A stretch of 33,363 nucleotides of DNA from a virus. The notes below the pieces were generated by a model. That model saw only the letters and a list, made by a program, of their open reading frames with translations. It searched no databases and had not been told where the DNA came from. The DNA lies in IMG/VR virus record IMGVR_UViG_3300018481_000052, positions 1 to 33,363 of that record, one strand, 5' to 3'. Position 1 is the first letter of the stretch. Every line of letters begins with the position of its first letter. This document shows, one piece after another, positions 1 to 33,363 of the stretch. Made by a program: the position numbers and the translations under genes.

Positions 1-109
1 CACCCCTATCGCGCGACTCCAAAAAATAGCCCCGGGGGAGCATTTAGCACAAACAATCCTTGCTTTTCCCGGGGAGAAGTGGCCCGAAGTGGAAGGAGGT
101 GGAGGTAAA
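1..109. other. Noncoding left end with GC palindromes
   Basis: No convincing gene ends or begins here before the GTG at 110. Two GC-rich palindromic words are visible: CCCCGGGG at 30-37, and an imperfect inverted repeat around CCCGGGG at 63-79. They lie directly upstream of a candidate small terminase gene, which is where packaging recognition (cos or pac) sites often sit. That role is inference. Nothing in the sequence proves that base 1 is a genome end. Confidence 0.35.
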
Positions 110-460
110 GTGGCCCGAAGGAAGCGAGAAGAATCCGAACGACTTGCTCGGAGACCCGCTACGAGTGCCGAAGGACGAGAGAACGAGCTTTCCTCCGCCG
201 CCTACGACCTGGCCGAGGAGCAGATCCGTGGTGGGACAGCCTCGTCGCAGGTCATCACCCACTTCCTGAAGATGGGATCCTCGCGCGAGCGCCTGGAGCA
301 GGAACGCATCCGGCACGAGAACGAACTTCTCGAAGTAAAGCGCGATCAGATCGAATCTCAGAAGCGTGTGGAGGAGCTTTACATGCAAGCTCTATCGGCC
401 ATGCGCTCCTACTCAGGATCTCCTGATCCACTCGAGATCGAACCCGGTGAACAGGAATAG
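110..460 (+). CDS. Candidate small terminase subunit / conserved phage protein
   Basis: A 116-residue, highly charged protein that starts Met-Ala-Arg-Arg-Lys. I chose GTG 110 because AAGGAGGTGGAGG ends a few bases upstream; the earlier GTG at 89 would overlap that ribosome site. Residues about 20-45 look like a short helical region (AAYDLAEEQIRGGTASSQVI), and residues about 50-90 are Glu/Arg/Lys-rich and probably a coiled coil (LEQERIRHENELLEVKRDQI). The family is common at the left end of actinobacteriophage genomes, next to an HNH gene, and small terminases often combine a DNA-binding head with a coiled coil. No catalytic motif is expected. The terminase call rests on position and shape only; the large subunit is unusually far away, near 5.9 kb. 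Confidence 0.5.
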   Translation: MARRKREESERLARRPATSAEGRENELSSAAYDLAEEQIRGGTASSQVITHFLKMGSSRERLEQERIRHENELLEVKRDQIESQKRVEELYMQALSAMRSYSGSPDPLEIEPGEQE

Positions 461-860
461 AGTCTACTCAGAATTGCGGCGGTTTCGCACGTTCGAGGAT
501 CGATTCGCCTACCTCGCCCTACCTGGGGTAGTAGGTAAGTCCACCTTCGGTTTCGACCGCTGGATCAACCAGAGGTTCTATGGCTCGCTGCTCTGGCAGC
601 AGGCCCGGGACGCCGTGATTGTCCGAGATCATGGCTGTGATCTAGGTATTCGGGGCTATGACATCCACACGGGACTTCTCGTTCACCACCTGAACCCGAT
701 TACCGCTGACGACATCGTCAACGGTGAAGAGTGGCTCATAGACCCCGAATACCTGATCACGACCACCAAACGTACCCATAATGCCATCCACTATGGCAAC
801 GAGATGCTGCTCCCGAGGGGACCAGTGGTTCGTGAGCCGGGAGATACCAGTCTCTGGTAA
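447..860 (+). CDS. HNH endonuclease
   Basis: A 137-residue HNH-family nuclease. From GTG 447 the protein reads MNRNRVYSELRRFRTFEDRF, which fits the usual N-terminus of this family, and the start overlaps the upstream gene by 14 bases. TTG 474 is an alternative. The core reads VIVRDHGCDLGI, then LLVHHLNPI (the His-His of the HNH fold), then ITTTKRTHNAIHYG (the Asn/His end of the motif). Metal-dependent nicking or cutting of DNA is the family activity. Free-standing HNH proteins next to terminase and portal genes are known to assist DNA packaging in many siphoviruses, so a packaging role is more likely than a homing one. No cysteine zinc ribbon is seen. Confidence 0.75.
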   Translation: MNRNRVYSELRRFRTFEDRFAYLALPGVVGKSTFGFDRWINQRFYGSLLWQQARDAVIVRDHGCDLGIRGYDIHTGLLVHHLNPITADDIVNGEEWLIDPEYLITTTKRTHNAIHYGNEMLLPRGPVVREPGDTSLW

Positions 861-868
861 GGAGAGTC

Positions 869-1312
869 ATGCCCCCAGCCAAGAAGCCCCGGGCGAAGGC
901 TGCCCCCAAGAAGAAGGCCGAACCGAAGGCCCCTGAGCCAGTTCAGGAGGCTCCCGAGCCCGCTCCCGTCGAGGAGAAGGGACTCCCGTTCCAGGACGCC
1001 TCTTCTGAGCGCGATCTCGCCTCCAGCCCCTGGGCCAAGGCGGTTCCGGAGCCGGTCACGCATGATCCGGTGGCCGACTACCACGCTCGTGAGGCCGCTC
1101 GTACGGCCCAGCGGGAGGAGCACACCGCTCGTGTCGGAGGTGGATCCCCTCCTCCCTCTACCAAGGTCGTGGGCGACGACGGTCTCGAGGTTTTCGAGGA
1201 CGACGACATCGACGATGACGAGGACGGGGACGACGAGGACCCCTCCACCGCAGATCTGCCGTCGGACAACTACGACGACGCAGAGAACGACCACGACGAC
1301 CAGCCTGGCTGA
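869..1312 (+). CDS. Low-complexity Lys/Pro/Ala then acidic protein
   Basis: A 147-residue protein of extreme composition. Residues 1-40 are a Lys/Ala/Pro-rich tail (PPAKKPRAKAAPKKKAEPKAP), the middle is mixed, and residues about 105-147 are almost entirely Asp/Glu with a few Ser/Thr (FEDDDIDDDEDGDDED). It should be largely disordered. A GGAGAG ribosome site precedes ATG 869, and the stop overlaps the next ATG by one base. I do not recognise a family. A charged linker or scaffold-like role in the head is possible. The strongly polar charge split is the notable feature; several long ORFs in other frames here come from this biased composition. Confidence 0.7.
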   Translation: MPPAKKPRAKAAPKKKAEPKAPEPVQEAPEPAPVEEKGLPFQDASSERDLASSPWAKAVPEPVTHDPVADYHAREAARTAQREEHTARVGGGSPPPSTKVVGDDGLEVFEDDDIDDDEDGDDEDPSTADLPSDNYDDAENDHDDQPG

Positions 1313-1806
1313 TGGCCTCCGTCTCCGGTCTGTCCGCGAGCCATCGCGCGCACGCGCGCAAGCTCATCGCCGAGGATGCCTCCCGCTGCTACGCGCGGCG
1401 GCACGTCATCCACTACACGCAGGGCGGCGCCCGTTGGCAGGGCATCTCCAGCCGTCGATCTGCGGTCCGCAACACGTACCCGAACTACGCCGACTGCTCT
1501 TCCCTGGCCACGTGGCTCATCTGGGACGGCATCGCGCGTTCCTACGGCGTTCGTGACGTCGTCAACGGCGCCTGGTGGCGCTACGGCTACACCGGCTCGA
1601 TGTACCGTCGAGGCAAGGCGGTCACCAAGCTCTCGAGCATCAAGATCGGCGATCTGGTGTTCTACGGTGGCGGTCGGGGCATCCCGACGCACGTGGCCAT
1701 CTGTCTGGGCGGCCGCCGAGTGCTCTCGCACGGCTCGGAGTCCGGCCCGCTGATCCTGGACATCGACTACCGCGGCGATCGCCGCATGATCCGCAGGTAC
1801 ATCTGA
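1312..1806 (+). CDS. NlpC/P60-type peptidase (endolysin or virion lysin)
   Basis: A 164-residue protein matching the NlpC/P60 cysteine peptidase pattern. The nucleophile is the Cys of NYADCSSLATW (near residue 62). A GDLVFYGGG strand leads to the catalytic His of PTHVAICLGG, followed by VLSHGSESGP. These enzymes cut peptide bonds in the peptidoglycan stem or cross-bridge. In actinobacteriophages this domain is usually the peptidase part of lysin A; here it stands alone, with no amidase or cell-wall-binding domain. It lies beside packaging and connector genes and 25 kb from the glycosidase at 26494, so it may be a virion-associated lysin instead. ATG 1312 overlaps the upstream stop (TGATG). 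Confidence 0.75.
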   Translation: MASVSGLSASHRAHARKLIAEDASRCYARRHVIHYTQGGARWQGISSRRSAVRNTYPNYADCSSLATWLIWDGIARSYGVRDVVNGAWWRYGYTGSMYRRGKAVTKLSSIKIGDLVFYGGGRGIPTHVAICLGGRRVLSHGSESGPLILDIDYRGDRRMIRRYI

Positions 1807-1831
1807 CAGAGGACTCGAAAGGAGGTGTTAG

Positions 1832-2233
1832 ATGGAAGAGAGCATCCTCATCGGTACCAAGAAGATCCTGGGCGTGGCTCAGGACGACACCTCCTTCGAC
1901 TTCGACATCATCACACACATCAACTCGGCCTTCGGGAACCTGTGGGATCTGGGCCTCGTGCCCCCCGACGGGTTCATCATCGAGGACGACGAAGCGGTGT
2001 GGGCTGATCTCTTCATCGAGGACTCGTGGACTCTGTCCCTCATCAAGACGTGCGTCTACCTGCGCGTCCGCATGCTCTTCGACCCGCCGACCACGTCATA
2101 TTTGATCGGCGCGTTGGAGAAGCAGATCGACGAGCACACCTTCCGGCTCTCCGTGCAGAGGGAGAACAAGGAGTGGAGCCTGCCGGTGGTGGCATATCCG
2201 CCAGACGTCATCGACGGTGGTGACGCTGGATGA
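1832..2233 (+). CDS. Head-tail connector (gp6-like adaptor)
   Basis: A 133-residue protein with the pattern of phage gp6-like head-tail connectors: an N-terminal KKILGVAQDDTSFDFDIITHINSAF helix pair, a central LGLVPPDGFIIEDDEAVWADL, then LIKTCVYLRVRMLFDPPTTSY and a basic helix. In such phages it forms the ring beneath the portal. A strong AAAGGAGGTG ribosome site lies 8-9 bases before ATG 1832. The gene is far from portal (8.4 kb) and from the other neck genes (12.3-12.9 kb), which is unusual. The last codons overlap the next ATG (ATGA). Confidence 0.7.
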   Translation: MEESILIGTKKILGVAQDDTSFDFDIITHINSAFGNLWDLGLVPPDGFIIEDDEAVWADLFIEDSWTLSLIKTCVYLRVRMLFDPPTTSYLIGALEKQIDEHTFRLSVQRENKEWSLPVVAYPPDVIDGGDAG

Positions 2234-2511
2234 CGGGTCCCTACACCATCCAGTTCAAGCGGGATAGCTCAAGCCGCTTCTACAATCTCAATCCTCAGCT
2301 CAAGCAGGGGGAGCCAGCTTACGAGACCGATACGGGTCGCGTAAAGGTCGGAGACGGTTCGTCGTTGTGGCGGGATCTGGAGTATTTTGGTGGAGAAGGC
2401 GGCGGGGGAGACCCTGACGCGTTGCTCGAGCACATCAACTCACTCCTTCCCCACCCTGTCTACGACGACGGGCCGTCTCTGACTCTCATCTACGAGAATG
2501 CGAAGGTGTGA
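2230..2511 (+). CDS. Small tail tip/fibre protein, Mtd-N-like
   Basis: A 93-residue protein. Residues 5-55 read IQFKRDSSSRFYNLNPQLKQGEPAYETDTGRVKVGDGSSLW, the phage fibre module seen at the N-terminus of major-tropism-determinant and hyaluronate-lyase-like tail proteins. It often anchors a fibre or caps a baseplate part. The C-terminus ends in a short ALLEHINSLLPHPVYDDGPSL helix and strand rather than a fibre shaft, so this may be a truncated or split fibre piece working with the next gene. It overlaps both neighbours by 4 bases (ATGA, GTGA), implying translational coupling. Confidence 0.6.
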   Translation: MTGPYTIQFKRDSSSRFYNLNPQLKQGEPAYETDTGRVKVGDGSSLWRDLEYFGGEGGGGDPDALLEHINSLLPHPVYDDGPSLTLIYENAKV

Positions 2512-3080
2512 TCTTGTCTCTTCAGACACGTCTCGCCGATCTCACCACCGCGATCGGTACGGACATCAAGCAGTTGAGGACCTGGATCACAGGCTCCTCG
2601 TCAGGCGACCTCACCGGTCTGACCACCACGGACAAGTCGTCCGTCGTGGCGGCCATCAACGAGGTCCAGGCCGAGATCGGTTCCGGTGGAACTCAGCCGG
2701 ATGCCTCCACCACGGTCAAGGGCATCGTCGAGCTGGCCACGCTGGCCGAGGTGGCGACAGGTGCTGATACCGAGCGGGCGGTCACGCCCGAGGGGGTGCG
2801 CCAAGAGCGCACGGCTCTGAAGGCGGAGATCCTGGGAGCCGGTGTGCCCGGCGCTCTGGACACGCTGGATGAGCTGGCGGCGGCGATTGGTGACGATGCC
2901 AACTACGCCGCTGGTGTAACCACGGCGCTGGCCAATCGGCTGCGCATCGACATCAACAACCAGGGTCTGACCGGCACCGAGCAGACCAACGGCCAGACGA
3001 ACCTCAACGTCTACTCCAAGACGGAGATGGGGAATCCGGAAACCGATCTGGTCGCCCTGTACACCACGGCCAAGGCTTAG
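2508..3080 (+). CDS. Tail fibre protein
   Basis: A 190-residue protein beginning at GTG 2508 inside the upstream stop. The N-terminus (SLQTRLADLTTAIGTDIK, helical) is shared with the next gene and is probably the attachment segment. The middle has modules typical of trimeric phage fibres: TTDKSSVVAAINEVQ, and GIVELATLAEVATGADTERAVTPEGV, the common fibre repeat, followed by a VPGALDTLDELAAAIGDDANYAAGV segment. It should form part of a side or tip fibre that contacts the host surface. No enzyme motif is visible. Confidence 0.7.
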   Translation: MILSLQTRLADLTTAIGTDIKQLRTWITGSSSGDLTGLTTTDKSSVVAAINEVQAEIGSGGTQPDASTTVKGIVELATLAEVATGADTERAVTPEGVRQERTALKAEILGAGVPGALDTLDELAAAIGDDANYAAGVTTALANRLRIDINNQGLTGTEQTNGQTNLNVYSKTEMGNPETDLVALYTTAKA

Positions 3081-3083
3081 CCT

Positions 3084-4835
3084 ATGAGCCTTCAGACCCG
3101 GTTGTCAGACCTGATTACCGCAATCGGGGCTGACATCAAGGCCGATCGCGCTCGTCTGACGGCGATCGAGGGCGCGCCTGTGCGCAAGGTGCAGACGGGA
3201 GCGGTGCAGTCGGCGTTGGGTTATACCAGTCTAGCCGCGGGCACGCTTCCTTCGAATTCCACACAGCGAGTGGATTTCACCGTGGTGCCAGGCGTGTACA
3301 TTGTGCGTGCCAGCCTTTCTGGTTATTTCGGATCGGTTACTTCAGCGCCTTGGAACGTTCACGCACGGCTCCCGAACGGTACCTTCGTAACTCCGGTGGT
3401 CACGGCGGCGTTCTATCTGAACGTGGCCAATGTCCATTTCACGGCGCCACCGGCATCGGGCAAGATCACGGTCACGACGGCAGGAACGTTGTCACTGTGG
3501 CCGGGCGTGGGTGGTCTGATCACCACGGCAGATGATCGCTTCGATGTTACTCTTATTCCAGAGGACGTCGGCGGTCCAGTAGGCCCATCTGGTCCTCAGG
3601 GACCGGTTGGTCTACCGCCCATCGTAGTCAAGGCGCATCGCACCACGTCGTTCACGCTGACAGCCAACACCAATACCCGGATGGGTTGGAACTCCGAGGA
3701 TTCGGATGATTCCAACATCTTCACCACAGAGCGATTCCAGCCTACGCGTGCGGGTTGGTACGACATCGATGCCAGCGTCTTCTTGGATCAGTTCACAGGG
3801 ACCTGGCACGAATCCAACTTCTATCTGCTCAAGAACAACACGGGCGGATGGGGGACGGGTACGATCGAGCAGCAGGATCGTAAGGCGGTCAGACCGGGCG
3901 ACGGCGAGACCACCTGCTTCCTGAACATCAGTCATTCCGTCTACTTCAACGGTACGACGGACTTCGTCGAGCTCTATGTCATCAGCAGTACTGGGGCTCG
4001 AGTCAACGCTCCGTCGTGGTTCGTGGCTCGCTCGGTTGGTGCGGCTGGGCCAGAGGGTCCAGAGGGTCCTGCGGGCCCAGAGGGTCCTGCCGGTGCTCCT
4101 GGCGCATCTGTGGCCACACAGCAGATGGCGTGGGAAGAGCTCAACATCACAGGAGCGGTCTGGACTGCGGATCCATTCTATCCGGAGTCAGAGCCTTCCT
4201 GGATGCTCAGTTCGGACGGCATCGTATTCGTGCGCGGCATTGTGGTGGCGCATACGGGTGCGACTGGGTTGGATGTGTACGAAGCACCGGCCATGTTCGA
4301 ACCATTCACCGCCCCGGGTGCCAATCGGGTGTGGATCCCGGGAGTCAACCAGACCCAGGAAGAGCTGGGCTACTGGGAGGTTCTCAGTTCGGCGCTGATC
4401 TGGCACGGTCCAGTCGCTGATGGTGACAAGCTCGGTCTGGATGGTCTGTGCTGGCCGTCGGTCATCGGTGGACCGCTGGGTCTGGAAGTCACACCCACCA
4501 TGGGGTCGGGTTGGACATCTGATCCGCTGGATCCGCTGAAGGTGTGGAAGACGAGCGACGAGATCCGCTGGAAGGGTACCGTCCAAGGTTCAGCTCCCGC
4601 AGCTCCGACCACCATCTTCTCGGTGTCTGGTCTCAGCGCACACTCGCGCCTTGCGCGCGGGAACGGGTTTGTCACTACGGTGTCCGGCCCGCAGCATCCG
4701 AACAGTAGTGGTCTCGATTCGGACAACTTCGCCGTCAGTAGCGGTGGAGCTGTGTTGTTCGATAGCGACTACGCCGGAACCAACGTGGTCAAGATCAAGA
4801 TGTACGGCGGGTACTCCATCGAGGAGCCCGAATGA
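3084..4835 (+). CDS. Collagen-like minor tail/receptor-binding protein
   Basis: A 583-residue protein. The N-terminal helix (SLQTRLSDLITAIGADIK) repeats that of the gene at 2508. A beta-rich domain follows (about 40-160), then a short collagen-like Gly-X-Y run (GPVGPSGPQGPVG, bases about 3570-3612), a second beta domain with YDIDASVFLDQF and WHESNFYLLKNN, a second collagen-like run (GPEGPEGPAGPEGPAGAPG, about 4045-4105), and finally two related C-terminal modules (SEPSWMLSSDGIVFVRGIVVA and DPLKVWKTSDEIRWKGTVQG). Such shaft-plus-head layouts are typical of trimeric receptor-binding fibres. The duplicated C-terminal module is the likely host-binding end (inference). Confidence 0.7.
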   Translation: MSLQTRLSDLITAIGADIKADRARLTAIEGAPVRKVQTGAVQSALGYTSLAAGTLPSNSTQRVDFTVVPGVYIVRASLSGYFGSVTSAPWNVHARLPNGTFVTPVVTAAFYLNVANVHFTAPPASGKITVTTAGTLSLWPGVGGLITTADDRFDVTLIPEDVGGPVGPSGPQGPVGLPPIVVKAHRTTSFTLTANTNTRMGWNSEDSDDSNIFTTERFQPTRAGWYDIDASVFLDQFTGTWHESNFYLLKNNTGGWGTGTIEQQDRKAVRPGDGETTCFLNISHSVYFNGTTDFVELYVISSTGARVNAPSWFVARSVGAAGPEGPEGPAGPEGPAGAPGASVATQQMAWEELNITGAVWTADPFYPESEPSWMLSSDGIVFVRGIVVAHTGATGLDVYEAPAMFEPFTAPGANRVWIPGVNQTQEELGYWEVLSSALIWHGPVADGDKLGLDGLCWPSVIGGPLGLEVTPTMGSGWTSDPLDPLKVWKTSDEIRWKGTVQGSAPAAPTTIFSVSGLSAHSRLARGNGFVTTVSGPQHPNSSGLDSDNFAVSSGGAVLFDSDYAGTNVVKIKMYGGYSIEEPE

Positions 4836-4918
4836 CCAACAAGACGAACGGTTACATCCTCACTACCTTCCTCATCGGGTTGGTAGTGGGGATCTTCCTG
4901 GGAAAGGTGGTGTTCTGA
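4832..4918 (+). CDS. 28-residue single-pass membrane peptide
   Basis: A short ORF, MTNKTNGYILTTFLIGL then VVGIFLGKVVF, overlapping the upstream stop (ATGA) and the downstream start (ATGA) by 4 bases each. Nearly all of residues 8-25 are hydrophobic, with a Lys at each side, as in a one-pass membrane peptide. The exact fit between two coupled genes argues that it is translated. Function unknown; small membrane peptides next to fibre genes could be holin-like or superinfection-related, but nothing here decides it. Confidence 0.55.
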   Translation: MTNKTNGYILTTFLIGLVVGIFLGKVVF

Positions 4919-5913
4919 TGAGCAATCTAGTCATCGTGGCCATTCCCAAGGAGAATGACTACGTCTGGAAGATCAGCAGCGAGAAAGTTCCGCACATGAC
5001 GCTGCTGTTCCTCGGCGATGCGGCCAGCAATCCCAACGTCGTCAAAATAGGAGAGTTCCTCGAGCATGCTGTGAAGCTGCAGAAGAGGGGCCCCTTCATG
5101 ATGGACGTCGATCACCGGGGTGAGCTGGGTGAAGACAAGGCGGATGTCCTGTTCTTCCGTAAGAACTGGGACTACGACCAGATCTCGGCGTTCCGGAGCC
5201 AGCTGCTCCAGTACACCCCGATCAAGACGGCCTACGACTCGGTGCCGCAGTACCCGGAATGGACGCCGCATCTTACTCTGGGTTACCCGGGCACGCCCGC
5301 GCGTAAGGACGAGCGAGACTACCCAGGTATCAACTGGGTGGACTTCGACCGAATCGCCATGTGGTTCGGCGACTACCAGGGGCCGGAGTTCCGGCTCGAG
5401 TACTCCTACGACCTCGCGGAGGTGGCGATGGGACAGACCAATGACGTGGGTGCTGCCGCCGTGGAGCAGCTGCTGCACTTCGGCGTGAAGGGCATGAAGT
5501 GGGGTGTGCGCAAGGAGCGCAAGGGCCCGTACTTCGGCGTGGCGCGCCGGGATGAGCGCACGAAGGCGACGATCGAGGCCAAGACGGCAATCGACGCCGA
5601 GCGGGCCAAGAAGCTCCCGGTCTCTCCGGTGCAAACGTACACCACCGTCGGTGCGAACCGGTTCTCCAAGACCCAGATCCAGACGCATGGCGGCGAGAAC
5701 CATCCCGCAACGAAGGACGCCATCAAGGTGGCGGAGACCAAGCAGAAGCTCAAGAAGAGCGGCGTCAACGCGCTCTCCAACGCTGAGCTCAAGGAGCTGA
5801 CTCAGCGGCTGGAGCTCGAGACGAAGGTCGAGAAGCTCAACGGCAAGCAGACCTCCATCGGTCAGATGCTGGTGAGCAATCTGCTCGAGAGCCAGGGAGG
5901 CAACCGGCGCTAG
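4918..5913 (+). CDS. Two-histidine phosphoesterase fused to virion-type C-terminus
   Basis: A 331-residue protein. Residues 1-170 carry two HxT motifs, His26-Met-Thr28 (VPHMTLLFLG) and His118-Leu-Thr120 (TPHLTLGYPG), the signature of the 2H phosphoesterase/LigT-like fold, which acts on 2'-5' or cyclic phosphodiester bonds. Residues 187-199 are HFGVKGMKWGVRK, a motif found in many phage structural proteins (MuF/protease/portal-associated). The rest is Lys/Glu-rich and helical, with a probable coiled coil near 280-325. I started at ATG 4918, which overlaps the upstream stop; the open frame runs further upstream only as a shadow of the fibre gene. It lies directly before the large terminase. A head-packaged enzyme is plausible; substrate unknown. 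Confidence 0.7.
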   Translation: MSNLVIVAIPKENDYVWKISSEKVPHMTLLFLGDAASNPNVVKIGEFLEHAVKLQKRGPFMMDVDHRGELGEDKADVLFFRKNWDYDQISAFRSQLLQYTPIKTAYDSVPQYPEWTPHLTLGYPGTPARKDERDYPGINWVDFDRIAMWFGDYQGPEFRLEYSYDLAEVAMGQTNDVGAAAVEQLLHFGVKGMKWGVRKERKGPYFGVARRDERTKATIEAKTAIDAERAKKLPVSPVQTYTTVGANRFSKTQIQTHGGENHPATKDAIKVAETKQKLKKSGVNALSNAELKELTQRLELETKVEKLNGKQTSIGQMLVSNLLESQGGNRR

Positions 5914-5926
5914 AAAGGAGGTGGTC

Positions 5927-7669
5927 ATGGCACTGTCCAATACTGCGGTACCCATCTATTACGGGCAGTTCCGTGATCTCGTCCTGAGCGGACAGATCCT
6001 GGTCAACCGTGAGATCTCGCAAGAGATGAACCGGATCGATGCGCTCATCGCCAACCCGAACATCTACTACGACGACGAGGCCGTCGAAGGTTTCATCCGC
6101 TTCTGCGAGGGTGAGCTGACGCTCACGGACGGAAGTGACCTTCACCTGCTCTTCACGTTCAAGTTGTGGAGCGAGCAGATCTTCGGCTGGTACTACTTCG
6201 TTGAGCGTAGCGTCTACGTCCCTTCCGAGGGCGATCGCGGGGGACACTACGAGCAGCGAACGGTCAAGAAGAGGCTGACCCTCAAGCAGTACCTCATCGT
6301 CGCTCGAGGGGCGGCCAAGTCGATGTACGCGGCCTGTATCCAGTCATATTTCATGGCAGTGGATACGTCAACGACCCATCAGATCACCACGGCTCCGACC
6401 ATGAAGCAGGCCGAAGAAGTGATGTCTCCGATGCGGACGTCGATCACGCGCCAGCGTGGGCCGCTCTACCAGTTTCTGACAGAAGGTAGTATGCAGAACA
6501 CTACGGGAAACCGTGCTCTGCGTCAGAAGCTGGCATCGACTAAGAAGGGCATCGAGAACTTCCTTACGGGCTCTCTGTGCGAGATCCGGCCAATGGCCAT
6601 CAACAAGCTGCAGGGACTGCGGCCCAAGATCTCCACTATCGACGAATGGCTGTCAGGCGACATCCGAGAGGACGTTGTTGGGGCAGTTGAGCAGGGGGCG
6701 TCCAAGCTGGACGACTACCTGATCGTGGCCATCTCGTCGGAGGGTACCGTACGCGCTGGTTCGGGCGACACCATTAAGATGGAGCTCGCCGATATTCTCA
6801 AGGGGGAGTACACCGCACCCCATGTTTCCATTTGGCATTACAAGCTGGATGAGATCGAAGAAGTTGCAGATCCTGCAACTTGGGTCAAAGCTCAGCCAAA
6901 TCTGGGACAAACTGTTACGTACGAGACGTATCACCTTGACGTGGAACGGGCCGAGAAGGCTCCAGCGAGTCGAAATGACATTCTCGCGAAGCGATTTGGT
7001 ATTCCGATGGAAGGCTACACGTACTTCTTTACGTACGAGGAAACCATTGTCCATCGTCCTCGCACCTTCTGGCAACTCCCCTGCACGTTGGGAGCAGATC
7101 TCTCGCAGGGTGACGACTTCTGTGCGTTCACGTTTCTCTTCCCGCTTCGGCAAGGATTCGGAGTCAAGACCCGGTCCTACATAACTTCTCTGACCCTCAT
7201 GAAGCTTCAGCCCGCCATGCGGGCCAAGTACGAAGAATTCATCAACGAGGGCAGTCTTCATGTGATGGAGGGAACCGTCTTGGACATGATGGAGGTCTAC
7301 GAAGACCTTGACCAGCATATTCTCAAGTCGGAGTACGACGTCAGGGCACTGGGCTACGACCCTTACAACGCCAAAGAGTTTGTCACTCGCTGGGAAGCGG
7401 AGAATGGACCCTTCGGCATTGAGAAGGTTATCCAGGGCGCGCGGACTGAGTCTGTCCCCCTCGGCGAGCTCAAGATCCTGAGCGAGCAGCGGATGCTGGA
7501 GTTTGATGAGTCCCTCATGTCGTTTGCCATGGGCAACGCCATCACCATGGAGGACACCAACGGCAACCGCAAGCTACTCAAGAAGCGGCAGGAGGAGAAG
7601 ATCGACAACGTGGCGGCCATGATGGACGCCTATGTCGCTTACAAGGCGAACAAGGAGGCGTTCGAGTGA
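5927..7669 (+). CDS. terL: Terminase large subunit
   Basis: A 580-residue packaging motor. The ATPase half has a Walker A-like VARGAAKSMYAA (Arg127-Gly-Ala-Ala-Lys131-Ser), a Walker B ISTIDEW (Asp239-Glu240) and an SEGT coupling motif near 271. The nuclease half has LGADLSQGDDF (Asp391), LGYDPYNAKEFV and a late Asp in NVAAMMDAYVAYK, as in RNase H-fold headful or cos nucleases. It pumps DNA into proheads through the portal and cuts concatemers. ATG 5927 is chosen because AAAGGAGGT ends just before it; GTG 5921 would lie inside that site. Length is typical. Its position after fibre genes is unusual. Confidence 0.93.
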   Translation: MALSNTAVPIYYGQFRDLVLSGQILVNREISQEMNRIDALIANPNIYYDDEAVEGFIRFCEGELTLTDGSDLHLLFTFKLWSEQIFGWYYFVERSVYVPSEGDRGGHYEQRTVKKRLTLKQYLIVARGAAKSMYAACIQSYFMAVDTSTTHQITTAPTMKQAEEVMSPMRTSITRQRGPLYQFLTEGSMQNTTGNRALRQKLASTKKGIENFLTGSLCEIRPMAINKLQGLRPKISTIDEWLSGDIREDVVGAVEQGASKLDDYLIVAISSEGTVRAGSGDTIKMELADILKGEYTAPHVSIWHYKLDEIEEVADPATWVKAQPNLGQTVTYETYHLDVERAEKAPASRNDILAKRFGIPMEGYTYFFTYEETIVHRPRTFWQLPCTLGADLSQGDDFCAFTFLFPLRQGFGVKTRSYITSLTLMKLQPAMRAKYEEFINEGSLHVMEGTVLDMMEVYEDLDQHILKSEYDVRALGYDPYNAKEFVTRWEAENGPFGIEKVIQGARTESVPLGELKILSEQRMLEFDESLMSFAMGNAITMEDTNGNRKLLKKRQEEKIDNVAAMMDAYVAYKANKEAFE

Positions 7670-8385
7670 GACGTGAAACGGCCGTTCACTTCGTCAAGAC
7701 TCCGGACGGCGATGTTCTCGTCGACGAGAGCGGTGGCCGCTTGCAGATGGGGGATGCGGGCAGTTCTCCAGTCGGCGGCGGTCTGAACTGGCGTGGCCCC
7801 TGGGAAGATGGCGAGACGTACACCCAGTACGACGTCGTCAACAACCGCAAGGGGCTCTACGTCTGCATCGAGACCGAGGCTGCTGGTGAGCCAGGTGCTC
7901 CGGGTGTGGGCGAGTCGCTGGGTGACTCCTGGACGTCTTCGCAGACCAATCCGGATCCCGAGGCGCACTACATCACGGTCGGCACCAGCGAACTCGTGGT
8001 GGCAGATGGCGGTGACAGCTTTACCTGGAAGACCGGCGATGCTCGACCCACGGCTATCGGCGTCATCGAGACGGAGACCAAGCCGTTCGCCTTCGTGGGC
8101 ACTCTCACGCCTACGGTTCCTGCGGGGCTCGAGGTCAGCATGTACGCCCAGGCCACCCCGTTCGGGTCCACGGGCCTGCAGAGCCAAGGTTCGCCGCTGA
8201 CTTCCGGCGCACCTGTCGATCTGGATGATGCGGGAGGCTACGGGCGACTCGTCTTCGTGGCCAACGGCACCAGCGGCTCGAACTACGGCACGGTCACGCT
8301 CGAGATCGAGAAGACATCGGGCGAAGACCCGATCAACGTGCCCGACGCCTCGACCTCCTGGGACCTCATGGTCAAGGGGGTCTGA
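7666..8385 (+). CDS. Minor tail/fibre-like protein with CBM5/12-like segment
   Basis: A 239-residue beta-rich protein whose GTG start overlaps the terminase stop. Residues 40-75 (LNWRGPWEDGETYTQYDVVNNRKGLYVCIE) fit the chitin-binding-like CBM5/12 module common in phage fibres and host-wall-binding proteins. The remainder (ITVGTSELVVADGGDSFTWKTGDARPTAIGVIETETKPFAFVGTL and so on) looks like beta-sandwich fibre material. A small GEPGAPGVGE patch is collagen-like. Location between terminase and portal is odd for a fibre; a capsid decoration or head fibre that binds carbohydrate is an alternative (inference). Confidence 0.6.
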   Translation: MRRETAVHFVKTPDGDVLVDESGGRLQMGDAGSSPVGGGLNWRGPWEDGETYTQYDVVNNRKGLYVCIETEAAGEPGAPGVGESLGDSWTSSQTNPDPEAHYITVGTSELVVADGGDSFTWKTGDARPTAIGVIETETKPFAFVGTLTPTVPAGLEVSMYAQATPFGSTGLQSQGSPLTSGAPVDLDDAGGYGRLVFVANGTSGSNYGTVTLEIEKTSGEDPINVPDASTSWDLMVKGV

Positions 8386-8415
8386 CCCTGCGATGAAAGA
8401 GAGAGGAGGTGACAT

Positions 8416-9699
8416 ATGGGAGTCGGAGACCGGCTGAAGCACGCCTGGAATGCCTTCACCACGGGTCGAGATCCACTCGATCACAGGGTGTACGGCGAGT
8501 ACGCGTCATTCGGCGGCCGCCCAGACCGCCAGCGGATGCACTACTCCAACGAGCGGTCGATCATCTCCTCGATCTACAACCGCCTGGGTATCGACGTGTC
8601 GGCAGTCGACATCAAGCACGTTCGGGTCGATGAGGAGAACCGTTATCTGGAGGACATCGATAGCGGTTTGAACAACTGCCTCACGCTGGAAGCGAACATT
8701 GACCAGGCAGCTCGTCATTTTCGTCAGGACATCGCTCAGACCCTGTTCGACAAGGGCATCGCTGCGATCGTCCCGGTGGACACGAGCATCAGCCCGGTCA
8801 CCAATGGTGGGTACGACATCCAGACGATGCGGGTCGGTGACATCGTCATGTGGTATCCCGCGCACGTGCGCGTGAGTCTCTACAACGAGAAGACCGGCAA
8901 GCGGGAGGAGCTCACTCTTCCCAAGAAGACCGTGGCCATCGTGGAGAACCCCCTGTTTTCGGTGATGAACGAGCCGAACTCCACGCTGCAGAGGCTGATC
9001 CGAAAGCTCAACCTCTTGGATGCGGTGGACGAGCAGTCCGGAAGCGGAAAGCTCGACCTCATCATCCAGCTGCCCTACGTGATCAAGTCCGAGGCGCGCC
9101 GTCAGCAGGCTGAGCAACGGCGGAAGGACATCGAGTTCCAGCTCAAGGGCAGCCAGTACGGCATCGCCTACACGGATGGAACCGAGAAGGTCACGCAGCT
9201 CAACCGGGCCGCTGAGAACAACCTGCTGGGCCAGATCGAGTACCTGGTCAACATGCTGTATTCCCAGCTGGGTCTCACGCCCGAGGTCATGAACGGAACC
9301 GCCGATGAGGCGGCCATGTTGAACTACAAGAATCGCACGATCGAGCCGATCTGCGATGCCATCGTGGAAGCGATGCGTCGTACATTCCTCACCAAGACCG
9401 CGCGCACGCAGAAGCAGCAGATCCTGTACTTCAACGATCCGTTCAAGCTGGTTCCCATCGGTGGCGAAGGTGGAATCGCCGACATCGCCGACAAGTTCAC
9501 CCGCAACGAGATCCTGTCCTCCAACGAGGTCAGACAGATCGTCGGATTCAAGCCTTCTCAGGAACCGAAGGCCGATCAGCTCATCAACTCGAACATGCCA
9601 CAGGGCGACACCGGGGTCGGTGATCCCGAGCTCGATGGCCTGGACGAGGAGCTGGACACCACGGAGGCCGAATTGGATGCTGCGCTAGGGGCAGGCTGA
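8416..9699 (+). CDS. Portal protein
   Basis: A 427-residue portal of the SPP1/HK97-like class. Evidence: the position two genes after the large terminase, an N-terminal amphipathic stretch, a central domain with VGDIVMWYPAHVRVSLYNEKTGKR, a GSGKLDLIIQLPYVIKSEARRQQAEQRRKDIEFQL segment, the typical NNLLGQIEYLVNMLYSQLGLTPEVMNG clip/stem region, and an acidic C-terminus. It forms the dodecameric DNA entry ring and the platform for connectors. ATG 8416 is preceded by GAGGAGGTGAC. The next gene starts in its stop codon (TGATG). Confidence 0.85.
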   Translation: MGVGDRLKHAWNAFTTGRDPLDHRVYGEYASFGGRPDRQRMHYSNERSIISSIYNRLGIDVSAVDIKHVRVDEENRYLEDIDSGLNNCLTLEANIDQAARHFRQDIAQTLFDKGIAAIVPVDTSISPVTNGGYDIQTMRVGDIVMWYPAHVRVSLYNEKTGKREELTLPKKTVAIVENPLFSVMNEPNSTLQRLIRKLNLLDAVDEQSGSGKLDLIIQLPYVIKSEARRQQAEQRRKDIEFQLKGSQYGIAYTDGTEKVTQLNRAAENNLLGQIEYLVNMLYSQLGLTPEVMNGTADEAAMLNYKNRTIEPICDAIVEAMRRTFLTKTARTQKQQILYFNDPFKLVPIGGEGGIADIADKFTRNEILSSNEVRQIVGFKPSQEPKADQLINSNMPQGDTGVGDPELDGLDEELDTTEAELDAALGAG

Positions 9700-10196
9700 T
9701 GAGGCTCCCCAACGGCGAAGTCATCCGGCACGAGGGGCGGGTCTACGATCCCGCCAAGGCTCGAGATTACTACCTCCGTACGCGCAAGCTGAAGGGACGG
9801 AAGAAGGGCTCGGCTGACGACACAGCTGGAGTCCGGACCACCGCCGCTGTCCCATCCGCCCAACGCAAGCAGGCATTGCAGAAGCGGGTCCAGGGTCTCG
9901 AAACCAAGCTGAAGGAGCTCGACAAGCTCATCGCCGAGAAGGAGAAGGCAGCCAAGGAGGCCGCCAAGCCCGACTCAGCGTCTGAGAAGGCCAAAAAGGC
10001 TCGGGAGTCCAAGAAGTACCGGGACAAGCACAAGTCAGAGATCAAATCCAAGGCCAAGAAAGCCGCGGACAAGGCCGGGTCTGGCGGTTCGTCCAAGACC
10101 TCGACCAAAGGTAAGTCGCTCAAGGACCTCAAGATGCTCGCAACGAAGGTCCGTGGTCAGATCCAGACAGCCAAAGCCAAGCTCGGCTCGCTCTAG
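9699..10196 (+). CDS. Lys/Ala-rich coiled-coil head protein
   Basis: A 165-residue basic protein. Residues 1-30 (LPNGEVIRHEGRVYDPAKARDYYLRTRKLKGRKKG) form a conserved-looking N-terminal segment that I associate with actinophage head genes next to the portal. Residues 50-85 are a coiled coil (LQKRVQGLETKLKELDKLIAEKEKAAKEAA), followed by a Lys/Ser/Gly-rich linker and a final short helix. It lies between portal and the protease-capsid fusion, the usual place for scaffold or minor head proteins. A scaffold or internal head protein is likely but unproven; no separate scaffold gene is otherwise visible. Confidence 0.6.
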   Translation: MRLPNGEVIRHEGRVYDPAKARDYYLRTRKLKGRKKGSADDTAGVRTTAAVPSAQRKQALQKRVQGLETKLKELDKLIAEKEKAAKEAAKPDSASEKAKKARESKKYRDKHKSEIKSKAKKAADKAGSGGSSKTSTKGKSLKDLKMLATKVRGQIQTAKAKLGSL

Positions 10197-10231
10197 GGCG
10201 CCGAAGCTCCGCTCAGAAAGGAACAGTCAAA

Positions 10232-12271
10232 ATGGGAGAAGCGTCCCGTCTGGACTTCGGTGACACCTCGCCGGAGAACAGCCTGATGCACGCTGCTGCC
10301 GTCGCGGTCAAGCCCGATTTCAGCGGCTGGGCCACGAAGGCCAACCTGGTGTGCGCCGATGGCCGCACCATCCTTCCCGACGCGTTCAAGGACCAGGACT
10401 CGGCGCAGGTGCCGATGGTCTGGCAGCACGGGCACAACGACCCGGGCAACGTGCTGGGCCACATGAAGCTCGAGGCCCGAGACGGCAACGTCTACGCCTA
10501 CGGGTACTTCAACGACACCGAGCAGGCCAAGAACGCCAAGGCGCTGGTGGAGCACGGCGACATCAACGCCCTGTCCATCTTCGCCAACAAGCTCGTCGAG
10601 AAGGCCAAGAAGGTCTCGCACGGCGTCATCCGCGAGGTCTCCCTGGTCCTGGCGGGCGCCAACCCCGGCGCCCTGATCGACAACATCGAGCTCCAGCACG
10701 CCGACGGCGAACTCGTCACCATCGAGGACGAGGCCGTCATCTACACCGGCGAGGAGCTCAAGCACGGCGACGACACCGTGCAGCCGGGGGCAGAGATCCC
10801 CGATCCCGAGGACCCGGGCGATGGCCCGACGGTCCAGGACGTCTACGACAAGATGTCCGAGGAGCAGAAGGAGGTCGTCCACTACATGGTGGGGGCCGCC
10901 ATCGAGAGCTCGGCCACCGAGCCAGACCCCAAGGTCGAGCACTCGGCCACCACCGACGACAAGGAGACCCGCACCATGAGCAGGAACGTCTTCGAGCAGC
11001 AGAACGGCTCGGGCGGAGAGGGCGGCGCGAAGCACGAGCTGTCCCACGACGCGATCAAGGGCATCGTCGAGGACGCAGGCAAGATGGGCTCCCTCAAGGA
11101 GGCCGTCGAGGCGTACGCCCTCAAGCACGGGATCGAGGACATCGACGTCCTGTTTCCCGACGCCCGCACGATCAACAACACCCCCGAGTTCGACAAGCGT
11201 CGGACCGAGTGGGTCTCCGCCGTCATCAACGGCACCCGGCACAGCCCCTTCAGCCGGATCAAGTCCATCGTCGCGGACATCACCCACGACGAGGCCCGCG
11301 CCCGGGGCTACATCAAGGGAACCCTGAAGAAGGAGGAGTACTTCGGGCTCACCTCCAGGGTCACCACCCCCTCGACCGTCTACAAGAAGCAGAAGCTGGA
11401 CCGTGACGACATCATCGACATCACGGACTTCGACGTCGTCGCCTGGCTCAAGGGCGAGATGCGCCTCATGCTGGACGAGGAGCTCGCGCGCGCGATCCTG
11501 ATCGGCGACGGCCGGGCCGTGGACGACGAGGACAAGATCAAGGACCCGGCAGGGGCGAACGAGGGCGCAGGCATCCGTGCCATCGTCAACGACCACGACC
11601 TCTACGCCGCGACCGTCACCGTCGATCCCGACGCGACGTCGGCCGTTCTCGTCGACACCATCGTCGAGAACATGCGGTTCTACAAGGGCTCGGGCTCGCC
11701 GACGCTGTACACGACGCTCCCGATGCTCACCAAGATGCTCCTCGCTCGCGACACGCTGGGTCGGCGCCTCTACCGCACCGCCTCGGATCTCGCCGCGGAG
11801 ATGGGCGTCAACAACGTCGTGACGGTCGAGGTGATGGAGGGGGTCTCGAACCTCTTCGGCGTCATCGTCAACCTGAACGACTACACGGTCGGCGCGGACC
11901 GCGGTGGCGACATCGCGATGTTCGACGACTTCGACATCGACTACAACCAGTACAAGTACCTGATCGAGACGCGCGTCTCCGGCGCGCTGACCAAGATCCG
12001 GTCCGCACTGGTCATCCGCCTGGCGGGTGGGTCCGATGTCCCGGTCGATCCGGCGGCCCCGGCGTTCAACGCGGGCACCGGCGCCATCACCATCACCAAC
12101 CAGACCGGCGTGGTCTACAAGAACGCCGCCGACGGCAGCGTCATGAACAACGCTGGCTCGCCGTACACGGTCGATCCGGGCGAGGACCTCACGGTCGTCG
12201 CGACCCCGGCCGCCGGGTACTACTTCGCCAACAACATCGAGGACGAGTGGACCTTCGAGCGGGAGGCCTGA
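10232..12271 (+). CDS. Prohead protease - major capsid protein fusion
   Basis: A 679-residue protein. Residues 1-160 match the HK97-type prohead protease: His66/His68 in WQHGHNDPGN, Ser115 in NALSIFAN, and the IREVSLVLAGANPGA strand. A linker of acidic and Pro-rich sequence follows. From about 249 (MSRNVFEQQNG) to 610 it is an HK97-fold capsid subunit (GTLKKEEYFGLTSRVTTPSTVYKKQKLDRDDIIDI and so on). Residues about 610-679 form an Ig-like beta domain also seen on the major tail protein. Codons are almost all C/G-ended, as expected for the most abundant protein. An in-frame ATG at 10976 has AAGGAG ten bases upstream and could give capsid protein without protease. Confidence 0.88.
   Translation: MGEASRLDFGDTSPENSLMHAAAVAVKPDFSGWATKANLVCADGRTILPDAFKDQDSAQVPMVWQHGHNDPGNVLGHMKLEARDGNVYAYGYFNDTEQAKNAKALVEHGDINALSIFANKLVEKAKKVSHGVIREVSLVLAGANPGALIDNIELQHADGELVTIEDEAVIYTGEELKHGDDTVQPGAEIPDPEDPGDGPTVQDVYDKMSEEQKEVVHYMVGAAIESSATEPDPKVEHSATTDDKETRTMSRNVFEQQNGSGGEGGAKHELSHDAIKGIVEDAGKMGSLKEAVEAYALKHGIEDIDVLFPDARTINNTPEFDKRRTEWVSAVINGTRHSPFSRIKSIVADITHDEARARGYIKGTLKKEEYFGLTSRVTTPSTVYKKQKLDRDDIIDITDFDVVAWLKGEMRLMLDEELARAILIGDGRAVDDEDKIKDPAGANEGAGIRAIVNDHDLYAATVTVDPDATSAVLVDTIVENMRFYKGSGSPTLYTTLPMLTKMLLARDTLGRRLYRTASDLAAEMGVNNVVTVEVMEGVSNLFGVIVNLNDYTVGADRGGDIAMFDDFDIDYNQYKYLIETRVSGALTKIRSALVIRLAGGSDVPVDPAAPAFNAGTGAITITNQTGVVYKNAADGSVMNNAGSPYTVDPGEDLTVVATPAAGYYFANNIEDEWTFEREA
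10961..10978 (+). promoter_or_regulatory. Internal ribosome site and ATG within the fusion gene
   Basis: AAGGAG at 10961-10966 lies nine bases before an in-frame ATG at 10976, exactly at the predicted boundary between protease linker and capsid domain (codon 249). Initiation here would yield a 431-residue capsid protein without the protease. Spacing and strength fit a working site; use in vivo is inference. Confidence 0.5.
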
Positions 12272-12278
12272 TCACGAC

Positions 12279-12602
12279 GTGACCCGATTCCACGGTCGGG
12301 TCGGGTATGGCCATACCGTGGAGACATCGCCGGGTGTGCACGTCGACTCAATCGTCGAACGTTCATATTTCGGCGACGTGATCCGCAACGCCAGAAACCT
12401 CAGTCAGGGAGAACAGCTCAACCAAGATCTTTCGGTCGGCAATTCGATTTCTATCGTCGCCGATCCCTACGCAAACGAGCATTTCTTCCGAATTCGCTAC
12501 GTGGAATGGGCGGGGATCCTCTGGACTGTCCGTGAAGTCGAAGTCCAGAGCCCCCGTCTCATCCTGCAACTCGGAGAGGTCTACAATGGCCCCACGGACT
12601 GA
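12279..12602 (+). CDS. Head-tail stopper (head closure)
   Basis: A 107-residue protein starting at GTG 12279, seven bases after the capsid stop. The sequence RFHGRVGYGHTVETSPGVHVDSIVERSYFGDVIRNARNL, SVGNSISIVADPYANEHFF and YVEWAGILWTVREVEVQSPRLILQLGEVYNGP fits the small beta-barrel stopper family placed after the capsid gene in many siphoviruses. It closes the head after packaging and contacts the adaptor and tail. Its third-position base use is much less GC-rich than the capsid gene just before it. Confidence 0.75.
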   Translation: MTRFHGRVGYGHTVETSPGVHVDSIVERSYFGDVIRNARNLSQGEQLNQDLSVGNSISIVADPYANEHFFRIRYVEWAGILWTVREVEVQSPRLILQLGEVYNGPTD

Positions 12603-12885
12603 GTTGCAGGAACGCCTCGAGACGATCACAGATCGCGTATATTTCCAACCCCCCCAAAACGTCGATCTCACATACCCGTGCATCGTCTACGCGAGGTCCA
12701 GTAGCTTGGCCGAGCATTCCGGCAACTTGCCATACCGGATCTCAAAGCAATATCAGGTGACCGTCATCACGAGGGATCCTGATAGTGATCTCCCGGATAA
12801 GGTGGAAGAGCTGGCCATGTGCCGGTTCGACCGCTTCTATCCGGCAGACAACCTCAACCACTACGTCTTCAGCCTTTTCTTCTGA
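12586..12885 (+). CDS. Tail terminator
   Basis: A 99-residue protein starting at ATG 12586 (MAPRTELQERLETI), overlapping the stopper by 17 bases. The pattern RVYFQPPQNVDLTYPCIVYARSSS, YRISKQYQVTVITRDPDSDLPDKVEELAMCRFDRFYPADNLNHYVFSLFF is that of small phage tail terminator/completion proteins that cap the tail tube and join it to the head. Order (stopper, terminator, major tail protein) supports the call. Confidence 0.75.
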   Translation: MAPRTELQERLETITDRVYFQPPQNVDLTYPCIVYARSSSLAEHSGNLPYRISKQYQVTVITRDPDSDLPDKVEELAMCRFDRFYPADNLNHYVFSLFF

Positions 12886-12901
12886 GAGGAGAAACAGGAA
12901 C

Positions 12902-13786
12902 ATGGCAGCACTGGCATGGGACCAGGTTGGCGAGCGCACCTTCGAGACGGGCGTCGACCACGGAGTCCTCTACACCCCCGACGCGGGGGGCGAGTACAAC
13001 GAGGGCGTGGCCTGGAACGGCCTCGTCACCGTCACGGAGTCTCCCTCGGGCGCCGAGGGGAACCCGCAGTACGCGGACAACATCAAGTACCTGAACCTCA
13101 TCTCCGCCGAGGAGTTCGGCGCGACGATCGAGGCCTTCACGTACCCGGACGAGTTCGCCGTGATGGACGGAACGGCCATCCCCTCACCGGGCGTGGTCGT
13201 GGGTCAGCAGGGCCGCAAGGTCTTCGGTCTGGCCTACCGCACCCGTCTCGGCAACGACATCGACGGGACGGACTTCGCGTACAAGCTGCACCTCATCTAC
13301 GGGGCGCAGGCGGCACCGTCGGAGAAGGCGTACGGGACGATCAACGACAGCCCCGAGGCCATCACGTTCAGCTGGGAGGTCACCACGACTCCCGTGCCGG
13401 TCGCCGATCCGCTGAAGCCGACGGCTCAGCTGGTCATCGACTCCAGCAAGGTGGACGCGGACACCCTCGAGGCGCTCGAGGACATCCTGTACGGCGACGA
13501 GAGCACGGATGCTCGCCTGCCGCTCCCCGATGAGGTCATCGCGCTGTTCGGCGGCGCGGAGCCGGTCGAGGTCCGGACCACGGGCGCCAACGCCCCGACG
13601 TACAACACGGGCACGCACGTCCTGACGCTCCCGTCGGTCACGGGCGTCCAGTGGCGTGTCAACGGCGTCAACAAGGCCGCGGGTGCGCAGCCCGCGCTCG
13701 GGGTCGGCGAGACGGCCAACGTCGAGGCCCGCGCTCAGGCCGGGTACGTCATCGACGGCGACGACGACTGGACGTTCGACTACTAG
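12902..13786 (+). CDS. Major tail (tube) protein with C-terminal Ig-like domain
   Basis: A 294-residue protein; ATG 12902 has GAGAGGAGAAACAGG before it. Residues 1-205 are the tube domain (AALAWDQVGERTFETGVDHGVLYTPD, GVAWNGLVTVTESPSGAE, KYLNLISAEEFGATIEAFTYPDEF, VFGLAYRTRLGNDIDG, YKLHLIYGAQAAPSEKAYGTIND). Residues about 220-294 are an Ig-like/beta domain ending AGYVIDGDDDWTFDY, resembling the C-terminus of the capsid fusion. C/G-ended codon use matches the capsid gene, as for an abundant protein. It polymerises into the tail tube around the tape measure. A shorter paralogue lies at 14368. Confidence 0.85.
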   Translation: MAALAWDQVGERTFETGVDHGVLYTPDAGGEYNEGVAWNGLVTVTESPSGAEGNPQYADNIKYLNLISAEEFGATIEAFTYPDEFAVMDGTAIPSPGVVVGQQGRKVFGLAYRTRLGNDIDGTDFAYKLHLIYGAQAAPSEKAYGTINDSPEAITFSWEVTTTPVPVADPLKPTAQLVIDSSKVDADTLEALEDILYGDESTDARLPLPDEVIALFGGAEPVEVRTTGANAPTYNTGTHVLTLPSVTGVQWRVNGVNKAAGAQPALGVGETANVEARAQAGYVIDGDDDWTFDY

Positions 13787-13816
13787 TCGGGCGACTCCGG
13801 AGAGGGGAACAAGGGG

Positions 13817-14356
13817 ATGCTCATTATTCGGGTCGGAGCTACTGAAGGCTACGACGAAAGTACAGCTTCGTTCGTCGAGTCGGGTGGCACCGTACTCGAA
13901 CTTGAGCATTCCCTCCTCTCACTGTCAAAATGGGAGTCACTCTACGAGAAGCCCTTCCTGGGCAAAGCAGAGAAGACTGCCGAAGAAGTGATCAGCTACA
14001 TCCGCTTCATGTGTTTGGACGAGTTTATTCCTCCGGAGGTTCTGGGCCAACTCTCTGAGAAGAACTTCGAGGACATCAACACGTACATCAACGCCAAGCA
14101 GACGGCGACGTGGTTCTCTGAGGCCGGAGCGCCCCAGACTCGGGAGGTTGTCACCTCCGAGCTCATCTACTACTGGATGACGGTGTTCAACATTCCCTTC
14201 ACCTGCGAGGAATGGCACATCAACCGTCTTTTCACCCTCATCCGGATCTGCAACATCAAGCAGGCCAAGCCCAAGAAGATGAGCCGCAGCGAGATGGCGC
14301 AGCGTAACCGCGAACTCAACGCCCAGCGCAGACAGCAGATGGGCACGAAAGGCTGA
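13817..14356 (+). CDS. Tail assembly chaperone
   Basis: A 179-residue protein between the tail tube and tape measure genes, the normal place for tail assembly chaperones. The motif LELEHSLLSLSKWESLYEKPFLGKAEKTAEEVISYIRFM is characteristic of this family, followed by TSELIYYWMTVFNIPFTCEEWHINRLFTLIRICNIK and a basic MSRSEMAQRNRELNAQRR tail. It is thought to bind the tape measure during assembly and is absent from virions. No second overlapping reading frame with a clear slippery site is visible, so the usual frameshifted long form may be missing or fused into this single ORF. Confidence 0.7.
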   Translation: MLIIRVGATEGYDESTASFVESGGTVLELEHSLLSLSKWESLYEKPFLGKAEKTAEEVISYIRFMCLDEFIPPEVLGQLSEKNFEDINTYINAKQTATWFSEAGAPQTREVVTSELIYYWMTVFNIPFTCEEWHINRLFTLIRICNIKQAKPKKMSRSEMAQRNRELNAQRRQQMGTKG

Positions 14357-14367
14357 AAGGAGGGCGC

Positions 14368-15012
14368 ATGGCGATTACCTGGGACGCAGTCGGAGACCGA
14401 CGGTACGAGACAGGCATCGATCACGGTGTCCTCTATCCGCAGGATGGGTCTCCGCCGGTTCCGTGGAATGGTCTCGTGGCAGTGGCCGAAGCTCCCAACC
14501 TCGCGGTCACAGCCAAGTGGATCGACGGAGTGAAGTATCTCGAATACAGCCGCGCTGGCGGCTATTCGGCCAAGGTCAAGGGTCTGACCTATCCGGACGC
14601 CCTGGAGCGCCTTACGGGGGCTTCTGAGCGGGTCTCAGGGGTGTACCTGCATGACCAGCAGCAGCTCCCCTTCCACTTCTCCTATCGGACGCTCGAGGGA
14701 GACGCCGTCAACGGCATCAGCAGCTACGAGCTGCACATCATCTACAACTGCCTGGCCACCCCCGGGGAGCATTCCTACGAGACCATCGGAGCGGGCTTCA
14801 ATGCTCAGACGTTCGACTTCGATATTTCCTCAACGCCTCTGCAGATCGAAGGCGTCCGTCCGATCAGTCATCTCTCGTTCGACTCCCGTCGAATTGATCC
14901 GGAGCTCCTGGGTGATATTCAGGGCGCAATGTACGACGGCGTCAGTTCTGATCCTCTGGCGGCTCTGGGTGGCAGCGTCGCCTTCATCGATTCAGTGGTG
15001 GCTACTCCGTGA
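14368..15012 (+). CDS. Second major-tail-protein paralogue
   Basis: A 214-residue protein that aligns along its length with the tube domain of the gene at 12902: AITWDAVGDRRYETGIDHGVLYPQDG, VPWNGLVAVAEAPN, KYLEYSRAGGYSAKVKGLTYPD, FHFSYRTLEGDAVNG, YELHIIYNCLATPGEHSYETIG. It lacks the Ig-like tail and uses more relaxed codons, suggesting lower copy number. ATG 14368 follows AAAGGAGGG. A minor tube-like ring at the end of the tail, or an adaptor between tube and tip, is the natural guess (inference). Confidence 0.75.
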   Translation: MAITWDAVGDRRYETGIDHGVLYPQDGSPPVPWNGLVAVAEAPNLAVTAKWIDGVKYLEYSRAGGYSAKVKGLTYPDALERLTGASERVSGVYLHDQQQLPFHFSYRTLEGDAVNGISSYELHIIYNCLATPGEHSYETIGAGFNAQTFDFDISSTPLQIEGVRPISHLSFDSRRIDPELLGDIQGAMYDGVSSDPLAALGGSVAFIDSVVATP

Positions 15013-15395
15013 GCGTCCGGGTCACCGTCCGCGGTGACTTCCGCCACATGGAGCGCTTCGGCGAAACCGTGAGAAAGCGGTCATATTTGCGGCAGCTGAG
15101 CAAGTATGGCTCCATGGGAGTCGCTGCTCTGAAGTCGGCCACGCCAGAACGCTCCGGCGACACGGCGGAATCCTGGTACTACGAGATCGTAGACAAGCCG
15201 GGATATTTCGCCATCCACTGGTTGAACTCCAACGTGGAGGAGCCAGGCAAGATCCCGGTGGCGATCCTCATCCAGTACGGACACGGTACTCGCAACGGCG
15301 GCTTCGTGTACGGAGAGGACTTCATCAACCCTGCCATGCGTCGCATATTTGACGCCATGGCTGTCGACATGTGGAGGGAGGTGACCAAGCCCTAA
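15009..15395 (+). CDS. HK97 gp10-like tail completion/neck protein
   Basis: A 128-residue protein starting at GTG 15009 inside the previous stop. The features GDFRHMERFGETV, LSKYGSMGVAALKSATPERSGDTAESWYYEI, IHWLNSNVEEPGKIPVAILIQYGHGTRNGGFVYGEDFINPAMRRIF fit the HK97 gp10-like family of small neck/tail completion proteins. It usually lies near stopper and terminator; here it sits next to the tape measure, whose ATG overlaps its stop (TAATG). Confidence 0.7.
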   Translation: MSVRVTVRGDFRHMERFGETVRKRSYLRQLSKYGSMGVAALKSATPERSGDTAESWYYEIVDKPGYFAIHWLNSNVEEPGKIPVAILIQYGHGTRNGGFVYGEDFINPAMRRIFDAMAVDMWREVTKP

Positions 15396-18300
15396 TGCCC
15401 AGCATCGACGAACGCATTGTCTCGATGGTCTTCGAGAACCAGAAGTTCGAGCAAGCAGTCAAGGTGACGATGGGCACCCTGGGCAAGCTCCAGACCTCCC
15501 TCGGCGATGTGGGCAAGACCAAGGCGTTCACCAATCTCGAGACGGACGCTGCCAAGGTCAAGCTCTCCGGTCCTCAGCGAGCGCTGGACGTGCTCCGCGG
15601 GAAGCTCAGCTTCCGAGAAGCAGTGCCTGGCTTCGCATCCATCGAGAATGCGGCCAACAAGGTTCAGCTCTTCGCGCCCCATAAGGCGCTGGACACCCTC
15701 AAGGGCAAGCTTGGCTTCCCATCGGCTCCGCGGGCATTCGCCGATCTCGAGAACTCGTCGGCCAAGGTCACATTCCAGCCGGTCTCCAACGCGATCGACA
15801 ACATCGGGATCAAGCTGGGTGCGCTGCAGACAGCCGCCACAGTGGCCTTCGGCACCATCGTCTCCAAGGCGACGGTCGCTGGCGGAAATCTGGCCAAGTC
15901 GATCGGTATCGGGCCCATCACCCAGGGGTTCGAGGAGTACTCGACCAATCTGAACTCGATCCAGACGATCCTGGCCAACACCCAGGTATCGGGCGCCAAC
16001 CTGACTGACGTCAACGCGGCGCTGACGGACCTCAACGAGTACTCCGACAAGACGATCTACAACTTCGGTGAGATGGCGCGAGCCATTGGTCTGTTCACCG
16101 CAGCTGGCGTGGATCTGGACACGTCGACCGGATCGATCAAGGGTATCTCGAACCTGGCCGCACTCTCGGGTTCGAACTCGCAGCAGGCTGCCACGGTGAT
16201 GCAGCAGCTGTCGCAGGCCATTTCCTCCGGCAAGGTCGGCCTGCAGGACTGGAACTCGGTGGTCAACGCCGGGATGGGTGGCTCCGCGTTCCAGCGTGCC
16301 CTGGCCACCACAGCCCAGAACATGGGCAAGATCAAGGACGGCGCTCTCGAGCTCAAGGGCCCGATGAAGAACGTCACCATCGATGGTGAGTCCTTCCGCG
16401 AGTCCATCAGTGGTCCCGGCCCGTCCTGGCTGACGTCGGACGTCCTGACATCAACGCTCGAGCAGCTCACGGGCGACATGACGGACGCCGAGCTGCAGGC
16501 CAAGGGCTTCACCGAAGAGCAGATCAAGTCGATCCAGCAGACGGCGAAGTCGGCGCAGAAGGCGGCCACAGAAGTCAAGACGCTCAAGGGCGTCATGGAC
16601 GTGGCCAAGGAGACAATCGGCTCCGGCTGGTCGGCCACCTTCCAGAACATATTTGGCGACTTCGAAGAGGCCAAGAACACCTTCACCGACCTCTCCGAGA
16701 CGATCAACGGCTTCGTCAACAGGAACGCCGATGCTCGTAACAAGGTCCTCAAGGAGTGGAAGAAGCTCGGCGGGCGTACCGACCTGATCGAAGGTATCAA
16801 AGCTGCCTTCGAAGCTCTGGGCGCCGTACTCAAGCCGATCCGTCAGGCGTTCCGGGATATTTTCCCCCGGAAGACCGGCAAGGATCTAGCAGACCTCACC
16901 AAGAGGTTCCGAGACTTCGCCGAAGGTCTCAAGATCGATCCAGACACAGCCGATGCGCTCCGGAGGACATTCGCCGGAGTCTTCGCTGTCCTGCATATCG
17001 TCACGTCGGTCATCGGCAACGTCATCAAGCTCTTTGGTCGCCTGTTCGGAGCCGCGGAGGATGGCGGTGGCAGCTTCCTGAACTTCACCGGCGGTATCGG
17101 TGATTTCCTGGTCGCGATCGACAACGCCCTGACCAAGGGTGGGGCTCTGGAGGCATTCTTCGGAGCTCTCGAAGCCATCATCAAGGTGCCGCTGTCGCTG
17201 GTGCAGGACTTCGGCAAGGCCCTCGGGTCGATGTTCTCCGGCGATGGCGCCGACGATGCCGACAAGACCAAGACCGCTCTGGACAATCTCAGCTCTGCAG
17301 TCGAGCCGCTGAAGAGAGTCCTCGAGCAGCTGGGTGGTGCCTGGGATTACGTGGCGGACAAGATGAAGGCGGTCGGGGACTTCCTGGCTCCCATCATTGA
17401 ATCTGTCCTGGAGGAGCTCAGGGACATTGGCGATATTGTCGCCAAGGAGTTCAAGAAGATCAACTGGGATCAGGCGCTGGAGGCACTGGAGACAGGCCTC
17501 ATCGCTGGCATATTCCTGAAGATCAAGGATCTGTTCACCGGCAACCTGAGCATCGACGTCGGTGGCGGAGCCATCGGGAATCTGTCCAAGGCCATGGAGA
17601 CCTTGACAGACAACCTGAAGGCGATCCAGCGCAACATCCAGGCGAACACCTTGCTGCAGATCGCTACGGCGGTTGTTCTCCTGGCTGGTGGCATCACCGT
17701 CATCTCCAACATCGACGGTGAGAAGCTGCAGAAGGCGATGACGGCCATCGCTGTCGGTCTGGGCGAGCTTCTGGCGGCCATGGCCCTTCTGGGCGCAGCC
17801 TCCAAGGGTCTCCCGATCGTGGGCATGCCGCTCATCGCAGCATCGCTGGTTCTGCTGGCGGGGGCGATCGTCATCCTGGCGGGCGCCATCAAGATCATGT
17901 CCGGTATGGACTGGGAAGAGATGGGCCGCGGCCTGGCGGGCGTGGCTGGTGCACTGATCGTGGTCGGCATCGGTACTCGGGCGATGAACCCGGCTATGAC
18001 GCTGGCGGCGGCAGCCACCCTCATCCCACTGGCCATTGGACTCAATCTCCTCGGCTCGGCCGTGAAGATATTTGCGTCCATGAGCTGGGAGGACATGGCC
18101 AAGGGGATCCTAGGTTTGGCCGGGGCACTCGCTGCCATCGGCCTGGCCCTGACCCTGATGCCAGCCACGGTGACCCTCATCGGTCCCGGGTTGTTCCTGG
18201 TGGCGATCGCACTGACCCTCATCGGTGGTGCGGTCAAGACGTTCGGTGAGATGGATCTGAAGGAGATGGGCCAAGGCATTCTGGGCATTGCAGGCGCCCT

Positions 18301-19936
18301 GGCTGCTATCGGGCTCGCCATATCCTTGATCCCTCCCACCATCGTGGCTCAGGCTGCGGGACTGGTCATTCTCGGCGTTGCCCTGGTGGGCATCGGTGCT
18401 GCAGTGGCTCTGTTCGGCAGCATGGATATTCCGACCCTGGTCAAGGGGATCGCGGCTATCGGAGCCATGCTGGTAGTGATGGCCATCGGTCTCACGGCAA
18501 TGAGCGGAACTCTCCTAGGGTCCGTAGCGTTGCTGGGTGCCGCAGCGGCCTTCGCAGTTCTGGCCCCGGCGTTGTTTGCCATGGGGAACATGAAGTGGTC
18601 AGTCATCCTCAAGGGCCTGGCAGTCATGGCGCTGACGTTGGGCGTCCTGGCGGTGGTCGGTGCCCTAGCGTCAGGCCCCCTCATGTCGCTGGGCATCGCC
18701 ATTGCCGTGCTGGGTGGCGGTCTGTTGGTGGTTGCCACAGCCTTCTTCGTATTCTCCGCCGCCCTGGCCAAGCTGGGTGTGGAGGGTCCGAAGGGGATTG
18801 CGGCACTCACCGCTGCCGTATCTGCATTCATCCTGATCTTGCCCGACTTGATCATCGATTTCGTCAAGGGCATGCTGTCGATCCTCGATGCATTGACCGG
18901 ATTGGCGCCGAAGATCGTGGTGGCGCTGGGCAAGATGCTGGCCATCCTGTTCCAGTTCATCAAGGATCAGTCGCCGAAGTTGGCTCAGGCTGCCATAGCC
19001 TTCTTCAGCGCACTCCTCGATGTGCTGGTCGGGTTGACACCCAAGATCATCGACGCAGCAGGCAAGATCATCACGAGCCTTATTCAGGGGCTCGCCGATA
19101 ATGTCGGCCCGCTGGTCAATGCGGGTGCCAATCTCATTGTCAATTTCCTCACCGGACTTGGCAATGCGATTCCTCGAGTCGTTACCGCGGCTGAGAGGGT
19201 GGCCCGGAAGTTCCTGAATGCTCTGTCCGACGGTCTGGTGGGTCTGATCGACGCAGGTTTCGACGCGCTGATCAGGTTCCTCAACGGGCTGGAGAACGCA
19301 ATCCGTGAGAACGGGCCCCGTCTGCGGGAGGCAGGCTGGGGTGTCGCCGACGCCATCTTGGATGGCATTGTCGATGGTTTCGACGAGCTCGGAGACAAGA
19401 TGCTGGAGGCGGCGGAGAAGCTACTCGGCAAACTCCCCAAGGCCATGCGGAAGGTCCTCGGAATCAAGTCCCCATCGACGGTGGCACACAAGATCGGTAC
19501 ACAGGTGATGCTCGGCTTGGCAAACGGGCTCGACTCACAGGCCCCGGCCGAAGCCATGGCCAGCACTGCGAAATCGGTGGTGGACGCGGCTAAGGACGGG
19601 TTTGGAAAGGTTCCAGATGTCCTGGGAGACGTTGTGCAGACCGACCCGGTTATCACTCCGGTGCTGGATCTGTCCAAGGTCGACAAGGAAGCGCAGAAAC
19701 TGGACAACCTGACCAATGTAGTGCCCATCACTGCAGCGGCTTCGTTCGATTCGGCCTCGGCCATATCTGCGGAGACAGCGGCGGCAGCATTGGCTGCTGC
19801 TGAGGCGGCCCAAGCAGAAGCGGTCGCTCCGATGCAGTTCACGCAGAACAACTACTCGCCCGAGTCTCTTTCTGACGTCGAGATCTATCGACAGACGAAC
19901 AACCAGCTCTCCCTGGCAAAGAGCAAGGCGGGTTAG
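15395..19936 (+). CDS. Tape measure protein
   Basis: A 1513-residue protein, by far the longest in the window, which sets tail length and travels through the tube into the host. ATG 15395 overlaps the previous stop. Residues 45-149 contain three 35-residue repeats. Residues 150-330 resemble the conserved tape-measure domain (NLNSIQTILANTQVSGANL, EYSDKTIYNFGEMARAIGLFTAAGVDL, MQQLSQAISSGKVGLQDWNSVVNAGM). The middle (about 770-1130) is six hydrophobic repeats of about 57 residues able to span membranes. The C-terminus is Ala-rich with a KSPSTVAHKIGTQVMLGLANGL segment. Length predicts a tail of very roughly 220 nm by the usual 1.5 angstrom per residue rule. Confidence 0.93.
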   Translation: MPSIDERIVSMVFENQKFEQAVKVTMGTLGKLQTSLGDVGKTKAFTNLETDAAKVKLSGPQRALDVLRGKLSFREAVPGFASIENAANKVQLFAPHKALDTLKGKLGFPSAPRAFADLENSSAKVTFQPVSNAIDNIGIKLGALQTAATVAFGTIVSKATVAGGNLAKSIGIGPITQGFEEYSTNLNSIQTILANTQVSGANLTDVNAALTDLNEYSDKTIYNFGEMARAIGLFTAAGVDLDTSTGSIKGISNLAALSGSNSQQAATVMQQLSQAISSGKVGLQDWNSVVNAGMGGSAFQRALATTAQNMGKIKDGALELKGPMKNVTIDGESFRESISGPGPSWLTSDVLTSTLEQLTGDMTDAELQAKGFTEEQIKSIQQTAKSAQKAATEVKTLKGVMDVAKETIGSGWSATFQNIFGDFEEAKNTFTDLSETINGFVNRNADARNKVLKEWKKLGGRTDLIEGIKAAFEALGAVLKPIRQAFRDIFPRKTGKDLADLTKRFRDFAEGLKIDPDTADALRRTFAGVFAVLHIVTSVIGNVIKLFGRLFGAAEDGGGSFLNFTGGIGDFLVAIDNALTKGGALEAFFGALEAIIKVPLSLVQDFGKALGSMFSGDGADDADKTKTALDNLSSAVEPLKRVLEQLGGAWDYVADKMKAVGDFLAPIIESVLEELRDIGDIVAKEFKKINWDQALEALETGLIAGIFLKIKDLFTGNLSIDVGGGAIGNLSKAMETLTDNLKAIQRNIQANTLLQIATAVVLLAGGITVISNIDGEKLQKAMTAIAVGLGELLAAMALLGAASKGLPIVGMPLIAASLVLLAGAIVILAGAIKIMSGMDWEEMGRGLAGVAGALIVVGIGTRAMNPAMTLAAAATLIPLAIGLNLLGSAVKIFASMSWEDMAKGILGLAGALAAIGLALTLMPATVTLIGPGLFLVAIALTLIGGAVKTFGEMDLKEMGQGILGIAGALAAIGLAISLIPPTIVAQAAGLVILGVALVGIGAAVALFGSMDIPTLVKGIAAIGAMLVVMAIGLTAMSGTLLGSVALLGAAAAFAVLAPALFAMGNMKWSVILKGLAVMALTLGVLAVVGALASGPLMSLGIAIAVLGGGLLVVATAFFVFSAALAKLGVEGPKGIAALTAAVSAFILILPDLIIDFVKGMLSILDALTGLAPKIVVALGKMLAILFQFIKDQSPKLAQAAIAFFSALLDVLVGLTPKIIDAAGKIITSLIQGLADNVGPLVNAGANLIVNFLTGLGNAIPRVVTAAERVARKFLNALSDGLVGLIDAGFDALIRFLNGLENAIRENGPRLREAGWGVADAILDGIVDGFDELGDKMLEAAEKLLGKLPKAMRKVLGIKSPSTVAHKIGTQVMLGLANGLDSQAPAEAMASTAKSVVDAAKDGFGKVPDVLGDVVQTDPVITPVLDLSKVDKEAQKLDNLTNVVPITAAASFDSASAISAETAAAALAAAEAAQAEAVAPMQFTQNNYSPESLSDVEIYRQTNNQLSLAKSKAG
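15527..15841 (+). repeat. Three 35-codon repeats in the tape measure N-terminus
   Basis: Three consecutive units of exactly 105 bases start at 15527, 15632 and 15737 and each encodes Phe-x-x-(Leu/Ile)-Glu-x-x-x-x-Lys-Val, then Pro-x-x-Ala-(Leu/Ile)-Asp-x-(Leu/Ile). Units 1 and 2 are closest (ALDVLRGKLSF versus ALDTLKGKLGF). Unit 3 has diverged. Tandem gain or loss would change protein length by 35 residues. Confidence 0.75.
17711..18775 (+). repeat. Six hydrophobic repeats of about 57 codons in the tape measure
   Basis: Units begin with a short polar start (IDGEKLQKA, MDWEEMGRG, MSWEDMAKG, MDLKEMGQG, MDIPTLVKG, MKWSVILKG) followed by two strongly hydrophobic helices with a Pro/Gly turn. Spacing between the central starts is 58, 57, 57 and 56 residues. 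The block gives about a dozen potential membrane-spanning segments. Confidence 0.7.
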
Positions 19937-19945
19937 CCGTAGAGA

Positions 19946-19980
19946 GCCCTGCGAAGCCTACCTCCCGGGCTTCGTGGGGC
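19946..19980 (+). terminator. 13-bp hairpin after the tape measure gene
   Basis: Bases 19946-19958 pair with 19968-19980 (11 Watson-Crick and two G-T pairs) around a 9-base loop. It stands in the only sizeable gap inside the tail operon. There is no T-run behind it, so it could be a weak or factor-assisted terminator, an RNA processing site, or a message stabiliser for the tape measure transcript. Confidence 0.5.
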
Positions 19981-20006
19981 CCTCACCCCCCAGAAAGGAG
20001 GTGCGA

Positions 20007-20879
20007 GTGCTCACCAGTATCGACTACGTTGCTCCTCCGGGGGCGACTTGGCCCAACTACAGGTTCTACATGACGCCGCCGGATGCGTTCGAGCCTGTGC
20101 ATATTCGTAACGTCACAGGGCTGGATCCGGTCATCGCCACGGTTAACACTCGTGGCTTCGGAGTGGTGGACGGTGAGTTCTACGTCGGCTCCTCCGTCCC
20201 CAAGCGCAACATCGTCATCACCATGGGTCTCAACACCATCGGTGGAGCAGCCACGGTGTCCGGCGCTCGCGACCTCCTGTACCGATATTTCCTCCCCAAG
20301 TCCCTGGTCAAGTTGCAGTTCAACTTCGACAACCGGGATCCGGTACAGATCGACGGCTACATGGAGAGCCTCACCGGGGATCGCTTCAGTCAGGATCCGG
20401 AGATGCAGCTCTCCGTCATCTGCCCCAAGCCCAACTTCCTCAGCTTCACCGATTACATATTCTTCGGTGAGTCCAGCTCGTCCGATACTCCCAACGAGGA
20501 GGAGATCCTCTACCTCGGTGACGCCGGGGCGGGATTCGTTTTCGAGATGGAGGCCGGATCGTCCGAGGTCTTCTCCGGAGACATCGAGGTGCGCAAGCGC
20601 GTCGGAGAGTCTACCGGCTTCGCTGCCATGAACTTCAACGGCGTCTATATTCCCCAGGATTGGACGCTGGTCATCGACACTCGTCAGGGGCACAAGCGGG
20701 TCGAAGCCGTGCCTCCGCCGGAAGACGATGAGTCGGAGAAGATCAACCAGTTCGCCACCATGGACGACGTGACGTACTGGATGCAGATCTTCGCCGGTAC
20801 GAACAACTTCTCCGTCAAGGCCACCGGCATCTCGCGGGACTGGCGGATCACCTACCGCAATGAGTTCGTGGGGGTGTGA
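20007..20879 (+). CDS. Distal tail (Dit-like) protein
   Basis: A 290-residue minor tail protein directly after the tape measure. I start at GTG 20007, five bases after AAAGGAGGT; an in-frame upstream start would overlap that site. The N-terminal part (YRFYMTPPDAFEPVHIRNVTGLDPVIATVNTRG, GEFYVGSSVPKRNIVITMGLN, ARDLLYRYFLPKSLVKLQFNFDNRDPVQIDGYMESL, PEMQLSVICPKPNF) fits the Dit/siphovirus tail component family that forms the hub ring at the tube end. The second half is a beta domain, likely a galectin-like insertion as in other Dit proteins (inference). Confidence 0.7.
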   Translation: MLTSIDYVAPPGATWPNYRFYMTPPDAFEPVHIRNVTGLDPVIATVNTRGFGVVDGEFYVGSSVPKRNIVITMGLNTIGGAATVSGARDLLYRYFLPKSLVKLQFNFDNRDPVQIDGYMESLTGDRFSQDPEMQLSVICPKPNFLSFTDYIFFGESSSSDTPNEEEILYLGDAGAGFVFEMEAGSSEVFSGDIEVRKRVGESTGFAAMNFNGVYIPQDWTLVIDTRQGHKRVEAVPPPEDDESEKINQFATMDDVTYWMQIFAGTNNFSVKATGISRDWRITYRNEFVGV

Positions 20880-22012
20880 TGGAGCTCTACACCATCGAGT
20901 TCATCCCCGGAGAGGATGTCGACTACCGTCGAGACCAGATCATCGACGAGTACGAATCGCTTATTTGGACCGAGAGGTTCATCGAAGCGGGTGACTTCCA
21001 GCTGGTCATTCCAGCCAGCCACAAGAACGCTGTCCTCACACGCCCCAACAACCTCGTGGGCGTGAACACCTCTCGAGAGATCTGCATCATCACTTCTCGG
21101 GAGATCAAGGACGGGGTCATCACGGCCAAGGGGCCCACCATCGAGAAGTTCTTCGATGAGCGGCCCATTGAGAAGCAGGAGATGGGCGACAACACCGCTG
21201 ATCTCATGCGCAGGATCGTGGAGCAAATGCAGGAGAGGGATGAGGGATATTTCGCCATCCCGGGCCTCCGCATCGGTCTGACAGCCGACACCTACGATCT
21301 GCACCTCGAGCAAATCGAGGCCGGAGGAGTACATAGCACGCTGCTGGGCATTGCGCAAAAGGGCAACGTCGGCATGGCTGTGTACTGGGTAGCAGAAGAA
21401 GACGGACGTCATGAGTTGGCCTTCTCCTCACGGGTAGGAGTGGATCACTCAGACGTCATATTCTTCTCGCCCGACCTGGACAACTACGCCAATGTCTCCG
21501 AGCTGTATTCCGTCGAAGGCTCCAAGAGCGTCATCATCGCGATGCCGCCTGCGGAGCTGGTGAAGGATGGCGAGCTCGCCGAAGGCATGGAGCCGGTCCA
21601 GGTCAGCAACAACGGGTCCTTCGAGACCAACGCGTTCGAGAAGCGCTTCGGGGTCATATCTACGGATGAGATCACCGAGGACATGCTCTCCGGCGCAGAT
21701 GATGAGGAGAAGCGCAACAATCTGCGTGACCTCATGTACGACAAGGCCACCGATGCTCTCATGGCGGCCAAGAAGGACAAGATCACCGACGGGGAAATCA
21801 CTCCGGCGGCGCAGTACAAGTACTACAACGAAAGCAATCCGGATGACGAGTTGACGTATCGCCTGGGTGACACGGTGCGAGTTGCGGGAAACTTCACCGA
21901 TCCTGTCAAGGCGGTCGTCACGGAGTACATCCAGTCGTCTGATGGAACTGGTAGCAGGGCATATCCGACAGTGACCGTGCCCGCAGATGAGATTCCGTCC
22001 GACCCGACGTAG
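20879..22012 (+). CDS. Minor tail protein, ReqiPepy6 Gp37-like
   Basis: A 377-residue protein of the siphovirus ReqiPepy6 Gp37-like family (tail tip, after Dit): YTIEFIPGEDVDY, IWTERFIEAGDFQLVIPASHKNAVLTRPNNLVGVNTSREICIITSREIKDGVITAKGPTIEKFFDERPI, followed by a central domain and a C-terminal RLGDTVRVAGNFTDPVKAVVTEYIQ. It probably makes the tail hub below the tube, equivalent to the gp27/Tal N-terminus. ATG 20879 overlaps the Dit stop (TGATG); GTG 20876 just before is an alternative. Confidence 0.75.
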   Translation: MELYTIEFIPGEDVDYRRDQIIDEYESLIWTERFIEAGDFQLVIPASHKNAVLTRPNNLVGVNTSREICIITSREIKDGVITAKGPTIEKFFDERPIEKQEMGDNTADLMRRIVEQMQERDEGYFAIPGLRIGLTADTYDLHLEQIEAGGVHSTLLGIAQKGNVGMAVYWVAEEDGRHELAFSSRVGVDHSDVIFFSPDLDNYANVSELYSVEGSKSVIIAMPPAELVKDGELAEGMEPVQVSNNGSFETNAFEKRFGVISTDEITEDMLSGADDEEKRNNLRDLMYDKATDALMAAKKDKITDGEITPAAQYKYYNESNPDDELTYRLGDTVRVAGNFTDPVKAVVTEYIQSSDGTGSRAYPTVTVPADEIPSDPT

Positions 22013-22045
22013 TGGGGGATTGAAACGATATAGGGAGACACCAGG

Positions 22046-22270
22046 GTGAACCCTGAGCAGTATGACTCCTGGTCGCGGGTTGTGGCGTTCTCGCTCAAAC
22101 TCATGGGCCTGTTGGGGATCTTGTTCGTCCCCGTATTCTGGGCTGCGACCGGTCGAATCGAGCTCGCGTTCCTTCCTTTCTTCGGCACGCTTGCGGGGGT
22201 GGGTCAGGGACTCGACGTTCTGAAAGAAATCAAGACAAGAGGAGGGGGTAGTGCTGACCGTGAGCCCTAG
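22046..22270 (+). CDS. Two-segment small membrane protein (holin candidate)
   Basis: A 74-residue protein from GTG 22046, with AGGGAG upstream. Two hydrophobic stretches, VVAFSLKLMGLLGILFVPVFWA and LAFLPFFGTLAGVGQGLDVL, are separated by a short polar turn, and the C-terminus is charged. The size and layout suit a class II holin or antiholin. The gene opens a run of six membrane-protein genes that includes the r1t-like holin at 23258. Function not proven. Confidence 0.6.
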   Translation: MNPEQYDSWSRVVAFSLKLMGLLGILFVPVFWAATGRIELAFLPFFGTLAGVGQGLDVLKEIKTRGGGSADREP

Positions 22271-22427
22271 AACCCGACTCATGATCTGTGCCGCGGTCAT
22301 CGTATTGTCCGCGGGCTATGGGGTGCTCATCACCAAGGATCCTGATTTTGCCCAGGCCATCATGCTGGGCTACGTCGGCATCCTCTTGACCATATTTGTC
22401 TTGGTCGAGGTGTGGAGACATGAATGA
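22251..22427 (+). CDS. 58-residue two-segment membrane protein
   Basis: A short ORF read from GTG 22251, with a very strong ribosome site, AGAGGAGGGGG, just upstream. It overlaps its neighbours on both sides (20 and 8 bases). The product, starting MLTVSPRTRLMICAAVIVL, has hydrophobic segments at about 10-27 and 36-54 with Lys-Asp-Pro-Asp between them and a charged end. Such small two-pass proteins are common in actinophage lysis regions. I cannot assign a family. Confidence 0.6.
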   Translation: MLTVSPRTRLMICAAVIVLSAGYGVLITKDPDFAQAIMLGYVGILLTIFVLVEVWRHE

Positions 22428-22887
22428 GGACCCCAACACCGAGGAGAACAGGATCATCGACCGACGTCGGAACGGATACGAAGAGGTCGAGAGAAAGCTC
22501 GATGAGCATGCTGAAGAGATTCGCATGCTGTTCCGCAAGTGGTTCATCATCGGGCTGATCGCGTTCTCCATCATCGCTGTTTCCAGCGGTGTGGCACTGA
22601 TCGGGTACGGATTGGTGCTGCGCTCCCAAGCTGACTTCACCCGCGATATTCAGGAGCAACGCCGTGAAGCCACGTTGGATGCATGCCAAGAGACGAACGA
22701 GCGCAACGAGGCCACAAAGAAGGCGCTCGAAGTTGGTTCCACCGAGGACCAGCGGAATGCGCCGGACGATGCGGCGCGACAGGAGATCCGTCGACGGGTG
22801 GCAGTGACCATCGCACTCATCGATGCTCTGGTACCGCACAAGGACTGTCAGAAGCTCGTCACCGAGCGAGTGCAGGGTAAGCTGTGA
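22420..22887 (+). CDS. Single-pass membrane protein with two external cysteines
   Basis: A 155-residue protein starting at ATG 22420, overlapping the previous gene by 8 bases. A charged N-terminal helix (residues 10-40, probably a coiled coil) is followed by one membrane segment (WFIIGLIAFSIIAVSSGVALIGYGLVL, 41-67) and a helical, charged domain with Cys89 and Cys143. The next gene has the same plan (membrane segment, then Cys about 20 and 70 residues later). The C-terminal domain would face outside, where the cysteines could form a disulfide. A spanin-like or envelope role is possible, but there is no lipobox. Confidence 0.6.
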   Translation: MNEDPNTEENRIIDRRRNGYEEVERKLDEHAEEIRMLFRKWFIIGLIAFSIIAVSSGVALIGYGLVLRSQADFTRDIQEQRREATLDACQETNERNEATKKALEVGSTEDQRNAPDDAARQEIRRRVAVTIALIDALVPHKDCQKLVTERVQGKL

Positions 22888-23261
22888 CTGGTCAAGACAC
22901 AGAAGAGTTCGACCCCCTGGCTCCGGACCGGCCTGAGCGGCGCAAGAGCGATCGCCTTCTCAAAAAGGTAGTTCGACTGGTCATATTCATCGGTCTCATG
23001 CTCATGCTGTTCGTGGGCTACGTACTCCTGCAGTCCTACGAGGGTCGTGTGGCCCTGGTGAATTCACAAAGAGCAGGCTGCGAACGAGGCAAGGAAGACC
23101 GTAAGGTCAACGCCCAAGGTTGGCGCATCGCTGAAGAAGCACGTCGTGCTGAGGGTCAAGAAGTAGTGGCTCTGGCGTACGACAAGATCGCCACCAGCCT
23201 GGAAGAGCGTGCAGCAATCAACTGCACGGAAGCATTTCCGAAAGCGAGCTTCATCCCGTGA
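22884..23261 (+). CDS. Single-pass membrane protein, partner of the preceding gene
   Basis: A 125-residue protein starting at GTG 22884 in the upstream stop (GTGA). An acidic then basic N-terminus (PLAPDRPERRKSDRLLKK) leads into a membrane segment (residues about 29-49, VVRLVIFIGLMLMLFVGYVLL). A soluble helical domain with Cys66 and Cys114 follows. The spacing of membrane segment and cysteines parallels the 155-residue neighbour, so the two may be diverged copies or a complex. Position just before the holin suggests a lysis-related role (inference). Confidence 0.6.
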   Translation: MTGQDTEEFDPLAPDRPERRKSDRLLKKVVRLVIFIGLMLMLFVGYVLLQSYEGRVALVNSQRAGCERGKEDRKVNAQGWRIAEEARRAEGQEVVALAYDKIATSLEERAAINCTEAFPKASFIP

Positions 23262-23596
23262 TCATCACGAACAAGCTGTGGTACGACCGGCTGAAGTTCT
23301 TGGCTCAGGTCGGCTTCCCGGCTGTGGGTACGCTGTACTTCGCCCTGGCCGGGCTGTGGGGACTGCCTGCAGCTGAGCAAGTCGTCGGCACCATCGTGGC
23401 AGTCGACGCATTTCTGGGGGTGATCCTCCAGATCTCGACGGCGCAGTACAACGCCCAGAACCTGGGCGGCAGTATCGACGTGGAGAAGGTCGGAGATCGT
23501 CTAGTCTACACGCTCAACCTGAACGACGATCCCGAACACCTGCAGGACAAGGAGAACGTGTCCTTCAGGGTGAACAAACCAGATCTAGGGGGGTGA
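23258..23596 (+). CDS. Holin, r1t type
   Basis: A 112-residue protein with the r1t-holin pattern: NKLWYDRLKFLAQVGFPAVG, then TLYFALAGLWGLPAAEQVVGTIVAVDAFLGVILQIS, giving two membrane segments joined by a LWGLPAAEQV loop. The polar tail (residues 70-112) is longer than in minimal holins. It would make inner-membrane holes that release the endolysin at the end of infection. GTG 23258 lies within the previous stop (GTGA), closing a translationally coupled run. Confidence 0.8.
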   Translation: MIITNKLWYDRLKFLAQVGFPAVGTLYFALAGLWGLPAAEQVVGTIVAVDAFLGVILQISTAQYNAQNLGGSIDVEKVGDRLVYTLNLNDDPEHLQDKENVSFRVNKPDLGG

Positions 23597-23600
23597 TTTC

Positions 23601-23696
23601 TTGGCCCCTGAGAGAGGTTTCGGACTGATCGTCTGGGCGATCGTCGTCGTCATCCTGGTTGTCCTGGCCGTCTACGTCGTGAAGCAGCTGGCATAG
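23601..23696 (+). CDS. 31-residue membrane peptide
   Basis: A short ORF read from TTG 23601 with TAGGGGGG upstream and only four bases after the holin stop. The product begins MAPERGFGL and then has one hydrophobic segment, IVWAIVVVILVVLAVYVV, ending KQLA. Codon use and tight placement make translation plausible. It could be a regulator of the holin or an independent membrane peptide. A TTG start makes this less certain than its neighbours. Confidence 0.45.
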   Translation: MAPERGFGLIVWAIVVVILVVLAVYVVKQLA

Positions 23697-23699
23697 GGG

Positions 23700-23730
23700 G
23701 GTCGCGAAGGAAACTTCGCGTCTAATGAGA
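23700..23730 (+). promoter_or_regulatory. Cassette promoter-like repeat, copy 1
   Basis: GGTCGCG, 16 bases, TAATGAGA. It has the invariant AC at spacer positions 7-8 and C at position 16. Here the left block lies in a perfect inverted repeat: 23703-23709 pairs with 23714-23720 around a GAAA loop. That is enclosed by GGGGGT 23697-23702 with ACCCCC 23733-23738. The gene at 23750 starts 19 bases downstream of the element, after AAAGGAG. Confidence 0.6.
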
Positions 23731-23749
23731 CAACCCCCAAAGGAGATTA

Positions 23750-24034
23750 ATGTTCAATTTCAGAGCCAAACCAGACAATCATCTCGATCGTGAGATCCGC
23801 CGAACCACGCTCAAGATGAACGGCTATGAGCCAACCACCAAGGAATACGGTGAGTTGCTAGACCGGCTTCAGAAGCTACACAAACTGCGCGCAGAAGACA
23901 AGCCCGCATGCGTGAGCCCTGATACCGCCCTGACAACCGCCGCCTACCTGGTAGGTATGGTCATAATCGTCCATCACGAGCACGTCGGTGTGATCACCAC
24001 GAAAGCCATGAGCCATCTGGTGAAGCCAAAGTAA
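23750..24034 (+). CDS. Cassette gene 1, small phage protein with C-terminal membrane segment
   Basis: A 94-residue protein: a basic N-terminus (FNFRAKPDNHLDREIRRTTLKMNGYEPTTKEYGELLDRLQKLHKL), KPACVSPDT, then a hydrophobic segment (TTAAYLVGMVIIV) and HHEHVGVITTKAMSHLVKPK. I recognise this as a recurrent small actinophage protein of unknown function; the SPDT followed by a hydrophobic segment and GVIT(T/S)KA are its typical parts. ATG 23750 follows AAAGGAGATTA. It is the first of seven closely spaced units with their own promoter-like element. Confidence 0.75.
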   Translation: MFNFRAKPDNHLDREIRRTTLKMNGYEPTTKEYGELLDRLQKLHKLRAEDKPACVSPDTALTTAAYLVGMVIIVHHEHVGVITTKAMSHLVKPK

Positions 24035-24063
24035 CAAGAACTTCACAGGAAAGTCCAAGCGAG

Positions 24064-24098
24064 AGCCCCCTAACGGGGGCTTTAGCTTTGGTCTATTT
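24064..24098 (+). terminator. Intrinsic terminator after cassette gene 1
   Basis: AGCCCCC 24064-24070 pairs with GGGGGCT 24075-24081 around a TAAC loop. A T-rich tail ends in TTTTTT at 24096-24101, which runs directly into the next promoter-like repeat. Confidence 0.75.
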
Positions 24099-24129
24099 TT
24101 TCGCGGCAAAAACTTGCCTCCTAATGAGA
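24099..24129 (+). promoter_or_regulatory. Cassette promoter-like repeat, copy 2
   Basis: TTTCGCG, 16 bases (GCAAAAACTTGCCTCC), TAATGAGA. It lies right behind an intrinsic terminator and 26 bases before ATG 24156, with AAGGAG in between. The only copy with CCTAAT rather than TCTAAT at the presumed -10. Confidence 0.6.
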
Positions 24130-24155
24130 GACCACAAAATTCAAGGAGAGCAGCA

Positions 24156-24401
24156 ATGCCCATCACACAGAAGAACGTCCACCACGCCATCGCCGCCGCC
24201 ATCGTCGCCGACCTCGTTGTGTACGCGAATACCCGGAGACTTGTCCGCAAGACCCGCAAGGAGAACAACACCCTGCGAGCCATCGTCAAGTACCAGGATC
24301 GCCACATCAACTACCTCTGCGACGTCCTCGACCGCAACGACGTGAAGGTGACTGCCTTCGACAAGATCGCCATGCACGACCTCAAGAACGAACCCATCTG
24401 A
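24156..24401 (+). CDS. Cassette gene 2, 81-residue protein with N-terminal hydrophobic segment
   Basis: ATG 24156 follows AAGGAGAGCAGC. Residues 8-24 (HHAIAAAIVADLVVYA) could insert in a membrane; a basic helix follows (RRLVRKTRKENNTLRAIV) and the C-terminus reads YLCDVLDRNDVKVTAFDKIAMHDL. The final NDV-x-x-(T/E)xFDKIA pattern occurs in small proteins of many actinophages; function unknown. Codons are almost all C- or G-ended, unlike the lysis genes just upstream, which suggests high expression. Confidence 0.75.
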   Translation: MPITQKNVHHAIAAAIVADLVVYANTRRLVRKTRKENNTLRAIVKYQDRHINYLCDVLDRNDVKVTAFDKIAMHDLKNEPI

Positions 24402-24408
24402 TCCCTCG

Positions 24409-24434
24409 CCTTAGCCCCTAACATGGGGCTAAGG
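24409..24434 (+). terminator. 10-bp hairpin after cassette gene 2
   Basis: CCTTAGCCCC 24409-24418 pairs perfectly with GGGGCTAAGG 24425-24434 around TAACAT. The following TTT belongs to the next promoter-like repeat, so terminator tail and promoter left block share bases. Confidence 0.65.
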
Positions 24435-24465
24435 TTTCGCGAGAAAAACACTCCTTCTAATGAGA
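24435..24465 (+). promoter_or_regulatory. Cassette promoter-like repeat, copy 3
   Basis: TTTCGCG, 16 bases (AGAAAAACACTCCTTC), TAATGAGA. Located 26 bases before ATG 24492 with AAGGAG between. Downstream bases GACCGTTAAT are shared with copy 9. Confidence 0.6.
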
Positions 24466-24491
24466 CCGTTAATCCATTCAAGGAGACCGCA

Positions 24492-24695
24492 ATGAAGAAG
24501 CTCGCCGCCAAGGCCACTTCCGCCAAGAACCACGTCATCAAGCACCGCGCCAAGTACGCTGCTGCGACCACCGCCTCGGTGTTCGTCGCCATCAGCATCC
24601 GCAACGCCCGCTGCCTGAACGAGTTCTTCGCCGAGAAGGGCATCGACCCGACCGAGTACTACTGCCCCGAACTCTTCGCCGAGATCAACGCCTAA
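24492..24695 (+). CDS. Cassette gene 3, 67-residue membrane-type protein
   Basis: Starts MKKLAAKATSAKNHVIKHRAKY, a basic amphipathic segment, then a hydrophobic run (AAATTASVFVAISI), then RNARCLNEFFAEKGIDPTEYYCPELFAEINA. The NxFxxEKGIDPTE(Y/F) end recurs in small actinophage proteins. It has two cysteines, about 18 residues apart. ATG 24492 follows AAGGAGACCGCA. Codons are highly C/G-ended. Function unknown. Confidence 0.75.
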   Translation: MKKLAAKATSAKNHVIKHRAKYAAATTASVFVAISIRNARCLNEFFAEKGIDPTEYYCPELFAEINA

Positions 24696-24700
24696 GCCTC

Positions 24701-24719
24701 AGACCCCGCCATGGGGTCT
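24701..24719 (+). terminator. Hairpin after cassette gene 3
   Basis: AGACCCC 24701-24707 pairs with GGGGTCT 24713-24719 around GCCAT; outer CCT/AGG bases extend it with one mismatch. The next promoter-like repeat begins four bases on and supplies the short T tail. Confidence 0.6.
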
Positions 24720-24722
24720 AGG

Positions 24723-24753
24723 TTTCGCGCATTTTACATCTCCTCTAATGAGA
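24723..24753 (+). promoter_or_regulatory. Cassette promoter-like repeat, copy 4
   Basis: TTTCGCG, 16 bases (CATTTTACATCTCCTC), TAATGAGA. The spacer has T instead of A in its centre but keeps the invariant AC. ATG 24777 lies 23 bases downstream after TAAGGAG. Confidence 0.6.
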
Positions 24754-24776
24754 CCAATCTAATAAGGAGACTTAAA

Positions 24777-24947
24777 ATGGATTTCGACTTCAGCCGCCGT
24801 TGCGACCGCGACATCGAGAGCCTGATCAAGGATCTCACGCGTCAAGCATCCGCCTTCATGGTGGATCGTGACGAGCGTGAGGAACTGACCAAGCAGATCG
24901 CCCGCCTTCGCGCCAGCCTGAACCCGACCATCAAGATCGACCGTTAG
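24777..24947 (+). CDS. Cassette gene 4, 56-residue charged helical protein
   Basis: A soluble, charged protein, MDFDFSRRCDRDIESL followed by IKDLTRQASAF and DEREELTKQIARLRASL, probably two helices forming a coiled coil. There is no membrane segment, unlike most cassette products. ATG 24777 follows AAGGAGACTTAAA. I do not recognise a family. It is one of the modular small genes, and its frame is supported by C/G third positions and the exact cassette layout. Confidence 0.7.
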   Translation: MDFDFSRRCDRDIESLIKDLTRQASAFMVDRDEREELTKQIARLRASLNPTIKIDR

Positions 24948-24958
24948 CACCTCAGCCA

Positions 24959-24977
24959 AGACCCCGCCATGGGGTCT
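24959..24977 (+). terminator. Hairpin after cassette gene 4
   Basis: AGACCCC 24959-24965 pairs with GGGGTCT 24971-24977 around GCCAT. The 27 bases AAGACCCC...GGTTTCGCG are nearly identical to the hairpin-promoter junction after gene 3, so this junction has been copied recently. Confidence 0.6.
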
Positions 24978-24980
24978 AGG

Positions 24981-25011
24981 TTTCGCGCAGGATACTTGGG
25001 CTCTAATGAGA
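24981..25011 (+). promoter_or_regulatory. Cassette promoter-like repeat, copy 5
   Basis: TTTCGCG, 16 bases (CAGGATACTTGGGCTC), TAATGAGA. ATG 25033 is 21 bases downstream after AAGGAGCCCAGA. Confidence 0.6.
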
Positions 25012-25032
25012 ACCACTATCAAGGAGCCCAGA

Positions 25033-25236
25033 ATGACCCAGTCGAACCATATCCTCGCCCTCGTCCAGACCCTCCTCGATGACATCGAGCAGACCGAAGC
25101 CCTCATCAACGAGGCCCGCGTTGCCTTTCCCAGCAACGTAGGCTTCCAGATGAAGCTCGAGATGCTCGAGCATCGCATGGAGGGAAACCGAGATGCCGTT
25201 GACAAGATCGCCAAGTCCGTCCTCAGCACCACCTAG
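25033..25236 (+). CDS. Cassette gene 5, 67-residue helical protein
   Basis: Mostly acidic helices: SNHILALVQTLLDDIEQTEAL, INEARVAFPSNVGFQMKLEM and LEHRMEGNRDAVDKIAKSVL. A helical hairpin or dimer is likely; no membrane segment or catalytic motif is visible. ATG 25033 has AAGGAGCCCAGA upstream. The open frame could begin at the ATG inside TAATGAGA (25006), but that lacks a ribosome site. Function unknown. Confidence 0.7.
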   Translation: MTQSNHILALVQTLLDDIEQTEALINEARVAFPSNVGFQMKLEMLEHRMEGNRDAVDKIAKSVLSTT

Positions 25237-25243
25237 TACCTCG

Positions 25244-25268
25244 CCTAGACCCCAACATGGGGTTTAGG
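25244..25268 (+). terminator. 10-bp hairpin after cassette gene 5
   Basis: CCTAGACCCC 25244-25253 pairs with GGGGTTTAGG 25259-25268 (one G-T pair) around AACAT. Again the promoter-like repeat starts at the next base. Confidence 0.65.
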
Positions 25269-25299
25269 TTTCGCAGCAAAAACTTCTCCTCTAATGAGA
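25269..25299 (+). promoter_or_regulatory. Cassette promoter-like repeat, copy 6
   Basis: TTTCGCA, 16 bases (GCAAAAACTTCTCCTC), TAATGAGA. The only copy whose left block ends in A instead of G. ATG 25322 follows 22 bases later after CAAGGAGTAATCC. Confidence 0.6.
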
Positions 25300-25321
25300 A
25301 ACCACTACAAGGAGTAATCCC

Positions 25322-25498
25322 ATGAACGAATTCCTCGAAAGCCTGAAGCGTCAGGCCATCGAAAACCCGATCGTCGCCCTCGGCGTCGGCGCCGCCCTCA
25401 TCACCGCGATGAGCAAGCTCGTCGACTCCACCAGCGACAGTCGCAACTCGAAGGCCTGGGCCAAGGAGGTCGAGCGTCGCAACCGGAAGTCCAAGTAG
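25322..25498 (+). CDS. Cassette gene 6, 58-residue membrane-type protein
   Basis: A short gene, MNEFLESLKRQAIEN then a hydrophobic stretch (PIVALGVGAALITAMSKLV), then DSTSDSRNSKAWAKEVERRNRKSK. The N-terminal amphipathic helix, one Gly/Ala-rich membrane segment and the basic SKAWAKEV-R-R tail resemble a small membrane protein type found in many actinophages. ATG 25322 follows AAGGAGTAATCC. Function unknown. Confidence 0.75.
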   Translation: MNEFLESLKRQAIENPIVALGVGAALITAMSKLVDSTSDSRNSKAWAKEVERRNRKSK

Positions 25499-25507
25499 TC
25501 GCCTCAG

Positions 25508-25537
25508 CTAGAGCCCCCGCCCGGGCTCTAGTTTTTT
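25508..25537 (+). terminator. Strong intrinsic terminator after cassette gene 6
   Basis: CTAGAGCCC 25508-25516 pairs perfectly with GGGCTCTAG 25523-25531, followed at once by TTTTTT 25532-25537. This is the most canonical terminator in the array. Confidence 0.85.
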
Positions 25538-25540
25538 CTC

Positions 25541-25571
25541 TTTCGCGTGAAAAACACAGGGTCTAATGAGA
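25541..25571 (+). promoter_or_regulatory. Cassette promoter-like repeat, copy 7
   Basis: TTTCGCG, 16 bases (TGAAAAACACAGGGTC), TAATGAGA. The stretch CGCGTGAAAAACACAG is identical in copy 9, 4.2 kb away. ATG 25602 is 30 bases downstream, after CGAAAGAATCGCA. Confidence 0.6.
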
Positions 25572-25601
25572 CCCCGTATAACCTTACACGAAAGAATCGC
25601 A

Positions 25602-25736
25602 ATGACCATCAAGAACCCCGTCGCCGCCATCCTCGCCCGTCGCGCCAACAAGCGCTACGACGCCATGATCGCCGCCTCGCAGGCCAAGCTGGCCCTCACG
25701 ACCCACGTCCCCGGTTACACCAAGATCTACGCCTAA
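25602..25736 (+). CDS. Cassette gene 7, 44-residue basic protein
   Basis: A very short gene, MTIKNPVAAILARRANKR followed by YDAMIAASQAKLALTTHVPGYTKIYA. It is basic and probably a single helix with an aromatic tail. Support comes from the repeat-promoter upstream, C/G-ended codons and a hairpin (25743-25759) directly after the stop. The ribosome site (GAAAGAA) is weaker than in the other cassettes. No known family. Confidence 0.6.
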   Translation: MTIKNPVAAILARRANKRYDAMIAASQAKLALTTHVPGYTKIYA

Positions 25737-25742
25737 AGCTAA

Positions 25743-25759
25743 AGCCCCTACACGGGGCT
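25743..25759 (+). terminator. Hairpin after cassette gene 7
   Basis: AGCCCC 25743-25748 pairs with GGGGCT 25754-25759 around TACAC; flanking AAGC and GCTTT can extend it. No promoter-like repeat follows this one, so the next gene may be read through. Confidence 0.55.
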
Positions 25760-25787
25760 AAGGCTTTCAAACTCGAAAGGTATATTC

Positions 25788-25997
25788 ATGTCACAGACCG
25801 CCGCTGTCATGCCCCGTGTCGATCTCCTCAAGATCGGAAAGGGGTCCAAGCTGCACATCCCACACAACGATCGTCCGCTGTGCGAGGTCGGTAACTACAA
25901 CCTCGAGCAGCAGCCGGACGTGTCTCGTGTCGTGGGAGACGGGGTCAGCTGCCGCAACTGCCTCCGCCAGGCGGAGCGCATCGCCGCCTACCTCTGA
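25788..25997 (+). CDS. 69-residue protein with three cysteines
   Basis: MSQTAAVMPRVDLLKIGKGSKLHIPHNDRPLCEVGNYN and later VVGDGVSCRNCLRQAERIAAYL. A single Cys in the DRPLC loop and a CRNC pair 27 residues later, together with nearby His residues, could bind a metal. The HIPHNDRPLC...CxxCLR layout is one I associate with small actinophage proteins of unknown function. ATG 25788 follows CGAAAGGTATATTC. No promoter-like repeat precedes it. Confidence 0.7.
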   Translation: MSQTAAVMPRVDLLKIGKGSKLHIPHNDRPLCEVGNYNLEQQPDVSRVVGDGVSCRNCLRQAERIAAYL

Positions 25998-26010
25998 CCC
26001 CGCAGGGGGT
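25996..26010 (+). terminator. Short hairpin at the stop of the cysteine protein gene
   Basis: GACCCC 25996-26001 can pair with GGGGTC 26006-26011 around GCAG. It overlaps the stop codon and has no T-run, so it may only slow ribosomes or polymerase. Low support as a true terminator. Confidence 0.35.
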
Positions 26011-26024
26011 CTGAAAGGATCCCC

Positions 26025-26492
26025 ATGACGCATCGGAAGTATGGCATCGCTCTAGTCGGTGTCGTTGCTCTGGGTGTTCTTATTTTGGGCCTCTTCGCTG
26101 GCTGGTGGGCAGCCAAGGAGCTCGAGCTCAAGAACGACCAGGTGCGTGTCAGCCGTAGCACCGGCCTGGAGCAGGGGGCCAAAGTGTCCAAGCAGTTCTG
26201 GGGCAACGTGTGCGACAACCAGGTCAGCACTGCGTTCGCCCCCCTTGATGGTGATATTGCCGGACAGGCCACCTCCGCCGTCGACCAGACGGGCAAGCAC
26301 TCACAGTGCTCGGTGATCATCACCAACAAGAAGAAGTTCAAGCGCAAGGTGCTGTGCGCCATCAAGGTGCACGAGGACGGTCACCTGGCGGGTAAGGGTC
26401 ATTCCGATGATCCGAACAACATCATGTACTTCAAGATCACGGACAAGAACATCCCTGCGGGGTGCTTCGATCCGTCCAAGAAGGGAGGGTAG
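26025..26492 (+). CDS. Membrane-anchored metzincin-like metalloprotease
   Basis: A 155-residue protein. Residues 7-29 are a membrane anchor or uncleaved signal (GIALVGVVALGVLILGLFAGW). Residues 116-126 are HEDGHLAGKGH, an exact HExxHxxGxxH zinc motif, followed by SDDPNN and IMY with Met134, which mirrors the HS-x-DPxAxM 'Met-turn' spacing of matrixin (M10) proteases. Four cysteines (63, 95, 111, 147) could make two disulfides outside the cell. The catalytic domain is small for a metzincin (about 110 residues). It lies directly before the lytic glycosidase, so cutting envelope or cell-surface protein during lysis or entry is plausible (inference). ATG 26025 follows GAAAGGATCCCC. Confidence 0.7.
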   Translation: MTHRKYGIALVGVVALGVLILGLFAGWWAAKELELKNDQVRVSRSTGLEQGAKVSKQFWGNVCDNQVSTAFAPLDGDIAGQATSAVDQTGKHSQCSVIITNKKKFKRKVLCAIKVHEDGHLAGKGHSDDPNNIMYFKITDKNIPAGCFDPSKKGG

Positions 26493-26493
26493 T

Positions 26494-27066
26494 ATGGCCT
26501 TGAGTGAGGCCGCTGTTGCCAAGGCATTGACTCGTCTGGGTCACTACCGTGTCACGACGGCTCAGTACGTCGCACTGGAGGGACCGCCCGATGATATTTC
26601 GGGGAGTCTGCTTCTGGCCCTGGGTCTGCGGGAGTCCCTCCTGCAGAACATCAACAACAAGGCCCAGAGCGACAAGGGCTGTTTCCAGATCACAGAGCGC
26701 TATCACGGCGCCTTCCTGCGATCGGAACCGGGCTGTCCGGAGGGCACCTGGATCGGGGTCCCTGACCACAGCGCCTTCGAGGATGGGTACTGCCCGCGCT
26801 TCACACCGGCTCTGCACTATGCGTTGTCGATGCTGCAGCAAGCTCGGATGTACGCGCTGCGCAACGGCGTCACTGGCGATGATGTCATTCGCTTCGCCAT
26901 CGCGTCCTACAACGCTGGTCTCGGCGGAGCCATCGAGGGCTACCGGGCAGGCGACATCGACCTCAAGACCACGGGTGGCGACTACTCGGCCTGGGTCATC
27001 GAGCACCGGACACTGATCAACCGCTGGCTCAACGATCACCCCAACTGGAAGATCACGACGCTATAA
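26494..27066 (+). CDS. Endolysin, lytic transglycosylase/lysozyme-like
   Basis: A 190-residue protein of the SLT/goose-lysozyme-like fold: catalytic Glu47 in LGLRESLLQN, then SDKGCFQIT (residues 59-67) and the ASYNAG box (137-142). It should cleave the glycan strands of peptidoglycan. There is no signal peptide, so the holin would release it. No wall-binding domain is present. Three Cys (63, 81, 100) are unusual for a cytoplasmic enzyme. ATG 26494 follows AAGGGAGGG, one base after the protease stop. With the NlpC/P60 peptidase at 1312 it would give two different peptidoglycan cuts from separate genes. Confidence 0.78.
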   Translation: MALSEAAVAKALTRLGHYRVTTAQYVALEGPPDDISGSLLLALGLRESLLQNINNKAQSDKGCFQITERYHGAFLRSEPGCPEGTWIGVPDHSAFEDGYCPRFTPALHYALSMLQQARMYALRNGVTGDDVIRFAIASYNAGLGGAIEGYRAGDIDLKTTGGDYSAWVIEHRTLINRWLNDHPNWKITTL

Positions 27067-27096
27067 TTCGCGTAGAAAACTTCGCCTCTAATGAGA
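27066..27096 (+). promoter_or_regulatory. Cassette promoter-like repeat, copy 8
   Basis: ATTCGCG, 16 bases (TAGAAAACTTCGCCTC), TAATGAGA. It begins in the endolysin stop codon. What follows is not a ribosome site and ORF but a structured, T-run-ended segment (27094-27180). Confidence 0.6.
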
Positions 27097-27180
27097 GAAG
27101 ACCCCAGTTGCCGCTTCCATATGAAGCAGCTCTCAGCCCCGCTTCCATATGAAGCAGCGCTGAGTGGGTCTTCTCTTTTT
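27094..27180 (+). ncRNA. Probable small structured RNA or leader attenuator
   Basis: AGAGAAGACCC at 27094-27104 pairs perfectly (11 bp) with GGGTCTTCTCT at 27166-27176, which runs into a T5 tract at 27176-27180. Inside are two identical hairpins, GCTTC-CATAT-GAAGC at 27113-27127 and 27141-27155. The second is enclosed by CTCAGC 27132-27137 with GCTGAG 27159-27164. The whole forms a three-way junction closed by a terminator-like stem. A promoter-like repeat ends exactly where the RNA would begin. It may act as a trans-acting RNA, a protein-binding RNA, or a conditional terminator for the gene at 27208. Transcription is unproven. Confidence 0.6.
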
Positions 27181-27207
27181 CTGCCACATAAACTAAGGAG
27201 AATCAAG

Positions 27208-27621
27208 ATGACGTGGAAGGAAAGATGGGCGCAGTTGAAGCAGAACGCGAAGGTCAACGCTGTCGTGAATCACGTCGAGGCGAACAAGAAGACGTACCTC
27301 GTCGGCATGGGCGGAGCCGCCGTTGGTGGTGGTATGGCTCTGATGTTCAAGAGCCGTCCCAACATCACTCAGATCAACAACACGGTCGCTCCGAGCATCG
27401 CTCCGGTGTTCAACAACGACAACTCGGCGATGGTGAACTTCGGTGGCACCATGAGCAAGATCGTCAAGCGGACTTCTGATGGGAAGATCTGGGAGACCGT
27501 TACCGAAGCTGCCACTGAGGAAGGTGTCACCCTTCCCATGATGTCCAAGCATCTCAACGGCCGTAGCCCACATATCTATGGGCAGACCTACGAAATCATC
27601 GGCCTCAGGACCGCAGGCTGA
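27208..27621 (+). CDS. Membrane-tethered protein with NUMOD-like C-terminus
   Basis: A 137-residue protein. An N-terminal charged helix (MTWKERWAQLKQNAKVNAVVNHVEANKK) leads to a Gly-rich membrane segment (TYLVGMGGAAVGGGMALMF). A polar region follows, then KIVKRTSDGKIWETVTEAATEEGVTLPMMSKHLNGRSPHIYGQTYEIIGL. That last part has the Ala-Ala...Gly-Val...Ser-x-x-Leu-x-Gly...Gly-x-x-(Y/F)-E pattern of NUMOD1-like helix-turn-helix modules, usually seen in homing nucleases. Here no nuclease is attached. ATG 27208 follows TAAGGAGAATCAAG. The structured RNA just upstream may control it. Function unknown. Confidence 0.65.
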   Translation: MTWKERWAQLKQNAKVNAVVNHVEANKKTYLVGMGGAAVGGGMALMFKSRPNITQINNTVAPSIAPVFNNDNSAMVNFGGTMSKIVKRTSDGKIWETVTEAATEEGVTLPMMSKHLNGRSPHIYGQTYEIIGLRTAG

Positions 27622-27845
27622 TGGCGACCTACGAGATCGTCACCCCAGCAAGTGCAAACCTGAAGCTCTCCGACAAGGAGCATCAGTGGATGAAGGCCTA
27701 CGTCCGTTGGACGCTGGGTCTTCGTTCGTCGTACCCCAACGGTTCACTGGAAGGTCTGCTCGACTACCAGATGGAGCGCATCGCCAACAGCGTCGAGTTC
27801 ATGCTGAGGGGGATGCCGACCCGAGGAGGAAGCGGTGTGGGTTAG
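27621..27845 (+). CDS. 74-residue hypothetical protein
   Basis: MATYEIVTPASANLKLSDKEHQWMKAYVRWTLGL then SSYPNGSLEGLLDYQMERIANSVEFMLRGMPT. Soluble, with two probable helices; no known motif. ATG 27621 overlaps the previous stop (TGATG), and its 3' end overlaps the next gene, so it belongs to a coupled set with the two membrane-linked neighbours. Confidence 0.65.
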   Translation: MATYEIVTPASANLKLSDKEHQWMKAYVRWTLGLRSSYPNGSLEGLLDYQMERIANSVEFMLRGMPTRGGSGVG

Positions 27846-28011
27846 AGGCTATATCCGAAGGGGTGAGCCCAACGACCTCTTCTGGATCGAGCAGACGCCT
27901 CGCAGGTACGGCTGTCTGTCGTTCCTGTTCGACGTGTTCATGCTCATCGTCACCGCTGGTTGGTGGCTGCTGTGGATCCTAATCCGCGAATGGCGCGGAC
28001 GTCGTCGCTAA
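27835..28011 (+). CDS. 58-residue single-pass membrane protein
   Basis: A short gene read from GTG 27835 with CGAGGAGGAAG upstream, overlapping the previous gene by 11 bases. The product begins MWVRGYIRRGEPNDLFWIEQ, has one hydrophobic, Trp-rich segment (LFDVFMLIVTAGWWLLWILI) and ends in a very basic REWRGRRR, so its C-terminus should stay inside. Small membrane proteins of this kind can affect superinfection or lysis; no specific family seen. Confidence 0.6.
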   Translation: MWVRGYIRRGEPNDLFWIEQTPRRYGCLSFLFDVFMLIVTAGWWLLWILIREWRGRRR

Positions 28012-28034
28012 TACACAAGATCGAAAGGTAGGGA

Positions 28035-28808
28035 ATGAGACTCCCCCAGCTGCAAAAGATGGCAGAGAAGTTCTTCAGTGACAACGCCTCGAGCATCCTC
28101 ACGGGAGTGGGCATGGTCGGCGTGGTCGGTACCGCAGTCCTGACGCATCGGGCCGCTGTCAAGGCCAGCTACGTCATCAACGAAGAGCGGGAGCGTCGGA
28201 CCACCGAGACGATCCCGGACGCAATCGAGGGCACCGAGATGGTGGGCATGGTGTGGAAGTTCTACGTGCCGCCGGTGGCCTTGGGAGCTGCCACGATCGC
28301 GTCCATCTACGGGGCGAATCGGATGTCGGCCCAGAAGGCGGCCGCTCTGGCCGCTGCCTACGGCATCTCCGAGTCCCGCTTCGCGGAGTACAAGGAGAAG
28401 ACCCTGGAGAAGCTCGGGGTCAAGAAGGAGACCGATCTGCGAGCCGAGATCGCTCAGGACCGGGTGAGCAAGGACGAGTCCAGCCAGGTCATCATCCTCA
28501 CGGATGGCGACGTGCTGTGTTACGACCTGCTCACGGGCCGGTACTTCCGCTCGTCGGTGGAGAAGATCCGCAAGGCGGAGAACAAGCTCAACCAGGAGTT
28601 GATGTACCACGAGTACGCCTCCCTGAGCTCCTTCTTCGACGACGTCGGCCTGGAGGCCACCCAGTACACCGACGAGGTGGGCTGGAACCAGGCGACCGAT
28701 GGTGTGGTCGAGGTGAAGTTCTCCACCACGACGTCCACGGACGATCGGCCCTGCATCGCGATCGAGTTCGCCACGCCGCCTCACCCCTCGTACCACAACC
28801 AGTACTGA
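28035..28808 (+). CDS. DUF6353-like membrane protein, copy A
   Basis: A 257-residue protein with two N-terminal hydrophobic segments, SSILTGVGMVGVVGTAVLTHRA (about 20-41) and VPPVALGAATIASIYGANRM (about 78-98). They are followed by a long charged helix (SRFAEYKEKTLEKLGVKKETDL) and a soluble C-terminal domain (VIILTDGDVLCYDLLTGRYFRSSVEKIRKAENKLN, then SLSSFFDDVGLEATQYTDEVGWN). This layout fits the phage family DUF6353, of unknown function. The gene at 30966 is a paralogue. ATG 28035 follows GAAAGGTAGGG. Confidence 0.7.
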   Translation: MRLPQLQKMAEKFFSDNASSILTGVGMVGVVGTAVLTHRAAVKASYVINEERERRTTETIPDAIEGTEMVGMVWKFYVPPVALGAATIASIYGANRMSAQKAAALAAAYGISESRFAEYKEKTLEKLGVKKETDLRAEIAQDRVSKDESSQVIILTDGDVLCYDLLTGRYFRSSVEKIRKAENKLNQELMYHEYASLSSFFDDVGLEATQYTDEVGWNQATDGVVEVKFSTTTSTDDRPCIAIEFATPPHPSYHNQY

Positions 28809-28815
28809 GGTCGCC

Positions 28816-28911
28816 ATGAAGCTCATCAGACTCGTCTGCTACCTCGTCACGGCGAACGTCGCGTACGAGGTGTACAAGGGCTGGAAGCGCGACCAGGAGG
28901 AAGGAACATGA
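28816..28911 (+). CDS. 31-residue membrane-associated peptide
   Basis: A short ORF, MKLIRLVCYLVTANVAYEV then YKGWKRDQEEGT. A hydrophobic half precedes a basic, then charged tail. The stop overlaps the next ATG by four bases (ATGA), and the next gene's ribosome site (GGAGGAAGG) lies in its 3' end. Its similarity in style to the next gene's N-terminus suggests a small membrane anchor. Translation is inferred from position. Confidence 0.5.
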   Translation: MKLIRLVCYLVTANVAYEVYKGWKRDQEEGT

Positions 28912-29114
28912 GAAAGCTCCGCGGCTACATCCTGTTCGCAGTCGCTGCATACTGCTTCGCGAAGGCGTACGAGACGTCCAAGCGACGCTACCCGCTCGGG
29001 GACACGACCATGCCCATCGTCAACGAGCCGGAGACCGAGCCCGTCGACATCCCCGTGGACCGAGTGGAGGTCGTCGTGGCCCAGGCTCAGAACGGCAAAG
29101 GAGGACGTTCGTAG
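28908..29114 (+). CDS. 68-residue protein with N-terminal membrane segment
   Basis: Begins MRKLRGYILFAVAAYCFAKAYETSKRRYP, a signal-anchor-like segment, then an acidic tail (VNEPETEPVDIPVDRVEVVVAQAQNGKGGRS). ATG 28908 follows GAGGAAGGAAC and overlaps the previous stop. Function unknown; one of several small membrane proteins between the two DUF6353 genes. Confidence 0.65.
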   Translation: MRKLRGYILFAVAAYCFAKAYETSKRRYPLGDTTMPIVNEPETEPVDIPVDRVEVVVAQAQNGKGGRS

Positions 29115-29689
29115 TGCTGAAGAAGAGCATCACCTACACCGATCTCAGTGGTGAGACGGTGACCGAGGACTTCTACTTCCACCTGTCCAAGGCGGACCTG
29201 GTGGAGATGGAGATGTCGCACAAGGGCGGGATGTCCGCGTTCCTGCAGCGCATCGCCAAGTCCGAAGACGGCAAGGCCATCATCTCCGAGTTCAAGAACC
29301 TCATCCTCGGCGCCTACGGCCAGAAGTCCGACGACGGCCGTCGGTTCATCAAGTCCGAGGCTCTGCGTGAGGAGTTCATGAGCAGCGAGGCGTACAGCGC
29401 GCTGTTCTTCGAGCTCTGCACCGACGCCAACGCCGCGGCCGAGTTCGTCAACGGCATCGTCCCGCCCAACCTGGATCAGGAGATGGCAGCGGTGGCCAAG
29501 GCGGAGCAGCCGATGCACAACGAGTCCATGGCTGTGCGACGCAACGTGTTCGAGAACGATCGCGTCGGCGACGACCCGGGCGAGCCGGTGGAGAACGCTC
29601 CGCGCGTGCTCTCTCACGCCGAGGCAACCGAGATGGACGCGGACGAGCTGCGTTCCGGCCTGGCCACGGGACGCTACACGTTCCGGTAG
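29114..29689 (+). CDS. Conserved phage protein, tail-chaperone-like?
   Basis: A 191-residue protein starting at GTG 29114. The first 125 residues (KKSITYTDLSGETVTEDFYFHLSKADLVEMEMSH, LQRIAKSEDGKAIISEFKNLILGAYGQKSDDGRRFIKS, LREEFMSSEAYSALFFELCTDANAAAEFVNGIVP) match a protein type I know from Firmicutes and actinobacterial phages. There it sometimes sits near tail genes and has been called a tail or structural assembly protein. The C-terminus is acidic and disordered. Here it is more than 7 kb beyond the tail operon, so the chaperone reading is only tentative. Confidence 0.6.
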   Translation: MLKKSITYTDLSGETVTEDFYFHLSKADLVEMEMSHKGGMSAFLQRIAKSEDGKAIISEFKNLILGAYGQKSDDGRRFIKSEALREEFMSSEAYSALFFELCTDANAAAEFVNGIVPPNLDQEMAAVAKAEQPMHNESMAVRRNVFENDRVGDDPGEPVENAPRVLSHAEATEMDADELRSGLATGRYTFR

Positions 29690-29778
29690 TACAAGACTTG
29701 TCTCAGGAGCTCTCCTTCTCCTGAGGCAGTAAGGGGGGTCTCACACCCGGGGCGCTAGCACAGGTCCCGGGTGCCCGC
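29690..29778 (+). promoter_or_regulatory. Gap with two perfect 8-bp hairpins
   Basis: A gap without a gene. CTCAGGAG 29702-29709 pairs with CTCCTGAG 29718-29725 (loop CTCTCCTT). CACCCGGG 29744-29751 pairs with CCCGGGTG 29766-29773 (loop of 14 bases). Neither is followed by a T-run. They stand between the gene ending at 29689 and promoter-like copy 9. They may end the upstream transcript or form a small structured RNA. Confidence 0.5.
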
Positions 29779-29809
29779 TCTCGCGTGAAAAACACAGCGT
29801 CTAATGAGA
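29779..29809 (+). promoter_or_regulatory. Cassette promoter-like repeat, copy 9
   Basis: TCTCGCG, 16 bases (TGAAAAACACAGCGTC), TAATGAGA. The left part matches copy 7 and the following GACCGTTAAT matches copy 3, so the copy looks mosaic. ATG 29839 lies 29 bases downstream after CAAGGAGATTCAA. Confidence 0.6.
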
Positions 29810-29838
29810 CCGTTAATTCAAACCTCAAGGAGATTCAA

Positions 29839-30093
29839 ATGCCCCAGCAGAACGCCATCATCAAGACCGCCGTCCACATGATCGTTGCCGGGTACGCACA
29901 GAAGACCGCCAAGACCGTCATCGTCGAGAACACCAACACCAACCCCGACAGCATCCTGCTGTCCGCTGGTACGTTCCTCGCCGGAGAGACTGTCGCCAGC
30001 ATGTCCGACCCGTACACCAGCAAGATCGTCGACGCCAGCGTCTCGAAGATCAAGTCCCTGTTCAGCAAGAAGAACAACCCCGAGTCCGAGTAA
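29839..30093 (+). CDS. Cassette gene 9, 84-residue membrane-type protein
   Basis: MPQQNAIIKTAVHMIVAGYAQKTAKTVIVENTNTNPDSIL followed by a weakly hydrophobic LSAGTFLAGETVASM segment and a C-terminal SKIKSLFSKKNNPESE. Composition and C/G-ended codons match the 24-25.7 kb cassettes, and the same order (promoter repeat, AAGGAG, gene, terminator) is kept. No known family; Ala/Gly-rich helices may associate with the membrane. Confidence 0.7.
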   Translation: MPQQNAIIKTAVHMIVAGYAQKTAKTVIVENTNTNPDSILLSAGTFLAGETVASMSDPYTSKIVDASVSKIKSLFSKKNNPESE

Positions 30094-30105
30094 CAACTCA
30101 AGCTT

Positions 30106-30135
30106 AGAACCCACACGGGTTCTGAGTTTTCTATT
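30106..30135 (+). terminator. Intrinsic terminator after cassette gene 9
   Basis: AGAACCC 30106-30112 pairs with GGGTTCT 30117-30123 around ACAC, followed by GAGTTTTCTATTTTT. Outer AACTC and GAGTT can extend the stem. Confidence 0.8.
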
Positions 30136-30152
30136 TTTGCGAAAGCGAGCTA

Positions 30153-30776
30153 ATGGATCAATTTCCGCCGAACAGCCGCAAGGCTCGGGTCCAGGGAGAT
30201 CCCCCCAAGCCCAAGAAGCTGAAGCAGGTTACTTCGGCCAGTGCGCATCAGCGCAAGCCTTCGTGGGGCAAGCAGTTCCAGGCCACGTTCATGAGCGGTA
30301 GCGCGGAGACCGCGTTCCACTACATGATCGCCAACGTCATCATCCCGTCCATCCGGGACATGTTCGTCGAGGCGGCGCAGTCCGGAGTCGAGCGTCTCTT
30401 CTACGGCGACGGGGGTCGCAGGGGGCGCGCGCCTGGTCCCAGCCCATACGGACGTGTGCAGTACAACCAGCCCGTCAACCGGCCGCAGGCTGCTGTGCAG
30501 CAGGTGCTGCCGCGACAGGCACGAGCTCGACACGCCTTCGGCGAGATCATCATCCCGTCTCGCCAGGAAGCAGAAGAAGTGCTGGACCAGATGTTCGACG
30601 CACTGTCGCAGTACGACGAGGTGACAGTGGCCGACCTGTACGAGCTCACAGGCATCCAGAGCTCACACACAGACCACAAGTGGGGCTGGGTGGAACTCCG
30701 CGGCGCCACTGTGGGCCGTGTCAGGGGTGGTGGTTACCTCCTGGACCTACCCGATCCGGAGCCACTGAACAACTGA
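30153..30776 (+). CDS. Conserved phage protein of unknown function
   Basis: A 207-residue protein. A basic, disordered start (MDQFPPNSRKARVQGDPPKPKKLKQV) is followed by a helical region (FQATFMSGSAETAFHYMIANVIIPSIRDMFVEAAQSGVERLFYG), a Pro/Arg-rich linker and a conserved-looking C-terminal module: FGEIIIPSRQEAEEVLDQMFDALSQYDEVTVADLYELTGIQSSHTDHKWGWVELRGATVGRVRGGGYLLDLP. That module recurs in phages of Gram-positive hosts as a protein of unknown function. The module may be a small winged-helix-like fold (inference). ATG 30153 follows GCGAAAGCGAGC. Confidence 0.7.
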   Translation: MDQFPPNSRKARVQGDPPKPKKLKQVTSASAHQRKPSWGKQFQATFMSGSAETAFHYMIANVIIPSIRDMFVEAAQSGVERLFYGDGGRRGRAPGPSPYGRVQYNQPVNRPQAAVQQVLPRQARARHAFGEIIIPSRQEAEEVLDQMFDALSQYDEVTVADLYELTGIQSSHTDHKWGWVELRGATVGRVRGGGYLLDLPDPEPLNN

Positions 30777-30955
30777 TGAACGATCAGGAGATGCGGGAGT
30801 GGGTCTCTGATCTGTACAAAGGGCCACGCTGGAAGAGGCGAGTTAGCCTCATGCCTTGCGAACAGATCTACATGATCTACCACTCCAAGCAGGTCATCGA
30901 TGAGGGCAAGGCCGAAGAGGCCAACGAGCCCGAACAGCTGAAACTCGATATTTAG
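30776..30955 (+). CDS. 59-residue charged protein
   Basis: MNDQEMREWVSDLYKGPRWKRRVSLMPCEQIYMIYHSKQ followed by an acidic VIDEGKAEEANEPEQLKLDI. Soluble, with a short MPCEQIYMIYH motif; small proteins with an (M/L)P-x-x-Q(I/V)-x-A/M-I(Y/H) motif are widespread in phages of Gram-positive hosts, but the function is unknown. ATG 30776 overlaps the previous stop (TGATG). Confidence 0.65.
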   Translation: MNDQEMREWVSDLYKGPRWKRRVSLMPCEQIYMIYHSKQVIDEGKAEEANEPEQLKLDI

Positions 30956-30965
30956 GAGCACCAAG

Positions 30966-31889
30966 ATGAAGCTAGTCCCCAACGCGGTGAAGGGAGCACT
31001 CGGGCGTCATTCACTGAAGCTCGACAAGGCGTCCCCCAACCTGCTGTTCGGTCTGGGTGTCGGCGGGATGGTCCTGTCCACGGCCCTGGCCTGCCGGGCC
31101 ACGCTCAAGATGAGCGAGGTGATGGAGACGGCCAAGAACGACCTCACCATCGCCAAGTCGCTGGACTACAGCGAGTCCACCGAGGCCAACGCGCAGCAGC
31201 GCGACATCGCCATCATCCACGGACGGGCAGCGATCGCGTCGGTCAAGCTGTACGCACCGTCGGTGGCGCTCGGCGCAGCGTCCATCGCCTGCCTGACCAA
31301 GTCGCACAACCTCCTGCAGGGCCGCAACCTGGCTCTGACCGCGGCCTACGCTGCCGTGGACGAGGCCTTCACCGCCTACCGCGACCGTGTGGTCACCAAG
31401 TACGGCGAGGACGTGGACCGCGAGCTGCGCTACGACGTCCGGGACGTGGAGTACAAGCAGATCGGCACCGACAAGATCGTCAAGGGGCGGCGCGTCGGCC
31501 CAGGCGGGGAGTCGATGTACGCACGGTTCTTCGACCAGACGTCACCGTCCTGGTCCAAGGACCCGGAGTACAACAACACCTTCCTGATCTGCCAGCAAAA
31601 CTGGTTCAACGATCTCCTCAAGGTGAGGGGGCACGTGTTCCTCAACGAGGTCTACGACGGCCTCGGGATCCCCCGCACTCGAGCGGGGCAGGTCGTGGGC
31701 TGGATGATCTCCCGCGACGGGAGCAGCGACAACTACATCGACTTCGGCATCTTCGATGGGGAGTCGCAGGTCGCGCGGGACTTCATGAACGGGCGAGAGG
31801 GTGCCATCCTGCTCGACTTCAACGTCGACGGCACCATCTACGACAAGATCGACCCGGATTCGGAGGACATCAAGCCATGGCAGAGGTGA
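30966..31889 (+). CDS. DUF6353-like membrane protein, copy B
   Basis: A 307-residue paralogue of the gene at 28035. It has two hydrophobic segments (SPNLLFGLGVGGMVLSTALACRA and YAPSVALGAASIACLTKSHNLL), the same order of a long helix after the second segment (LTAAYAAVDEAFTAYRDRVVTKYGEDVDRELRY), then a soluble domain of about 180 residues. That domain includes SMYARFFDQTSPSWSKDPEYNNTFLICQQNWFNDLLKVRGHVFLNEVYDGLGIPRTRAGQVVGWM. ATG 30966 follows TAGGAGCACCAAG. Probably embedded in the host membrane with a cytoplasmic domain; role unknown. Confidence 0.72.
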   Translation: MKLVPNAVKGALGRHSLKLDKASPNLLFGLGVGGMVLSTALACRATLKMSEVMETAKNDLTIAKSLDYSESTEANAQQRDIAIIHGRAAIASVKLYAPSVALGAASIACLTKSHNLLQGRNLALTAAYAAVDEAFTAYRDRVVTKYGEDVDRELRYDVRDVEYKQIGTDKIVKGRRVGPGGESMYARFFDQTSPSWSKDPEYNNTFLICQQNWFNDLLKVRGHVFLNEVYDGLGIPRTRAGQVVGWMISRDGSSDNYIDFGIFDGESQVARDFMNGREGAILLDFNVDGTIYDKIDPDSEDIKPWQR

Positions 31890-32704
31890 AGGAAGAGGCG
31901 GTGAAGATCGCCGAAGTGACCGCGGAGAACGTCCACGAGATCGCGGACCACATCCCCGAGGTCGTGCAGTCCCTGACCAAGGTGAAGTTCGGCTTCGCCG
32001 CCCTGGGCGCAGCTGTCGGAGCCGCCACAGCGGCCTTCGTCACGTACCGTCTCCTCGACAAGAAGCTGAGGGAGCAGTACGCCGCTCAGGCGGAGGAGGA
32101 AATCGACGGGATGCGGGATCACTTTCGCTCCCGTCTGGTGGTCAAGGAGGAGAAGCCCGACCTCTCTGCACTCAACCAGCGGACAAAGGACCTGGGGTAC
32201 CAGGGTCCGCAGCCAGTGCAAGGAGGGCCGGGGGCTCCTGTGACATCAGCCACTCCCGAGGTGGAGACGCGCAACATCTTCGAGACGACGCCGCAGTCCT
32301 TCACCGTGACCGGGTCGGGTCACCAGTGGGACTACGACAAGGAAGTCGCCTATCGCGCCACTCTGGTGCCGGGAGCTCCCTACGTCATCCACGAGGACGA
32401 GCGCCACGACCAGGATTGCGTGGACTACGCGGACACCACGCTGACGTGGTACAGCGGCGACGACATCCTGTGCGATGATGACGACCGCGCTCTGCCCGAC
32501 GTGGAGGAGATCATCGGCCTGGCCAACCTCGCGCGCTTCGGGGACGGCACGGATGACGAGAACGTGATGTTCATCCGCAACGACCGCCTCGAGGTGATCA
32601 TGGAGGTGAACCGATCACCGAACAGCTACACCGAGGAGGTCCATGGCCTTTCACATTCGGAGGAGCCCCCACGTCGCCGTCGTTCGCCGAAGTGGGATGA
32701 CTAA
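31877..32704 (+). CDS. Membrane protein linked to DUF6353
   Basis: A 275-residue protein overlapping the DUF6353 gene by 13 bases. An amphipathic N-terminus (about 1-35) leads to a membrane segment (VKFGFAALGAAVGAATAAFVTYRLLD). A charged helix and a disordered linker follow, then a soluble domain: APYVIHEDERHDQDCVDYADTTLTWYSGDDILCDDDDRALPDVEEIIGLANLARFGDGTDDENVMFIRNDRLEVIMEVNRSPNSYTEEV. This domain type recurs beside DUF6353 in phages of Gram-positive hosts. A membrane complex of the two is a reasonable guess (inference). Confidence 0.7.
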   Translation: MAEVKEEAVKIAEVTAENVHEIADHIPEVVQSLTKVKFGFAALGAAVGAATAAFVTYRLLDKKLREQYAAQAEEEIDGMRDHFRSRLVVKEEKPDLSALNQRTKDLGYQGPQPVQGGPGAPVTSATPEVETRNIFETTPQSFTVTGSGHQWDYDKEVAYRATLVPGAPYVIHEDERHDQDCVDYADTTLTWYSGDDILCDDDDRALPDVEEIIGLANLARFGDGTDDENVMFIRNDRLEVIMEVNRSPNSYTEEVHGLSHSEEPPRRRRSPKWDD

Positions 32705-33257
32705 CGTCACCCAGATCAGCCAGGCAGACGAACGCTGGAAGTCGGCCTACTTCTACTGGCTGGTGGAGCAGACGCACACGGGAGGACATCAGGAGCACAC
32801 GTACAACGATGTCCTCTCGCTTCTCTACCAGAAGGAGTTCGTATGGCTGGTGGCCAACGACGACAATCGGATGGAGGATGGGCGCGACCTGCGGGGGGAG
32901 TTCCTGCGGGAGGCCAACGCACCGATCCGTATTACGATTGGGCACTTCGGCTATATCTCGGTTCTCGAGGTCCTGGTCGCACTGTCCAGACGCTTGTCCT
33001 TCGTCGCGGGGGAGCAGGCCGAAGGCTGGGCCTGGCAGCTGATGGAGAACTTGGATCTCCACCGGATGTCGGACCCTCTGTCCAATCGCAAGGCCAAGAA
33101 GGCGGATGAGATCCTGGAGCGACTGGTGTGGCGTACATACGACGCCGACGGCCAGGGTGGGTTCTTCCCGCTGCAGAACTCCGAACGAGATCAGACCAAG
33201 GTAGAGATCTGGTACCAGATGCAAGCCTACGTTGGGGAAATCCACCCCGAATATTAA
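32697..33257 (+). CDS. Conserved phage protein of unknown function
   Basis: A 186-residue protein. I start at ATG 32697 (MTNVTQISQADERWKSAYFYWLVEQ), which overlaps the previous stop. An in-frame ATG at 32643 has GAGGAGGT only two to three bases ahead, too close for good initiation, and would add 18 unrelated-looking residues. Motifs: YNDVLSLLYQKEFVWLVANDDNRMEDGRDLRGEFL, SVLEVLVALSRRLSF, WQLMENLDLHRMSD, LVWRTYDADGQGGFFPLQNSERDQTKVEIWYQM. This is a conserved family in actinophages next to the gene that follows; function unknown. Confidence 0.7.
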   Translation: MTNVTQISQADERWKSAYFYWLVEQTHTGGHQEHTYNDVLSLLYQKEFVWLVANDDNRMEDGRDLRGEFLREANAPIRITIGHFGYISVLEVLVALSRRLSFVAGEQAEGWAWQLMENLDLHRMSDPLSNRKAKKADEILERLVWRTYDADGQGGFFPLQNSERDQTKVEIWYQMQAYVGEIHPEY

Positions 33258-33266
33258 GGAGGTGTA

Positions 33267-33363
33267 ATGGACTTTTATCAGATCCGAACAAGAGAGAACA
33301 AATCTGGGGGGATGGAACTCTTTCCGGAGTTCGTAGTCGAGAGCTCCAAGGATCTGATGGTCC
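33267..33363 (+). CDS. Partial conserved phage protein, runs off the window
   Basis: The first 32 codons of a gene, MDFYQIRTRENKSGGM then ELFPEFVVESSKDLMV. ATG 33267 has AAGGAGGTGTA upstream. The MDFY(Q/E)IRTR...P-F-V..SKDLM start is that of a conserved phage protein that usually follows the previous family. The rest lies beyond the window. Confidence 0.65.
   Translation, partial: MDFYQIRTRENKSGGMELFPEFVVESSKDLMV

Follow-up and report, generated by a model that had tools for sequence, protein, structure and literature searches.

Promoter early stem-loops (PeSLs) are known from T4-type phages (Arbiol et al. 2010, PMC2839356; Comeau et al. 2014, PMC4122927; both as cited in PMC4503421). As summarized in PMC4503421, the PeSL is a composite terminator–promoter element that lies between small accessory genes, is dense in plastic regions and is credited with gene shuffling between close relatives. 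In Cluster K mycobacteriophages, a short repeat (SAS) is found upstream of many small genes, and about half of the copies have a linked inverted repeat (ESAS); the SAS sequence at the start codon reads GGGATAGGAGCCC, and the inverted repeat of ESAS has a length of 17 bp (PMC3203893). The halovirus HF2, according to the abstract of PMC8707807, has 29- and 58-bp repeats between viral genes that were shown to carry promoters.

The window, that is, the whole stretch of 33,363 nucleotides analysed here (virus record IMGVR_UViG_3300018481_000052), comes from a soil actinobacteriophage whose structural genes match actinobacterial siphovirus-type phages. An array of seven tiny-gene units is located at positions 23,702–25,767, with a holin (lysis gene) before it and a block of function-unassigned genes after it. 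Each unit has the order hairpin, YCGC-N15-TNTAATGAGA, ribosome-binding site (RBS) and open reading frame (ORF), and the ORFs p1–p7 have 94, 81, 67, 56, 67, 58 and 44 codons. The features of the array and the further copies of its repeat in the window are as follows.

23702..23730 (+): predicted promoter 1 (TCGC-N15-TCTAAT-GAGA), overlapped by its own small hairpin
23750..24034 (+): p1, 94 aa, phrog_5818 (family F0), which opens most arrays
24062..24083 (+): terminator-like hairpin core, then a T-rich tract
24101..24129 (+): predicted promoter 2
24156..24401 (+): p2, 81 aa
24408..24435 (+): terminator-like hairpin, its short T-tract overlapping the start of promoter 3
24437..24465 (+): predicted promoter 3
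24492..24695 (+): p3, 67 aa, phrog_12653 (family F1)
24696..24723 (+): terminator-like hairpin
24725..24753 (+): predicted promoter 4
24777..24947 (+): p4, 56 aa (family F40)
24955..24981 (+): terminator-like hairpin
24983..25011 (+): predicted promoter 5
25033..25236 (+): p5, 67 aa
25243..25269 (+): terminator-like hairpin
25271..25299 (+): predicted promoter 6
25322..25498 (+): p6, 58 aa, phrog_18827/13500 (family F8), one hydrophobic segment
25506..25533 (+): terminator-like hairpin with a T-run
25543..25571 (+): predicted promoter 7
25602..25736 (+): p7, 44 aa, F9-like, with relatives in L039, L066, L047, L017, L021 and L102
25735..25767 (+): terminator-like hairpin closing the array
27068..27096 (+): eighth predicted promoter copy, beyond the array
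27093..27176 (+): closed-stem RNA with the identical hairpin motif CCGCTTCCATATGAAGCAGC twice, then a T-run (fold z = −7.1)
27208..27621 (+): phrog_27818 protein, 137 aa, with a hydrophobic N-terminal segment and an I-HmuI-like (NUMOD) DNA-binding domain
29781..29809 (+): ninth predicted promoter copy, with an inverted repeat upstream
29848..30093 (+): 81-aa ORF, phrog_7539 (family F5), which closes many arrays

The coordinates of all seven units bear out the layout of hairpin, repeat, RBS and small ORF that an earlier note on this sequence had put forward, and the distance from TAATGAGA to the ATG (19–30 nt) and the ORF lengths (44–94 codons) were measured as it gave them. Two of its details held only in part. 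The repeat, written there as TTTCGCG-N16-TAATGAGA, is exact in five of the seven copies, but the first (GGTCGCG) and the sixth (TTTCGCA) depart from it in one or two positions; it is better written as YCGC-N15-TNTAAT-GAGA. A hairpin was said to precede every unit, which is true of the others, but unit 1 has no separate upstream terminator, and its hairpin overlaps the promoter. Seven of the hairpins fold better than all 200 of their dinucleotide shuffles each (z from −3.6 to −6.0). The single hydrophobic segment ascribed to several products is present in at least p1, p2 and p6 (best 19-residue Kyte–Doolittle mean of 1.3–1.8).

The element recurs with its rigid spacing in many phages. Strict matches to the repeat were found six times in the region and never in 2,000 dinucleotide shuffles. 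A search for related loci with a diverse p1 alignment gave nothing sufficiently conserved, and the minor tail protein as a query gave no relative. In related contigs, TCGC lies exactly 15 nt upstream in 263 of the 290 non-redundant TNTAATGAGR sites, and an RBS and an ORF follow the predicted promoter at 210 of 271 sites (median ORF of 71.5 aa); loci chosen independently of the motif showed the same pattern (46 of 59). The element, whose spacer holds a conserved ACA, was also found in phages of Gordonia, Rhodococcus equi, Streptomyces and Arthrobacter. Complete isolate genomes contain 7–13 copies each, all on one strand, and no copies of a reversed control pattern.

We consider it highly probable that the array consists of monocistronic accessory units, each with a phage-specific promoter and a hairpin terminator, and that the repeats permit unit exchange. 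A phage-specific promoter, predicted from the sequence as YCGC-N15-TATAAT-GAGA, would open each unit, and a hairpin terminator with a short T-tract running into the next promoter would close it; the element would both start and stop transcription. The terminator–promoter repeat would shield each small gene and also act as a homology patch. Homologous recombination between repeat copies, the presumed exchange route, would add, delete or re-order whole units with their expression intact, because the repeat would both insulate the gene and supply the homology.

Since the YCGC box differs from a normal sigma-70 −35 box and, at 15 nt from TATAAT, is too close to serve as one, we refer to the promoter as predicted. 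Its likeliest reader is the host RNA polymerase with a host sigma factor, maybe aided by a phage activator. A phage sigma factor as the general reader was rejected because the Sigma70_r2 search was positive in only one of 16 genomes and in none of the nine isolate genomes tested. A relaxed form of the motif was searched for in 257 Gb of genome sequence from bacteria and archaea and matched only 55 stretches; as these were mostly single matches in unrelated phyla, they gave no sign of an obvious host regulon. One refinement of the promoter-cassette explanation, not exclusive of it, is that the elements form an activator-dependent class of phage promoters (compare the T4 middle promoters with their MotA box), in which YCGC would be the activator site and not a −35 box. 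We rate its probability a little below even: the rigid 15-nt spacing, the non-canonical upstream box and the conserved ACA speak for it, as do the absence of Sigma70_r2 from all nine isolate genomes and the rarity of the relaxed motif, but no activator gene was identified, and a host alternative sigma factor may read the box instead.

It is improbable, in our judgement, that the repeat is an RNA-level element (a translation enhancer or a processing or stability signal) in one long late transcript that extends from the lysis genes by read-through, and not a promoter. The array does lie downstream of late genes on the same strand, the conservation of the Gordonia and Rhodococcus copies reaches the 5′ UTR and the RBS, and the T-tracts are short, most hairpins of the window having only three T's and being weak terminators by E. 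coli rules. However, TATAAT comes with a rigidly spaced upstream box, and the units of related phages, bounded by the same signals, hold small proteins, tRNAs or structured closed-stem RNAs, the untranslated tRNAs and closed RNAs being preceded by the same element. In the closed RNAs, the closing stem has as its 5′ strand the GAGA that directly follows TATAAT, which fits a transcript start at about this point.

The exchangeable-cassette reading of the earlier note is supported by related phages, in which whole units are present or absent at unit borders and one pair of adjacent units is swapped. Tanis and Odesza differ by one 323-bp unit, the flanks being 99.4–99.7% identical, and both ends of this unit lie inside the ~70-bp terminator–promoter repeat. 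Beyond this pair, five more unit-sized indels have their ends at promoters. Unit indels were seen between Petito and Conley, between Figliar and Aflac, in Jodelie19 and in OlgasClover (each versus relatives), between L080 and L053 of the clade of the window (318 bp, both ends at a promoter) and, as a 141-bp RNA unit, between Zeph and Kenosha. Each indel is as long, or nearly as long, as one unit measured from promoter to promoter, and ends in the terminator–promoter repeat or a few bases from it. The adjacent units F16–F8 of L102 are found as F8–F16 in L060. The products of neighbouring units are unrelated, and the 376 unit proteins fall into 144 families. Exchange of units is not free, since the gene order is retained in part: F0 comes first in anchored arrays, and F5 or F2 lies near the end. 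This order would suit an ordinary tandem gene family diverged in place without unit exchange, but that explanation is very unlikely given the unrelated neighbouring products, the unit-sized indels ending in the repeat and the swapped F8/F16 order, and the Tanis/Odesza pair already contradicts it.

Element-independent changes were also found in this region, namely a 247/254-bp gene indel in the overlapping operon part, with a 10–20 bp overlap, and an insertion of 521–544 bp with a gene and an RNA. A dedicated exchange machinery is not supported, as simple homologous recombination between repeats suffices. Integron gene cassettes come with an integrase gene and attC recombination sites; among the larger ORFs scanned in the window, which is a fragment, there was no integrase.

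In one class of the framed RNAs, a phage-specific hairpin is present two or three times, and the gene of a phrog_27818 protein lies next to the RNA; positions 27,093–27,621 of the window are an example of this pair. The multi-hairpin RNA has its own predicted promoter and occurs on either side of the gene. The protein has a predicted membrane segment and an I-HmuI-like domain, its C-terminal fold being nearest to I-HmuI. Rfam gave no match for the closed-stem RNAs, and for the RNA–protein module PADLOC gave no matches and Pfam no ToxN/AbiQ-type endoribonuclease match. The first double-hairpin score took only loop identity into account and gave no excess relative to shuffles, and a repeat-plus-hairpin score was used in its place; because this change was post hoc, a later set chosen by protein only carries more weight.

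The arm stems of the RNA show compensatory changes, and in Captrips versus Artorias and Perkunas the scaffold is the same and all three arms have changed together. This concerted variation with compensatory stems suggests a specific partner, which may be the phrog_27818 protein or a target in the host, for example a defence factor. That the repeats serve the I-HmuI-like protein as DNA operators is less likely, because within one RNA the arms differ by paired stem changes and have outer stems that are different yet pairing. The loops as anticodon mimics gave no consistent pattern by eye.

The RNA and phrog_27818 may form an undescribed protein–RNA module. The chances seem to us evenly divided that the cassettes are a general actinobacteriophage platform for protein and RNA genes, with one cargo being an undescribed two-component system of a membrane-anchored phrog_27818 protein with an I-HmuI-like (NUMOD) nucleic-acid-binding domain and a closed-stem RNA with two or three phage-specific hairpins. 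In type III toxin–antitoxin systems (ToxIN-like), a small protein gene has as its neighbour an RNA built from repeated structural units, and the two vary in a matched way. The RNA–protein module alone resembles them in its protein gene adjoining a repeated-unit RNA and in its matched variation, but it has no toxin-family match, its protein combines a membrane segment with an I-HmuI-like domain, and its RNA, with a predicted promoter of its own, lies before the gene or after it.

A PeSL-like strategy would here extend to another branch of tailed phages; the element is present in dozens of contigs and in phages of four host genera, and this scale permits direct tests of accessory-gene swapping without disturbing the neighbours. 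The conserved predicted promoter is a simple tag with which actinobacteriophage genomes can be searched for unannotated RNA genes and small accessory proteins, and it has already yielded the structured RNAs without an Rfam match and the recurrent protein–RNA pair.

The HF2 repeats lie between viral genes, as here, but they belong to an archaeal virus with genus-conserved positions and very long transcripts, and unit exchange is not reported in the abstract (PMC8707807). SAS and ESAS have no sequence in common with the present element, GGGATAGGAGCCC differing from the repeated sequence here, and a terminator–promoter unit is not described there (PMC3203893). The earlier note had named the array its best candidate for a previously undescribed system; as to kind this is not supported, the T4 PeSLs being a close precedent. 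As PeSLs are summarized in PMC4503421, the array shares with them one repeated element in which a hairpin terminator is directly followed by a promoter (here at the sequence level), a position in a hyperplastic region with small accessory genes on both sides (here with the family diversity given above), and the shuffling of gene units at the element between close relatives. It differs in that its YCGC stands at a fixed 15 nt, where promoters of the T4 early type, which are strong host sigma-70 promoters, have their −35 box about 17 nt away, in that the carriers are actinobacterial siphovirus-type relatives and not a T4-type myovirus, and in that the array follows lysis genes and its units also hold tRNAs and structured RNAs. 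Because the promoter is not of the T4 early type, the phage cassettes work like T4 PeSLs without being members of that class; what is new is the sequence, the phages and the genes.

The window is a phage fragment of 33,363 bases from IMG/VR. Its structural genes have matches of about 75% in phages of the actinobacteria Streptomyces, Gordonia and Arthrobacter. The array starts directly after the holin gene and a 31-codon ORF and then runs through seven units; all of the features claimed for it in the earlier note were present in the sequence. The folding of the array hairpins was significant, and inspection by eye showed that they vary from unit to unit with the pairing retained (AGCCCC/GGGGCT in one, GACCCC/GGGGTC in others). 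The strict promoter motif matched six times in the array region and never in 2,000 shuffles. The fragment additionally carries two genes of phrog_2152, a family of unknown function (28035-28808 and 30966-31889).

23258-23596: holin gene, upstream of the array
27068 and 29781: two more promoters beyond the array, by motif match

The repeated terminator-promoter stretch between the units, referred to as the element, is widespread and its spacing is rigid. Scanning viral contigs with the exact pattern yielded 107 stretches, many of which hold several copies. TCGC lay exactly 15 nt upstream in 263 of 290 non-redundant TNTAATGAGR sites and at each other distance in at most 12; the 15-nt distance recurred in 46/59 sites of loci retrieved by the holin protein, independently of the motif. 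The median fold energy was -12.0 kcal/mol upstream of the sites versus -8.0 kcal/mol for downstream controls. Complete isolate genomes contain 7-13 copies, on a single strand throughout. Gordonia Deejayvirinae, Rhodococcus Pepy6 and Poco6, and Streptomyces Kardashian carry the element in a form that has TATAAT and an extended leader, GAGACCCC-GAAAGGA; Arthrobacter Qui carries it without this leader. Six promoter copies within 4.1 kb were also seen in QHXL01000552.1, from an Acidobacteria MAG bin, which is probably a phage contig assigned to a bacterial bin.

The proposal that units are gained or lost at their borders was borne out in related phages by unit-sized indels and swapped order, the events being tallied by eye in pairwise alignments and some not being phylogenetically independent. 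Tanis and Odesza differ by a single 323-bp unit, equal to the spacing of two successive Tanis promoters, between flanks 99.7% and 99.4% identical. In Odesza, the flank upstream of the first element is retained together with the second element's promoter spacer, which places the exchange point within the identical terminator-promoter stretch. One extra unit was likewise found in Petito versus Conley (343 bp), in Jodelie19 and OlgasClover versus their relatives (337 bp) and, in the window's own clade, in L080 versus L053 (318 bp, both of its ends falling at the promoter). Figliar has a protein unit that Aflac lacks, and the ends of this unit precede two promoters by a few bases; an RNA unit of 141 bp, with ends within the promoter, is present in Zeph but absent from Kenosha. 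The order of the unit protein families F8 and F16 is reversed between L102 and L060, and the first-ORF products across arrays number 376 in 144 families. Genes are also gained or lost without the promoter element: a gene indel of 247/254 bp in L179-L190, with an end overlap of just 10-20 bp, lies in the operon that follows the array and lacks promoters, and does not use the element.

Judging from the sequence, it is most likely that the units are transcribed separately, each from a putative promoter to a putative terminator, and that the repeated element would double as a recombination patch. The upstream box differs from a normal -35 box and Sigma70_r2 was absent from all nine isolate genomes searched; because of this, a reasonable alternative to an ordinary host promoter would be a phage activator that works with the polymerase of the host.

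At about 66 of 404 promoter sites, a count that includes false positives since stretches containing ORFs also pass, the first downstream bases (GAGA...) pair with the last bases before a T-run. This closed-stem set includes doubled-hairpin RNAs and tRNA-like genes (e.g. in L074, L062 and L179), recognized by eye rather than by ARAGORN. Individual members were as follows (contig, strand, position).

L179+3041, L184+3939, L187+3049, L074-4946, L062-10255: tRNA-like genes fitting exactly between the promoter GAGA and the pairing TCTC plus T-run
L195+8414, L101+9506, L057-6126, L012-6355, L072-6629, L098+5471, L184+3798: structured RNA family of 110-125 nt, behind the same promoter
L030-7895, L102-4185, L053+5342: second recurrent closed RNA, with a common hairpin around AGTAATGTT/AGTAATTCC and CTAACCGCGTC
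27093-27176 of the window: closed RNA, fold -43 kcal/mol, z = -7.1

The 110-125-nt family shares a GACAC-GAAT/TAAT-GTGT hairpin motif and had no Rfam match in those of its sources scanned. Overall, Rfam gave zero matches at the gathering score in nine sources, the window included, and zero at E <=0.5 in six. In L030 the RNA with the AGTAATGTT/AGTAATTCC hairpin adjoins a gene of phrog_27818.

The phrog_27818 gene and a closed RNA behind the promoter, bearing two or three phage-specific hairpin copies, form a candidate two-component protein–RNA module, found at the following loci.

Window 27068-27621
L006 15008-15530
L170 5511-6010
L245 701-1217
L248 745-1310

Doubled hairpins scoring >=12 occurred at 16 of 413 promoter sites versus 0.2 expected from shuffles. 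A phrog_27818-like ORF lay <=320 nt away at 12 of these 16 versus 22 of the 413 overall (Fisher p = 2e-14, partly circular because the family was first spotted beside these RNAs). A fairer test used phages retrieved by protein similarity alone. In Pherobrine, Captrips, Perkunas, the second Artorias copy, Pepy6 and the distant Arthrobacter phage Qui, the gene is immediately followed by the promoter, and 2-3 hairpin-motif copies occur at that point or in the next RNA. The closed RNAs of Tanis, Odesza, Untouchable and OhMyWard lack long exact repeats. Paired changes between the arms of one RNA were seen in L030, L061, L075 and L037, and Captrips shares the scaffold of Artorias and Perkunas with all three arms differing together. 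An insertion of 521-544 bp that does not use the element contains both the gene and its RNA in Artorias, Petito and Avazak. In L195 (8950-9360) and L090 (2499-2891), the promoter motif and double-hairpin RNA appear to fall within the phrog_27818 reading frame, as an RNA gene nested in coding sequence.

In the predicted structure of the window protein, the C-terminal domain was confident (pLDDT 83-93, blocks 81-130) and the remainder poor (mean 65). The nearest matches of this domain were I-HmuI (probability 1.00, E 0.08) and other DNA-binding domains; the membrane segment was predicted by hydropathy.

No description of the element in actinobacteriophages was found in the literature searched, which covered few subscription papers, and a prior mention is possible. 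The PeSLs of T4-type phages are the nearest precedent for the array, and the HF2 repeats stand further from it, as do SAS/ESAS. The array is a variant, itself new, of an already known arrangement, and the RNA–protein pair may go beyond such a variant.
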